Below are positions 1 through 64,000 of a DNA stretch of 64,000 bases, one piece after another; position 1 is the first letter of the stretch, and every line of letters begins with the position of its first letter. The position numbers were made by a program, and so were the translations under genes. Below the pieces are notes generated by a model. The model did no database searches, was not told the origin of the DNA, and saw only the letters and a list, made by a program, of their open reading frames with translations. This DNA is from Rothia halotolerans (GTDB lineage Bacteria; Actinomycetota; Actinomycetes; Actinomycetales; Micrococcaceae), in NCBI RefSeq assembly GCF_004136635.1, contig NZ_NOIU01000001.1:186001-250000 (forward strand), read 5' to 3'.

Positions 1-121
1 TGAAAACGTGCGCTGGCCTGTGCGCAGTCCGCGGTTGAAGACGGATTCCTGGTACACATTAGCGGAAAACTCTTCCCGCATGAAAACCAGCGCGGTTTCC
101 GGGCTTGGGTAGGTGGGGTGG

Positions 122-149
122 CGCTGCGGCCCCGGGCGGGGCCGCAGCG
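122..149 (-). terminator. GC-rich hairpin downstream of fusA
   Basis: A 12-bp perfect stem (CGCTGCGGCCCC and its complement) with a 4-nt loop lies 11 bases past the fusA stop codon. No T-run follows it on the minus strand, so it may be a weak terminator or an mRNA processing or stability element between fusA and the next gene (usually tuf) outside the window. Bases 1-121 hold no gene I can support. Confidence 0.4.
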
Positions 150-159
150 TGAGGGGCTC

Positions 160-2274
160 TTACTCCCCGCGGTTCTTCTGGATGATCTCCTCGGCGACCG
201 CCTTGGGGACCTCCGAGTAGCTGTCGAAGGTCATCGAGTACACCGCGCGGCCCTGCGTCTTGGAACGCAGGTCGCCGATGTAGCCGAACATCTCCGACAG
301 CGGGACCAGGGCGGAGACCAGCTTGACGCCGGCCACGTCCTCCATGGCCTGGATCTGCCCGCGGCGGGAGTTCAGGTCGCCGACGACGTCGCCCATGTAC
401 TCCTCGGGGGTGCGGACCTCCACGGCCATGAGGGGCTCGAGCAGGACCGGGCTGGCCCGCTTCGCGCCCTCCTTGAAGACCATCGAGCCGGCGATCTTGA
501 AGGCCATCTCGGAGGAGTCGACGTCGTGGTACGCGCCGTCCAGCAGGGTGGCCTTGACGCCCACGACCGGGTAGCCGGCGAGGATGCCGAGCTGCATGGC
601 GTCCTGGATGCCGCGGTCGATCGAGGGGATGTACTCACGGGGCACGCGGCCGCCGGTGATCTTGTCCTCGAACTCGTAGAGCTCCTCGGCGTCCAGGGCG
701 ATCGGCTCGAAGGCCACCTGCACCTTGGCGAACTGACCGGAGCCGCCGGTCTGCTTCTTGTGGGTGTAGTCGACCTTGTCGACGGTCTTCTTGATCGTCT
801 CGCGGTAGGCCACCTGGGGCTTGCCCACGTTGGCCTCGACGCGGAACTCGCGCTTCATGCGGTCCACCAGGATGTCCAGGTGGAGCTCGCCCATGCCGCC
901 GATCTCGGTCTGGCCGGTCTCCTCGTTGAGGTTGACCGTGAAGGTCGGATCCTCGGCGGCGAGCTTCTGGATGGCCGTGGAGAGCTTCTCCTGGTCGCCC
1001 TTGGTCTTGGGCTCGATGGCCACGAAGATCACGGGCTTGGGGAAGGTCATCGACTCCAGCACGATCGGGTTGGCCGGATCGCACAGGGTGTCGCCCGTGG
1101 TGGTCTCCTTGAGGCCGATCGCGGCGTAGATGTGGCCCGCCTGGATCTCCTCGACCGGGTTCTCCTTGTTGGAGTGCATCTGGAACAGCTTGCCGATGCG
1201 CTCCTTGCGGCCCTTGGTCGCGTTGAGCGTCTGCTGCCCGGAGGTGGCGATGCCCGAGTACACGCGGATGTAGGTGAGCTGACCGTAGAACGGGTGCGCC
1301 GCGACCTTGAAGGCCAGGGCCGAGAACGGCTCGTCCTTGGCCGGCTTGCGGACCAGCTCGACCTCCTCGTCCTTGGGGTCGTGCCCGATCATCGGCGGCA
1401 CGTTCAGCGGCGAGGGGAGGTAGTCGATCACGGCGTCGAGCATGGGCTGCACGCCGCGGTTCTTGAACGCGGAGCCGCACAGGACCGGGTAGGCCTCGTT
1501 GTTGACGGTCAGGGCGCGGATGCCGGCCTTGATCTCGTCCTTGGTGAGCTCCTCGCCCTCGAGGTACTTCTCCATGAGCTCCTCGGAGCTCTCGGCGACG
1601 GACTCGATGAGCTCGTTGCGGTACTGCTCGGCACGCTCCTTGAGGTCCTCGGGGATCTCTCGGGTCTCGTAGGAGGCGCCCAGGGAGACGTCGCCCTTGG
1701 AGTCGCCCTCCCAGACGTACGCCTTCTCCTCGATCAGGTCCACGACGCCGACGAAGTCGTTCTCGGAGCCGATGGGCAGCTGGATGACCAGCGGCTTGGC
1801 GCCGAGGCGCTTGACGATGGTGTCGACGGTGAAGTAGAAGTCCGCGCCCAGCTTGTCCATCTTGTTGACGAAGCAGACGCGGGGGACCTCGTACTTGTCG
1901 GCCTGGCGCCAGACGGTCTCCGACTGGGGCTCGACGCCCTCCTTGCCGTCGAAGACCGCGACGGCGCCGTCGAGCACGCGCAGCGCGCGCTCGACCTCGA
2001 CCGTGAAGTCCACGTGGCCCGGGGTGTCGATGATGTTGATCTGGTTGTCTTTCCAGAAGCACGTGGTCGCCGCGGAGGTGATGGTGATGCCGCGTTCCTG
2101 CTCCTGCGCCATCCAGTCCATCGTGGAGGCACCCTCGTGGGTCTCACCGAGCTTGTGGTTGATGCCCGTGTAGTACAGGATGCGTTCGGTAGTGGTGGTC
2201 TTACCGGCATCGATGTGCGCCATGATGCCGATATTGCGGACCTTGTTGAGGTCGGTAAGCACGTCAAGTGCCAC
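160..2274 (-). CDS. fusA: Elongation factor G
   Basis: Translation elongation factor G, the cytosolic GTPase that drives ribosomal translocation. At 704 aa it has the full family length. The P-loop [12 protein letters not shown] lies near residues 18-30, and the switch-region motif DTPGHVDF and the NKMD guanine-specificity motif follow. Domains II-V run to the C-terminus without a break. The start is GTG at 2274, chosen because AAAGGGA lies about 8 bases upstream and the N-terminus [17 protein letters not shown] is typical of EF-G. It follows rpsL and rpsG in the standard str operon order on the same strand, with 66 bases between rpsG and fusA. Confidence 0.98.
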
Positions 2275-2340
2275 GATGTATCCCTTTCAGGTGGTTCAGG
2301 AGCGCCGGCCCGCCCGCTGGGCGGGCCGGCGGGGCTGAAA

Positions 2341-2811
2341 TTACCAGCGGTAGTGGGCGAAGGCCTTGTTGGACTCGGCCATCTTGTGAGTGTCCTCGCG
2401 GCGCTTCACAGCGGCACCGAGACCGTTGGACGCATCCAGGATCTCGTTCATGAGACGCTCGGTCATGGTCTTCTCGCGGCGGAGCTTGGAGAAGCCGACC
2501 AGCCAGCGCAGTGCCAGGGCGGTGGCGCGGCCGGAGCGGACCTCGACCGGGACCTGGTAGGTCGCGCCGCCGACGCGGCGGGAGCGGACCTCGAGGGAGG
2601 GCTTGATGTTGTCCATGGCCTTCTTCAGGGTGGACACGGCGTCGCCCTCGGCCTTGCCTGCCACGCCCTCGAGGGCACCGTAGACGATGCGCTCGGCGGT
2701 GGACTTCTTGCCGTCCTGCAGGACCTTGTTGATCAGCTGCGTCACGAGCGGGGAGCCGTAGACCGGATCGACCACGAGCGGACGCTTGGGAGCGGGACCC
2801 TTACGAGGCAT
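2341..2811 (-). CDS. rpsG: 30S ribosomal protein S7
   Basis: Small-subunit ribosomal protein S7 (156 aa, the usual length), which nucleates assembly of the 30S head and contacts the E site. It begins [11 protein letters not shown] and contains the conserved stretch [12 protein letters not shown]. The ATG overlaps the rpsL stop by one base (TAATG), and AAGGAG inside the end of rpsL serves as its ribosome binding site. This indicates translational coupling in the str operon. Confidence 0.98.
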
Positions 2812-3185
2812 TACTTCTTCTCCTTCTTCGCGCCGTAGCGGGAGCGGGCCTGGCCGCGGTTCTTGACGCCCTGGGTGTCCAGCGCGCCGCGCACGATCTT
2901 GTAGCGCACGCCGGGGAGGTCCTTCACACGACCGCCGCGGACGAGCACGATCGAGTGCTCCTGCAGGTTGTGGCCCTCGCCGGGGATGTAGGCCGTGACC
3001 TCGACGCCGCCGTTGAGCTTGACGCGAGCGACCTTCCGCAGCGCGGAGTTCGGCTTCTTGGGGGTGGTGGTGTACACGCGGGTGCACACGCCGCGCTTCA
3101 TGGGGCTGCCCTTGAGAGCGGGCGCCTTGGTCTTGGTGACCTTGGGAGTCCGGCCCTTGCGGACCAGCTGCTGAATTGTAGGCAC
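2811..3185 (-). CDS. rpsL: 30S ribosomal protein S12
   Basis: Ribosomal protein S12 (124 aa) at the decoding centre. Its start is GTG at 3185, giving [12 protein letters not shown]. The two loops where streptomycin-resistance changes arise, TPKKPNSA and RVKDLPGV, have the ordinary sensitive residues. It is the first gene of the rpsL-rpsG-fusA operon. Reading further upstream extends the frame but leaves the family profile, so the GTG is preferred. Confidence 0.97.
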
Positions 3186-3491
3186 TTTCGTGTTCTCCGT
3201 TGTATCGAGGGCCCGGCACTCGCGCGGGGCGCGTGTACGGGGGGCCGTTGATGATTGCCTCACGCGGGCGGGGCCCGCTGCTGAGCGCACTGATGACCGG
3301 TCCAGCGAGGCGCAAGTGGGCACAGCGAACTGATGGCATTTTGACGCAAGAGAGCGCGCCAGAGGACCGTATCCATACCTGCCATTGATTCGAAGCCCGA
3401 CCCGCGTGGCGCGGACCGCGGCCTGTCCCACCGGAGAAACGGAGGGACGGAGCACGGCACGCTCGCACTGAGACTGAGTACTTCGCATTAA

Positions 3492-3521
3492 AGAATACCC
3501 GAGAGCCCCGGCTTTGGCTAA
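3492..3521 (-). promoter_or_regulatory. Candidate rpsL operon promoter
   Basis: TTAGCC-N18-TATTCT reads toward rpsL. It would give an untranslated leader of about 300 bases (3186-3485), in which I see no gene. The -35 match is weak, so this is tentative. The rest of the gap to pcaR (3522-3564) has nothing recognisable. Confidence 0.3.
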
Positions 3522-3564
3522 CGGATGTGCCGCACGCGACCCTTCTCCCGCCGCCGGGGCCGTC

Positions 3565-4347
3565 TCAGCCCAGCACCCCGCCGGAGGCCCGGTAGGCGTG
3601 GCCGATCCGCAGCGCCGTCTCCCGCAGGCGCGGCACGACGCTGCGGGAGATCGACTCCACCCCCGCCGTCGTGGAGCCCACGCGCATGGAGACGTTGATC
3701 GCCGCGATGGTCCTCCCGGCGGCGTCGACCACGGGGGCCGCGACCGAGCGGAGGCCGATCTCGAGCTCCTGGTCCACCAGCGTCCACCCGCAGCGGCGCG
3801 CCTGCTCGATCTTCTCCGCGATCTGCGCGCGGTCGGTCAGGGTCCGGTCGGTGAGCGCCTCGGGCTCCTGCCGGGCCAGGTAGGCCTCGAGCTCGCCGGG
3901 AGCGAGCCCGGCCAGCAGGACCCTGCCCATGGAGGTCGCGTAGGCGGGGAAGGTCGTGCCGACGCTGATGGTCACCGCCATGATCCGGCGCGCCGGCACC
4001 CGGGCCACGTAGATGATGTCGTCCCCGGCCAGCACCGACATGGAGGAGGACTCCCCCACCCGGCCCGAGAGCTCCCGCAGGTGCGGGTAGGCGAGCTCGG
4101 GCAGGGAGAGGCCGGAGAGGTACGAGTAGCCGATGCTCAGCACGCTGGGGCTGAGCCGGAACCTGCTTCCGTCGGTCAGCACGTAGCCGAGCTCCACGAG
4201 CGTGTGCAGGAACCGCCGGGCAGTGGCCCTGGTCAGGTCGGTGCGCCGGGCGACGTCGGCCAGGGACATCTGCACGTGCTCGGCGTCGAAGGCCCGCAGC
4301 ACCGCCAGGCCGCGGGCCAGCGACTGCACGTAGGCGTCCCCGCTCAT
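3565..4347 (-). CDS. pcaR: IclR-family regulator of the pca operon
   Basis: IclR-type transcription factor, 260 aa. The N-terminal winged helix (about residues 5-65, with [16 protein letters not shown] and a [12 protein letters not shown] recognition helix) is followed by the IclR effector domain. That domain includes [18 protein letters not shown] and the [20 protein letters not shown] segment found in PcaR/PcaU/PobR proteins. The start codon overlaps the pcaJ stop (ATGA), so it is the last gene of the pca operon. By analogy with PcaR it probably senses beta-ketoadipate or protocatechuate and controls this operon. The specific effector is inferred from position. Confidence 0.85.
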
Positions 4348-5051
4348 CCCGGCGCGTCCCGGTCCGCGCCCAGGGGCCCGGCCAGCTCGACCTCGAGCAG
4401 CTCGGCGAGCTCCCCGGCGTCGATCCCGTGGGTCTGCCGGACGTGGGCGCGGCCCTCGGCGAGGTCGAAGACGGCCAGGTCCGTGTAGACCCGTGAGACG
4501 CAGCCGACGCCGGTCAGCGGGTAGCTGCACTCGGGCACCAGCTTCGGCGCCCCGTCCTTGGCGAGCAGGGACATCATCACGAAGGTCTGCTTGGCGCCGA
4601 TGGCCAAGTCCATCGCGCCGCCCACGGCCGGGATGGCCCCGGGGGCCCCGGTGGACCAGTTGGCGAGGTCGCCCCCGGCCGCCACCTGGAAGGCGCCCAG
4701 CACGCAGATGTCCAGGTGCCCGCCCCGCATCATCGCGAAGGAGTCGGCGTGGTGGAAGTAGGAGGCGCCGGGCAGCTCCGTGACCGGGATCTTCCCGGCG
4801 TTGATCAGGTCCGGGTCGATCCGGTCCCCCGTCGCCTCGGGCCCCATGCCCAGCATGCCGTTCTCGGTGTGCAGGGTGACGCCGTCGGCTGGGTCGAGGT
4901 GGTCGGCGACCCGGGTCGGCTGCCCGATGCCGAGGTTGACGAAGGCCCCGCGGGGGATGTCCGCGGCGACGGCGCGGGCGATGCCCTCGCGGTCCAGCGG
5001 CTCGTCGGAGCGCCTCGGGACCGCGAGCCCGGCGGTGCTATGCTGCGTCAT
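4344..5051 (-). CDS. pcaJ: 3-oxoadipate CoA-transferase subunit B
   Basis: Beta subunit of the succinyl-CoA:3-oxoacid CoA-transferase (235 aa). The ENGMLGMGP motif near residue 63 carries the glutamate that forms the acyl-CoA thioester in family I CoA-transferases. With PcaI it activates beta-ketoadipate to 3-oxoadipyl-CoA. It overlaps pcaI and pcaR by 4 bases each (ATGA). The family also includes acetoacetate transferases; the surrounding pca genes make the oxoadipate role much more likely. Confidence 0.92.
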   Translation of the reverse strand: MTQHSTAGLAVPRRSDEPLDREGIARAVAADIPRGAFVNLGIGQPTRVADHLDPADGVTLHTENGMLGMGPEATGDRIDPDLINAGKIPVTELPGASYFHHADSFAMMRGGHLDICVLGAFQVAAGGDLANWSTGAPGAIPAVGGAMDLAIGAKQTFVMMSLLAKDGAPKLVPECSYPLTGVGCVSRVYTDLAVFDLAEGRAHVRQTHGIDAGELAELLEVELAGPLGADRDAPG

Positions 5052-5734
5052 GCTCTCGCTCCTTCTGCCTCTGGGGCGGGGATCTCGACGACGGTGTCCA
5101 CGTAGATCCCGGGCGTCACCACCGCCTCGGGGTCCAGCGCCCCGGTCTCGACGGTCCGGGCGACCTGCACCACGGAGTGCGCGGCGGCCGCGGCCATGAT
5201 CGGCCCGAAGTTCCGGGCCGTCTTCCGGTAGGTCAGGTTCCCGACGCCGTCGCTCACCTGGGCCTTGGTCAGCGCCACGTCGGCGGCCAGCGGCATCTCC
5301 AGGACGTAGTCGCGCCCGCCGATCCGCCGGGTCTCCTTGCCCTCGGCCAGCGCCGTGCCGAAGCCGGTGGGGGTGAAGAACCCGCCGATCCCGGCCCCCG
5401 CGGCGCGGATCCGCTCGGCGAGGTTGCCCTGCGGGACCACCTCGAGCCGGATCCCGCCCGCCGCGTACTGCTCCTCGAAGTGCCAGGAGTCGCTCTGCCG
5501 GGGGAAGGAGCAGACGATCTTCTCCACCCGCCCGAGCTGGATCAGCCGGGCCAGGCCGACGTCGCCGTTGCCGGCGTTGTTGTTGACCACCGTGAGCCCG
5601 CCGGCGCCGTGCTCGATCAGCGCGTCGATCAGCTCCACCGGCTGCCCGGCGACGCCGAAGCCGCCGATCATGACGGTCGCGCCGTCCTCGATGCTGCGCA
5701 CGGCCTCCAGGGCCGTCTCGACGAACCGGGTCAT
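5048..5734 (-). CDS. pcaI: 3-oxoadipate CoA-transferase subunit A
   Basis: Alpha subunit (228 aa) of the CoA-transferase. It has the MIGGFGVAGQP glycine-rich CoA-binding turn near residues 22-32 and the VVNNNAGNGDVG and FFTPTGFGT motifs of the family. The ribosome binding site GGGAG lies upstream of the ATG. Its start overlaps the stop of the small frame at 5731-5958 by 4 bases, and its stop overlaps the pcaJ start. Catalytic residues reside in the partner PcaJ. Confidence 0.92.
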   Translation of the reverse strand: MTRFVETALEAVRSIEDGATVMIGGFGVAGQPVELIDALIEHGAGGLTVVNNNAGNGDVGLARLIQLGRVEKIVCSFPRQSDSWHFEEQYAAGGIRLEVVPQGNLAERIRAAGAGIGGFFTPTGFGTALAEGKETRRIGGRDYVLEMPLAADVALTKAQVSDGVGNLTYRKTARNFGPIMAAAAAHSVVQVARTVETGALDPEAVVTPGIYVDTVVEIPAPEAEGARA

Positions 5735-5958
5735 CGTCCCGCGCTCCCTCGGTCTCGGCGGGGGCGGGCGGCTCGGGTGACTGGCATGGGGGTCCTCTCG
5801 ATCGGGTGGGCCTCGGCGGTGCGAGGCGCGCAGGGGCGGGCCGCGAGGGCGTGGGGTGCGCGCGGGATCGCCTTGATGGGGCGGGCCGCGGCGGGGCGGG
5901 CCTCGATGGGTCGAGGCGCGGGCGGGCGGGACGCGGTGGGGCGGGGCGCTGCGCTCAC
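5731..5958 (-). CDS. Pro/Arg/Ala-rich 75-aa frame coupling pcaDC to pcaI
   Basis: I do not recognise a family. A GTG at 5958 overlaps the pcaDC stop as GTGA, GAGGAGGGGGAG lies just upstream, and the frame ends in a TGA that overlaps the pcaI ATG (ATGA). Nearly every junction in this operon has the same 4-base overlap. The 75-residue peptide is made mostly of Pro, Arg and Ala with degenerate ARPIEA-like repeats, no hydrophobic core and no cysteine pair. It may be a real small protein, a leader that carries ribosomes to pcaI, or an open frame left by chance in GC-rich spacer DNA. The exact coupling on both sides is what is unusual. Confidence 0.4.
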   Translation of the reverse strand: MSAAPRPTASRPPAPRPIEARPAAARPIKAIPRAPHALAARPCAPRTAEAHPIERTPMPVTRAARPRRDRGSAGR

Positions 5959-7349
5959 AGCTCCCCCTCCTCGCGGAGGATCTCGTCCGCCCGCGAGAAG
6001 GCGGTGTTGGCCGCCGGGACGCCGCAGTAGATCGCCGACTGCAGCAGAACCTCCCGGATCTCCCCGACCGAGAGCCCGTTCCGCAGCGCGGCCCGCACGT
6101 GCAGGTCGAACTCCTTCCAGTGGCCCAGGGCGATCATCGCGGTCAGCGTGATGGCGCTGCGCATGCGGCGGTCCAGGCCGGGCCTCGTCCAGATGCCTCC
6201 CCAGGCGTTGCGGGTGATGAAGTCCTGGAAGTCCTCGGTGAAGGGGTCGGTCGCGGCGACGGCCCGGTCCACGTGCTCGTCGGAGAGCACCTCGCGGCGC
6301 ACCCGCATGCCCGCCGCGCGCTCCTCGGAGCGGCGGGGGTCCGCCGGCGCCGCTCGGCCGGGAGCGGGCGCGCCCGCTGCCCGGGAGGGGGCGCCCGCTG
6401 CCCGGGAGGGGGCGCCCGCGGCGTCGGCGGCCGGGCGGCGGCGGACCGTCTCGCCGGTGTCGGGATCGACCGTCACCCGCGGCGGCGTCGCCCCGGGATC
6501 CCTCCCGCTGCCGGGGGCCCGCCCCTGCGGCGGGTGCTCGGCGAAGAACCCGTGCAGGTCCCCGGCGATCCGCTCGGGCGCCTCGGCGGGGGCCAGGTGG
6601 GCGGCGTCGAGGTAGAGCAGCGACTCGGAGTCCCGGACGCCTGCCGCGACCTCGGCGAGGCGCTCCGGCGGCGTCGCCTCGTCGTACTCCCCCGCCACGG
6701 TGAGGACCGGCGTCGAGATCTCCCCCAGCTGCTCTCGGAGGTCGAAGTCGGCGAGGGCCCGGCAGATGCGGCCGTAGCTGTGCCGGTCCGCCGACTGCAG
6801 GGCGTGCAGCAGCTCGGTGGCCGTCTTGCTGTCCCTCTCCATGAACCCGGGCGTGAACCAGCGCTGGGCCGAGCCGGTGATCTGGGTGGGGGTCCCGGCG
6901 GCCTCCACGAGCTCCGCCCGCTCGATCCACGCCTCGGGGGCGCCGATGCGCGCACCCGAGCAGATCACGGCCAGCCCGGCGAGTTCCTCGCCCGCGAGCA
7001 GCGCGAGCTCGAGGCCCACGGCCCCGCCGACGGAGACGCCGGCGTAGTAGTACTGGGCCCCCGGGACCTCGCGTTCGTCCTGCAGACGCCGCGCCAGAGC
7101 GGCGACGGCGCCCGCGAGCTCGGCCACGGAGAAGGGCTCGGCGGCGGGGGCTCCCCGGCCGTGGCCGGGCAGCTCCCAGCCCACGACCTCGTAGTTCTCG
7201 CCCAGGTGCCCGGCGGCCGCGCTCCACAGCGCGGTCACCGAGGTCCCCAGCGAGGGGCCCACGATCAGCAGGGGCCGGTGCTCCTGATGGGCGCTCCCTC
7301 CGGCCCCTCGGCCGGAGAGGGAGACTGCCACGAGTCGGGGTTCTGTCAT
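5955..7349 (-). CDS. pcaL: Fused 3-oxoadipate enol-lactonase / 4-carboxymuconolactone decarboxylase
   Basis: Two enzymes in one 464-aa chain. Residues about 1-270 are an alpha/beta hydrolase of the PcaD type, with nucleophile motif GVSVGGAVG, a later acid (GEYDEATPP) and a DAAHLAP histidine. Residues about 350-464 are a carboxymuconolactone decarboxylase (PcaC) domain with GHWKEFDLHVRAAL and IYCGVPAANTAF. They convert gamma-carboxymuconolactone to the enol-lactone and then to beta-ketoadipate. The linker has tandem 7-residue repeats. The ATG at 7349 overlaps the pcaB stop. Such PcaDC (PcaL) fusions are known in actinobacteria; in proteobacteria the two are usually separate. Confidence 0.93.
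   Translation of the reverse strand: MTEPRLVAVSLSGRGAGGSAHQEHRPLLIVGPSLGTSVTALWSAAAGHLGENYEVVGWELPGHGRGAPAAEPFSVAELAGAVAALARRLQDEREVPGAQYYYAGVSVGGAVGLELALLAGEELAGLAVICSGARIGAPEAWIERAELVEAAGTPTQITGSAQRWFTPGFMERDSKTATELLHALQSADRHSYGRICRALADFDLREQLGEISTPVLTVAGEYDEATPPERLAEVAAGVRDSESLLYLDAAHLAPAEAPERIAGDLHGFFAEHPPQGRAPGSGRDPGATPPRVTVDPDTGETVRRRPAADAAGAPSRAAGAPSRAAGAPAPGRAAPADPRRSEERAAGMRVRREVLSDEHVDRAVAATDPFTEDFQDFITRNAWGGIWTRPGLDRRMRSAITLTAMIALGHWKEFDLHVRAALRNGLSVGEIREVLLQSAIYCGVPAANTAFSRADEILREEGEL
6370..6411 (-). repeat. Two perfect 21-bp repeats in the pcaL linker
   Basis: Two identical 21-bp units (6370-6390 and 6391-6411), followed by a partial third, encode the peptide repeat AAGAPSR. They lie in the hydrophilic linker between the PcaD and PcaC domains. 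In-frame tandem repeats like this can change copy number by slippage and so alter linker length without breaking the frame. Confidence 0.9.
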
Positions 7350-8629
7350 CGGTCCTTCGCCTCTCGGATGCTCTCTCGGGTGGTGGGTCTCTGCGGTGCC
7401 GCGTCCTCCGCCGCGTCCCGCCGCAGGGCGCTCCAGTCCCGGACCGCCTGCCCCGCGGTCCGGGCCGCCTGCCCCGACCCTGAGCCGGCCGGGCCGTGGG
7501 CCGCCAGGTTCTCCCGCATCGCCTCGCGGTGGACCTCCAGGCCCGCCGCCAGCTCGCGGGTCAGGCTCGCGGCGACGATGCCGTGCCGGGCGACGGCGCG
7601 CGCCGGCTCCCATTCCAGGTGCCAGGCGGTGTCCGAGCGCTCCTCGACGGCCAGGGCGCCGGCCTGGGCCGCGGCCCCCAGCGCGGCCCCCGCGCTGAGC
7701 CCCGAGCGGCGGATCAGCACGGAGAGCACCGGGTTCCGCTTGTGCGGCATGGCGGAGGAGCCTCCCCGCCCCTGGGCCGCGGGTTCGGAGAGCTCTGCGA
7801 TCTCCGCGCGGGAGGACAGGGCGACGTCGCCCGCGATCCTCGCGCACGCCGCCGCGGTCTCCGCGAGGGGCTCCAGCATCCGCAGCAGCGGGCCCCGGCG
7901 GGTGTGCCAGACCCCCAGCGGCTCCCCCGCCAGGCACAGCTCGCGCCCCCACGCCGCGCCCAGGCGGCCCGCGAGCTCCGCCGCGCCGACGCCGGCAGGC
8001 CGCTCCCACTCCTCGAGCGCCGCGAGCGTCCCGGCCGCCCCGCCCAGCGAGTAGGGCGCCTGCTCCCGCGCCCGGCGAAGCAGGGGGACGACGCCGGTCA
8101 GCCCCGCGAGCCAGCTCCCCGCTCGGGCGCCGAAGGTCGTGGGCAGCGCCGGCTGGGTGAGCGTCCGGGCGAGCATCGGGGTCCCGATGTGCTCGGCGGC
8201 GAGGCGGGCCACGGCGTCGCCCGCGGCGAGCACCTCGTCCAGCGTCCGCTCCACGGCCCGGGCGAGCATGCCCATCAGCGCGGTGTCCATGACGTCCTGG
8301 CTGGTCAGACCGCGGTGGACGAGCGGCCTCCAGGCGGGGTCCCCGCCGGCCGCGGAGTCACCGGCGCGCTCGCGCATCGCGGCGACCAGGCCGATCACCG
8401 GGTTGCCGCCGCCCTCCGCCGCGGCGGCCAGGCCCGCGGCGTCGTACTCGCGGCCGGTGCCCAGGCGCTCGGCGAGGGCCCGGGCCGTGGAGCCCTCCAG
8501 CGCTCCCGCGGCGGCCTGGGCGCGCACCCACGCGGCCTCGGCCTCGACCAACCGGTCGAGGAAGGCGGCGGGGCCGACGACGTCGTGCGCCCGCTGCCCG
8601 CCCGGCACCAGGAAGTCCATGAACGGCAC
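7346..8629 (-). CDS. pcaB: 3-carboxy-cis,cis-muconate cycloisomerase
   Basis: Cytosolic cycloisomerase of the fumarase/aspartase superfamily (427 aa) that converts beta-carboxy-cis,cis-muconate to gamma-carboxymuconolactone. The superfamily signature GGSSAMPHKRNPV lies near residues 292-304, and HRGLTSQDVMDTALM carries the second conserved region. The GTG at 8629 is preferred over the ATG three codons later because GGGAGGTAG lies about 8 bases upstream. It starts 5 bases after the pcaG stop and ends overlapping pcaL. The last 50 residues are Ala/Arg-rich and not conserved. Confidence 0.93.
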   Translation of the reverse strand: MPFMDFLVPGGQRAHDVVGPAAFLDRLVEAEAAWVRAQAAAGALEGSTARALAERLGTGREYDAAGLAAAAEGGGNPVIGLVAAMRERAGDSAAGGDPAWRPLVHRGLTSQDVMDTALMGMLARAVERTLDEVLAAGDAVARLAAEHIGTPMLARTLTQPALPTTFGARAGSWLAGLTGVVPLLRRAREQAPYSLGGAAGTLAALEEWERPAGVGAAELAGRLGAAWGRELCLAGEPLGVWHTRRGPLLRMLEPLAETAAACARIAGDVALSSRAEIAELSEPAAQGRGGSSAMPHKRNPVLSVLIRRSGLSAGAALGAAAQAGALAVEERSDTAWHLEWEPARAVARHGIVAASLTRELAAGLEVHREAMRENLAAHGPAGSGSGQAARTAGQAVRDWSALRRDAAEDAAPQRPTTRESIREAKDR

Positions 8630-8634
8630 GCCGG

Positions 8635-9273
8635 CTACCTCCCGAACCCGTAGCTCGACTGGCCCGGATAGGTGAGGAACACCGTCTCGTCCTCGCCCTG
8701 CAGGCGCACGTCGAAGCGCAGGGCCCCGGAGGGCTCCCGCTCGGCGACCAGCGTCGAGCGCCGCTGCTCCGGCAGGCCGCTCAGGACGGGGTCCGCGGCC
8801 AGGGCCACCGCGTCCTCCGGCAGGTAGATCCGGGTGAAGAGGCGGTCCAGCAGACCGCGCGCGAACACCGTCAGCAGGAGGTAGGGGGCTCTGCCGGGCG
8901 CGGTCGCGCCGGGCTCCAGCGTGGTGAAGTCGTAGTGGCCCGCCCTATCGGCCGGCGCGCGGCCGAATCCGGTGAACGTGTAGCCGTCCCGGAGGAGGGA
9001 GCCCGGCTCCCGGGGGACCCGGCCGTGCTCGTCGGGCTGCCAGATCTCCAGGAGGCAGTCGGGGACGGGGTCGCCCGCGCCGTCGTACACGGTGCCGTGC
9101 AGGCGCACCGCGCGCGGATCGGCACGGTCCACGAGCCTCTCGCCGCCCTCGTACGGGAGGGCGTAGCCGTAGAACGGGCCGATGGTCTGGCCCGGGGTCG
9201 GGGTGAGGTCGGCCGGGGGATCCGCCACCGGACGGCCGCGGCTCACGGGGGTCTGCTGCGGCTCGCGGCTCAT
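8635..9273 (-). CDS. pcaG: Protocatechuate 3,4-dioxygenase alpha subunit
   Basis: Structural alpha subunit (212 aa) of the ring-cleaving intradiol dioxygenase. It has the N-terminal TPGQTIGPFYGYALP and the beta-sandwich segment VPDCLLEIWQPDEHGR. As expected for alpha subunits it lacks the full Tyr/Tyr/His/His iron site, which is in PcaH. The C-terminus ends with a VFLTYPG-type motif. Its ATG overlaps the pcaH stop by 4 bases, which favours equal synthesis of the two chains. Confidence 0.95.
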   Translation of the reverse strand: MSREPQQTPVSRGRPVADPPADLTPTPGQTIGPFYGYALPYEGGERLVDRADPRAVRLHGTVYDGAGDPVPDCLLEIWQPDEHGRVPREPGSLLRDGYTFTGFGRAPADRAGHYDFTTLEPGATAPGRAPYLLLTVFARGLLDRLFTRIYLPEDAVALAADPVLSGLPEQRRSTLVAEREPSGALRFDVRLQGEDETVFLTYPGQSSYGFGR

Positions 9274-10136
9274 CGCTCGTCCTCCTCGGGCTCGGTCCAG
9301 GTGCGGTTACTGCCGCCGAGGACGATGTCCCAGCGGTATCCCAGCAGCCACTCGTGCTCGGAGACCTCGTGGTCGTACTCGGCGACCAACCGCCTGCGCG
9401 CCTGGTCGTCGACGATCGAGCGGTAGATGGGGTCCAGGGAGAACAGCGGGTCCCCGGGGAAGTACATCTGCGTGATCAGCCGCTGCGTGAAGTCGGTGCC
9501 GAACAGGGAGAAGTGGATGTGCGCCGGGCGCCAGGCGTTGCGGTGGTTCTTCCACGGGTACGGCCCCGGCTTGATGGTGGTGAACTCGTAGGAGCCGTCC
9601 TGACCCGTCAGGCAGCGGCCGACGCCGGTGAAGTTCGGGTCGATCGGCGCGGGGTGCTGATCCCGCTTGTGGATGTAGCGGCCGGCGGCGTTGGCCTGCC
9701 AGACCTCCACGAGCTGTCCGCGCACGGGGCGGCCCGCCGAGTCGAGGATGCGCCCGCGCACCTTGATGCGCTCGCCGATGGGCTCTCCCCCGCTCTGAAT
9801 CGTCAGGTCCGACTCCAGGTCCCCGACGTCGCGGTGCCCGAAGGCCGGCGAGGAGAGCTCGATCAGCTCCGGGTCCACGTGGTGCGGGTCCTTGGTCGGA
9901 TGGCGCAGCACCGAGCTGCGGTAGGGGGCGTAGTCCAGCCGGGGGCCGTGCTCCCGCTCGCCGGAGGCCTCGTAGCCGCGCTGGATGCGCTCCATCTCCT
10001 CGCTCAGCTGGGACTGGGAGTCGGCGGCCGCGTCGGAGGACGCCGCGGGGTCTGCCGGGAGCCCCGGCGGGGGCGTGGCGGGAACGGCATCGTGCTCCCG
10101 GTGCCTGTCCTCGAACGTCTCGGTGGTGGATGACAT
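9270..10136 (-). CDS. pcaH: Protocatechuate 3,4-dioxygenase beta subunit
   Basis: Catalytic beta subunit (288 aa), first gene of the operon. It opens the aromatic ring of protocatechuate with O2 to give beta-carboxy-cis,cis-muconate. The Fe(III) ligands known for PcaH are visible: Tyr in GRYIHKRDQ, Tyr in KPGPYPWKNH, and two His in RPAHIHFS. A Ser/Pro/Glu-rich stretch of about 60 residues precedes the conserved domain, making it longer than the usual 235-245 aa. The ATG at 10136 is chosen for its strong GGAAGGAG; a longer frame upstream has no such site. Confidence 0.95.
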   Translation of the reverse strand: MSSTTETFEDRHREHDAVPATPPPGLPADPAASSDAAADSQSQLSEEMERIQRGYEASGEREHGPRLDYAPYRSSVLRHPTKDPHHVDPELIELSSPAFGHRDVGDLESDLTIQSGGEPIGERIKVRGRILDSAGRPVRGQLVEVWQANAAGRYIHKRDQHPAPIDPNFTGVGRCLTGQDGSYEFTTIKPGPYPWKNHRNAWRPAHIHFSLFGTDFTQRLITQMYFPGDPLFSLDPIYRSIVDDQARRRLVAEYDHEVSEHEWLLGYRWDIVLGGSNRTWTEPEEDER

Positions 10137-10157
10137 GCGAACTCCTTCCCTCGGAGC

Positions 10158-10181
10158 GCCCGGCGCCGCACTGCGCCGGGC
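10158..10181 (-). other. Hairpin in the pcaH leader
   Basis: A perfect 9-bp GC stem (GCCCGGCGC) with a 6-nt loop ends just upstream of the pcaH ribosome binding site. It may affect mRNA stability or access to the site. There is no T-run, so it is unlikely to be a terminator. Confidence 0.4.
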
Positions 10182-10230
10182 CTCCCGGATCCGCCCCGCG
10201 GGAACGGCTCCTGTGATGTGGCCCATAACG

Positions 10231-10260
10231 ACCCTACCGGGGAGGTGTTCGCTTGCTGAA
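10231..10260 (-). promoter_or_regulatory. Candidate pca operon promoter
   Basis: TTCAGC-N18-TAGGGT reads toward pcaH and would give a leader of about 88 bases. It sits in the 230-bp gap between rpoC and pcaH, both on the minus strand, so the pca operon probably has its own start rather than relying on read-through from rpoC. No clear PcaR operator was recognised. Confidence 0.4.
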
Positions 10261-10366
10261 TCTGTGTGCGGCATGCGAACCGCGGGGGCGGAGGTGCTCG
10301 GCCGGCCCGGGGTCTGGGCGCCGCGGCCGCCGAAAGGAGCCGGGCACGCAGAACGCCGGCGGGCGT

Positions 10367-14263
<3,897 letters not shown>

Positions 14264-14316
14264 GGGGTCCTTTTCTCTTGAAAAAACGTGTGAAGGATCT
14301 TGGGTGGACGAGCGGG

Positions 14317-17832
<3,516 letters not shown>

Positions 17833-17997
17833 GATATGGATCCTTCCACGTAACGTGTGTGTACACGGGCTCGCCCGGATCCGATCTCACTCACGTCGCG
17901 CGGCCGACCTCTTGCAGCACGCGGAAAGGGGCCCGGGGGCTGAGGGTGCGTGCGAGTCGGTGGTCTGCTGGCCTGGAAACGTGAGCTGGATCCATCA

Positions 17998-18027
17998 GTT
18001 GTACCCACCGCTATATGAAGGCACAAA
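17998..18027 (-). promoter_or_regulatory. Candidate rpoBC promoter
   Basis: TTTGTG-N18-TACAAC faces rpoB and implies a leader of about 155 bases. Because rplJL lie 25 kb away, rpoBC needs a promoter here, between rpoB and sdaA. The leader bases 17833-17990 show no gene and no obvious riboswitch. Confidence 0.45.
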
Positions 18028-18073
18028 GAGTTAGGGAAAGCGCAAATAATCACAGTACACCACGGCGCGGGCG

Positions 18074-18082
18074 TTGTCCACA
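18074..18082 (+). promoter_or_regulatory. Single DnaA-box match
   Basis: TTGTCCACA is an exact match to the actinobacterial DnaA box. It is alone, between the end of sdaA and the rpoB promoter. It may be chance or a DnaA-responsive site; it is not an origin. Confidence 0.35.
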
Positions 18083-18098
18083 GGCCGTGGCCCGGGCT

Positions 18099-19535
18099 CT
18101 AGCACTCGACGACGTTGACGGCCAGCCCGCCGCGGGAGGTCTCCTTGTACCGCGCCGACATGTCGGCACCGGTCTGCCTCATGGTCTCGATCACCTGGTC
18201 CAACGATACCCTATGCTCGCCGTCGCCGCGCAGCGCGATCTTGGCGGCGTTCACCGCCTTGGCCGCCGCCATGGCGTTGCGCTCGATGCACGGGATCTGC
18301 ACGAGCCCGCCCACCGGATCGCAGGTGAGCCCGAGGTTGTGCTCCATCGCGATCTCGGCCGCGTTCTCGATCTGCTGGCTGCTGCCGCCCATCACCTGGG
18401 CCAGCCCGGCCGCCGCCATCGACGAGGCGCTGCCCACCTCGCCCTGGCAGCCGACCTCCGCCCCCGAGATCGAGGCCCGCTTCTTGTACAGCGCCCCCAC
18501 CGCCGCGGAGGCGAGGAAGAAGTCGACGAGGGCGCGCTCCCGCGCCGGGCGACCCGCCGTGCGGATGCCGGGCAGGTAGTTCATGGCGTAGTGCAGGACC
18601 GCCGGGAGGATCCCCGCGGCGCCGTTGGTGGGAGCCGTGACCACCCTGCCGCCGAATGCGTTCTCCTCGTTGACCGCGAGCGCGATGAGGTTGACCCAGT
18701 CGATCGCGTACTCGGCCGACTTCCCGGCGTCCTCCCGGAGCAGGTCGCGGTGCCACTGCCCGGCCCGGCAGCGGACCTTCAGCTCGCCGGGAAGGTAGCC
18801 GATCCGCTCCAGCGAGGAGCCGATGCACTCGCGCATGACCCGGTAGATCGCGAGGATCCCCTCCTCGACCTCCCGCTCGGAGCGGGCCGTCAGCTCGTTC
18901 TCCAGCTTGAGCCGGGCGATCGAGATCCCCGCCTCGGAAGCCCGGGACACCAGCTGCTCGGCGGAGTCGTAGGGGTGCGGCACGTCGGCCAGGCTGTCGC
19001 CGTCGGCGGCCTCCTCCCCCTCCTCGACGACGAAGCCGCCGCCCACCGAGAAGTAGGTCCGCTCGTCCAGCACGGCTCCCCCGGCGTCGAGCGCCCTGAA
19101 GCGGACGCCGTTGGTGTGCCGCTCCAGGACCGTCAGCGGGCGCAGGGTCATGGCCGCCTCGCTGACCGCCACCTCGGGGCCGGTGGCCGGCTCCCCTCCC
19201 CCGCCGCGGGCGGGGCTCGGCCGGCCGGCCAGGACGAGCCGGCCGGTGGCCTGGTTCTCGGCGAGCTGGCGCTCGGCGGCGGCGATGTCGATGCTCTCCG
19301 GCTCCCAGCCGGCCAGGCCCTTGACCGTGGCCGCCATGGTGCCGTGCCCGGCCCCCGTGGCCGCCAGCGAGCCGTAGAGGTCCACGCTCAGCTCGGCGAC
19401 CCTCTCCAGGGCCCCGGCGTCGATCAGCTCGGTCACGAAGCGGTTGGCGGCCCGCATCGGCCCCACCGTGTGGGAGCTCGAGGGCCCCACGCCGATGCTG
19501 AACAGGTCGAAGACGCTGATGTCGGTGGCGTTCAT
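18099..19535 (-). CDS. sdaA: L-serine ammonia-lyase (iron-sulfur)
   Basis: Single-chain [4Fe-4S] L-serine dehydratase (478 aa) that converts serine to pyruvate and ammonia. The N-terminal domain has [18 protein letters not shown]. Conserved cysteines are in [16 protein letters not shown] and in [18 protein letters not shown]. The last residue is Cys, in the tail GLAVNVVEC. In the characterised Legionella enzyme such a C-terminal Cys caps the cluster when substrate is absent, so the intact tail supports a working enzyme. It lies 40 bases after gcvT on the same strand, so serine made from glycine could be passed to pyruvate. Confidence 0.95.
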
Positions 19536-19575
19536 CCGTGTACCTCCCGGTAGCAGGTGCTGTGTGTGCTGATGC

Positions 19576-20748
<1,173 letters not shown>

Positions 20749-20751
20749 GTC

Positions 20752-23616
20752 CTAGTCCTCGCTTCCGGCGGGCTCGTCCGCCCGGTGCTCGATGTCGAAG
20801 GCGGCCGGCGGCGGGCACTCGCAGACGAGGTTGCGGTCCCCCGCCGTGCCGTCGTTCCGGCCGACCGGCGGCCAGTACTTGCTCCGGCGCAGCCCCGGCA
20901 CCGGGTAGGCGGCCTGCGAGCGCGGGTAGGGCCGGTCCCACGCGTCGGCGGAGACCGCCTCGGCGGTGTGCGGTGCCCGGCGCAGCACCGACTCCCCCGC
21001 CTCCACGCGGCCCTCGGCCACCTCGGTCATCTCGGCGTGGATGGCGGCCATCGCCTCGACGAAGCGGTCCAGCTCGGCGAGGTCCTCGGACTCGGTCGGC
21101 TCGACCATGAGGGTGCCGGGGACCGGGAACGCCAGGGTCGGGGCGTGGAAGCCGAAGTCCATGAGCCGCTTGCAGACGTCCTCGGCGGTGATGCCGGAGG
21201 CCTTGGTCAGCGGACGGAGGTCGAGGATGCACTCGTGGGCCACCAGGCCGCCGGCGCCGGCGTAGAGGACCGGGAAGTACGGGTCCAGGCGCCGGGCGAG
21301 GTAGTTGGCGTTGAGGATCGCGGTGCGCGAGGCCTCGGCCAGCCCCTCGGCGCCCATCATCGCCAGGTACATCCAGGAGATCGGCAGGACGCCGGCGGAG
21401 CCGAACATCGCCTGCGAGACCGCGCCGCTCCCCTCCCCGGGAGCCGCCGGATCCCCCGGCAGGTAGGGCCGCAGATGCTCGCCGACGGCCACGGGGCCGA
21501 CGCCGGGGCCCCCGCCGCCGTGCGGGATGCAGAACGTCTTGTGGAGGTTCAGGTGGGAGACGTCGCCGCCGAAGCCGCCCGGCGTCGCCAGCCCCACCAG
21601 GGCGTTGAGGTTGGCGCCGTCGAGGTAGACCTGGCCGCCGGCGTCGTGCACCATGCGGCAGACCTCCGCGACGTCCCCCTCGAACACGCCGTGGGTGGAG
21701 GGGTAGGTGATCATGATCGCCGCGAGCTCGTCCCGGTGCCTCTCGACCTTGGCGGCGAGGTCCTCCATGAGGATCGAGCCGTCCTCGGCCGTCGCGACCG
21801 CGACCACCCTCAGCGCCGCCAGGACCGCCGAGGCGGCGTTGGTGCCGTGCGCCGAGGCGGGGATCAGCACGATGCGTCGCTGGTCGTCGCCGCGGTCGCG
21901 GTGGTAGTCGCGGATGGCCAGCAGTCCCGCGTACTCTCCCTGGGAGCCCGCGTTGGGCTGCAGGGACACGGCCGCGTACCCGGTGATCGCGGCGAGCCAG
22001 GCCTCGAGGTCGCCGATCAGCTCGGCCCATCCCCGCGCCTGGTCCGCCGGGGCCAGCGGGTGGATGCCGGCGAGCTCGGGCCAGGAGATGGGCTCGAGCT
22101 CGGCCGCGGCGTTGAGCTTCATGGTGCAGGAGCCCAGCGGGATCATGGTGCGGTCCAGCGCGAGGTCCCGGTCGGAGAGCTCCCGGAGGTAGCGCATCAT
22201 CGAGGTCTCGGAGCGGTGGGCGTGGAAGACCGGGTGGCCGAGGTAGCCGTCCCGGCGGCGCAGCTGCGCGGGGATCGCGAAGCGCTCGGCCTCGCCCTCC
22301 TGCGCCGCGGAGGCGCCGAAGGCCCGCAGCACCGCCTCGATGTGCTCGGCCGTGTGGGGCTCCCCCACCGAGACGCCCACCGTGTCCGCGTCGACGCGGC
22401 GCAGGTTGATGCCCTCCTCCAGCGCCCGGGCGAGCACCCGGTCGGCCTCGCCCGGCACGCGCACCGTGACCGTGTCGAAAAAGCGGCCGTGCAGCGGCTC
22501 CAGGCCCGCCCCGGCGAGCCCCGCGGCGAGCCGGGCCGCCCGGCCGTGGATCTGCTCGGCGATGCGCCGCAGGCCCTCGGGCCCGTGGTAGACGGCGTAG
22601 GCGCCGGCGACCACGGCCAGCAGCGCCTGGGCGGTGCAGATGTTCGACGTCGCCTTCTCCCGCCGGATGTGCTGCTCGCGGGTCTGCAGGGCCAGCCGGT
22701 ACGCCGGCCGCCCCGCCTCGTCGGTCGAGACCCCCACCAGGCGGCCCGGCAGGGAGCGCTCCAGCCCCTTGCGCACGGCGATGAACGCGGCGTGGGGGCC
22801 GCCGTAGAACAGCGGGACGCCGAAGCGCTGGGAGCTGCCCACCGCGACGTCGGCGCCCAGCGAGCCGGGCGAGGGGATCAGGGTCAGGGCCAGCGGGTCG
22901 GTCGCGACGGCGACGAGCGCGCCCGCCTCCCGCGCCGCGGCGGCCGTGGGGCCGACGTCGAGCAGCTCTCCCTCCGAGCCGATCTGGGCGAGCAGGGCCC
23001 CGAACAGCCGCCCCTCCGGCAGCCCTGACGAGAAGTCGGTGAGGATGGCCTCGATGCCCAGGGCCTCGAGGCGGCTGAAGACGATGCCGAGGGTCTGCGG
23101 CAGCAGCCGGGAGTCGACCGCGACCGCGCCCTCCTTGACCTTCCGGTTGGCGCGGTGCATCAGCAGCACCGCCTCCGCCGCGCAGGTGGCCTCGTCCAGC
23201 ATCGAGGCGTTGGCGATGTCCAGGCCGGTCAGGTCCATGATCGCGTTCTGGAAGTTCAGCAGGGCCTCGAGCCGGCCCTGGGAGATCTCCGCCTGGTAGG
23301 GGGTGTAGGAGGTGTACCAGGCCGGGGACTCCAGGATGTTGCGGCGCAGCACGGCCGGCGTCGTCGTCTCGTGGTAGCCCTGCCCGATCATCTGCACCGC
23401 CGGGCGGTTCCTCGCCGCGATCCTGCGCATCCGGGCGAGGGCCTGCTCCTCGGAGAGCGCCGCCGGCAGGCCCGGCAGGCGCAGCGGCTCCCGGGCGGCG
23501 ATGGAGGCGGGGACCGCGGCGGCCGCGAGATCGTCCAGGCTGCGGTGGCCGACGGCCTCCAGCATGGCGGCGACGTCGTCCGGGCGGGGACCGAGGTGAC
23601 GGTCGAGGAAGGGCAT
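20752..23616 (-). CDS. gcvP: Glycine dehydrogenase (decarboxylating), P protein
   Basis: PLP-dependent P protein of the glycine cleavage system (954 aa, single-chain type). The pyridoxal-phosphate lysine lies in [19 protein letters not shown] in the C-terminal half, and the N-terminal half has the expected degenerate PLP fold with [13 protein letters not shown]-like sequence ([13 protein letters not shown]). The ATG at 23616 has CGGAG upstream. The frame stays open further 5' but only through the riboswitch, so the shorter start is correct. It is controlled by the tandem glycine riboswitch in its leader. Confidence 0.97.
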
Positions 23617-23649
23617 CTGTTCTCCGAGCGGGGTGGGCTGATCCTCCCC

Positions 23650-23823
23650 ACTCTGTGCAGTGACCTGAGAGTTTCGGGTCCCGATCCGCGGATCGGGGTC
23701 CTTGCCCCTTCGGCGGAGCCACGGGGCTCCTTTCCAGAGTCGCCTAGCGCGGCGGTTCGTGTGCCTGAGAGTTTCCCGGGGAGGGTTTGCTCCTTCGGCG
23801 CCCGGCTGACCGGGGCTCTCCCG
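23650..23823 (-). ncRNA. Tandem glycine riboswitch in the gcvP leader
   Basis: Two glycine aptamers read toward gcvP. Aptamer I (23823-23763) starts GGGAGAGCCCC, has GCCGAAGGAGCAA in the core and ends AAACTCTCAGGC. Aptamer II (23740-23650) has GCCGAAGGGGCAA and AAACTCTCAGG, and is closed by ACTCTG pairing with CAGAGT. These are the hallmark sequences of the gcvT riboswitch class. Glycine binding is known to turn on glycine-cleavage genes. The switch ends about 34 bases before the ATG. I see no intrinsic terminator with a T-run, so control may be at ribosome access; CTCCCC just downstream could mask the GGAG. Confidence 0.93.
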
Positions 23824-23938
23824 TCGCGCGTGAACGGCTTGTCTCCGATCCAGTGTGCCACAGGACACGGACGGACGTGAACGGGGCGACACGAACCGCC
23901 CGCGCCCTTTCCGCCTGCGGCCTCATCGCCGCGCGGAG

Positions 23939-23968
23939 AGGCGCCCCGCCGGCCGGGCCGGGGCACCT
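23939..23968 (-). terminator. Hairpin downstream of narK
   Basis: GGTGCCCCG can pair with CGGGGCGCC (one G-U pair) across an 11-nt GC-rich loop, 38 bases past the narK stop. There is no T-run. It may be a terminator separating narK from the gcv riboswitch promoter. Confidence 0.4.
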
Positions 23969-24006
23969 CCCTCACCCTCCCGAGGAGGGCGCGTGTCCGC
24001 TGAGCC

Positions 24007-25236
24007 TCAGCGTCCTTCCCTGCCGGGAGCGCCTCCGTTGCGGACGAAGAACGTCAGTGCCAGCCCCAGGACGGTGAAGACCGCGAGGGTCATCAGGCCC
24101 ACGAAGTAGCTCGCGTTGTCCGGGTCGTACACGGCGCCCATGTAGAGCTGAGGGAAGTAGCCGCCGAGCCCGCCCGCGGCCGCGATGACCCCGGAGATGG
24201 TCCCCGCCGCGGCGGCGGGGGCCGCCCGGCTGACCCAGCCGAAGACCCCGCCCGTGCCCAGTCCGACGAACAGGGCCATCAGGACCCACAGGGGGCCGAA
24301 CTGACGCTCGTCGGCGGGCTGGAAGGCCAGGATCGCGGCGAAGACGGTGACGCCGATGAAGGACGCCCACGTCACCAGCCGGGGCCCGATGCGGTCCGCC
24401 AGCGTGCCGCCGATCGGACGGGCGATCACCGCGGCCAGGGCGAAGCCCGCCGTCCGGGTCCCGGCCTCCGTGGCGTCGAAGGCGTAGACGTTCCCCAGGT
24501 AGGTGGGCAGGTAGTTGGAGAAGGCGACGAAGGCGCCGAAGATGATCGCGTAGAGGAAGCACATCTGGTAGGTCACCCCGAGAGTGAAGGCCCTCTTCAG
24601 CTTCGGCATCATCGGCGTCGCCTCGCGCTGGAGCCAGACCGGGGAGTCCCTCAGGAACAGCCAGACGATCAGGGCCGTGACCAGCACGACGCCGGCGACG
24701 ACGAAGTGCGTGGGCAGGTAGCCCAGCCAGGCGGCCAGCCGCGGGGTCACGAAGGCGGAGACCGCGGTGCCGCCCATCCCGGCGCCGAAGACCCCGGTGG
24801 CGAAGCCCTTGCGGTGCGACTCGTACCAGTCGGAGGAGAAGGGGATGCCGACCGAGAAGATCGTCCCGGCGATGCCCAGGAAGAACGAGACGACCAGGAG
24901 CAGGGGGTAGCTCCCCGCCGCGCCCGCCAGGCCCACCAGCACGATCAGCGGCGCGGTCAGCCCCAGCACCCAGGTGAACATGACCCGCCCGCCGTAGCGG
25001 TCGGTCAGCGCCCCGGCGGGGATGCGGGCCACGGAGCCCACGATGACGGGCATCGCCACCAGCAGGGAGGCCTGCGCGGTGCTCAGCTCCATGATGGACG
25101 TGTAGTGCCCGCTGAGCGGGCCGATCATGGTCCAGCCCCAGAAGCCGATGGTGGAGGCGAAGGTCGCCAGCAGGAGATTGCGCAGCTGGCCCTTCTTGAG
25201 GTCGTTGGCGGTCACGGCGTCGGATGGTGCGGACAT
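24007..25236 (-). CDS. narK: Nitrate/nitrite transporter (NarK family)
   Basis: Major-facilitator membrane protein of the nitrate/nitrite porter group, 409 aa with about 12 predicted membrane helices. It has the family glycine-rich motifs GIAGTIFSVGIPF and GAGMGGTAVSAFVTPRLA near residues 105 and 145, and a second one (GTGGVFGWVSRAAPA) in the C-terminal half. It begins MSAPSDAVTANDLKKGQL; the ATG at 25236 has AGAGGAAAC upstream. It lies 110 bases after narI on the same strand and presumably brings nitrate in and nitrite out for NarGHI. Confidence 0.92.
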   Translation of the reverse strand: MSAPSDAVTANDLKKGQLRNLLLATFASTIGFWGWTMIGPLSGHYTSIMELSTAQASLLVAMPVIVGSVARIPAGALTDRYGGRVMFTWVLGLTAPLIVLVGLAGAAGSYPLLLVVSFFLGIAGTIFSVGIPFSSDWYESHRKGFATGVFGAGMGGTAVSAFVTPRLAAWLGYLPTHFVVAGVVLVTALIVWLFLRDSPVWLQREATPMMPKLKRAFTLGVTYQMCFLYAIIFGAFVAFSNYLPTYLGNVYAFDATEAGTRTAGFALAAVIARPIGGTLADRIGPRLVTWASFIGVTVFAAILAFQPADERQFGPLWVLMALFVGLGTGGVFGWVSRAAPAAAAGTISGVIAAAGGLGGYFPQLYMGAVYDPDNASYFVGLMTLAVFTVLGLALTFFVRNGGAPGREGR

Positions 25237-25346
25237 GTTTCCTCTCAGATCTCCTCGGGTTGGAGGCGTCTCGGATGGTGCGCTTCTGCTGGAGAGGCCC
25301 TCCCGGCGCGGCGGCCCGCCGCGGGAGGGCCCGGGGCGGGGCCGGG

Positions 25347-26102
25347 CTACCTCCTCTCCCGGTCGGGGGTGCCCACCGGGGACCAGCCGCGCCGCGGGGA
25401 GGCCGAGCTGCGGCGCCCCGCCCCGCGCGAGCGGTAGACGATGTAGGGACGGAACAGGTAGTGGACCGGGGCCGTGAAGGCGTGGACCAGGCGGGTGAAG
25501 GGCCAGAGCATGAACAGCAGCAGCCCCACCAGCACGTGCAGGTGGAAGGAGAGCGGCGCCGCGGCCATCGCCCCGATGTCCGGCTGGAGGATGAAGAGCG
25601 AGCGGAACCACGGGGAGACGGTCTCCCGGTAGTCGCCGCCGGCCTCGCCCTCGGTGACCGAGATCAGCGTCGTCGCCAGGCCCAGCACGATCGCCGAGAC
25701 CAGCACGAGGTACATGACCTTGTCGTTCTTCGTCGTCGCCATGAACACCGGGCCCGTGCGGCGCCGGCGGTAGATCATCAGCGCCAGCCCGCCCAGCGTC
25801 GCGACGCCGGCCACCGAGCCCAGTCCCAGGGCCATCACGTGGTACATCTCCTGGGAGACCCCCATCGCCTGCGTCCACGTCTTGGGGATGAGCAGGCCCA
25901 CGATGTGCCCCACCAGCACCACCAGGATGCCGATGTGGAAGACCGGGGAGGCGATCCGCAGGATCCTGGACTCGTAGAGCTGGGAGGAGCGGGTGGTCCA
26001 GCCGAACTGGTCGTAGCGGTACCTCCAGACGGTGCCGCCGACCAGGATGACCAGCGTGACGTAGGGAAGCACTCCCCAGAGGAGGAGGTCGAGGACGTTC
26101 AT
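25347..26102 (-). CDS. narI: Respiratory nitrate reductase gamma subunit
   Basis: Membrane cytochrome b subunit (251 aa) that takes electrons from menaquinol. There are five predicted helices. Histidines suitable for the two b haems lie in SPVFHIGILVVLVGHIVG and in the last helix region LSFHLHVLVG and FTRLVHAF. The start overlaps the narJ stop (ATGA). The C-terminal 25 residues are Arg/Ser-rich and cytoplasmic. Confidence 0.95.
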   Translation of the reverse strand: MNVLDLLLWGVLPYVTLVILVGGTVWRYRYDQFGWTTRSSQLYESRILRIASPVFHIGILVVLVGHIVGLLIPKTWTQAMGVSQEMYHVMALGLGSVAGVATLGGLALMIYRRRRTGPVFMATTKNDKVMYLVLVSAIVLGLATTLISVTEGEAGGDYRETVSPWFRSLFILQPDIGAMAAAPLSFHLHVLVGLLLFMLWPFTRLVHAFTAPVHYLFRPYIVYRSRGAGRRSSASPRRGWSPVGTPDRERR

Positions 26103-26836
26103 GATGCGGCTCCCGCGGCGTTCTTGTCGATCACTGGCAGCAGGCGGGGGTCGTCGTGGCCCAGTCCCACCGATTCCTGGGGCGGCCCGGCGCTCACCAT
26201 CGCCTGGACCTCCTGCTGGGTCCTCGGCGAGACGCCCGGCAGGGAGCCGCACACCAGCTCGACGAGCGCCTCGTGCGGCAGCCCGCCCTCGCGCAGGGCC
26301 AGACGCAGCAGCTCGAGGCTGGGCCGGTACTCCTGCAGCAGGGCCCTGCCCCGCCCCATGTCCACGGCGGCGGCGAACTCCAGGACCATCGGCAGGTAGT
26401 CCGGCAGCTCCCCGCGCAGGTGGGTCAGCACCCCGGACTCCCGGTAGGCCCGCTTGAAGCGGCCCAGCGCCTCCCCGCGCCGCCGGGTGTCCCCGTCGGT
26501 CCAGTAGGAGAGGTTGAGGCTGTGCCGCCGGGAGAGGTCGAACTCCTGGACGTACGCGCCCTGGACCTCCGCCAGCCCGTCCCCGGTCAGCCAGGAGGCG
26601 GTGCGCTCCACCGCCTCCGCCAGGCCGGGGTGCTCCGACGCGGCCGCCGCCTCGCGCACCGCCGGCAGGTCCCGGAGCAGGTCCTCGTCCGGGTACCCGA
26701 GCAGCACGGCGACGAGCTGGTAGACCAGCGGGTCCGTGGGCCCGCCGGGGCCCGGGTCGAGGGGGTCCCGGCCGCGGCGGCCGGCCTCCTCCGCGGACTG
26801 CTGGCGGCCCAGGATCTTGGAGAGCAGACCCGCCAT
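26099..26836 (-). CDS. narJ: Nitrate reductase assembly chaperone
   Basis: Cytosolic TorD/NarJ-type chaperone (245 aa) that helps insert the Mo cofactor into NarG and attach NarGH to NarI. It contains LLGYPDEDLL, AYVQEFDLSRRHSLNLSYW (the strongly conserved helix), and LPDYLPMVLEFAA. The ATG overlaps the narH stop by one base (TGATG). It is longer than E. coli NarJ at the N-terminus by a charged stretch. Confidence 0.94.
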   Translation of the reverse strand: MAGLLSKILGRQQSAEEAGRRGRDPLDPGPGGPTDPLVYQLVAVLLGYPDEDLLRDLPAVREAAAASEHPGLAEAVERTASWLTGDGLAEVQGAYVQEFDLSRRHSLNLSYWTDGDTRRRGEALGRFKRAYRESGVLTHLRGELPDYLPMVLEFAAAVDMGRGRALLQEYRPSLELLRLALREGGLPHEALVELVCGSLPGVSPRTQQEVQAMVSAGPPQESVGLGHDDPRLLPVIDKNAAGAAS

Positions 26837-28500
26837 CACCGCTCGCCTCCCTCGCGCTGGTCGGGGAAGAGGCCATCGGGCCTGCCGTTGCCGTCCCAGT
26901 TGAGCAGGTTCACGCGACCGGCCATGGCCTCGTCGTCGGCTGGGCGCTCCCCGCACTGGCGCTCGCGCAGCGCCTGGAAGTTCTCGACCGCGACCGGCAC
27001 CGGCCGCCCGCTGGTCTCCCCGAAGGCGCCCTGGTACATGCCCGGCCCGCCCTCGAAGTCCAGGGAGCAGCCCATCTCCTCGAGGTTGTGGGCGTCCTCC
27101 ATGTGGGCCTTGGGGATGACGTAGCGGTCCTGGTACTTGGCGATGGCCATCATCCGGTACATCTCATACATCTCGGAGCCCGTCATGCCCACCTCCTCCG
27201 CGATCTCGGAGCGGGCCTCACGGCCCAGCGAGATGTCCCGCATGTAGGAGCGCATGGCGGCGAGCTTCCTCAGCACGCCGGTGATGAGCTCGGTGTCCCC
27301 GGCCGTGAACAGCTCCGCCAGGTACTCCACCGGGATGCGCAGGGCGTCGATCGCGCCGAAGAGGTTCCCCTCGTCCTCCGCGTCGTGCCCCTGGTCCCTG
27401 AGGAGGTCCACGATGGGCGAGAGCGGGGGCACGTACCAGACCATCGGCATGGTCCGGTACTCGGGGTGCAGCGGCAGGGCCACCCGCCACTCCTTGGCCA
27501 TCTTGTAGACAGGCGAGCGGCGGGCCGCCTCCAGCCATGACTCCTCGATGCCGGCCTTCCGGGCCTCGCGGATGACCTCGGGGTCGTTCGGGTCCAGCAT
27601 GAGGTCCAACTGCGCCTCGTAGAGCTCCTGCTCGGGCGCCGAGGCGGCCTCGGTGACCCGGTCCGCGTCGTAGAGGAAGATGCCGATGTAGCGCATCCGC
27701 CCCACGCAGGTCTCCGCGCAGACCGTCGGGATCCCGGCCTCGATCCTCGGGTAGCAGAAGGTGCACTTCTCGGCCTTGCCCGACTTGTGGTTGAAGTAGA
27801 TCTTCTTGTAGGGGCAGCCGGTGATGCACTGCCGCCAGCCGCGGCAGCGGTCCTGGTCCACCAGCACGACGCCGTCCTCCGTGCGCTTGTAGATCGCCCC
27901 GGAGGGGCAGGAGGCCATGCAGGAGGGGTTCAGGCAGTGCTCGCAGATGCGCGGGAGGTAGAACATGAACGTCTTCTCGAACTCGAAGGCGATCCGCTCC
28001 TCGGACTCCTTCCGCACCTTCTCCACCATGGGGTCCAGGTGCCCGTTCTCGGTGACGCCGCCGAGGTCGTCGTCCCAGTTGGCGCTCCACTCGATCTTGG
28101 TGTCCTCGCCGGTGATCAGCGACTTCGGCTTGGCCACCGGGAAGTCGTCGCCCAGGGGCGCGTTGACCAACGAGGCGTAGTCGTAGGTCCACGGCTCGTA
28201 GTAGTCCTTGAGCTCGGGCTGGACGGGGCTGGCGAAGATCCCGAAGAGCTTCTGCAGCCGGTTCCCGGACTTGAGCCGGAGCCGACCGCGCTTGTTCAGC
28301 TCCCAGCCGCCGCGCCACCGCTCCTGGTCCTCGTAGCGGCGTGGATAGCCCTGGCCGGGGCGTGTCTCGACGTTGTTGAACCACACGTACTCGGTGCCCG
28401 CCCGGTTGGTCCAGGCCTGCTTGCAGGTGACGGAGCAGGTGTGGCACCCGATGCATTTGTCGAGCGTCATCACCATGCTGACTTGCGCCATGACTCGCAT
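26836..28500 (-). CDS. narH: Respiratory nitrate reductase beta subunit
   Basis: Iron-sulfur electron-transfer subunit (554 aa). The first cluster motif uses Cys16, Cys19, Cys22 and Cys26 (CIGCHTCSVTC). Others are CEHCLNPSCMASCP, CRGWRQCITGCP (the Trp-containing motif typical of the 3Fe-4S centre) and CTFCYPRIEAG with downstream CAETCVGRMRYIG. The ATG at 28500 overlaps the narG stop (TAATG) and has AGGAGG 10 bases upstream, better placed than the second ATG three codons on. Confidence 0.97.
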   Translation of the reverse strand: MRVMAQVSMVMTLDKCIGCHTCSVTCKQAWTNRAGTEYVWFNNVETRPGQGYPRRYEDQERWRGGWELNKRGRLRLKSGNRLQKLFGIFASPVQPELKDYYEPWTYDYASLVNAPLGDDFPVAKPKSLITGEDTKIEWSANWDDDLGGVTENGHLDPMVEKVRKESEERIAFEFEKTFMFYLPRICEHCLNPSCMASCPSGAIYKRTEDGVVLVDQDRCRGWRQCITGCPYKKIYFNHKSGKAEKCTFCYPRIEAGIPTVCAETCVGRMRYIGIFLYDADRVTEAASAPEQELYEAQLDLMLDPNDPEVIREARKAGIEESWLEAARRSPVYKMAKEWRVALPLHPEYRTMPMVWYVPPLSPIVDLLRDQGHDAEDEGNLFGAIDALRIPVEYLAELFTAGDTELITGVLRKLAAMRSYMRDISLGREARSEIAEEVGMTGSEMYEMYRMMAIAKYQDRYVIPKAHMEDAHNLEEMGCSLDFEGGPGMYQGAFGETSGRPVPVAVENFQALRERQCGERPADDEAMAGRVNLLNWDGNGRPDGLFPDQREGGER

Positions 28501-31500
28501 TAGTAGTTGACCTCCTGGCTGCGACGGCGGATGAGGGAGACGATGTCCCGTTGGTTTCCTGTGGGGCCCAGATAGTTGAACGCGTAGGCCTGGTGCGCGT
28601 ACCCGCCGATCATGTGGGTGGGTTTGACGAGGATGCGGGTGACGGAGTTGTGGATGCCGCCCCGCTTCCCGGTGGTCTCCGAGCGGGGGACGTCGATGGT
28701 CCGCTCCTGGGCGTGGTGGACGTAGATGACGCCCTCGGGCATCCGGTGCGAGACCACCGCGCGGCCGACGAAGACCCCGTTGGTGTTCACGCACTCGATC
28801 CAGTCGTTGTCCCTCACCTGGATCTTCTCCGCGTCCTGGGGGCTCATCCACGCCGTGGTCCCGCCCCGGGAGAGGGAGAGCATGAAGAGGTTGTCCTGGT
28901 ACTCGGAGTGGATCGACCACTTGTTGTGCGGGGTGAGGTAGCGGACCGCGACGGAGAGCTCCCCCCGCTCGCCGAGCTTGGGCTCGCCGAACAGGGCATT
29001 CATGTCCAGCGGGGGCCGGTAGATCGGGAGGTTCTCCCCCATCTCGTGCATCCAGTCGTGGTCCAGGAAGAAGTGCATCCGCCCGGAGAGGGTGTGGAAG
29101 GGCTTGAGCCGCTCGATGTTGACGGTGAAGGGCGCGTAGCGCCGGCCTCCGGTCTCGGACCCCGACCACTCGGGCGAGGTGATCACCGGAACCGGCCCCG
29201 CCTGGGTCTGCGGGAAGGTGATGCGCTTCTCCTCGCTGCCCTCGGCGTAATCCGCGAGGCGGACCCCGGTGCGCTCCTCGAGGCTCTTGAAGCTCTGCAC
29301 CGCCAGCTCGCCGTTGGTGGCCCCGGAGAAGCTCAGGATCGTCTCGGCGATCTTGACGTCGGTGTCCATCGCGGGGCGTCCCGCGCCCTTCCCTGAGCTC
29401 ATCACGCCGTGCTCGGAAGCCAGCCGGTCCACCTGGGAGGTGACGTCGAAGGTCACGTTCTTGGTGGTCAGCCCCAGGCTCGAGGCGAGCGGCCCGACGG
29501 TGTTGTACATCTGCGAGACGGCCGGATAGTCGCGCTCGACGGTCTTGAAGATCGGCATGTTGCGCCCCGGGACCCCGGTGATCCCGGTGTTCTTCCAGTC
29601 GGGGGCGTGCCCGCCCGGCTGGGCGAGCTGGCCCGGGGTGTCGTGCTGCAGGGGCACGGCGACGACGTCGCGCCGGGTGCCCAGGTGCCGCGCGGCCTGC
29701 CGGGAGAACTCCTCGGCGAGGTCCTTGAACATCTGGTGGTCCGTGCGGGCCTCCCAGGGCGGGTCGATGGCCGGGGTGAAGGCGTGCACGTAGGGGTGCA
29801 TGTCGGTCGAGGAGAGGTCGTGCTTCTCGTACCAGGTCGCGGCCGGCAGGACGACGTCGGAGAGCAGCGTCGAGGAGGTCATCCGGAAGTCGGCGGAGAC
29901 CAGCAGGTCCAGCTTCCCCTCGGGGGCCTCCTCGTGCCAGGCGACGTCGCTGGGCCGGGAGTCGGAGTGCTCCTCGCCCTGGACGCTGTGGTGCGTGCCC
30001 AGCAGGTGCTTGAGGAAGTACTCCTCGCCCTTGGCGGAGGATCCCAGGAGGTTGGAGCGCCAGAGCATGAGGGTGCGCGGCCAGTTCTCCTCCGCGTCGG
30101 GATCCTCGACCGAGAGGTCCAGGTCGCCCGAGTTCAGGCGGCCCGCCACGTAGGCGGCCTCGTCCTCGGCCTCCCCCGCCGCCACGGCCTCCCCGGCGCG
30201 GTCGGCGAGGTCCAGCGAGTTCTCCCGGAACTGGGGGTAGAACGGCATCCATCCCATCCGGGTGGACTTGGCGACGACGTCGGCGGTGTGCATCCCGCGC
30301 AGGTCGCCGCGGCCCAGGGGGGACTGCAGGGAGTCGGTCGAGTGCCCGTCCGTGCGCCACTGGTCGGTGTGCATGTACCAGAAGCCGGTGCCGATCATGG
30401 TGCGGGGCGGGCGGCTCCAGTCCAGCGCGTTGGCCACGGTGGCCCAGCCGGTGATGGGCCGGGCCTTCTCCTGCCCGACGTAGTGCGCCCAGCCGCCGCC
30501 GTTGCGGCCCTGGCAGCCGGTGAGCATGAGCAGCGCCAGGATCGCGCGGTAGGTGGTGTCCCCGTGGTACCACTGGCAGATCCCGGCCCCGAGGATGATC
30601 ATCGAGCGGCCCCTGGACTCCTCGGAGTTCCTGGCGAACTCGCGGGCCACCCGGATCACCGCCTCGGCGGGGACGGAGGTGATCTCCTCCTGCCAGGCGG
30701 GGGTGTACTGGACGGAGGCGTCGTCGTACCCCTGGGCCCAGGTGCCGGGCAGGCCCTCACGGCCCACCCCGTACTGGGCGAGCATGACGTCCAGGACCGT
30801 GGTGACCTCGTGCCCCGCGACCGTGGTGGTGGGGACGCCGCGCGAGACGGTCCTGCCCGAGCCGTCCGGCCGGTCGAAGGCGGCCATCTGCAGCTCCGTG
30901 GCCTCCGCCCCCAGCCCCGCCGCGTCCCGGACGGAGAGGGCCGGGACGACCCCCTCGAGGTCCAGGTTCCAGCGGCCGGCGTCCTCGTCGTTGTACCTGA
31001 AGCCCATGGAGCCGTTGGGCACCACGGCCTCGCCCGTCTCCCTGTTCAGCAGGACGGTCTTGAAGGAGGCGTCGGCGGCGTCGCGGTGCTCCGGCAGGTC
31101 CGCGGCGGTGAGGAACTTGCCCACCTTGGCGCGGCCCTGCTCGTCCCGGTCGATGCGGATCAGGAAGGGCAGGTCGGTGTAGGTGCCCACGTAGTCCTCG
31201 AAGAAGGGGACCCGGCGGTCGACGAAGTTCTCCTTCAGCACTACGTGCCCCATCGCCATGGCGAGCGCAGCGTCGGTCCCCGCCTGGGCGGGCAGCCACT
31301 CGTCGGCGAACTTGGTGTTGTCCGCGTAGTCCGGGCTCACCGAGACGACCTTGGTGCCGCGGTAGCGGACCTCCGCGAGCCAGTGGGCGTCCGGCGTGCG
31401 GGTCACGGGGATGTTGGAGCCCCACATCATCAGGTAGCTGGCGTCCCACCAGTCCCCCGACTCCGGGACGTCCGTCTGGTCGCCGAAGACCTGCGGCGAG

Positions 31501-32219
31501 GCGACGGGGAGGTCGGCGTACCAGTCGTAGAAGGAGGTCATCACCCCGCCGATCAGCTCGATGTAGCGGGCGCCCGCGGCGTGCGAGACCATCGACATGG
31601 CGGGGATCGGGGAGAAGCCGATGTTGCGGTCCGGGCCGTGTTCCCTGATCGTGTGGATCTGGGACGCAGCGATGAGCTCGAGGGCCTCCTCCCAGCTGGA
31701 GCGCACCAGCCCGCCCTTGCCCCGGGCCTGCTGGTACCGGCGGCGCCGCTCCGGGTCCTGGGTGATGGCAGCGAAGGCCTCCACCGGGTCGCCGTGCTCC
31801 GCCTTCGCCTCCCGGTACATCTCCAGGAGCACGCCGCGGACGTAGGGGTACTTCACCCGGGTGGGCGAGTAGGTGTACCAGGAGAAGGCGGCGCCGCGGG
31901 GGCAGCCCCTGGGCTCGTACTCGGGGCGGTCGGGGCCGACCGAGGGGTAGTCGGTCTCCTGGGCCTCCCAGGTGATGATCCCGTCCTTGACGTAGACCTT
32001 CCAGGAGCAGGAGCCGGTGCAGTTCACGCCGTGCGTGGAACGCACCACCTTATCGTGGCTCCAGCGGTCCCTGTAAAATACGTCACCCTGGCGCCCGCCC
32101 TCCAGGAATTCGGCTCGACCGTCCTCGGAGAGTTCGGCGCGGGAAAAGAATCTGCCGAATTTGACGAGATTCCGGAAAAGCGGTCCGTCGATGTCTGGGG
32201 TCTTCGTCGTCTCCTCCAT
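28500..32219 (-). CDS. narG: Respiratory nitrate reductase alpha subunit
   Basis: Catalytic Mo-bisMGD subunit, 1239 aa, full length. The N-terminal FS0 cluster ligands His63, Cys67 and Cys71 lie in HGVNCTGSCSW, with a further Cys in EPRGCPRGAAF. The SFYDWYADLP stretch contains the position of the Mo-binding Asp known in E. coli NarG. The C-terminal GGIHNSVTRI and THMIGGYAHQ motifs bind the cofactor. There is no twin-arginine signal, as expected for the cytoplasm-facing type. No Shine-Dalgarno is present; TAGCCT ends 6 bases before the ATG, suggesting a leaderless mRNA. The product needs Moco, yet the neighbouring Moco genes are damaged. Confidence 0.98.
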   Translation of the reverse strand: MEETTKTPDIDGPLFRNLVKFGRFFSRAELSEDGRAEFLEGGRQGDVFYRDRWSHDKVVRSTHGVNCTGSCSWKVYVKDGIITWEAQETDYPSVGPDRPEYEPRGCPRGAAFSWYTYSPTRVKYPYVRGVLLEMYREAKAEHGDPVEAFAAITQDPERRRRYQQARGKGGLVRSSWEEALELIAASQIHTIREHGPDRNIGFSPIPAMSMVSHAAGARYIELIGGVMTSFYDWYADLPVASPQVFGDQTDVPESGDWWDASYLMMWGSNIPVTRTPDAHWLAEVRYRGTKVVSVSPDYADNTKFADEWLPAQAGTDAALAMAMGHVVLKENFVDRRVPFFEDYVGTYTDLPFLIRIDRDEQGRAKVGKFLTAADLPEHRDAADASFKTVLLNRETGEAVVPNGSMGFRYNDEDAGRWNLDLEGVVPALSVRDAAGLGAEATELQMAAFDRPDGSGRTVSRGVPTTTVAGHEVTTVLDVMLAQYGVGREGLPGTWAQGYDDASVQYTPAWQEEITSVPAEAVIRVAREFARNSEESRGRSMIILGAGICQWYHGDTTYRAILALLMLTGCQGRNGGGWAHYVGQEKARPITGWATVANALDWSRPPRTMIGTGFWYMHTDQWRTDGHSTDSLQSPLGRGDLRGMHTADVVAKSTRMGWMPFYPQFRENSLDLADRAGEAVAAGEAEDEAAYVAGRLNSGDLDLSVEDPDAEENWPRTLMLWRSNLLGSSAKGEEYFLKHLLGTHHSVQGEEHSDSRPSDVAWHEEAPEGKLDLLVSADFRMTSSTLLSDVVLPAATWYEKHDLSSTDMHPYVHAFTPAIDPPWEARTDHQMFKDLAEEFSRQAARHLGTRRDVVAVPLQHDTPGQLAQPGGHAPDWKNTGITGVPGRNMPIFKTVERDYPAVSQMYNTVGPLASSLGLTTKNVTFDVTSQVDRLASEHGVMSSGKGAGRPAMDTDVKIAETILSFSGATNGELAVQSFKSLEERTGVRLADYAEGSEEKRITFPQTQAGPVPVITSPEWSGSETGGRRYAPFTVNIERLKPFHTLSGRMHFFLDHDWMHEMGENLPIYRPPLDMNALFGEPKLGERGELSVAVRYLTPHNKWSIHSEYQDNLFMLSLSRGGTTAWMSPQDAEKIQVRDNDWIECVNTNGVFVGRAVVSHRMPEGVIYVHHAQERTIDVPRSETTGKRGGIHNSVTRILVKPTHMIGGYAHQAYAFNYLGPTGNQRDIVSLIRRRSQEVNY

Positions 32220-32225
32220 GAGACG

Positions 32226-32231
32226 AGGCTA
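32226..32231 (-). promoter_or_regulatory. Candidate narG -10 element
   Basis: TAGCCT lies 6 bases before the narG ATG, the distance expected if transcription starts at the A of the start codon. It directly follows the shared motif at 32233-32260, so a protein bound there would overlap the promoter. Confidence 0.4.
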
Positions 32232-32232
32232 G

Positions 32233-32260
32233 CTTAAAACTTGCCTGTAAAATACCGAAT
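32233..32260 (-). promoter_or_regulatory. Motif shared with the hmp promoter, likely NsrR-type operator
   Basis: On the plus strand the 28 bases begin CTTAAAACTTGC and end AATACCGAAT. The hmp upstream region (62438-62465) begins CTTAAAACTAGC and ends AATACCAATT. About 21 of 28 positions agree, in otherwise unrelated, GC-rich surroundings. An 11-1-11 imperfect inverted repeat, as in known NsrR sites, can be drawn through both. It lies at -14 to -41 from the narG start. Confidence 0.6.
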
Positions 32261-32277
32261 AAAAATCTTCGTTATTT
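32250..32277 (-). promoter_or_regulatory. Inverted repeat upstream of narG
   Basis: AAATACCGAA and TTCGTTATTT form 10-bp arms (9 of 10 complementary) around an 8-base AT spacer. The left arm overlaps the shared motif. It may bind a second regulator of narGHJI or act as an AT-rich upstream promoter element. Confidence 0.5.
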
Positions 32278-32284
32278 CCCCGGA

Positions 32285-32727
32285 TCAGAGCCGATCCAGC
32301 CAGTCGTCCACCCCGCCGGGGAGGTTCTCCAGGTCCCTCACCCCCTGGCTCCGCAGCCCCTCGAGGGCGCGGGCCGACCGCACCCCGAAGGCGCAGCACA
32401 CGACGATCCGGGACCCCTCGGGCCCCTCTTTCAATAGGGTTACTATCTTCTGAGCGGATATTTCCGAATACTTCTCGGCGTCGCTCAGCGGAATGTTGAC
32501 GGCGCCGGGAATATGTACCGCGGAGAATTCCTTCCGCTCCCTGACGTCCACCAGCAGGACGTCGTCTCCCAGACTCTCGGCGTCGTCGGCGAGGACGGCG
32601 GAGGGGCCCTCCTCCCGCGCCGACCGAAGCCGGGCAGGACCACCTGGCGCCGGTAGCGCCGCATCCGCCGCCGCTCCGGGCCCGCGCCCCGGCCCGCCTC
32701 CGTCGTGCTCTCCCGCTCGGCCGTCAC
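32285..32727 (-). pseudogene. moeZ: Deleted moeZ/moeB: N-terminal stub plus rhodanese domain
   Basis: A GTG at 32727 overlaps the moaE stop (GTGA) and leads into RRYRRQVVLPGFG, the start of ThiF/MoeB-type adenylyltransferases. The frame then leaves the family. In another frame, directly joined, is a complete rhodanese domain (LLVDVRERKEFSAVHIPGA, with loop CAFGVR holding the Cys) ending at 32285. The roughly 250-residue ATP-binding and zinc domain between them is gone, so MoaD adenylation by this gene is not possible. The rhodanese part could still be read from an upstream GTG or TTG in its own frame, so a leftover sulfurtransferase cannot be excluded. Confidence 0.75.
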
Positions 32728-33029
32728 AGCCCAACCCAATCGATGCCGCCGTCGGAGAAGGTCTGCTCCTTCCGGGTCGGCACGCGCCGCTCGACCGTGT
32801 CGGCCGTGTCCTCGCAGGCGGCGAAGGCCTCATCCCGGTGGGCCGCCGCCACGCCGGTCAGGGCCGACTCGCCGACCCGCAGACCGCCGATCCGGTGCGC
32901 GCTCCACAGCCTGACCCGGGGTGCCGGGAGACGACCTCGGCGCGCAGCACGCGCCCGGCCTCCTCGGCGGCCCGCTCGGGACCCGGGAGGACGACGTCGT
33001 CCCCCTCCCGCGCGCGGGAGTCTCCGGAT
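32724..33029 (-). pseudogene. moaE: Truncated and frameshifted moaE (molybdopterin synthase large subunit)
   Basis: Reading the minus strand by codon gives a clear MoaE C-terminus: VRLWSAHRIGGLRVGES, then AHRDEAFAACEDTADTV and KEQTFSDGGIDWVGL before a TGA at 32724. Just upstream, the next part (AGRVLRAEVVSRHPG) is in a different frame, so one base is missing around 32917. The N-terminal half, including the usual VRDHD-type region, is absent: the reading runs straight into the end of mog with no start codon. The conserved IWK is TRK here. This gene cannot make functional MoaE. Confidence 0.78.
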
Positions 33030-33530
33030 TCAGCGGTCGTGGTAGTCCTCCAGCTGCCGCAGGATGTGCTCGAGGAGGGGATCCAGCACCGCCGCGCCGT
33101 CCGCGGCGCCGCCCCGGGAGCCGGGAAGGGCCATCAGGAAGCCCCGGCCGGCCACCCCGGCCAGGGTGCGCGAGAGCACCGCCGCCGGGGTGCTCTCCAG
33201 GCCCCGGGCCCAGAAGGCGTGCGCGATCCCCGGGATCTCCTTGTCCAGGTGCGGGCGCAGGGCCTCGACCGTCCGATCCTCGGCGTTCAGCCCCGTGCCG
33301 CCGCTGATCAGGGTCACCCGCGGCAGCCGCTCCCGATCCCCGAGGAGGGCGTCCAGCTCCACCCCGATCAGCCGGTCCTCGACCACCCGGGGAGAGGGCG
33401 CCTCGAAGCCCCGGGAGCGCAGCCAGTCGACCAGGACGGGGCCGGAGCGGTCCTCGTACAGGCCGCGGGCGGCCCGGGTGGAGGCGACGATCACCAGGCC
33501 CGTCCTCGGCAGGCTCGGACCATCGCTCAT
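33030..33530 (-). CDS. mog: Molybdopterin adenylyltransferase-like protein (MogA/MoaB family)
   Basis: MoCF-biosynthesis domain protein, 166 aa. It has LISGGTGLNAEDRTVEAL, the substrate-binding motif of the MogA/MoaB fold, and LPGSRGGAADG where the family usually has an LPGSP turn. It would adenylylate molybdopterin before Mo insertion. The start overlaps the moaC stop by 4 bases. The frame is intact, unlike the moaE and moeZ genes downstream. MogA and MoaB cannot be told apart safely by eye. Confidence 0.85.
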   Translation of the reverse strand: MSDGPSLPRTGLVIVASTRAARGLYEDRSGPVLVDWLRSRGFEAPSPRVVEDRLIGVELDALLGDRERLPRVTLISGGTGLNAEDRTVEALRPHLDKEIPGIAHAFWARGLESTPAAVLSRTLAGVAGRGFLMALPGSRGGAADGAAVLDPLLEHILRQLEDYHDR

Positions 33531-34015
33531 CGGCCCTCCTCCCCGACCTCCCAGTCGCCGGACTTCCCGCCGGACTTGGCCAGCACCCGCACGTCCTCGA
33601 TGCTCGCGTGCCGGTCCACGGCCTTGACCGTGTCGTAGAGCGAGAGCGCGGCGGTCGTGGCGGCGGTGAGCGCCTCCATCTCCACCCCCGTGACCCCGAG
33701 GGTCTTCACCGCGGCCTCGATCCGCACCGCCGACTCCTCGCGGTGGAAGTCCACCTCGATCTTCCCCAGCGGCAGCGGGTGGCAGAGCGGGATGATCTCC
33801 GGGGTGCGCTTGGCCCCCATGATCCCCGCCACGCGGGCCACCGGGAGCGCGTCCCCCTTGGGCAGCTCCCCGGCGAAGATGAGCTCGATGACCTCCGGGC
33901 GGGTCACCAGCCGGGCCGTGGCCCTGGCCCGGCGGCTCGTGCTCCGCTTCTCCGTCACGTCCACCATGTGCGCCGAGCCGTCCGCGCGGACGTGAGTCAG
34001 CCGTTCCTCAGTCAT
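33527..34015 (-). CDS. moaC: Cyclic pyranopterin monophosphate synthase
   Basis: MoaC (162 aa) makes cyclic pyranopterin phosphate from the product of MoaA. The signature IIPLCHPLPL and the helix GVEMEALTAATTAALSLYD are present, as is the active-site region KSGG. The TVKA in the YDTVKA stretch is usually MVKA. The ATG overlaps the moeA stop (ATGA). The frame is intact, but its partner MoaA at 35526 is truncated. Confidence 0.93.
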   Translation of the reverse strand: MTEERLTHVRADGSAHMVDVTEKRSTSRRARATARLVTRPEVIELIFAGELPKGDALPVARVAGIMGAKRTPEIIPLCHPLPLGKIEVDFHREESAVRIEAAVKTLGVTGVEMEALTAATTAALSLYDTVKAVDRHASIEDVRVLAKSGGKSGDWEVGEEGR

Positions 34016-35307
34016 CTCTTCCCCTCAGGTCGTTCTTCCATGTCGGTCGCTCCGGCCGGCCCGGACCCCTCGAGGGGGTGGACCGTCACCGGATCCCCTC
34101 GCCCGACGTCGTCGTCCGGGGGGATCTCGATCAGGCAGTCCGCCGGAAGGGCCTGGGCCAGCAGGTGCGAGCCCCTCCCACCGACCGGCCGCACCCGCAG
34201 GCCGTTCTCCCCCAGCTCCAGCCGGCCGCGCAGGAAGCAGGTCCTGCCGGGCAGCCCGGCGGCGTCCTCGCAGATCCGGGCCCGCAGACGGGGCGGTTCC
34301 GGGGCGGCTCCCCAGGCCCGCGCCGCGGCGGGCACCACGAACAGCCGGAAGGAGACCAGGGTGCTGATGGGGTTCCCGGGCAGGGCCGCCACCGGCACGC
34401 CCTCGAACGTCCCGAGCCCCTGGGGGCCTCCCGGCTGCTGGGCGACGTGCCCGAACCACGCTCCCTCGGCACCCTCCAGCAGGCGGCGGACCACCTCGTA
34501 CCGCCCGTGTCCGACCCCGCCGGAGGTCACGATCAGATCGGGCGCCGACGCGGCGATCGCCTCCCGGAGCGCGGCGCCCAGCGCCTCGGGATCGTCGCCG
34601 GTGCGCAGGCGCCCGACCACCCGGAGGCCGTGCACGGCGCAGAGGGCCTCCAGCAGGGGCCCGTTGGCGTCGGGGATCTGAGCCGGGCCCGCCGTCTCCC
34701 CCGCGGAGACCAGCTCCTCGCCGCCGGTGCAGAGAAGGACGCGGGGGAGCCTCCGGACGGGGAGCTCCCGCAGCCCCTGGCCGGCGGCCGAGGCGAGGGC
34801 CTGGGGGTTCAGCCGCTCCCCCGCGCGCAGCAGGAGCGCGCCGGCGCCGAGGTCCTCCCCGGCGCGCCGCACGAAGCGGCCGGGCTCCGCGGCGGGCACC
34901 CGGACCTCCGCCCCCCGTTCCACGAACTCGGGCGGCACGCAGTGCTCGACCGGGACGACGGCGACGGCGCCGTCCGGCAGCGCCGCTCCCGTCATGATGG
35001 GACAGACCTCTCGGTCGCCCAGTCCCCGCGGGTAGGCCTCCTCCGGGTCGGTCCCGGCCGGCAGCGGCGGCCCGGCGGTGAAGCGGCGGTCCGCGGCCTC
35101 GTTCTGCTCCCGGGAGAGGGCGTAGCCGTCCATCTGGGAGTTGTCGAAGCGCGGGGAGTCGTGCATCGCGTGCAGGTCCTCGGCGAGCGTCCGCCCCAGG
35201 GCCTCCCCGAGGGCCGCCTGCTCGGCGGCGGGGCGCGCTCCGGACCGGCGCAGGCGCTCGACCAGGTGCTCCAGGTGCTCCCTCGGCTCACGCGGGGCTG
35301 GACCCAT
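34012..35307 (-). CDS. moeA: Molybdopterin molybdenumtransferase
   Basis: MoeA (431 aa) inserts molybdate into adenylylated molybdopterin. The order is domain I/II start with [11 protein letters not shown] near residue 54, a [16 protein letters not shown] segment, then the MoCF domain with [20 protein letters not shown] and ALPGNPIST, and a C-terminal beta-barrel. It heads the minus-strand arm moeA-moaC-mog-(moaE)-(moeZ), all coupled by 4-base overlaps. A second MoeA-like gene is at 36717-37904 on the other arm. Confidence 0.92.
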
Positions 35308-35525
35308 GGCTGCGCTCCTTCCGGTTCCGTCCGGGACGGCGGGAGGACGCGAGCGGCGCGCGCACGACGCCGGCCCGCGGGCCGGGGATGCGGCGCGTCA
35401 TGTGCTCCTCCTCGAGGGGATTCGTGCGACCTGCCCACCAGTCATTATGTCATCCTCGATGCAAATTTACCGTAGGGTGGGGAGGACCAGCCCGACGCCA
35501 TGTCGAAGCACCATCGGGAGGTCAT
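35308..35525. promoter_or_regulatory. Divergent promoter region of the two Moco arms
   Basis: This 218-bp gap separates moeA (minus) from the moaA-moaD hybrid (plus). It has a local AT-rich patch at 35441-35470. On the plus strand TAGGGT at 35473-35478 is a possible -10 for the moaA arm, with a poor -35. I looked for a Moco riboswitch-like fold and saw none I could support. Confidence 0.3.
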
Positions 35526-35885
35526 ATGGGGCTCCTCAAGGACAGATGGGGGCGGGTGGCCGAGGACCTGCGGCTCTCCCTCATCGACAAATGCAACCTC
35601 CGCTGCGTCTACTGCATGCCGGCGGAAGGCCTGGACTGGCTCCCCCGCCCGGAGCTGCTGACCGCCGAGGAGGCGGTCGACCCCGGGCCCGAGGGGATCA
35701 CGACGCTGGGCGGCCTGCTGACCCTGATGGGCGAGCGCCACGTCTCCGGCCGGGCCGGGAGCCTGTCCCTGGCGGAGGTCTTCGAGCGCTGCGCCTTCCT
35801 GCTCGACGGCAGGGTCGCCTCCCCCGAGGCCGAGCTGAAGGAAAGGAGCCGGCTCGATGTCATGCCCCCCTTCGCCGGCGGATAG
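35526..35885 (+). pseudogene. moaA N-terminus fused in frame to moaD C-terminus
   Basis: 119 codons. Residues 1-50 are Moa[21 protein letters not shown] then [10 protein letters not shown], the radical-SAM CxxxCxxC motif. The MoaA frame stops matching at about LLTAEEAV. The remainder, from about residue 58, matches the C-terminal two thirds of MoaD ([18 protein letters not shown] ... [11 protein letters not shown]), ending in the Gly-Gly that is thiocarboxylated. A single in-frame deletion removing most of moaA and the start of moaD explains it. The ATG has GGGAGG 4 bases upstream. The MoaA half cannot catalyse; whether the MoaD half still folds is unknown. Confidence 0.8.
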
Positions 35886-36720
35886 CCCCGGGGACGCGGT
35901 CCCCCCGCCCACGACGCCGGCCCCCGCCGGCCGTGCTGCCCGCACCGGGGCGTCCCCCGGAGCCTCCCCCGAGGGGGACGGCGAGCCGAGGCTGCACGGA
36001 CTGGTCCTCGCCGGAGGCCGCTCCTCGCGGCTGCACAGCAGCGCCCCCTTCCCCGCCCCGGACAAGCCGCTGCTCGCGGACGGCTCGGGGACGCTGCTGG
36101 AGGCGGCCCTCGGGGCGCTGCGGACGGCGGGCGTCCCGAGCCGGCGCAGCGTCGTCGTGGGACCTCCCTTCCTCCCCGTCCCGGCCGGGGCCCGGCTGGT
36201 GCGCGAGGACCCGCCGTTCACCGGACCGGCGGCGGCGATCGCAGCGGGGCTCACCGCCCTGGGGGAGGCCACCGGCGCCGACGCCGGACCCACCGGCGGA
36301 CGCGCCCCCTCCCCGGAGGCCGGTGCACCGCGCTCCCCCCGCGCATCCGGCGACGCCGCGGGAGCCCGGCCCGGCTGGGTCCTCCTGCTGGCCGCCGACA
36401 TGCCCCGCGCCCTCCCGGCCCTGCTGCGCCTGGTCGAGGCCCTCGAGGCCGCGCGCGCCGGGGATGCCGCCCCCTCCGCCCTCGTCGCGGTGGACGAGGG
36501 CGTCGAGCAGCCGCTGCTGTGCCTGCTCCGGCTCGACGCCGCCCTGGCCGCCTTCGGCCGGGGCTCGGAGGACGCGTCGGTGCGCTCCAGACTGCGGATC
36601 CTCGAACCACTTCCCGTCGCGGTGCCGTCCGGATCCAGCGCCGACGTGGACACCTGGCAGGACGCCGTCGAGCTGGGCTTCACCGGCGGCGCCTCCCTCC
36701 CGCCCGGGGAGCCGGCGTGA
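35857..36720 (+). CDS. mobA: Molybdenum cofactor guanylyltransferase-like protein
   Basis: MobA-type nucleotidyltransferase (287 aa) that would convert Mo-molybdopterin to the MGD form used by NarG. The GTP-binding start [13 protein letters not shown] is near residue 49 and is followed by [22 protein letters not shown] and LLLAADMP. A 45-residue Ala/Pro-rich N-terminal extension and an internal Gly/Pro-rich insert (about residues 138-170) are unusual. It begins inside the moaA-moaD frame (29-base overlap) with AAAGGAG upstream. Its stop overlaps the next gene (GTGA). Confidence 0.82.
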
Positions 36721-37904
36721 GGCGGCGCTGGGCCGAGGCGCGGGAGGCCCTGCACGAGGCGGCCGCGCTGCTCTCCCCGCCGCCGGCAGGCCGCGTCCCC
36801 CTGCGGGAGGCCATGGGACGGGCCCTGGCCGAGGGGACCACCGCACCCGCCCCCGTCCCGCACTTCTCCTCCTCCGCGATGGACGGCTACGCCGTGGCCG
36901 GCCCCCCGCCGTGGACCCTGCTGGAGGCGCCGGTGGAGGACTCCGAGGGCAGGAACGTGCACCGCCGCGCCCTTCCGCTGCGCCCCGGCGGCGCCCGGCC
37001 GGTCCTCACCGGCTCCCTCCTGCCGCCGGGAGCCGACGGCGTCGTCCGCTCCGAGCACGCCCTGCTCGAGGGCGGTCTCCTCCGCCCGCTCCCCGAGCAT
37101 CCCCACCGGACCGGCCGGGACATCCGGAGGGCCGGGGAGGAGCTGGCCCCGGGCGCGCTCCTCCTCGAGGCCGGAACCCGCCTCGGCCCGAGGCAGCTCG
37201 CCCTGCTGGCCTCCTGCGGCATCGACGAGGTGACGGTGCGCGAGCCGGTGGGGGTCAGCCTCGGCCGCACGGGCAACGAGGTGATCCCCGCCGGGCTGCC
37301 CGGCCCCGGCGAGGTGCGCGACGCGTTCTCCCCCGGGTTCCCGACGCTCCTGCGAGCCTGGGGCGCCCGCGTGGACCGGAACGACTGGCTCCCCGACGAC
37401 GCCGGGGCGGTCCGGCGCTGGATCGCCGGGGCCGAGGGCAGGCTCGTCGTCCTGACGGGAGGCTCCGGGTCCTCCGGGCAGGACTTCGTGCGCTCCGCGC
37501 TGGCCGACCTGGGCGCGGACCTCGTCGCCTCATCCCTCGCCGTGCGGCCCGGCCACCCGACGATCCTCGGGATCCTGCCCGGCGAGCGGATCGTCCTGGG
37601 GTTGCCCGGGAACCCGTTGGCGGCCCACACCTCGCTGTACTCCTTCGCGCCGGCGGCCTGCGCGGGACTGCTCGGCAGTCCGCTGCCGAGCACCAGCCGC
37701 GGGAGGCTCGGCGCTGCCGTCGCCCCGCTGCCCTCGGGCGAGGACCGGCTGCTGCCGGCCCGGTGGGACGGGGAGCGGGTCCTCCCCCTCTCCGGCACCC
37801 GCTCCCACATGCTCTCCGGACTGGCCGCCGCCGAGGTCCTCTGCCGCGTCGGTCCCGAGGGGGGCGTCGAAGGCCAGGAGGTCGAGCTGCTCCGGCTCGA
37901 CTGA
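36717..37904 (+). CDS. Second MoeA-like protein
   Basis: MoeA-family protein, 395 aa, starting at GTG 36717 with GGGGAG upstream and overlapping the mobA stop. It has HFSSSAMDGYAVAG near residue 48, LTGSLLPPGADGVV, LGRTGNEV (the usual TGDEL is TGNEV), LTGGSGSSGQDFV and GLPGNPLAAH. It differs clearly from moeA at 34012-35307. Genomes with two MoeA copies often have one specialised, for example for a particular enzyme or metal; no such role can be assigned here. Confidence 0.85.
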   Translation: MRRRWAEAREALHEAAALLSPPPAGRVPLREAMGRALAEGTTAPAPVPHFSSSAMDGYAVAGPPPWTLLEAPVEDSEGRNVHRRALPLRPGGARPVLTGSLLPPGADGVVRSEHALLEGGLLRPLPEHPHRTGRDIRRAGEELAPGALLLEAGTRLGPRQLALLASCGIDEVTVREPVGVSLGRTGNEVIPAGLPGPGEVRDAFSPGFPTLLRAWGARVDRNDWLPDDAGAVRRWIAGAEGRLVVLTGGSGSSGQDFVRSALADLGADLVASSLAVRPGHPTILGILPGERIVLGLPGNPLAAHTSLYSFAPAACAGLLGSPLPSTSRGRLGAAVAPLPSGEDRLLPARWDGERVLPLSGTRSHMLSGLAAAEVLCRVGPEGGVEGQEVELLRLD

Positions 37905-38076
37905 CCCGGCTCGTCTGTCCCGGGCCGGCTGACCCGCACCGGCCCCGAACGCGGCACCGGCCGGTTCCGGAGGCGGTACCGGCTGCCGCCGGGCGACTCC
38001 GGACCCCCGGGCACGGCTCCGGCCGCGGGCCCTCCCGCCGCGGACCTTCCGCCGAGGTCCCGCGGCCGCGTCGCCA

Positions 38077-38128
38077 TCCGGCGTCATCTCCCGCCGCCCG
38101 GGAGGCCTGTGACGACTTCCGGCGTCAT
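38077..38128 (+). repeat. Direct repeat upstream of the monooxygenase operon
   Basis: TCCGGCGTCAT occurs at 38077-38087 and again at 38118-38128, 41 bases apart, about four helical turns. Both lie just upstream of the candidate -35 at 38151, a typical position for activator binding. The rest of the gap 37905-38076 is GC-rich sequence with nothing recognisable. Confidence 0.45.
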
Positions 38129-38150
38129 ACGGACACATGGCGACCATTTC

Positions 38151-38179
38151 TTTCCGATCCGCTCCCGGCTCCGTAATCT
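38151..38179 (+). promoter_or_regulatory. Candidate promoter of the monooxygenase operon
   Basis: TTTCCG-N17-TAATCT. Transcription would start near 38186, after the in-frame ATG at 38137 and before the TTG at 38221, which supports the TTG start of the next gene. Confidence 0.45.
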
Positions 38180-38220
38180 CAAAGCGGTCCCGAACACGCC
38201 ATCCTGGAGCGAGAGAACGA

Positions 38221-39531
38221 TTGAGCACCCACGATCATCCGTCGGTCACCACGGCCGCCCTGCCCCGTGACTACGACTCCCTGTCCGAGCGCTTCGCCCC
38301 GATCTTCGCCCGCATCGCCGAGGGGTCCCTCGCCCGTGACCTGGAGCGGAGGATGCCCTTCGAGGAGATCCGGGAGCTCGACGCCGCGGGCTTCGGCACC
38401 CTGCGCGTCCCCGCCGAGCACGGCGGCCCCGAGGTGAGCATCGAGACCTTCATCCGCCTCCTCGTCGACCTCGCCGAGGCCGACTCGAACATCGCACACG
38501 TCTACCGCTCCCACTCCGGCTTCGTCGAGTCGCTGCGCTTCCAGCCCCGGGAGGTCCAGGAGGCCTGGTATCCCCGGGTCCTCGCCGGCCAGACCGTGGG
38601 CAACGCCTCCACCGAGCGCGGCGGCAACCGCCTCGGGACGCTGAACACCGTCCTGACGCAGGAGGAGGGCGGCTGGCGCATCACCGGTGAGAAGTACTAC
38701 ACCACCGGCACCATCTTCTGCGACCACACGCGCGTCTCCGCGGCCCTGGACGGGCAGGACGGCCGCCGCTTCGCCGTCGTCGCCGTCGACGCGCCGGGCG
38801 TCACCGTGGCCGACGACTGGGACGGCTTCGGCCAGAAGCTCACCGGCACCGGCACCACGACCTTCGACGGCGTCGAGGTCTCCCCCGAGTCCGTGCTGGA
38901 CCGGGTCTCCGGCTCCCCCGAGGCGATCCACGAGGCCGCGTTCTTCCAGCTCGTGCTGCTCGCGGTGCTGGCCGGCATCGCCCGGGCCGCCCGGCGCGAC
39001 GCCGCCGCCACGATCGCTCGCCGCGCGCGGACCTTCAACACCGGCTCCGGGCTGCCCTTCCGCGAGGATCCCCTGATCCAGGAGGCCACCGGCCGGATCG
39101 CCGCCAAGGCCTTCGCCGCCGAGGCCGCCGTGCTCGCCGTCGCCCGCGCCCAGGACGCCGGGCTGCGCGCCGCCGTCGAGTCCGGCGCCGCGTCCTGGGA
39201 GTTCCTCTCCGACCCCGACTTCGCGGCCCGGATCCCCGAGGCCCTGCACCAGAGCGAGATCGCGGTGGAGCACGCGCAGGTCACGGTCCCGGACCTGGCA
39301 CTCGACGCCGCCCAGGAGCTGTTCCTGACCGTGGGCGCCTCCGCCGTCTCCCGCGGCAAGGCCCTAGACCGCCACTGGCGCAACGCCCAGACCGTGGCCA
39401 CCCACAACCCCATCGCCTTCCGCGCCCGCGCGCTCGGCGACTACTGGATCAACGGCACGCTGCCCGAGGGGCTCAACGCCATCGGCGACGCCACCGCCTC
39501 ACCCCGCCAGAACCCCCGACAGGACGCCTGA
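38221..39531 (+). CDS. Acyl-CoA dehydrogenase-fold flavin monooxygenase (DszC/SfnB-like)
   Basis: Acyl-CoA dehydrogenase superfamily protein, 436 aa. The N-terminal helical domain holds RVPAEHGGPEVSIETF; the middle beta domain has ITGEKYYTTGTIFCDH, the pattern of DszC/SfnB-type monooxygenases rather than true dehydrogenases; the C-terminal helical bundle ends VATHNPIAFRARALGDYWING. The usual catalytic Glu of dehydrogenases is not evident. Such enzymes use reduced flavin and O2 on sulfur or nitrogen compounds. TTG at 38221 is chosen for GGAGCGAGAG upstream. It is followed after 1 base by the transporter. The substrate is unknown. Confidence 0.8.
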   Translation: MSTHDHPSVTTAALPRDYDSLSERFAPIFARIAEGSLARDLERRMPFEEIRELDAAGFGTLRVPAEHGGPEVSIETFIRLLVDLAEADSNIAHVYRSHSGFVESLRFQPREVQEAWYPRVLAGQTVGNASTERGGNRLGTLNTVLTQEEGGWRITGEKYYTTGTIFCDHTRVSAALDGQDGRRFAVVAVDAPGVTVADDWDGFGQKLTGTGTTTFDGVEVSPESVLDRVSGSPEAIHEAAFFQLVLLAVLAGIARAARRDAAATIARRARTFNTGSGLPFREDPLIQEATGRIAAKAFAAEAAVLAVARAQDAGLRAAVESGAASWEFLSDPDFAARIPEALHQSEIAVEHAQVTVPDLALDAAQELFLTVGASAVSRGKALDRHWRNAQTVATHNPIAFRARALGDYWINGTLPEGLNAIGDATASPRQNPRQDA

Positions 39532-39532
39532 G

Positions 39533-41074
39533 ATGAGCGAGAACACCATCACCGAGCAGCGGCCGCCGGCCACGGCCGTCGAGGCCAAGCGCTCGAACCC
39601 CGTCCGCGTGCTCGGCAGCGCCTTCGCCGGCACCACCATCGAGTGGTACGACTTCTACCTCTACGGCATCGCCGCGGCGATCATCTTCAACAACCAGTTC
39701 TTCCACTCCGACTCCCCGCTGGTCGCGCTGCTGGCCTCCTTCGCCTCGCTGGCCGTGGGCGTCGTCGTGCGCCCGATCGGCGGGATCCTCGCCGGGCACA
39801 TCGGCGACCGGGTGGGCCGCAAGGTGCTGCTGGTGGGCTCGCTGCTGACCATGGGCATCTCCTCGACCCTGATCGGCGTGCTGCCGACCTACGACGCCGT
39901 CGGCATCCTCGCCCCCGTGGGCCTGGTGGTGCTGCGCGTGTTCCAGGGGCTCTCCGCGGGCGCCGAGTGGGGCGGCTCGGCGCTGCTGAGCGTGGAGCAC
40001 GCTCCCCCGCGGCGCCGGGGCTTCTTCGGCTCCTTCACCCAGATCGGCTCGGCCGGCGGGATGCTGCTGGCCACCGGCTCCTACGCCGTGGTGCAGGCGG
40101 TGTTCACCGATGAGCAGTTCGCCAGCTTCGGCTGGCGCCTGCCCTTCCTCGCCTCCGGTCTGCTGGTCGCCGTCGCCCTGGTGATCCGCCTGGGCGTCAC
40201 CGATGCGCGGGAGTTCAAGGACGTCAAGGAGTCCGGCAACGTCGAGCGGGCGCCGGTCATCCGCGTGATCAGGGAGCACCCCCGGGCGCTGCTGATCACG
40301 ATCTTCCTGCGGGTGGCCCAGAACGGCATCTACTACCTGGTCACCGTCTACCTGCTGACCTACCTCGGCGAGACCCAGGGCGGTTCCGGCTCGGTGCTGA
40401 CCGCGGTCATGATCGCCTCCGCGATCGGGCTCTTCTCCGGGCCCGTCTGGGGCTACGTCTCGGACCGGGTCGGGCGGCGGGCCGTCTCCCTGTTCGGCTA
40501 CATCGGCATCGGGATCTTCGGCTGGCTGATCTTCATCGCCGCCGACGCCGGGATGCTCTCGATCCTGCCGGTCATCATCGTGGTCGGCCTGGTCTTCGCC
40601 CACGACAGCGTGTACGGCGCCCAGGCGGCGTGGTTCGCGGAGCAGTTCCCCGTGGAGGTCCGCTACTCGGGCGTCAGCATGGGGTACCAGATCGGGACGC
40701 TGGTGGGCGGCGGCCTGATGCCCTTCACCGCGACCCTGCTCTACACCTGGGGCGGGAACACCCCGTGGCTGATCGTCTCCTACCTCACCGTGCTGGTGGT
40801 GCTCTCCGTGACCGCCGCGCTGCTCGCCGCGGACCCGGCGCGCGCCGAGGCGAAGGAGGCCCTCGCCGGGCCGGCCCCCACGCCCGACGCCGCCGCCGGC
40901 TCGGCCCCGGAGCCCGCCACCGCCCCGGCCCCGGCTTCCGAGGCCTCCCCGCTATCGGCTCCCGACGCCGCCCGCGAGGCCCCCGCCGTCCGAGACGACG
41001 AGGCCCCTCGCGCCCCGTCCGCCGCCGCGGCCCCCTCCGCACCGTCCGACACCACCGCTCAGGAGAACCGATGA
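39533..41074 (+). CDS. MHS-family major facilitator transporter with long C-terminal tail
   Basis: Metabolite:H+ symporter family protein, 513 aa, with about 12 membrane helices. It begins with SAFAGTTIEWYDFYLYGIAA and has the MHS motifs GHIGDRVGRK and RVFQGLSAGAEWGGSALL. The last 85 residues are Ala/Pro/Glu-rich and probably disordered in the cytoplasm, which is long for the family. It lies between two monooxygenase genes (1-base gap before, 4-base overlap after), so it probably imports their substrate. Confidence 0.88.
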   Translation: MSENTITEQRPPATAVEAKRSNPVRVLGSAFAGTTIEWYDFYLYGIAAAIIFNNQFFHSDSPLVALLASFASLAVGVVVRPIGGILAGHIGDRVGRKVLLVGSLLTMGISSTLIGVLPTYDAVGILAPVGLVVLRVFQGLSAGAEWGGSALLSVEHAPPRRRGFFGSFTQIGSAGGMLLATGSYAVVQAVFTDEQFASFGWRLPFLASGLLVAVALVIRLGVTDAREFKDVKESGNVERAPVIRVIREHPRALLITIFLRVAQNGIYYLVTVYLLTYLGETQGGSGSVLTAVMIASAIGLFSGPVWGYVSDRVGRRAVSLFGYIGIGIFGWLIFIAADAGMLSILPVIIVVGLVFAHDSVYGAQAAWFAEQFPVEVRYSGVSMGYQIGTLVGGGLMPFTATLLYTWGGNTPWLIVSYLTVLVVLSVTAALLAADPARAEAKEALAGPAPTPDAAAGSAPEPATAPAPASEASPLSAPDAAREAPAVRDDEAPRAPSAAAAPSAPSDTTAQENR

Positions 41075-42465
41075 CCCGCCCGATGCTGCTCAACGCCTTC
41101 GACATGCTCGTGCCCGTCCACCAGTCCCCCGGCCTGTGGCGGCACCCCGAGTCCGGCGTCGCCGGCTTCGACCGCCTCGACTACTGGGTGGAGCTCGCCG
41201 AGACCCTCGAGGAGGGCGGCTTCGCCTCGCTCTTCCTCGCCGACATCCCCGGCATCTACGACGTCTACGGCGGCGACGGCGCGGCCACCGCCCGGGGCGG
41301 CGTGCAGTACCCCCTGCTGGACCCCCTCGTGGTGGTCCCCGCGATGGCCCGGGCCACCCGGACCCTCGGCTTCGGGGTGACGGCCTCGGTCACCTACGAG
41401 CAGCCGTACCTGCTGGCCCGCACCCTGAGCACGCTGGACCACTTCACCGAGGGCCGGGTCGCCTGGAACATCGTGACCAGCTACCAGGACTCGGCGGCCC
41501 GGAACCTCGGCATGTCCGGGCAGATCCCGCACGACGAGCGCTACGACCGCGCCGACGAGTACATGGAGGTCATGTACAAGCTCTTCGAGGGCTCCTTCGA
41601 CGACGACGCCGTGCGCGCCGACCCCGAGGCCAACGTCTTCGTGGACCCCGAGCGGGTCCGCCCGATCGGGCACGAGGGCCGCTGGTTCTCCGTGCCGGGC
41701 GCCGCGCTGACCCACCCGGGCCCGCAGCGGACGCCGCTGCTCTTCCAGGCCGGCGCCTCCAAGCGCGGCCAGCAGTTCGCGACCGACCACGCCGAGGCGA
41801 TCTTCTTCTCCGGCGGCACGCCCGAGCTGGTCCGCGGATGGGTCGACGGCGTGCGCGACTCCGTGGAGGCCGCCGGCCGCCCCCGCGATGCGGTCAAGAT
41901 CTTCTCCCTGGCCACCGTCATCGTCGCCGAGACCGACGAGGAGGCCCAGCGGCGGCTCGAGGAGTACCGCGCGCTGGTGGACACCGAGTCGGCGCTGGCG
42001 CTGTTCGGCGGTTGGACCGGCGTCGACCTCTCCGGCGCCGACCCCGACTCCACGCTGGAGTACGTGGCCACCGATGCGAACCAGTCGGCGCTGGCCTCGT
42101 TCACGACGCTGGCCGGCGGCAGGAAGTGGACCGTGCGCGACCTCGCCGAGTTCGTGGCCATCGGCGGCCGCGGGCCCGTGATCGTGGGCTCCCCGCAGAC
42201 CGTGGCCGACGAGCTGGAGCGCTGGCAGGAGGAGGCCGGCGTCGACGGCTTCAACGTCTCCGCCGCGGTGCGCCCCGCCGACCTCGAGCGGTTCTCCCGC
42301 CTCGTCTCCCCCGAGCTGCGGCGCCGCGGGCTGCTGCCGGAGGCCGACGCCGTGCCCGCCGCGACGCTGCGCGAGCGGCTGACCGGCTCCGGCCCGCATC
42401 TGCCCGCCGAGCACCGGGGAGCCTCCTACCGGCGCACGAGCGCGGTCGCGGCCGGACGGGGATAG
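41071..42465 (+). CDS. LLM-class flavin monooxygenase (NtaA/SnaA/DszA family)
   Basis: Bacterial luciferase-like monooxygenase, 464 aa, full length for the NtaA/DszA group. Motifs: SLFLADIPGIYDVYGG near residue 50, DHFTEGRVAWNIVTSYQDSA near 125-145, HDERYDRADEYMEVMYKLFEG near 150, HEGRWFSVPG and LLFQAGASKRG. These enzymes use FMNH2 from a separate reductase, which is not encoded in this window. The ATG overlaps the transporter stop. With the DszC-like gene it suggests a two-step oxidation of an imported organosulfur or amine compound, used for sulfur or nitrogen supply. Confidence 0.87.
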   Translation: MTRPMLLNAFDMLVPVHQSPGLWRHPESGVAGFDRLDYWVELAETLEEGGFASLFLADIPGIYDVYGGDGAATARGGVQYPLLDPLVVVPAMARATRTLGFGVTASVTYEQPYLLARTLSTLDHFTEGRVAWNIVTSYQDSAARNLGMSGQIPHDERYDRADEYMEVMYKLFEGSFDDDAVRADPEANVFVDPERVRPIGHEGRWFSVPGAALTHPGPQRTPLLFQAGASKRGQQFATDHAEAIFFSGGTPELVRGWVDGVRDSVEAAGRPRDAVKIFSLATVIVAETDEEAQRRLEEYRALVDTESALALFGGWTGVDLSGADPDSTLEYVATDANQSALASFTTLAGGRKWTVRDLAEFVAIGGRGPVIVGSPQTVADELERWQEEAGVDGFNVSAAVRPADLERFSRLVSPELRRRGLLPEADAVPAATLRERLTGSGPHLPAEHRGASYRRTSAVAAGRG

Positions 42466-42487
42466 CCTCCCCCTCTCCCGCCCCGAC

Positions 42488-42529
42488 GCAGAACGACCCG
42501 TCCCAGACGCCTGGGGCGGGCCGTTCTGC
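42488..42529 (+). terminator. Terminator hairpin after the monooxygenase operon
   Basis: GCAGAACG ... CGTTCTGC arms continue into CCCGTCCCAG / CTGGGGCGGG, a long stem with few mismatches, 22 bases past the stop codon. No T-run follows. It sits between convergent operons. Confidence 0.6.
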
Positions 42530-42666
42530 ACGCGGGACGGAAACTGCCAGACTGCCAACCCGGGACGGTCCGCCCCGAGGAACAGCCGGGCGATCAGGAG
42601 GCCCGCCCTGTCGCGAGCGGTCAGCCAGAAGAGACCGGCGCCCGGAGAGCACCGGGTTAAAAGGGA

Positions 42667-42700
42667 GGAGGCTCCCCCACCTGATGGTGGGGGAGCCTCC
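42667..42700 (-). terminator. rplL: Intrinsic terminator of rplJL
   Basis: A perfect 15-bp stem (GGAGGCTCCCCCACC and its complement) with a TGAT loop. On the minus strand it is followed by CCCTTTTAA. It lies 26 bases past the rplL stop. Confidence 0.85.
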
Positions 42701-42725
42701 GAACCAAAGATTTCCGGAAGGGAAA

Positions 42726-43115
42726 TTACTTGAGGTTGACGGTCGCGCCAGCGCCCTCGAGCTGCTCCTTGGCCTTGTCGGCGTCCTCCTTGGAGGCACC
42801 CTCGAGAACCGGCTTGGGAGCGCCGTCGACCAGGTCCTTGGCCTCCTTGAGGCCGAGGGAGGTGAGGGCACGGACTTCCTTGATCACTGCGATCTTCTTG
42901 TCGCCGGCGGACTCGAGGACGACGTCGAACTCGGTCTGCTCCTCCTCAGCGGCAGCGGCCTCGCCACCGCCGGCGGCGGGGGCGGCAGCAGCGGCAACCG
43001 GAGCGGCAGCGGTGACGTCGAAGGTCTCCTCGAAGGCCTTGACGAAGTCGGACAGCTCGATCAGGGACAGTTCCTTGAAGGCCTCGATCAGTTCATCGGT
43101 GGTCAGCTTAGCCAT
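42726..43115 (-). CDS. rplL: 50S ribosomal protein L7/L12
   Basis: Stalk protein L7/L12, 129 aa. The N-terminal dimerisation helix ([20 protein letters not shown]), an Ala/Glu-rich hinge (about residues 37-60) and the C-terminal factor-binding domain (EKKI-like [38 protein letters not shown]) are all present. It is followed by a strong terminator; rpoB does not follow, unlike the usual order. Confidence 0.98.
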
Positions 43116-43241
43116 GTGCTTGGCTCCTTCTCATGTCTAGTTGCAGCGGTTGGTCCTGCAACGGATCTTGGTCTCCTGGCCCCGGGGCGGGGATCCAGGC
43201 GCAACGGTTTCCCGTTGTCGGCATCGAACGGATCGAATGCC

Positions 43242-43781
43242 TCAGGCGGCGGATTCTCCACCCTGCTCCTCGACCTTCGCGCGCAGGGCCTCTGCGGTGC
43301 GGACGGTCTTGGACATGGGTGCCTGGAAGAGCGATGCTGCCTTGGACAGGGCGCCCTTTGCGGCACCCGCGACCTTGGACAGCAGCACCTCGCGAGATTC
43401 AAGATCCGCAAGCTTCTCGATGTCAGCTGCGTTCAGGGGGCTGTCTCCGAAGAAACCGCTCTTGATGATCAGCTGGGGGTTCGCCTTGGCGAAGTCACGC
43501 AGGTTCTTGGCCGCTTCCACCGGCTCGCCGGTGATGAAGGCGACGGCCGAAGGGCCCTGGAGGTCGTCGAGGTTCAGGCCCTTGACGCCGGCTTCCCTGG
43601 CCGCGATGGCGGTCAGCGTGTTCTTCACCACGGCATATTCGGCGTTCTCACCGAGGGAACGGCGCAGCTCCATGAGCTTCGCCACGGTGAGACCACGATA
43701 CTCAGTCAAAACAGCAGCGTTCGAGTTGGAGAAAAGCTCCTTCAACTCGGCTACAGCGGCTGCCTTTTCCGGTGTCGCCAT
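43242..43781 (-). CDS. rplJ: 50S ribosomal protein L10
   Basis: L10 (179 aa) anchors the L7/L12 stalk to 23S rRNA. It starts [17 protein letters not shown], with [19 protein letters not shown] and YAVVKNTL, and has the C-terminal L12-binding helix. ATG 43781 has GGAAGGAG upstream. L10 is known to bind its own leader and repress the operon; the leader here has the expected structure plus a terminator. Confidence 0.97.
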
Positions 43782-43824
43782 GGTACTCCTTCCGGTCTGA
43801 TTGCCGGGCGCCCATGAGCTCATG

Positions 43825-43850
43825 AAAAAGCCCCGCGCAGGAGGCGGGGC
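43825..43850 (-). terminator. Attenuator in the rplJ leader
   Basis: GCCCCGC and GCGGGGC form a stem followed by TTTTT on the minus strand, 44 bases before the rplJ ATG. A full intrinsic terminator inside the leader points to transcription attenuation of rplJL. Confidence 0.75.
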
Positions 43851-43960
43851 ACATAGGACTCAACGCGCACAGAAATGCGCGGAATCTCCCATACGTCACG
43901 TTCACCTGCGCTGGCCGTTCCTGAGGAACTCTTACGGCGGATCGACACGCCCATGAAGGA
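43851..43960 (-). ncRNA. Ribosomal protein L10 leader
   Basis: The minus-strand leader carries CGCAGGTGAACGTGACG followed by a GCGCATTTCTGTGCGC hairpin-like element, then the attenuator. This resembles the L10 leader family that binds the L10-L7/L12 complex. Ends are approximate. Confidence 0.6.
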
Positions 43961-44133
43961 CATGCAAAACCTACGACCGGCGGTCTTTGGTGATTCCAGT
44001 AAACCACACGCGGCGCCCCGGGCAAAACCGCGGGAGGAGGAAGGAGATGGACGTCACCCGGGCTTCCGGGAGCGGCTTCCGCCCGGCGTCGAGGTCTCGG
44101 CATACAGAACCCGGCCCCCAGCCCGGAAGCGGG

Positions 44134-44167
44134 GCATTGCATCCGGCCCGCAGCCCGGATGCAATGC
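44134..44167. other. Perfect 13-bp hairpin between rplA and rplJ
   Basis: GCATTGCATCCGG and CCGGATGCAATGC flank an 8-nt loop. It lies 94 bases beyond the rplA terminator and about 170 bases upstream of the L10 leader. No T-run on either strand. It may be part of the rplJ promoter/leader region, a protein-binding palindrome or an RNA processing site. The rest of 43961-44260 shows no gene. Confidence 0.5.
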
Positions 44168-44257
44168 TCCGCCTCCGGGACGGCAGGCGCGTCGGAACGG
44201 CCTGTGCACCCCGGGCCCGCATGCGGTCCAGCGTGCTCCCTCCTACCGGGAGACGCG

Positions 44258-44295
44258 AAAGGGGCCCGCCGAGCGCGAACGCTCGACGGGCCCCT
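44258..44295 (-). terminator. rplA: Intrinsic terminator of rplKA
   Basis: A GGGGCCCG-containing 15-bp stem (one mismatch) with a short loop, followed by TTTCGC on the minus strand, 34 bases past the rplA stop. It separates rplKA from rplJL. Confidence 0.75.
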
Positions 44296-44329
44296 TCCCC
44301 CGACGCCTCCCGCGGGAGGCGCCTCGCGA

Positions 44330-45022
44330 CTACTCGGCCGCGGCGGGGTCCACGGGGATGCCGGGGCCGAAGGTGGTGGCCACGGTGAGCCGCGAGATGT
44401 AGCGGCCCTTCGAGGAGGAGGGCTTGAGGCGGACGATCTCCTCCACGGCGGCGCGGAAGTTCTCCTCCAGCTTCTCGGCGTCGAACGAGGACTTGCCGAT
44501 GATGAAGTGGAGGTTGGCGTTGCGGTCGACGCGGAAGTCGATCTTGCCGCCCTTGATGTCGCCCACGGCCTTGGTGACGTCCATGGTCACGGTGCCGGTC
44601 TTCGGGTTCGGCATGAGGTTGCGGGGGCCGAGGACCTTGCCCAGGCGGCCGACCTTGCCCATCATGTCCGGGGTGGCCACGGCGGCGTCGAAGTCGACCC
44701 AGCCGTCGGCGACCTTGGCGATGAGCTCGTCGGAGCCGACGTAGTCCGCCCCGGCCTCCTCGGCCGCGACGGCCTTCTCACCCTGGGCGAAGACGACCAC
44801 GCGGGCGGTCTTGCCGGTGCCGTTGGGGAGGTTCACGGTGCCGCGAACCATCTGGTCGGCCTTGCGGGGGTCCACCGAGAGCCGCATGGCGACCTCGACG
44901 GTGGCGTCGGCCTTGGAGGAGTTGATCTCCTTCGCGAGGGCGATCGCCTCGGAGGCGCCGTACAGCCGGTTCTCGTCGATCTTGGCTGCGGCCGCCCGGT
45001 ACGCTTTGCTGCGCTGTGCCAT
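44330..45022 (-). CDS. rplA: 50S ribosomal protein L1
   Basis: L1 (230 aa) forms the mobile stalk at the ribosomal E site and represses its own operon in other bacteria. It begins [16 protein letters not shown] and has the signature [21 protein letters not shown]. The ATG at 45022 is chosen for AAGGAG 10 bases upstream, although the frame is open a little further. It is the second gene of rplK-rplA. Confidence 0.98.
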
Positions 45023-45153
45023 CTGCTGAATTCTCCTTGTGCAGTTGTGGTCCATCGGATCGCGCTGGATCCTGCCACGCTCCCGCGGGGTACGGGAGGC
45101 CCGCTGTCGCGCGGGACTTCATGGAAAGGGGTTGAGGTGCGAGGGGCCGGAGC

Positions 45154-45588
45154 CTACTCGCTGATGGTGATGCCCATCGACCGGACGGTGCCGGAGACGA
45201 TCTTGGAGGCGGACTCGACGCTGTTGGCGTTGAGGTCCGGCATCTTCGTCTCGGCGATCTCGCGGATCTGATCCGGGGTGATGGAGCCGACCTTCTGGGT
45301 GTGGGGGACGCCCGAGCCCTTGGCGACGCCGGCCGCCTTCTTGATCAGCTCGGCGGCGGGCGGGGTCTTGGTGATGAAGGTGAAGGAACGGTCCTCGTAG
45401 ACCGTGATCTCCACGGGCACCACGTTGCCGCGCATCGACTCGGTGGCGGCGTTGTACGCCTTGCAGAACTCCATGATGTTGACGCCGTGCTGGCCGAGCG
45501 CCGGACCCACCGGAGGCGCCGGGTTGGCGGCGCCCGCCTGGATCTGCAGCTTGATGAGGCCTGCGACCTTCTTCTTCTTGGGAGCCAA
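45154..45588 (-). CDS. rplK: 50S ribosomal protein L11
   Basis: L11 (144 aa) at the GTPase-associated centre. It contains [20 protein letters not shown] and the C-terminal rRNA-binding part [14 protein letters not shown]. The best start is TTG at 45588, with AAAAGGA 8 bases upstream and the normal N-terminus APKKKKVAG directly after it. An open frame continues upstream but is not L11-like. Confidence 0.96.
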
Positions 45589-45709
45589 TTCGCTGGTCCT
45601 TTTCGTGACGGTGCTGACCGCCGCACAGGAGCGTACGACGGCGGGTGGCCACCGTGGCGCGGTGGCCGCGCGGAGACTCGCCAAAGCTGAGCGAGCACAC
45701 GCGACATCC

Positions 45710-45715
45710 ATCATA
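45710..45715 (-). promoter_or_regulatory. Candidate -10 of rplKA
   Basis: TATGAT reads toward rplK about 120 bases upstream of its start. No good -35 is seen. Confidence 0.35.
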
Positions 45716-45793
45716 GTCCTCCCCGGGCGCGGACCGCCACCTGAGGGGAGCAAGCTCACGCCGGCGGAAGAGCCGCGGGAGGGGATGGACGGC

Positions 45794-45832
45794 GGACGGC
45801 GCGCCGGTCCGCGAGGACTCGGCGCGCCGTCC
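45794..45832 (-). terminator. Hairpin between nusG and rplK
   Basis: GGACGGCGCGCCG pairs perfectly with CGGCGCGCCGTCC across a 13-nt loop, 34 bases past the nusG stop. A smaller imperfect hairpin (45842-45863) precedes it. No T-run, so possibly a partial terminator between secE-nusG and rplKA. Confidence 0.5.
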
Positions 45833-45865
45833 GGCGAGGAGGGTCCGGGCATCCGCCCGGCCCCT

Positions 45866-46804
45866 CTAGATCTTGGTGACCTGGTTGAAGCTCAGGGTCA
45901 CGGGGGTCTCGCGCTCGAAGAGCGAGACGAGCACGACCAGCTGCTGGGCCTCGGGCTTGATCTCGGAGATGGTCGCCGGGAGGGTCTCGAACGGACCCTC
46001 CTTGACGATCACGGACTCGCCGATCTCGAAGCCGACGTTCAGCTGCGGGGCCACGGCCTCCGGGATGGGCTCGCCGGCCTCCTTGGCCGCCTCGACCTGC
46101 TCGGCCTCGAAGACCGGGGCCAGCATGTCCACGACCTCGTCCAGGCGCAGCGGGACCGGGTTGTAGGCGTCCTGCCCCACGAAGCCGGTGACGCCCGGGG
46201 TGTGGCGGACGACGCCCCAGGACTCGTCGGTGAGGTTCATCCGGACCAGCACGTAGCCGGGGATGCGCACGCGGCGCACGGTCTTGCGCTGGGCGTTCTT
46301 GATCTCCACGACCTCCTCCATGGGGACCTGGATCTCGAAGAGGTCGTCCTCCATGTTCATGGACTGGGCCCTGGTCTGGAGGTTGGTCTTCACGCGGTTC
46401 TCGTAGCCGGCGTAGGTGTGGATGACGTACCAGTCACCCTCCTGGCGGCGCAGCTTGGAGCGGAACTCCTGGAGGGGGTCCACCTCCTCCTCGGGCTGCT
46501 CGGCCTGGGCCTCGCCCTGCTCCGCGGGCTCCTCGTCGGAGCTCTCGGGCTGCTGCTCGCCCTCCTCTGCGGGATCCTCAGCCTGCTCGGCGGACTCCAC
46601 GGCCTCGGCCACGGTGTCCTCGAAGTCGGCGTCGGCACCGGCGTCGGACTCCTCGGCGTCCTCCTGAGCGGAGGAGACCAGCGCCGACTCGGTCTGCTCG
46701 AAGGCCGAGCCGCTGGCCTGCTCCGCGGCCTGGGCCTGCTCGACCTGCTCGGAGTCGTCGGAAGGCAGCTGCGCGCTGGAGTTCTCGAGTTCCTGCTCGG
46801 ACAC
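45866..46804 (-). CDS. nusG: Transcription termination/antitermination factor NusG
   Basis: NusG, 312 aa. The NGN domain begins around residue 122 with [17 protein letters not shown] and includes [19 protein letters not shown] and [12 protein letters not shown]. The KOW domain near the end has [19 protein letters not shown]. About 115 Glu/Ala/Gln-rich residues precede the NGN domain, longer than in most bacteria though extensions are known in actinobacteria. The start is GTG at 46804 (SEQELENSS), with AGGGAA upstream. It follows secE as usual. Confidence 0.96.
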
Positions 46805-46890
46805 TGGGTTCCCTGCTTTCTCGTGGTACCGCCACCGGATGGTCGGCGTCTTGATCACGCGGAGATCGGTTGGATGAGGTGGTCGGGGCG

Positions 46891-47154
46891 CTACTGCGGT
46901 CCCGCCGTGCCGTTGCCGAAGAGCCAGAAGGCCCCCTGGCCGAACACGAAGTCGAGGCCCGAGATCAGCAGGAGCATGAAGGCCACGAAGACCAGGACGA
47001 TGACCACGTAGTTGAAGAGTTCGCGGCGGGTCGGGGTGACGACCTTCTTGAGCTCGCCGATGACCTCGCGCAGGAAGGTGAAGAAGCGGCCGAAGAAGCC
47101 CTTCTCACGCGCCTCCTGCTCGCCGGCGGCTCCCGGTACTGCGGCTCTTGCCAT
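46891..47154 (-). CDS. secE: Preprotein translocase subunit SecE
   Basis: SecE (87 aa), the single-helix subunit that clamps SecY in the inner membrane. It has the conserved amphipathic part [20 protein letters not shown] followed by one membrane helix (about residues 48-68). It lies between tRNA-Trp and nusG, the classic arrangement. Confidence 0.96.
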
Positions 47155-47232
47155 CTGGGTTCCGCCCCTTTCCTAGACGATCGAAAGCACCTCGACTGCT
47201 GATCACGAACTGTCATCCGTGAGGGGATACTG

Positions 47233-47305
47233 CAGGGCAGACAGGACTCGAACCTGCAACCTGCGGTTTTGGAGACCGCTGCGCTACCAATTGCGCCACT
47301 GCCCT
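47233..47305 (-). tRNA. trnW: tRNA-Trp (CCA anticodon)
   Basis: A 73-nt cloverleaf: acceptor stem AGGGCAG / CTGCCCT, D-arm with GGCGCAATTGGTAGCGC, anticodon loop CTCCAAA with anticodon CCA, and T-arm GGTTCGAGTCC. The discriminator is G, as in tRNA-Trp. The 3' CCA is not encoded. Confidence 0.97.
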
Positions 47306-47515
47306 TCGGCGGCACGATGCCGCCGTCCCACATTCGTTCCCGAGGCGATTCAAGGCGCACTCGATCACTGGGGTGTGAGCACCGGGAACAACTGTAACGG
47401 CTCCGCGGACGGAGCGCAACGCGACGCCCCGCCCGCCGGCGCCCCGAGCCCCGACGCCCCCGCGCCCCGGAGCCGGGGACCCGGCCCCTCGCGGCCCGTC
47501 CTCCCGGCGTCCCGC

Positions 47516-47548
47516 CCTAGGATTCCGAGGCCCCCGCCGCCTAGGATT
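47516..47548 (+). repeat. Direct repeat CCTAGGATT upstream of the aminotransferase gene
   Basis: CCTAGGATT occurs at 47516-47524 and 47540-47548, each followed by CCGAGG with or without a GT insert. Each copy contains TAGGAT, which could serve as a -10 hexamer, so this may be two tandem promoters or a regulator site. The remaining part of the gap 47306-47515 has no gene. Confidence 0.45.
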
Positions 47549-47606
47549 GTCCGAGGGGGCAGCCCCCACCGCCCTTTGTCCGCGACGCCTCAGAAGAAGA
47601 GAGACC

Positions 47607-48818
47607 ATGACCTCCCACGAGCGCATCTCCGCCCGCATCGCCGCCATCGCCCCCTCTGCCACCCTGGCCGTGGACTCGAAGGCCAAGGCCCTCAAGGCGG
47701 CCGGGCGCCCCGTGATCGGCTTCGGCGCGGGCGAGCCCGACTTCCCCACCCCCGGCTACATCGTCGACGCCGCCCGCGAGGCCCTGGAGGACCCCGCCAA
47801 CTTCCGCTACACCCCCGCCGCCGGCCTGCCCGACCTGCGCGCGGCCGTCGCCGAGAAGACCCGCAGGGACTCCGGCTGCGACGTCGAGCCCTCGCAGGTC
47901 CTGGTGACCAACGGCGGCAAGCAGGCGGTCTACGAGGCGTTCGCGACCGTCATCGACGAGGGCGACGAGGTCCTGCTGCCCGCCCCCTACTGGACCACCT
48001 ACCCCGAGGCGATCCGCCTGGCCGGCGGCGTCCCGGTGGAGGTCTTCGCCGGCTCGGAGCTGGAGTACAAGGTGACCGTCGACCTGCTGGAGGAGGCCGT
48101 CACCGAGCGCACCAAGGCCCTGATCTTCGTCTCCCCCTCCAACCCCACGGGCGCGGTCTACTCCCCCGAGGAGACCGCCGCCATCGGCCGGTGGGCCGCG
48201 GAGAAGGGCATCTTCGTCATCACCGACGAGATCTACGAGCACCTGACCTACGACGGCGTCCCCTTCACCTCCATCGCGGCCGCCGCGCCCGAGCTCGGCG
48301 ACCGCGTCGTGATCCTCAACGGCGTCGCCAAGACCTACGCCATGACCGGCTGGCGGGTGGGCTGGATGATCGCCGCCGACGACGTCGTCAAGGCCGCCGC
48401 GAACCTCCAGTCGCACCTGAGCTCCAACGTCAACAACATCGCCCAGCGCGCCGCGCTCGCGGCGATCTCCGGCCCGATGGACGCCGTGGAGGAGATGAAG
48501 GTCGCCTTCGACCGCCGCCGCCGCGCCATCGTCGAGGGGCTCAACGCGATCGAGGGCGTGCGCTGCCCGGTGCCCGAGGGCGCCTTCTACGCCTACCCGG
48601 ACGTGACCGGCCTGCTCGGCAGCAGCGTGGCCGGGCGCCGCGTCGAGAGCTCGCAGGACCTCGCGGAGGTCATCCTCGAGGAGGCCGAGGTCGCCGTCGT
48701 GCCCGGCGAGGCCTTCGGCCCCTCGGGATACCTCCGGCTCTCCTACGCGCTGGCCGACGAGGATCTGGAGGAGGGCCTCGGCCGGATCCAGCGCCTGCTG
48801 GCTGGGGCCGAGCGCTGA
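47607..48818 (+). CDS. Aspartate aminotransferase-like class I aminotransferase
   Basis: PLP-dependent class I aminotransferase, 403 aa, of the aspartate aminotransferase Ib type common in actinobacteria. Motifs: [11 protein letters not shown] near residue 40, [21 protein letters not shown], and [15 protein letters not shown] carrying the PLP lysine. The ATG at 47607 has a modest AGAAGAGAG upstream. It is a single gene, divergent from tRNA-Trp. Substrate assignment (aspartate/2-oxoglutarate) follows the family. Confidence 0.88.
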
Positions 48819-48861
48819 GGGAAACCCTCGGGAACACACACGATCGCAACCTCCCACCGGG

Positions 48862-48867
48862 TAGACT
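48862..48867 (+). promoter_or_regulatory. Candidate pfkA -10 element
   Basis: TAGACT, 57 bases before the pfkA ATG. The same hexamer occurs upstream of asd and of the membrane-protein gene at 51992-52678. Confidence 0.4.
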
Positions 48868-48924
48868 GGTGATCGAAGGATCCCGCCCGACCACACACCG
48901 CGACCAAGCGAGGAGAGCGCCGAG

Positions 48925-49956
48925 ATGAAGATCGGACTGCTGACCAGCGGGGGCGACTGCCCCGGACTCAATGCCGTGATCCGAGGCGCCGTGCTCAACG
49001 GCGTCAAGACCTACGACGACGAGTTCGTGGGCTTCCGGGACGGATGGCGCGGCGTCGTCGAGGGCGACATCATGGACCTCCCCCGCACCAAGGTGCGCGG
49101 GCTGGCCCGCACCGGCGGCACCATCCTGGGCACCTCCCGGACCAACCCCTTCGACGGCCCCCACGGCGGCCCCGAGAACATCTCGATCGTGCTGGAGCGC
49201 CACCAGGTCGACGCCATCGTGGCGATCGGCGGCGAGGGGACCCTGGCGGGCGCCAAGCGCCTCGCGGACGCGGGCCTGCCGGTGGTGGGCGTGCCCAAGA
49301 CCATCGACAACGACCTCCAGGCCACCGACTACACCTTCGGCTTCGACACCGCCGTCTCCATCGCGACCGACGCCATGGACCGGCTGCGCACCACCGGCGA
49401 GTCCCACCACCGCTGCATGGTCGCCGAGGTCATGGGCCGCCACGTCGGCTGGATCGCGCTGCACTCCGGGATGTCCGCCGGCGCGCACGCCGTGCTGATC
49501 CCCGAGCAGCAGGTCCCGATGAGCCAGGTCGCCGAGTGGGTCAAGGAGGTCCACGACCGCGGCCGGGCGCCGCTGGTCGTCGTCGCCGAGGGCTTCATCC
49601 CGGAGGGCTTCGACGAGGTGCTGCACGAGAAGGGCACGGAGAAGGACGGCCGGCCGCGCCTGGGCGGGATCGGCGAGTACGTGACGGAGGAGATCGAGCG
49701 CCTCACCGGCATCGAGACCCGCAACACCACGCTGGGCCACATCCAGCGCGGCGGCGCCCCCACCGGCTTCGACCGCGTGCTGGCCACCCGCTTCGGCATG
49801 GCCGTGGTGGACATGATCCACGACAAGGAGTGGGGCCGGATGGTCGCGCTCAAGGGGACCGACGTCGTGCGGGTGGAGTTCGCGGAGGCGCTGAACAACC
49901 TCAAGTCCGTCCCGCAGGCCCGCTGGGACGAGGCGAAGGTGCTCTTCGGCCGCTGA
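48925..49956 (+). CDS. pfkA: 6-phosphofructokinase
   Basis: Phosphofructokinase, 343 aa. It has LTSGGDCPGLNAVIRG at the start, the nucleotide loop AIGGEGTLAGA, the catalytic PKTIDNDL and the substrate motif GGAPTGFDR. Gly in GGEGT (instead of Asp) argues for ATP as donor, while Lys in PKTID is typical of the PPi-related subgroup. This mixed pair is known in actinobacterial ATP-dependent enzymes. GAGGAGAG precedes the ATG. A strong terminator follows. Confidence 0.93.
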   Translation: MKIGLLTSGGDCPGLNAVIRGAVLNGVKTYDDEFVGFRDGWRGVVEGDIMDLPRTKVRGLARTGGTILGTSRTNPFDGPHGGPENISIVLERHQVDAIVAIGGEGTLAGAKRLADAGLPVVGVPKTIDNDLQATDYTFGFDTAVSIATDAMDRLRTTGESHHRCMVAEVMGRHVGWIALHSGMSAGAHAVLIPEQQVPMSQVAEWVKEVHDRGRAPLVVVAEGFIPEGFDEVLHEKGTEKDGRPRLGGIGEYVTEEIERLTGIETRNTTLGHIQRGGAPTGFDRVLATRFGMAVVDMIHDKEWGRMVALKGTDVVRVEFAEALNNLKSVPQARWDEAKVLFGR

Positions 49957-49982
49957 GCCGCCCGAGGGGTACGACGACGCGG

Positions 49983-50023
49983 GAGGGGCGGCGTCCGGAA
50001 CGACCTTCCGGACGCCGCCCCTC
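49983..50023. terminator. Terminator between convergent pfkA and ygfZ
   Basis: A perfect 18-bp stem (GAGGGGCGGCGTCCGGAA and complement) with a 5-nt loop and a TGCGTTT tail on the plus strand. It can serve both convergent genes. Confidence 0.8.
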
Positions 50024-50071
50024 TGCGTTTCCCGTCGTCGGCGACGGCAGCGGAGCCGCCCGCCGCCGGGC

Positions 50072-51211
50072 TCAGCGGAGGAAGTCCGCCCGGTTCCGGC
50101 GGCCCACCACCTGCCCCGCCTCGGGGTCCACGATCACGGTCTGGGCCGCGGCGTACTCCACGGCGGCCGGGGCACCCTCGGCGTCGCGGGTCTCGCCCTG
50201 CTCCGAGTCGCCGCCCTCGTCGAGCACCGTCAGCGCCGCGGACGGGTCCGCCGAGCGCTTGAGGACCGCGAGCGCGATCGGCCCCGCCTCGTGGTGCTGG
50301 ACGACGCTGGTCACCCGGCCCACGGTGCGCTCGCCGAGCCGCACGGCCGAGCCCCGGGCGGGGAGCGTGTGCTCGGAGCCGTCCAGGTCCAGGAAGACCA
50401 GCCGGCGCGGGGGATGGCCGAGGTTGTGCACGCGGGCCACCGTCTCCTGCCCCTTGTAGCAGCCCTTGGCCAGGTGGACGGCGGTGCGCAGCAGGTCCAG
50501 CTCGTGGGGGATGGTGCGCTCGTCCGCCTCGGTCGCGATGCGGGGCCGCCAGGCCTCCACGCGCAGGGCCTCGGCGGCCCACACGCCCGACCACCGCAGC
50601 CCCAGCTCCGGCAGCCGGTCCCGCGGCACGATCGCCTCGAACCACGCGTAGTCCTCCCCCGGGTGCGGCCCGGCGGAGTAGCCGATGCCGCCCTCGACGA
50701 CGCCCGGCCACGGGTCCCGCCACACCGGGCACGCGAGGTCCTCGCCCAGCGCCTCCGTCAGGTCCCGGCTGGACCCGATGACCGCGAGCTCCTCGTCGGC
50801 CCGGGCCACCTCGACCCGCAGCATGAAGCGCATGGAGTCGAGGAACGCGGCGAGCGAATCTCCCTGGCCGGGCTCGACGATCAGCCACAGCCGGTCCTCC
50901 CCCACGATCACGTGCGGGGCGAACTCGATCCTGCCCTGCACGCTCAGCAGCAGGGTCTCGGCCGAGGCGCCGGCGGGCAGGCCGGTGATCACCTGCGAGG
51001 AGAGGGTGGTGAGCCAGGAGGCGCGATCCTCCCCCGCGATGGTCACGATCTCGTGGTGGGAGAGGTCCACGGCGGCCGGGGCCCCGCCGTCCTCGCGCAC
51101 CAGGGCGCGCTGCTCGCGCACCGGGTCGCCGTAGTGGGCGGCGACGCCGGCGTCGGGCGCGGAGGCCTCCACGGCGCCGTGCAGGTCCAGCAGCGGGGAG
51201 CGGCGGCTCAT
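50072..51211 (-). CDS. ygfZ: Folate-binding protein YgfZ
   Basis: YgfZ/IBA57-like protein, 379 aa, related to GcvT. The signature KGCYKGQE occurs near residue 272. In E. coli the protein binds folate and supports Fe-S enzymes such as MiaB. That may matter here given the Fe-S enzymes SdaA, NarH and the NsrR-like regulator. The ATG overlaps the upstream nitrobindin-like gene stop (ATGA). The last 40 residues are Asp/Glu-rich. Confidence 0.93.
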   Translation of the reverse strand: MSRRSPLLDLHGAVEASAPDAGVAAHYGDPVREQRALVREDGGAPAAVDLSHHEIVTIAGEDRASWLTTLSSQVITGLPAGASAETLLLSVQGRIEFAPHVIVGEDRLWLIVEPGQGDSLAAFLDSMRFMLRVEVARADEELAVIGSSRDLTEALGEDLACPVWRDPWPGVVEGGIGYSAGPHPGEDYAWFEAIVPRDRLPELGLRWSGVWAAEALRVEAWRPRIATEADERTIPHELDLLRTAVHLAKGCYKGQETVARVHNLGHPPRRLVFLDLDGSEHTLPARGSAVRLGERTVGRVTSVVQHHEAGPIALAVLKRSADPSAALTVLDEGGDSEQGETRDAEGAPAAVEYAAAQTVIVDPEAGQVVGRRNRADFLR

Positions 51212-51813
51212 CGTCCCTCCACCTTGCGCAGTCGCGCCGAGGCGTGGGTGGCCAGCTCCCGGCCGAGGGCGGACATGTCCCAGGCCCACATGAGCTCGCC
51301 GTTGACCAGCCCGTACATCCGCGAGGCCGAGGCGTACTCCTTGGATCCGGAGCTGCGCATGACGGCGTCGGTGGCCATCTGGATCCGCGGTCCCTCGATG
51401 ACGCCGACGTACATCTCGCTGATGCCGCCGGGATGGTTGATGGTCGCGATCATCTCGAAGCCGCCCTCCTCGCGGCGCAGCCTCTCGACGTCCTCGGCCG
51501 AGGACATGACGGGGACGACGTCGGCGGGCAGCAGCCCCGGCCCCGGGTCGCCGTCCACGAGCTTCCGGTCCAGCTGCCAGAACCCGGTCTCGACGGAGAG
51601 GGGACGCGTCTGGTTCCCCTCCTCGTCCAGCAGGTAGGACTCGGCGCGGTACTCGAGGTAGGGGAGGCCGTTCTGGGAGAAGGAGACGATCTGGCCGAAC
51701 TGGCGCTCCTCGTCCTCGCCGTAGCCGAGCACGCCCACGCCCTCCCACTCGCCGAGCAGCCAGGCGAAGGGGACGAGTTCGGGAGTCAGGTTCGAGGGGA
51801 TTTCAATAGGCAT
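51208..51813 (-). CDS. FABP-like/nitrobindin-family protein
   Basis: Beta-barrel fatty-acid-binding-like protein of the nitrobindin family, 201 aa. It has the family GEWEGVGVLGYG motif near residue 21 and a C-terminal His (ELATHASARL) in the position of the haem ligand. Nitrobindins bind ferric haem and act on peroxynitrite. It forms an operon with ygfZ. TAAGAT ends 6 bases before the ATG and there is no clear Shine-Dalgarno, so the mRNA may be leaderless. Confidence 0.82.
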   Translation of the reverse strand: MPIEIPSNLTPELVPFAWLLGEWEGVGVLGYGEDEERQFGQIVSFSQNGLPYLEYRAESYLLDEEGNQTRPLSVETGFWQLDRKLVDGDPGPGLLPADVVPVMSSAEDVERLRREEGGFEMIATINHPGGISEMYVGVIEGPRIQMATDAVMRSSGSKEYASASRMYGLVNGELMWAWDMSALGRELATHASARLRKVEGR

Positions 51814-51832
51814 GCCCCCATCTTAAACGCGC

Positions 51833-51860
51833 AGGGCCCGGGCATCCATGCCCGGGCCCT
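51833..51860 (-). terminator. Terminator of the 36-aa membrane gene
   Basis: A perfect 12-bp stem (AGGGCCCGGGCA and complement) with a TCCA loop, then GCGTTTAAG on the minus strand. Confidence 0.65.
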
Positions 51861-51876
51861 CGCGTACGTCGTGAGC

Positions 51877-51987
51877 TTAGCGCTGGCCCTTGAACAGCCG
51901 CGCGATCACCAGGGCCGCGCACCCGGCGATGGACAGGCTGGCGACGCCCAGCAGGGTCAGGTAGAAGATTTCCAGAGCGATGATCAT
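51877..51987 (-). CDS. 36-aa single-helix membrane protein
   Basis: A short gene: MIIALEIFYLTLLGVASLSI followed by AGCAALVIARLFKGQR. One membrane helix covers most of it, with a short basic tail ending in LFKGQR. It starts 4 bases after the next gene upstream ends, has its own terminator, and has TAGGTT 6 bases before the ATG. I believe similar small proteins with the LFKGQR end occur beside nitrobindin-like genes in related actinobacteria, but I cannot check. Function unknown. Confidence 0.65.
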   Translation of the reverse strand: MIIALEIFYLTLLGVASLSIAGCAALVIARLFKGQR

Positions 51988-51991
51988 GCCC

Positions 51992-52678
51992 TTAACCTAA
52001 CACGGCCAGGAGGAAGAACGTCCCCGCGTAGCCGAGGGTGCCGAAGAACGCCACGGGGGTCACCCCGAGGGTGATCGCGCCGCGGCGGGGGCCGTCCCGC
52101 GGGCCCGCCCAGATCATCCGCCCGCCCACCAGGCCGATGCAAGCCGCGATGACGACGCCGGTGCCCCACACCACGGCGTCGGCGCTGGTCTCCGAGTGCA
52201 CGGTGGCCATGCCGATCCATCCCGAGGAGCTCACCGCGGCGAGGACCCCGGCGGCCGCGGAGATGACCGACTCCAGCCGCCCGCGCGCCCCCTCGCCGCG
52301 CACCAGCTCCACGATGAAGCACAGCAGCACCCCGACGGCGACCACCGCCGGCAGCAGGTACAGCAGCTCCTCGATCGAGAAGAGGTAGACCACGAGGCAG
52401 CTGAGCAGCCCGCACCCGGCGATGAGGGCGCTGTGGGAGAGCAGCCGCTTGCGCCCCCGCATCGCGGCGACGCCCGTCGCGGCCGGCCACCCCCACGCGA
52501 TGGTGAGGACCATGGCGACCGTGACGAGCAGCGAGACCGTCGGCGAGAGCACGGCCCCGGTCAGGGCCAGCACGAGCGCGACGACGGCCGCGCCCGCCAC
52601 GAGCGCGTAGCGCCCCCTGCCGTGGGTCCCGGCGCGAGCACCCGCGCCGCCCCCCTCCTGCGCTGGACTGGCTTCCAT
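51992..52678 (-). CDS. Integral membrane protein of unknown function
   Basis: 228 aa with six likely membrane helices (about residues 27-42, 47-68, 82-100, 104-122, 138-160, 172-190 and a last one near the end, the count being uncertain). No enzymatic motif is seen. A cytoplasmic basic patch AMRGRKRLL follows helix 2. It is divergent from glnR and precedes the 36-aa membrane gene. It is not a family I can name. Confidence 0.75.
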   Translation of the reverse strand: MEASPAQEGGGAGARAGTHGRGRYALVAGAAVVALVLALTGAVLSPTVSLLVTVAMVLTIAWGWPAATGVAAMRGRKRLLSHSALIAGCGLLSCLVVYLFSIEELLYLLPAVVAVGVLLCFIVELVRGEGARGRLESVISAAAGVLAAVSSSGWIGMATVHSETSADAVVWGTGVVIAACIGLVGGRMIWAGPRDGPRRGAITLGVTPVAFFGTLGYAGTFFLLAVLG

Positions 52679-52753
52679 GTTCCTCCGTGCGATCTGCGGG
52701 CCCCGCCGGCACCCGCGCTGGGGCGGCCCTCGGGCCCCGGGCCTGACCTGGCC

Positions 52754-52759
52754 AGTCTA
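52754..52759 (-). promoter_or_regulatory. Candidate -10 of the membrane-protein gene
   Basis: TAGACT on the minus strand, about 75 bases before the start. The divergent glnR has TATACT at 52835-52840 on the plus strand. The gap 52679-52928 thus holds back-to-back promoters. Confidence 0.4.
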
Positions 52760-52928
52760 ACCGGGGCGGGGCCCCGGGTCCGGGCCGGCCCCACGGCGTG
52801 CCCCGATCTCCGCGGCGGCGGGTGCGCCACGCCATATACTGACCTTCAGGCACCGGCGCCGCACGAATCGCACGCGCCCGATCGCCCCTCACCGGCCCGG
52901 GCGGCACGCCACATCCCGGAGGTACTAC

Positions 52929-53603
52929 GTGGTCCACATCCTGATGCTCAGCGACACCGCCGGCGAGGCCGCCGAGGTGCTGCCGTCGCTGGAGCTGCTG
53001 ACGCACCGGACCAGCACGCGGCCGACCGGCGCGGGAGCCGCCGCGCTGGCGGAGACGGGGGCCGAGGTCGTCCTCATCGACGCTCGCCAGGCGCTCGTGA
53101 CCGCCAAGAACACCGCCCAGCTGCTGCGCGCGGCGGGGGCCCAGGCGCCCGTGCTGGCGGTGATGGGAGAGGGAGGGCTGGCGGCGGTCTCCGCCAACTG
53201 GTCCATCGACGACTTCGTCCTGGCGGCCGCGGGCCCCGCCGAGCTCGACGCGCGCCTGCGCTTCGCCGGTGAGCGCACCGAGGAGGAGCCCGTCCGGGAG
53301 ACGGTGATCCGCTCCGGGGCCGTGACCATCGACGAGGCCTCCTACGTCGCCCGGGTCAACGGGCAGCCGCTGAACCTGACCTTCAAGGAGTTCGAGCTGC
53401 TGAAGTTCCTGGCCCAGAACTCCGGCCGGGTCTTCACCCGCGTCCAGCTGCTCTCCGAGGTGTGGGGGTACGACTACTACGGCGGCACCCGAACCGTGGA
53501 CGTGCACATCAGGCGGCTGCGGGCCAAGCTCGGCAACGACCACGAGCAGCTGATCACCACGGTGCGCAACGTCGGCTACAGCTTCGCCGCCGGCTCCTCC
53601 TGA
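52929..53603 (+). CDS. glnR: GlnR-like response regulator
   Basis: OmpR-type regulator, 224 aa. The receiver-like domain (residues 1-115) keeps an Asp at the usual site (VVLIDARQAL, Asp51) but lacks the acidic pair near the N-terminus, a hallmark of GlnR, which works without a cognate kinase. The DNA-binding domain has LTFKEFELLKFLAQNSGRVF and TVDVHIRRLRAKLG. In Mycobacterium glnR also sits next to mshD, as here. GlnR controls nitrogen assimilation genes, and in mycobacteria and streptomycetes also nitrate and nitrite use. The GTG has GGAGG 7 bases upstream. Confidence 0.85.
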   Translation: MVHILMLSDTAGEAAEVLPSLELLTHRTSTRPTGAGAAALAETGAEVVLIDARQALVTAKNTAQLLRAAGAQAPVLAVMGEGGLAAVSANWSIDDFVLAAAGPAELDARLRFAGERTEEEPVRETVIRSGAVTIDEASYVARVNGQPLNLTFKEFELLKFLAQNSGRVFTRVQLLSEVWGYDYYGGTRTVDVHIRRLRAKLGNDHEQLITTVRNVGYSFAAGSS

Positions 53604-53689
53604 GCGAGGGCCTCCGAGGTGCGGATTGTTAGAGTATGGAGAGGCTCGTGGGGCACTTCCGGCCCCTGCCTTCGCGAGAGGAGACGGAC

Positions 53690-56600
53690 ATGACGGTGGA
53701 GCAGGCGCAGCACGGATCCTCGACCAGCTTCCACGTGGAGGGGTCCCGCCCGACCCCCGGCCTCGTGGAGCGCGTGGAGCGGATCGCTCAGGCCGCCCAG
53801 GCGCACGACGGCGCGGCCCCGCTCTCGGAGCAGAGCCTCGTGGAGCTGCGCCGGGCCGCCGGCGAGGAGGGGACCGGGCTGCTGCTGGTGACCGCCTGCG
53901 AGGAGGGCGAGCTCGTGGCCGCCGCGGTGGCGACCCCGCCGGTGTCCGAGGACGCCACGGGGACGCTCGAGGCCGTCGTCGCCCCCGAGGCCCGGGGACG
54001 CGGGGTCGGGCGGGCGCTGCTCGGCTACGCCCTGGGCGAGCGGGGGCTGGGCTCGGAGCTGCGCCGCTACCGGGCGTGGGTGCACGGCACCGGCGTCGTT
54101 GGGGACAATGCGGAGTACTCCGCGCCGCTCGCCGCCGTCGCGCTGGCCCGGGACTTCCGCTTCACCTCGGTCCGCGAGCTGTGGAAGATGCGGCTCGAGC
54201 TCACCGACCAGGCCCGCGAGGAGATCTCCCGCCAGGCGGCCCGGCACGCCCCCAGCGGCCCCGTGCACCTGCGCACCTTCCAGGACGCCGACGCCGAGGC
54301 CTGGCTCACCCTGAACGCCGAGGCCTTCGCGGACCACCCCGAGCAGGGGCAGCTGTCCCTGGAGGACCTGAAGGCCCGCCGCGAGGAGAGCTGGTTCCGC
54401 CCCGAGGGCTTCTTCCTGGCCGAGTCCGAGCGGGACGCCACCGGCAGGCCCGCCCTGCTGGGCTTCCACTGGACCAAGATCGAGGCCGACCAGCCCGCCG
54501 GGGAGCGCGAGGGCGAGGTCTACGCCGTCGGGGTCTCCCCCGACGCCCAGGGCACCGGGCTCGGCCGGGCGCTGACGCTCACGGGGATGGACTACCTCGC
54601 CTCCCTCGGCCTCGACGGCTCGGAGGAGCCGCTGAAGGCCATCGTGCTCTACGTGGACTCGGACAACTCCGCCGCGGTGGGCCTGTACCGCTCCCTCGGC
54701 TTCAAGCCCTGGGACATCGACACCATGTACGCGCCCGAGGGTGAGGACGGTGCCGCGGGCGGGGCGGAGCGCTCCCGGCAGCAGCACAACCTGACCCAGC
54801 CGGCCACCTCGACCAGCATCGGCAAGATCGAGCGGGCCGAGACCCGCGGTGACCGCATCGAGGCCCCGGAGAAGGTCCAGGCGCCCCTGCTGCAGGGCGA
54901 TTTCGGCCCCGAGCGGTTCCTGGACCGGGAGTCCTCCTGGCTGGACTTCAACACCCGCGTCCTCGAGCTGGCCGAGGACCCCGCCCAGTACCTGCTGGAG
55001 CGCCTGAACTTCCTCTCGATCGTGGCCTCCAACCTCGACGAGTTCTTCATGGTGCGGGTGGCCGGGCTCAAGCGGCGCATCGCCACCGGCATCGCCGTCC
55101 CCTCCGCCTCCGGCCTGACGCCGGAGGAGCAGATGGACCTCATCAGCGCCTCGGCCCACCGGCTGCAGGAGCGCCACGCCCGCGTCTTCCACGAGATGCT
55201 CCGGCCCGACCTGGCCGAGGAGGGCCTGAGGATCGTCGAGTGGGACGACCTGGATGCCGAGGCCCGGGAGCGGCTCTCCGAGCAGTTCACCCGGGAGCTC
55301 TTCCCGGTGCTGACCCCGCTCGCGGTGGATCCGGCGCACCCGTTCCCCTACATCTCGGGGCTCTCCCTGAACCTCGCCGTGATCGTCCGCAACCCCCAGT
55401 CCGGCAAGGAGCTCTTCGCCCGCATCAAGGTCCCGGACCAGCTGGACCGGATGGTCTCGGTGGACGGCCAGCGCGCCGCCAACTCCCCCGCCCGCACGGC
55501 CCGGTTCATTCCGCTCGAGGAGATCATCTCCCAGCACCTGAACCTGCTGTTCCCGGGCATGGAGGTGGTGGAGCACCACGTCTTCCGGGTCACCCGCAAC
55601 GAGGACCTGGAGGTGGAGGAGGACGACGCCGAGAACCTCCTCCAGGCGCTGGAGAAGGAGCTGCTGCGCCGCCGCTTCGGCCCGCCGGTCCGCCTCGAGG
55701 TCGAGGACTCCATCAACCCGGCGATCCTGGACCTGTTGGTCTCCGAGCTGCGCATCCACGAGGACGAGGTCTACCGGCTCCCCGCCCCGCTGGATCTGCG
55801 CGGCCTGTCCAACATCGTCCGGGCCAACCGGCCGCGGCTGCACTTCCCCAAGTTCGTCGCGCACACCTCCCGCTTCCTGAATTCCGCGGAGACCGCCAAC
55901 GCCGCCGACGTCTTCGGCGCCACCCGGGAGCGCGACGTCCTGCTCCACCACCCCTACGACTCCTTCGCGACCAGCGTGCTGGCCTTCCTCGAGCAGGCGG
56001 CGGCCGACCCCTCGGTGCAGGCCATCAAGCAGACGCTCTACCGCACCTCGGGGGACTCCCCCATCGTGGACGCCCTCATCGAGGCCGCCGAGTCGGGCAA
56101 GCAGGTGCTCGCCGTCGTCGAGATCAAGGCCCGCTTCGACGAGCAGGCCAACATCTCCTGGGCGCGCAAGCTCGAGCAGGCCGGGGTGCACGTGGTCTAC
56201 GGGATCGTCGGGCTGAAGACCCACTGCAAGATCTCCCTGGTCGTCCGGCGCGAGGCCGACGGGCTGCGGCGCTACTGCCACATCGGCACCGGCAACTACC
56301 ACCCCTCCACCGCCCGGTTCTACGAGGACCTCGGCCTGCTGACCTGCGATCCCGGCATCGCCGAGGACGTCACCCGGCTGTTCAACCAGCTCTCCGGCTA
56401 CGCGCCGAAGACCTCCTACGAGTCCCTGCTGGTGGCGCCCCGCTCGCTGCGCTCGGGGCTGATCGGGCGGATCAACCGCGAGATCGCCCACCAGCGCGCC
56501 GGGATGGTCGCCCGCGTGCAGATCAAGTGCAACTCGATGGTGGACGAGGCGGTGATCGACTCCCTGTACCGCGCCTCGCAGGCGGGGGTGGAGGTCAACG

Positions 56601-56998
56601 TGGTCGTCCGCGGCATCTGCGCGCTGCGTCCCGGGGTCCCCGGCCTCTCCGAGAACATCACGGTCCGCTCCGTGCTGGGCCGGTTCCTGGAGCACTCGCG
56701 GGTCTTCACCTTCGAGAACGGCGGGAAGCCGGTGGCCTTCATCGGCTCGGCGGACATGATGCACCGCAACCTGGACCGCCGGGTCGAGGCGCTGGTGCGG
56801 ATCAAGGACCCCGTGCACGTGGAGTACCTGCTGAACATGTTCGACGTCTACGTCTCCGACGAGTCCTCCAACTGGCACCTGAGCGGCGACGGCGAGTGGA
56901 CGCGGCACTCCCGGGCCGCGGACGGCTCGCGGCTGCGCGACGTCCAGTCCCACTACCTGGCCTCCCGGGCCGAGACCAGCTCCTCCTCGCGCTCCTGA
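53690..56998 (+). CDS. Mycothiol synthase-polyphosphate kinase fusion
   Basis: One continuous frame of 1102 codons. Residues about 1-345 are MshD: two GNAT domains ([16 protein letters not shown] and [16 protein letters not shown]) ending [14 protein letters not shown] linker (about 346-403) is hydrophilic. Residues about 404-1102 are PPK1: [54 protein letters not shown] (phospho-His near 845) and [18 protein letters not shown]. There is no ATG, GTG or TTG in frame in the linker. ATG 53690 has AGAGGAG upstream; the ATG at 53636 has none. The two are separate genes in relatives I know of. The product would make mycothiol and polyphosphate. Confidence 0.88.
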
Positions 56999-57082
56999 GG
57001 CCCCGCAGGGCGCGCAGCCGTCCGCCGCGGGGCCTCGCCGCCCCTCCCCTCGTCCCTCTCCGCCCCGAAGGAACCCACGCCT

Positions 57083-58027
57083 ATGTCCCATTCACCCGAC
57101 GCCCGGCCGCCGATCGTGGCCGCGGGCGCGATCTGCTGGCGCGAGCGCGACGGCGGGTTCGAGGTGCTGATCATCCACCGCCCCAAGTACGACGACTGGT
57201 CCTGGCCCAAGGGCAAGCAGGACCGGGGCGAGTCCATCCCGGAGACCGCGGTGCGCGAGCTCGGCGAGGAGGTGGGGCTCGAGGTCACCCTCGGCCCGCC
57301 CCTGGCCACCACCACGTACACGGTCTCGAAGCGCCGCAAGGACGTGTACTACTGGGCGGCCCAGACCGACCCGGCGGCGCACGCCGAGCCCGACGACGGC
57401 GAGGTGGACCGCCTCGAGTGGGTCTCGCCCGCCAAGGCCCGCAAGATGCTCACCAACCCCACCGACACCGCACCGCTGGACCGCCTCCTGGAGCTGCGGG
57501 AGGCCAAGGACCTGAAGACCCGGCAGATCGTCGTCGTGCGGCATGCGAAGGCCAAGCCGCGCTCCTCGTGGTCCCGCGCCGAGGGGGAGCGTCCCCTGGC
57601 CGCGACGGGCAGGCGGCAGGCCGTCGCCGTCGGGAACCTGCTGGCCTGCTGGCGGCCCGCGCGTGTCATCTCCAGCCCGTGGATGCGGTGCATGCAGACC
57701 GTCGCGGGCTACGCCCAGCGCTTCTCCGTCCCGGTGAAGGAGAAGAACCGGCTCACGGAGGCCGCGCACAGCCGCAAGCCGGAGAAGGTCACCCGGCTGG
57801 TCCACACGCTCTTCGACTCGAGCCAGTCGGTGGTGCTGTGCACCCACCGTCCCGTGCTCCCCACCGTCCTGGAGGCCCTGGGGAAGCACTGCCCCAAGCA
57901 GCTGCGCTCGCAGCTGCCGGCCAAGGACCCGTACCTGACGCCGGGCGAGATGATCGTCCTGAACGTCAGCCTCAGGCACCGCGACCGCGTCATCTCGATA
58001 GAACAGGTCAAGCCCTTTGACGACTGA
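57083..58027 (+). CDS. mutT1: Nudix hydrolase with histidine-phosphatase domain (MutT1-like)
   Basis: 314 aa in two domains. Residues about 10-135 are Nudix, with the box beginning [20 protein letters not shown]. Residues about 148-300 are a histidine-phosphatase domain starting [14 protein letters not shown]. This matches mycobacterial MutT1, which cleans 8-oxo-dGTP and diadenosine polyphosphates. It follows the mshD-ppk gene, as mutT1 follows ppk in mycobacteria. It overlaps thyA by 11 bases. Confidence 0.9.
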
Positions 58028-58841
58028 ACCCGTCCCCACCCCCTACGAGGACCTCCTGCGCGACATCCTGGCCACCGGCCACCGGCGCACCGACCGGACC
58101 GGCACCGGCACGCTCGGCGTGTTCGGGCGCCAGATGCGCTTCGACCTCTCCTCCTCGTTCCCCCTGCTCACGACCAAGCGCGTGCACTTCAAGTCGGTCG
58201 CGATCGAGCTGCTGTGGTTCCTGCGCGGCGGCTCGAACGTGCGCTGGCTGCAGGAGCGCGGCGTCACCATCTGGGACGAGTGGGCGGACGAGAACGGTGA
58301 CCTGGGGCCCGTCTACGGCGTGCAGTGGCGCTCCTGGCCCCGGCCCGAGGGCGGCAGCATCGACCAGCTCGCGCGCGTCATCGACTCGCTGCGCCGGCGC
58401 CCCGACTCCCGCCGGCACATCGTGACCGCCTGGAACCCGGCGGAGGTCGACCAGATGGCGCTCCCGCCGTGCCACGCGCTGTTCCAGTTCCACGTCGAGC
58501 CCGTGCAGGACAGTCCCGACCGGCTCTCCTGCCAGCTCTACCAGCGCTCGGCGGACATGTTCCTGGGAGTGCCGTTCAACATCGCCTCCTACGCCCTGCT
58601 GACCCGGCTGGTCGCGGACCAGGTGGGGATGGCCCCCGGCGAGTTCGTGTGGACCGGCGGGGACTGCCACATCTACGAGAACCACATGGACCAGGTGCGG
58701 CTGCAGCTCAGCCGCGAGCCCCGCCCCTACCCCGAGCTGCGCATCGGGCACCGCGAGTCCATCGACGCCTACGAGTACGAGGACTTCGAGGTCCTCGGCT
58801 ACGACCCGCACCCCACGATCAAGGCGCCGATCGCCGTATGA
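58017..58841 (+). CDS. thyA: Thymidylate synthase
   Basis: ThyA, 274 aa, makes dTMP from dUMP with methylene-THF. The catalytic Cys lies in [12 protein letters not shown] near residue 152. [19 protein letters not shown] begins the domain and [20 protein letters not shown] forms the folate site. The start is TTG at 58017, within the end of mutT1; the site upstream is weak, so translational coupling is likely. dfrA follows with a 4-base overlap, pairing it with the enzyme that recycles its folate product. Confidence 0.96.
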
Positions 58842-59530
58842 GCGACGCCGTGGGGAAGGGGACGCCGGCGGGCGGGGCGGCCGGCCCCGGCCCGGAGAGG
58901 GACGACGCCGCGCAGGCCGGGACGGACGCCGGTGCGGCGGGCCCCGCCGGCCCCGAGCTCGCCGCGGTCTGGGCCGAGGCCCGCGGCCGCGTCATCGGCG
59001 CGCGGGGCTCGATGCCGTGGCACGTGCCGGAGGACATGGCGTTCTTCCGCCGGGCGACCACCGGCTTCCCCGTGATCATGGGGCGCTCCACCTGGGAGTC
59101 CTTCCCGGAGCGGTTCCGGCCGCTGCCGGGCCGCGCCAACATCGTGCTCAGCCGCCGCGCCCCGCGGGAGGGAGAGGAGCGCGACGGCGCCCGGTGGGTC
59201 CCGGACCTCGAGCGCGCCCTGACGCTGGCGGCCCGCGCCCCCGGCGGGGAGGAGCGGATCTGGATCATCGGCGGGGCGAGCCTGTACGATCGCGTCCTCG
59301 ACGCCGCCGGCCTGCCCGAGGTCCTCGGCGGCAGGCTCTCCCGCGTCCTGGTCACCCGCCTGGACGTCGAGGTGCCCGGGGACCGCCGGGCGCCCGCGCT
59401 GGGCCCGGAGTGGACCGAGGAGACGCTCGGCCAGGGCGTGGACGAGCGGGCCCGGGTCGCCGGCCCCGACGGCGCCCTGGCTCCCCGCCCCGTCCCCTAC
59501 CGCTTCCTGGAGCGGCGCCGGGCGGGCTGA
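58838..59530 (+). CDS. dfrA: Dihydrofolate reductase with N-terminal extension
   Basis: DHFR, 230 aa. The catalytic region is [25 protein letters not shown]-type ([14 protein letters not shown] near residue 62), then [17 protein letters not shown] and [11 protein letters not shown]. The first 42 residues are Gly/Ala/Pro-rich and absent from typical DHFRs of about 160 aa. The start overlaps the thyA stop (ATGA); no later start codon fits the domain better. Confidence 0.92.
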
Positions 59531-59600
59531 GCCGCCCGCGGCGGGACGGCGTCGTGCTCCGCCCCTGCGACGCGGACTCGGCCGTCCGCCTCTCGACCGG

Positions 59601-59606
59601 TAGACT
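59601..59606 (+). promoter_or_regulatory. Candidate asd -10 element
   Basis: TAGACT ends 7 bases before the asd ATG and no Shine-Dalgarno is present, so the asd mRNA may begin at the A of the ATG. Confidence 0.5.
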
Positions 59607-59613
59607 GTGCCCC

Positions 59614-60753
59614 ATGACTTTCAGCCGTTCAGATGCAGTGGGTTTTGTCGGGTGGCGCGGCATGGTGGGCTCCGTGCTCATGAAGCGCCTCGAAGAGGAG
59701 GGCGACTTCTCCGGGATCGCCCCCGTGTTCTTCTCCACCTCCAACGCCGGCGGCGAGGCACCGCGCTTCGCGGGCGCCTCCGAGACCGGGACGCTGCAGG
59801 ACGCCCACGACATCGACGCCCTCGCCGAGCTGCCGATCATCGTGACCACGCAGGGCGGCGACTACACCAAGGCCGTGCACCCCGAGCTGCGCCGCCGCGG
59901 CTGGGACGGCCTCTGGATCGACGCCGCCTCGACCCTGCGCCAGTCCGAGGACGCCCTGATCGTGCTGGACCCCGTCAACCGCGACGTCATCGACCGCGGA
60001 CTCGAGTCGGGGATCCGGGACTTCGTCGGCGGCAACTGCACCGTCTCCTGCCTGCTGATGGGCCTGGGCGGGCTGTTCCGCCGCGGGCTCGTCGAGTGGA
60101 CCACGGCCATGACCTACCAGGCCGCCTCCGGCGGCGGGGCCCGGCACATGCGCGAGGTCCTCAAGGGGTTCAGGGACATCTCCGGCGGCGTCGCCGCGGA
60201 GCTGGAGGACCCGGCCTCGGCCATCCTGGAGGTGGACCGCAAGGTGCTGGAGAAGCAGCGCTCCGACGAGCTGGACACCGAGCAGTTCGAGGTGCCCCTG
60301 GCAGGCTCCCTGATCCCCTGGATCGACTCCGACCTCGGCAACGGCCAGTCCCGCGAGGAATGGAAGGCCGACGCCGAGACCAACAAGATCCTCGGCCTCT
60401 CCGGCTCCGACCGGGTGATCATGGACGGGCTGTGCGTGCGCATCGCGACCATGCGCTCGCACGCGCAGGCGCTGACCATGAAGCTCACCGAGGACCTGCC
60501 GGTCGAGGAGATCGAGCGGATCATCGCGGAGGACAACGAGTGGGCCGCCGTGGTGCCCAACACCAAGGAGGCCACCGCGCGGGACCTGACCCCCGTGGCG
60601 GCCTCGGGGACCCTGCAGATCCCGGTGGGCCGGATCCGCAAGCTCGCGATGGGCCCGGAGTACATCTCGGCCTTCACCGTGGGCGACCAGCTGCTGTGGG
60701 GCGCCGCCGAGCCGGTGCGCCGCATGCTCAAGATCGCGACCGGAACCCTCTAG
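59614..60753 (+). CDS. asd: Aspartate-semialdehyde dehydrogenase (E. coli type)
   Basis: Asd, 379 aa, for the lysine/threonine/methionine branch. It has [32 protein letters not shown] with the catalytic Cys near 141, [13 protein letters not shown] and [20 protein letters not shown]. This subtype is the one found in enteric bacteria (about 370 aa) and is very different from the 340-350-aa mycobacterial type. No ribosome binding site; likely leaderless. A gntR gene follows after 10 bases. Confidence 0.95.
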
Positions 60754-60763
60754 GGCGCCCGCC

Positions 60764-61207
60764 GTGACCGGTCCGGACCCCCGTCCGCTTCCCCTCGACC
60801 TCGGCGACGAGGAGGCGGCGCGGGGGTTCTTCGCCGTCGAGCAGGGCTCGGACGTGCCGCCCTACTCGCAGCTGCGCCGCCGGGTGATCGACGCCCGCGC
60901 CCGCGGCACGCTCGCGCCCGGCACCCGGCTGCCGCCCGTGCGCCGGCTGGCGAGCTGGCTGGACCTGGCCCCCAACACCGTCGCGAAGGCCTACCGAGAG
61001 CTCGAGGCGGCCGGCGTGATCGAGACCCGGGGGCGCTCCGGCAGCTTCGTCCGGGCCGCCTCCGACGCCGAGGAGCGCGCGCTGACGCTGACCCGCGACT
61101 ACCTCGCGGCGCTGCGCGACCTCGGCCTCACCGCCCGGGAGGGCCGCTCCCTGCTGGACCGCGTCCTCGAGGAGCGCCCGCTCGCCCCGGAGGAGGAGGG
61201 CGCCTGA
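60764..61207 (+). CDS. GntR-family regulator (YtrA subgroup)
   Basis: 147-aa regulator with an N-terminal winged helix (PPYSQLRRRVIDARARGTL, LPPVRRLASWLDLAPNTVAKAYRELE) and a short C-terminal helix region instead of a ligand-binding domain. That build is typical of the YtrA subgroup, which usually controls ABC transporters or its own operon. None is visible nearby. The GTG lies just after asd. Confidence 0.85.
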   Translation: MTGPDPRPLPLDLGDEEAARGFFAVEQGSDVPPYSQLRRRVIDARARGTLAPGTRLPPVRRLASWLDLAPNTVAKAYRELEAAGVIETRGRSGSFVRAASDAEERALTLTRDYLAALRDLGLTAREGRSLLDRVLEERPLAPEEEGA

Positions 61208-61228
61208 CCCCGGCCCCGCGGGCGCGGC

Positions 61229-62404
61229 TCAGCTCCGCGGGAGCCACTCGTCGGGGCCGAAGACCTCGTAGCGGATGGCGGTGGCCGCCACGCCGGCGTC
61301 GATCAGCTGCGACCGGACGCCCTGCATGAAGGGCAGCGGCCCGCAGAGGAAGGCGCTCGCCTCGGCGGGCACCTCCAGCAGGCCCACGTCCGCCCGGCCC
61401 CGGTAGGTGCCCTCGTCGGTCTCCTCCGTGAAGGACAGCAGCCGGCCGTTCGCCAGCGAGCGCACGCCCGCGGCCAGCTCCTCGCGCAGGGGCCAGGCGT
61501 CCCGGGAGCGCACCGCCGCGACGACCACGACCTCCCGCTCGCTCCCCCGGCGCGCCAGCTCGTCGACGAGGGAGACCACCGGCGTCAGCCCGATGCCGGC
61601 GCCGAAGAGGTACAGCGGCTCCTCTCCCCCGTCCGCCACGACGTCGAGCGTGAGGTCGCCGTAGGGGTTGGACAGCTCCACGACGTCGCCCTCCCGCAGC
61701 CGCGCGTGGATGATCGGCGTCATCTCCCCCTCCGGATCGCGCCGGACCGAGACCCGCCGCTGCCCCGGCCCGGCGGGCAGGAGGGTGAACTGCCGCGGCT
61801 GCAGCAGGCCGTCCTGCGCGCGGGCGAAGAGGGAGACGTACTGCCCGGCCAGCGCGGGCGTCATCGGGGTCTCGTCGGCCGGCTCGAAGGTGAGCACGAC
61901 GACGTCCTCCCCCGTCTCCTCCCGGCGGACGAGCCGGAAGGGCGAACGCACCTCGTCGTTGGCCTGCCGGGCGTAGAGGTCCTTCTCGAGCGAGATCAGG
62001 GCGTCGGCCATGAGCCAGTACACCTCGGTCCAGGCGTCCACGATCTCCGGCGTCGCCGCCTCGCCCAGGTCGGCGGCGATCGCGCCGAACAGGTAGCGGT
62101 AGACGGTGGGGTACTCCCCCTCATCCAGCCCGAGCGAGGCGTGCTTGTGGGCGATGCGCGAGAGCATCTTCTCCGGGTAGGCGTCCGGGTTCTCGACGAG
62201 CCACTGGGCGAAGAGGGTGATGGAGCCGGCGAGCGCCCGCGGCTGCGAGCCCTCCAGCTGGGAGGAGCGGGAGAACATCCCGTCCATCAGGTCGGGGCGC
62301 GCCTGGAACATCTCCCGGTAGAAGACGGGGGTGATGTGGGGTATCCGCTCGGCGATGACGGGAAGGGTGGCCTCGATGAGGGGACGGGACTTGGCAGACA
62401 GCAT
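61229..62404 (-). CDS. hmp: Flavohaemoglobin (nitric oxide dioxygenase)
   Basis: Hmp, 391 aa, oxidises NO to nitrate. The globin domain (1-135) has Tyr29, Gln54 and the proximal His88 (RIAHKHASLGL). The FAD domain has QPRQFTLLPAG and GQYVSLFA; the NAD domain has FGAGIGLTPVVS and FLCGPLPFMQ. The start has GGAGG upstream. An NsrR-like gene lies 189 bases upstream on the same strand, and the intervening region contains the motif shared with narG. Expression is expected to respond to NO. Confidence 0.95.
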   Translation of the reverse strand: MLSAKSRPLIEATLPVIAERIPHITPVFYREMFQARPDLMDGMFSRSSQLEGSQPRALAGSITLFAQWLVENPDAYPEKMLSRIAHKHASLGLDEGEYPTVYRYLFGAIAADLGEAATPEIVDAWTEVYWLMADALISLEKDLYARQANDEVRSPFRLVRREETGEDVVVLTFEPADETPMTPALAGQYVSLFARAQDGLLQPRQFTLLPAGPGQRRVSVRRDPEGEMTPIIHARLREGDVVELSNPYGDLTLDVVADGGEEPLYLFGAGIGLTPVVSLVDELARRGSEREVVVVAAVRSRDAWPLREELAAGVRSLANGRLLSFTEETDEGTYRGRADVGLLEVPAEASAFLCGPLPFMQGVRSQLIDAGVAATAIRYEVFGPDEWLPRS

Positions 62405-62437
62405 GGGATGCCTCCGGCGGTCGGGATCTGTGTGCCC

Positions 62438-62465
62438 CTTAAAACTAGCATTTTGAATACCAATT
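62438..62465 (-). promoter_or_regulatory. hmp operator candidate, matching the narG motif
   Basis: Plus-strand CTTAAAACTAGC ... GAATACCAATT, 33 bases before the hmp ATG. It agrees at about 21 of 28 positions with 32233-32260. TAGTTT within it can serve as the hmp -10 with TTCAAT 18 bases further upstream, so a bound repressor would block the promoter. Confidence 0.6.
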
Positions 62466-62527
62466 ATTGAATCGGGGGATCCCGGGGCCGCATCGGTGAG
62501 GGTCGCGCCGTTCCGTCAGTGCTCGCC

Positions 62528-62546
62528 GCGGGCCTGAGGGGCCCGC
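62528..62546 (-). terminator. Hairpin downstream of the nsrR-like gene
   Basis: GCGGGCC / GGCCCGC stem of 7 bp with a 5-nt loop, 47 bases past the stop. No T-run. Confidence 0.35.
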
Positions 62547-62593
62547 TTCCGGTGGACGCGGGGGCCGCGCACGGCCAGGAGGGTGAGGCCCCG

Positions 62594-63067
62594 TCAGGGA
62601 AGCTGCGGCGTGGTCTCGCCCTGGGAGACGGTGAGGCCCAGGCTGAGCATCACGGGGCCCATCTGCCGCGCGTGCGGCAGGTCCGAGACCACGATGTCGT
62701 CCAGCGCCGCGTAGAAGGCCTCCCTGGCCTTCCCCAGCGCGGCTCGCAGCCGGCACGAGGAGTCGAGCGGGCAGGCGCCGTCCGCGGCCTCGCACTCGAC
62801 CATCGGTTGGTCCCCCTCGAGCTCCCTCAGCAGGCGTCCCACGGTCTCCCGGCCGCCGGCGGGGGTGATGGCGACGCCGCCCGAGCGGCCCCGCGCGGCG
62901 TCGACGAGCCCCAGCGACCTCAGCCGCGCCACGGCCTTGGTCACGTGGTGGTACGGGGAGTCGATGGCCTCGGCGATCTGCTGGGTGGTCAGCCGGCTGC
63001 CGCTCTCGACGCCGACGAGCAGCATCATGGTCCTCAGGCTCACGTCGGAGAACGCGGTGAGACGCAC
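62594..63067 (-). CDS. nsrR: Rrf2-family regulator, probable NsrR
   Basis: 157 aa. The N-terminal winged helix (MRLTAFSDVSLRTMMLLVG, TTQQIAEAIDSPYHHVTKAV, RGRSGGVAI) and three cysteines Cys92, Cys99 and Cys105 (CX6CX5C) match NsrR, whose [4Fe-4S] cluster senses NO. The start is GTG at 63067. It lies directly upstream of hmp, the classic NsrR target. The match to NsrR rather than another Rrf2 protein rests on the Cys pattern and the hmp neighbour. Confidence 0.85.
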   Translation of the reverse strand: MRLTAFSDVSLRTMMLLVGVESGSRLTTQQIAEAIDSPYHHVTKAVARLRSLGLVDAARGRSGGVAITPAGGRETVGRLLRELEGDQPMVECEAADGACPLDSSCRLRAALGKAREAFYAALDDIVVSDLPHARQMGPVMLSLGLTVSQGETTPQLP

Positions 63068-63122
63068 GGGCCTGCCCTCTCTTCCCTTCGAGTTTCCGTC
63101 CGCCCCGGCGGGCGTCGGCCCG

Positions 63123-63614
63123 TCAGGAGTGGCTCATGATCCGCCCGGTCCGCGGCAGGACCAGGGGGTGCGCACCGCGCCGGCGATGCGGTGCGCAGCT
63201 GTGCCGCCTGTGCATCCGGGCCATGAGGAGGTCGTGCCGCTGGCGGCGGGCGACCCGGGCCCCCGCCCGCTCCGCGCGGACCCTCTCCGTCCGCTCGCGG
63301 CGCTGCTCCCGGCGCCGCCGGTACGCGCGCCACACGGCCACGACCTTGCCCTTGGCCCACTGGTTGAACCGATGGACCAGCGGGTACTCCGTGGCCAGGA
63401 CCCCGAGCCCGAGGAAGATCGCGAGCCAGCCCGGCCCCGGCGTCACCAGCATGACGACGCCGGCCAGCGCGATCGCTCCTCCGACCAGCGTCACGAGCCC
63501 CTTGTAGACCAGCCGCAGCACGGGGTGCCGGTGCGTGAACGCCTTGAACCGTCCCAGCAGGTGGTGCAGGCGCCCTTCGCGCTGCCCCTGTTCGATCTCG
63601 GCCTCTAGGCTCAC
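63123..63614 (-). CDS. TIGR02611-like small membrane protein
   Basis: 163 aa with two membrane helices around LVTLVGGAIALAGVVMLVTP and WLAIFLGLGVLA, joined by the conserved PGPGWLAIF motif of the TIGR02611 family, whose role is unknown. The C-terminal 70 residues are Arg/His-rich and probably cytoplasmic. GTG at 63614 is preferred to the GTG two codons earlier because AGGAGG is spaced correctly only for the second. Confidence 0.8.
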   Translation of the reverse strand: MSLEAEIEQGQREGRLHHLLGRFKAFTHRHPVLRLVYKGLVTLVGGAIALAGVVMLVTPGPGWLAIFLGLGVLATEYPLVHRFNQWAKGKVVAVWRAYRRRREQRRERTERVRAERAGARVARRQRHDLLMARMHRRHSCAPHRRRGAHPLVLPRTGRIMSHS

Positions 63615-63725
63615 CGGCACCTCCTGGCGCGCTCGGGTGACAAACGTGCTCCCCAGTCTAGGTGCTGGCGGCCCTCCGGTATATGGTACGCCCCACGGAA
63701 CGGCCGATGCGCAGGAAACTGCCAG

Positions 63726-64000
63726 CTACAGCTCGACGCCGAGCAGCACCGGCTCGGCCTCCAGCCGCACGCCGAAGGCCTCCTGCACGCCGTCGCGCAC
63801 CGTCCGGGCGATCGCGAGCACGTCCCCCGCGCTCGCGCCCCCGCGGTTGGTCACGGCGAGGGTGTGCTTGGTCGAGAGCGAGGAGCGCCCGCCCGCGATC
63901 CCCGCCGCCTCGCCGTCGAGCCCGAAGCCCCTGGTGAAACCCGCGTGCTGGATCAGCCAGGCGGCGGAGAGCTTGATCCTGGAGGCGTCGACCTCGCCGG
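63726..64000 (-). CDS. murB: UDP-N-acetylmuramate dehydrogenase (C-terminal part)
   Basis: Partial, running off the right edge. The 91 visible C-terminal residues include KLSAAWLIQHAGF, STKHTLAVTNRGGASAGDVL and FGVRLEAEPVLLGVEL. The first gives the substrate-binding helix and the last carries the catalytic Glu region of MurB, which makes UDP-MurNAc for peptidoglycan. Confidence 0.92.
   Translation of the reverse strand, partial: GEVDASRIKLSAAWLIQHAGFTRGFGLDGEAAGIAGGRSSLSTKHTLAVTNRGGASAGDVLAIARTVRDGVQEAFGVRLEAEPVLLGVEL

Follow-up and report, generated by a model that had tools for sequence, protein, structure and literature searches.

Two closely related sites, one before narG and the other before hmp, lie in a 64,000-nucleotide stretch of the Rothia halotolerans genome (hereafter the window, the whole of the DNA that was analysed), and the place of both with respect to their genes recurs in much of the genus Rothia. 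The most plausible explanation, to which we assign a probability of roughly two in three, is that both sites are operators for a repressor with an [Fe-S] cluster whose gene adjoins hmp; this protein, an NsrR of the Streptomyces type, would keep both genes repressed until nitric oxide (NO) releases it.

The narG-side 28-mer occupies positions 32233-32260 and reads ATTCGGTATTTTACAGGCAAGTTTTAAG in the direction of narG, which is encoded on the minus strand and has its ATG at 32219. The hmp-side 28-mer occupies positions 62438-62465 and reads AATTGGTATTCAAAATGCTAGTTTTAAG on the minus strand, again the coding strand, with the ATG of hmp at 62404. The two are identical at 21 of 28 positions in a gapless alignment; the pattern that they share is found at two places in the window and was never seen in 100 dinucleotide shuffles. 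The first-pass annotation of this DNA had reported such a paired motif, at these positions and with this degree of identity, and the observation is confirmed. Many random matches elsewhere in the genome had been set beforehand as the result that would speak against the motif; a search of the complete 3,037,640-base (3.04 Mb) genome with a 26-base pattern, at most 3 mismatches being tolerated, returned the narG and hmp sites and no others, and the reversed pattern, used as a control, matched nowhere. A looser pattern gave largely scattered 3-mismatch matches in 99 genomes, the useful ones, apart from the window's own, being those adjacent to nsrR in G005, G023, G042 and G057. As both sites are located in AT-rich islands of DNA that is 72% GC, a chance likeness between two AT-rich promoters might be suspected. 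This explanation appears most improbable in view of the shuffles and of the two matches per genome, and it is already contradicted by conservation, the narG site being kept at a fixed spacing in 25 of 25 genomes.

The genes concerned are all on the minus strand. narG (28500..32219; nitrate reductase alpha subunit; TIGR01580, 1565 bits, above cutoff) is followed by narH (26836..28503; beta subunit; TIGR01660, 742 bits, above cutoff) and by an open reading frame (25347..26876) whose C-terminal half is NarI, the gamma subunit (TIGR00351, residues 260-484), and whose N-terminal portion may be narJ. Upstream of narG, the same strand carries a rhodanese-like gene, a molybdopterin-binding gene, moaC and moeA. 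A weak NsrR-like site, AATTTGCATCGAGGATGACATAATG, with a wrong right core half, is found at 35443-35467 (minus strand), flanked by moeA and a MobA-like gene, each of which probably serves the molybdenum cofactor; it is the third best in the window by a matrix trained on hmp sites (14.9). An open reading frame of 883 amino acids at 35525-38176 matched no NCBIfam family at E 1e-10. Some 30 kb away, hmp (61229..62404; flavohemoglobin) contains globin, FAD-binding and NAD-binding domains and matches NF009805 at E 3e-78, below the cutoff of that family. Directly upstream of hmp and on the same strand is an Rrf2-family gene (62594..63067), just where the first-pass annotation had placed an NsrR-like gene, which is referred to below as nsrR.

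The product of nsrR carries an Rrf2 winged-helix domain (PF02082, E 3.6e-22), and the solved structure closest to it by sequence is that of S. coelicolor NsrR (5n07, E 1.7e-38); the best E value among the next five Rrf2-type chains is 7e-5. Asp8 and three cysteines (C92, C99 and C105) are invariant in 14 of 14 aligned sequences drawn from 29 Rothia orthologs, and the matching Asp8 and three cysteines of S. coelicolor NsrR are given as its cluster ligands in the abstract of PMC5411485. Also invariant in 14 of 14 aligned orthologs are Y39, H41 and K44 in the recognition helix and R59 in the wing; in S. coelicolor NsrR, Tyr40, His42, Lys45 and Arg60 are DNA contacts, according to passages of PMC9338935. 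Two further DNA-contact residues of the S. coelicolor protein, Thr41 and Lys5, are not matched in the window protein. The NCBIfam NsrR equivalog has a cutoff of 182 bits, and the window protein scores 69-70; since residues 1-142 of S. coelicolor NsrR score 91.6 and also fall under it, this cutoff does not exclude an NsrR of the Streptomyces type. Taken together, the window protein is supported, by its sequence, as an NsrR-like regulator of that type. An alignment of the regulator against named genomes returned 37 loci, 22 of them at 51-68% identity (20 titled Rothia, together with Kocuria rhizophila TA68 and Micrococcaceae UBA7136) and 15, all proteobacterial, at 33-39%. Counting the window's own genome, 29 of 35 Rothia genomes contain an nsrR match. 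In R. aeria (G001) this match comes in two pieces in different frames (L060), either a broken gene or a sequencing error.

The candidate operator of hmp is the 23-mer AATTGGTATTCAAAATGCTAGTT (62443..62465, minus strand), an 11-1-11 inverted repeat in which 7 of 11 dyad pairs agree. It has 8 of 8 positions of the core GYAT-N5-ATRC, which is common to the consensus printed in PMC1274295 as far as the passages available go. PMC9338935 gives the sequence of the S. coelicolor hmpA1 operator, in a passage that also describes the central 7 bases of the operator as being without direct base contacts; outside these 7 bases the operator is like the window hmp site at 13 of 16 positions. When the centre of the hmpA1 operator was masked and up to 3 mismatches were allowed, the single match in the genome was the hmp site; this match is not significant by count alone, because the reversed control gave two. 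A clear site precedes hmp in 22 of the 29 Rothia nsrR loci, 58-66 bases before the ATG in 20 of them and 83 and 108 bases before it in the other two. A candidate -10 element of the window hmp gene, TAGTTT (62442..62447, minus strand), overlaps the right arm of the operator, and TANNNT stands at the corresponding right-arm position in 21 of the 22 clear Rothia hmp sites. No clear hmp site was found in the remaining seven genomes (G001, G009, G010, G015, G019, G021 and G034), in which the gap between nsrR and hmp is 435-677 bases. R. mucilaginosa (G034) and R. aeria (G001) are both among these seven, and a matrix trained on narG sites gives p 0.01 for two of the seven long-spacer loci (L039 and L045). 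About 420 bases before hmp, the opposite strand carries a site-like sequence in L036 (TAAATTTGTGCAGGAAATACAAAAT), L039 and L041, which belong to the mucilaginosa clade.

Might another regulator, such as an ArnR-like or DevR-like sensor of NO or O2, occupy both sites, with the neighbouring Rrf2 gene taking no part? There are precedents for this in other bacteria. ArnR of Corynebacterium glutamicum, a [4Fe-4S] repressor that is released by NO and is not an Rrf2 protein, governs both narKGHJI and hmp, the very wiring proposed here for Rothia, in a species without a direct NsrR homologue (passages of PMC12343034); and in S. coelicolor narG2 is controlled by DevSR (passages of PMC4766573). Such a regulator is improbable in Rothia, however, as the hmp site is similar to an NsrR operator from the literature, the Rrf2 gene adjoins hmp at all 29 Rothia nsrR loci, and the Rrf2 protein keeps several DNA-contact residues. 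A close parallel to the NsrR reading is the NsrR regulon of S. coelicolor (hmpA1, hmpA2 and nsrR), which is like that of Rothia in the type of regulator and in the 11-1-11 operator of hmp. It differs in its members: as described in the passages available of PMC4432287, it is without narG and includes nsrR itself, whereas Rothia has a site before narG and no clear site before nsrR.

The candidate operator of narG is the 23-mer ATTCGGTATTTTACAGGCAAGTT (32238..32260, minus strand), which starts 41 bases before the ATG. Of the 35 Rothia genomes, 26 contain a strong narG match and one more, G013, a weak one, and the site is present in 25 of the 25 Rothia genomes that have both nsrR and narG matches; it starts 41-42 bases before the ATG, which was sought 40-43 bases from the operator start in each locus. 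In one of these loci (L079, from G011) a stop codon occurs 15 codons past the conserved ATG, and the protein downstream matches narG, which points to a sequencing error or a broken start. A candidate -10 element, TAGCCT, is located 6 bases before the ATG in the window (32226..32231, minus strand), and all 25 genomes have TANNNT at a distance of 6 or 7 bases upstream of the ATG, while a Shine-Dalgarno-like sequence is seen in none of them. Given this arrangement, the narG transcript is predicted to be leaderless, with the operator lying over the -35 region. Both sites lie inside candidate core promoters and are placed differently relative to the -10 element, a feature that is absent from the first-pass annotation.

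As a palindrome the narG site of the window is poor. It has 7 of 8 core positions, but only 4 of its 11 dyad pairs agree, about as many as chance would give, and dyad pairs across the 25 Rothia narG sites range from 3 to 8. Outside the central 7 bases it is like the hmpA1 operator at 10 of 16 positions. Core counts such as these are biased upward, because the sequence most like the two window sites was taken as the site in each narG and hmp locus. A simpler reading would be that hmp is the only NsrR target and that the narG element combines a core promoter (GTATTT as -35, TANNNT as -10) with the site of another factor (ATTAG/TTTTAT), its likeness to the hmp site being partly chance. We regard this as rather unlikely, but it is the alternative with the most in its favor. 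Besides the weak dyad, TTTTAT abuts the narG operator in 25 of 25 loci (L062 and L064-L087; 32259-32264 in the window) and is absent from that place before hmp (0 of 22). ATTAR was also observed 26 to 9 bases upstream of the narG operator in 23 of 25 loci, the window and L076 being without it; these narG-specific elements are perhaps the site of a nar activator. A further point comes from G031, the sole Rothia genome with narG and without nsrR, which keeps GTATTT at the same place, 36 bases before the ATG, so that part of the narG conservation may reflect a -35 element. On the other hand, the outer bases and the right half of the site are gone in G031, and an hmp-trained matrix scores its narG upstream region like shuffles (p 0.515); this joint loss of nsrR and of most of the narG site was seen in one genome. 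In R. aeria, with its frame-broken nsrR, the narG site persists and is among the weaker ones. It also speaks against a mere core promoter that the likeness between narG and hmp sites extends into the right half (RTGC, AA, TT), and that the two promoters differ in where the likely -10 element falls with respect to the site.

Sites from one promoter were also used to predict those of the other. A matrix trained on hmp sites of other genomes (the 7 long-spacer hmp loci being set aside) gives the narG site of the window 24.8 bits, a score exceeded there by the hmp site alone, and the next independent place reaches 14.9. It puts the narG site first in 24 of 25 narG loci, and when each region was compared with 200 shuffles of itself, 19 of 26 Rothia narG upstream regions had p<=0.01 and 24 of 26 had p<=0.05. 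In contrast, the control nsrR upstream regions gave 0 of 29 at p<=0.01 and 2 of 29 at 0.05, which also leaves nsrR autoregulation without a clear site in these 29 Rothia loci. narG upstream regions from other genera gave 1 of 17 at p<=0.01 and 2 of 17 at 0.05, in a set that includes L166 (a weak match, probably not narG) and omits the incomplete L165. Conversely, the matrix trained on narG sites, from which L063 was omitted, puts the hmp site first in 16 of 22 loci and gives 19 of 29 hmp upstream regions at p<=0.01 and 23 of 29 at 0.05.

Profile searches were less favorable, and they add to the case for a separate narG element. An hmp-only profile (R1) misses the narG site in the window, and it found no narG site among the best 150 candidates per genome in 35 whole genomes; with its filters off, it matched the operator in 15 of 26 narG loci, which account for 16 of its 20 matches. 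The narG-only profile (R2) gives the hmp site second place in the window (9.0 bits, E 0.22) and, among the best 150 candidates per genome, recovered the hmp site in 6 of the 22 genomes with a clear site. With its filters off, it matched the operator in 15 of 22 hmp loci and partially overlapped it in L033, the 7 long-spacer loci being omitted from this test. The first-pass annotation had proposed that a single NO-sensing repressor governs both genes. That proposal is partly supported, by the NsrR-like Rrf2 protein, by the NsrR-type 11-1-11 hmp site and by the conservation of the narG site in 25 of 25 Rothia genomes with matches to both nsrR and narG, and less well so for the window's narG site as an operator, which is a poor palindrome and is missed by the hmp-only profile.

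Beyond Rothia, 14 genomes from other genera of the family have a close nsrR, and hmp was found in 10 of the 12 loci examined. A site with the same core stands just before hmp in 9 of these 10 loci, L179 having none; the site lies elsewhere in the locus in L169 and L177, in which no hmp was found, and nsrR and hmp are about 1.1 kb apart in L178. Sites before narG are scarcer. Among nine other genera of the family that have a close nsrR and narG, G038 shows a clear site before narG in the same position, G057 (whose nsrR contains an internal stop) and G058 have weaker ones about 95 bases up, and the other six have none. Eight genomes bear narG without a close nsrR; no site was seen in the 7 whose upstream regions were examined, and G071 offers 30 bases only. 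Since narG sites are found in Rothia and seldom outside, control of narG appears to have been acquired close to the base of the genus, the sample being small.

Sites of the same kind were also observed before other genes. In six Rothia genomes one lies immediately ahead of a small Cupin_2 gene (L109:1501-1524, L148:1501-1525, and around base 1000 in L217-L219 and L225), some of these sites being nearly palindromic by eye, and this gene may be a further NsrR target. One also lies just before a class I SAM methyltransferase gene in five members of the clade without a clear hmp site (L113, L115, L116, L117 and L119, at 1501); tehB homologues are listed among NsrR targets in passages of Rodionov 2005 (PMC1274295). 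In addition, NsrR-like sites precede a flavodoxin gene in G010 and G001 (L222 and L226, around base 1000) and, in G033, a gene matching cytochrome P450, with the same start in G032 and a cupin gene nearby (L220 and L221, around base 1000).

The analysis establishes the sites, their positions and conservation and the relatedness of the regulator by sequence; binding, repression, the response to NO and the direction of control are inferred. If both sites are NsrR operators, the circuit may be pictured as follows. Without NO, an NsrR dimer would sit on both operators and keep both promoters off, covering the likely -10 element at hmp and the -35 region of the predicted leaderless promoter at narG. 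NO would destroy the cluster, and NsrR would leave the DNA. Nitrate reductase and flavohemoglobin would then be made together, so that the cycle of nitrate, nitrite and NO would have a matched sink. A compact feedback loop, as the first-pass annotation put it, is not the logic that follows: a repressor released by NO would turn narG on, and the result would be a feed-forward loop checked by Hmp as a sink rather than plain negative feedback. This is the opposite of S. coelicolor, where NO lowers nar (narG2) expression via DevSR, according to passages of PMC4766573. A bolder version, which we put forward as speculation, is that NsrR is the main switch of nitrate respiration in Rothia and reads cluster damage by NO as a sign that nitrate reduction has begun; nar would raise itself via NO, with Hmp setting the cap, and in a clade that includes R. 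mucilaginosa and R. aeria NsrR would have released hmp and would hold narG and new genes (cupin, methyltransferase and flavodoxin) instead.

NsrR control of nitrate and nitrite reductases in other bacteria is already in print. A review (PMC8139620, as far as its available passages go) names nap and nrf of E. coli as NsrR-controlled in its text, and a figure legend there has nar and nir repressed as well. Rodionov 2005 adds nirK, norB and narK-like genes to NsrR regulons, and in the passages available of that paper (PMC1274295) Gram-positive NsrR sites are reported only before hmp. The available text of PMC4255298 contains passages on NsrR and passages on Rothia that are unrelated to each other. 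E. coli, the nas genes of B. subtilis and the nir and nor genes of Neisseria resemble Rothia in placing NsrR over enzymes of nitrogen oxides, but they represent other lineages and mostly other enzymes. The literature searched, which consisted of titles and openings of abstracts and had most subscription journals outside it, yielded no account of NsrR control of narG in Rothia and no report of NsrR acting in Rothia.

Rothia is a genus known from the human mouth. Of 53 oral isolates confirmed as nitrate reducers in a study that looked for probiotic candidates, 48 belonged to Rothia (passages of PMC7522554). If NsrR indeed sets narG and hmp together, the output of nitrite and the removal of NO would be coupled. 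Such control would also represent a second solution, by an unrelated protein, to the wiring that corynebacteria build with ArnR.
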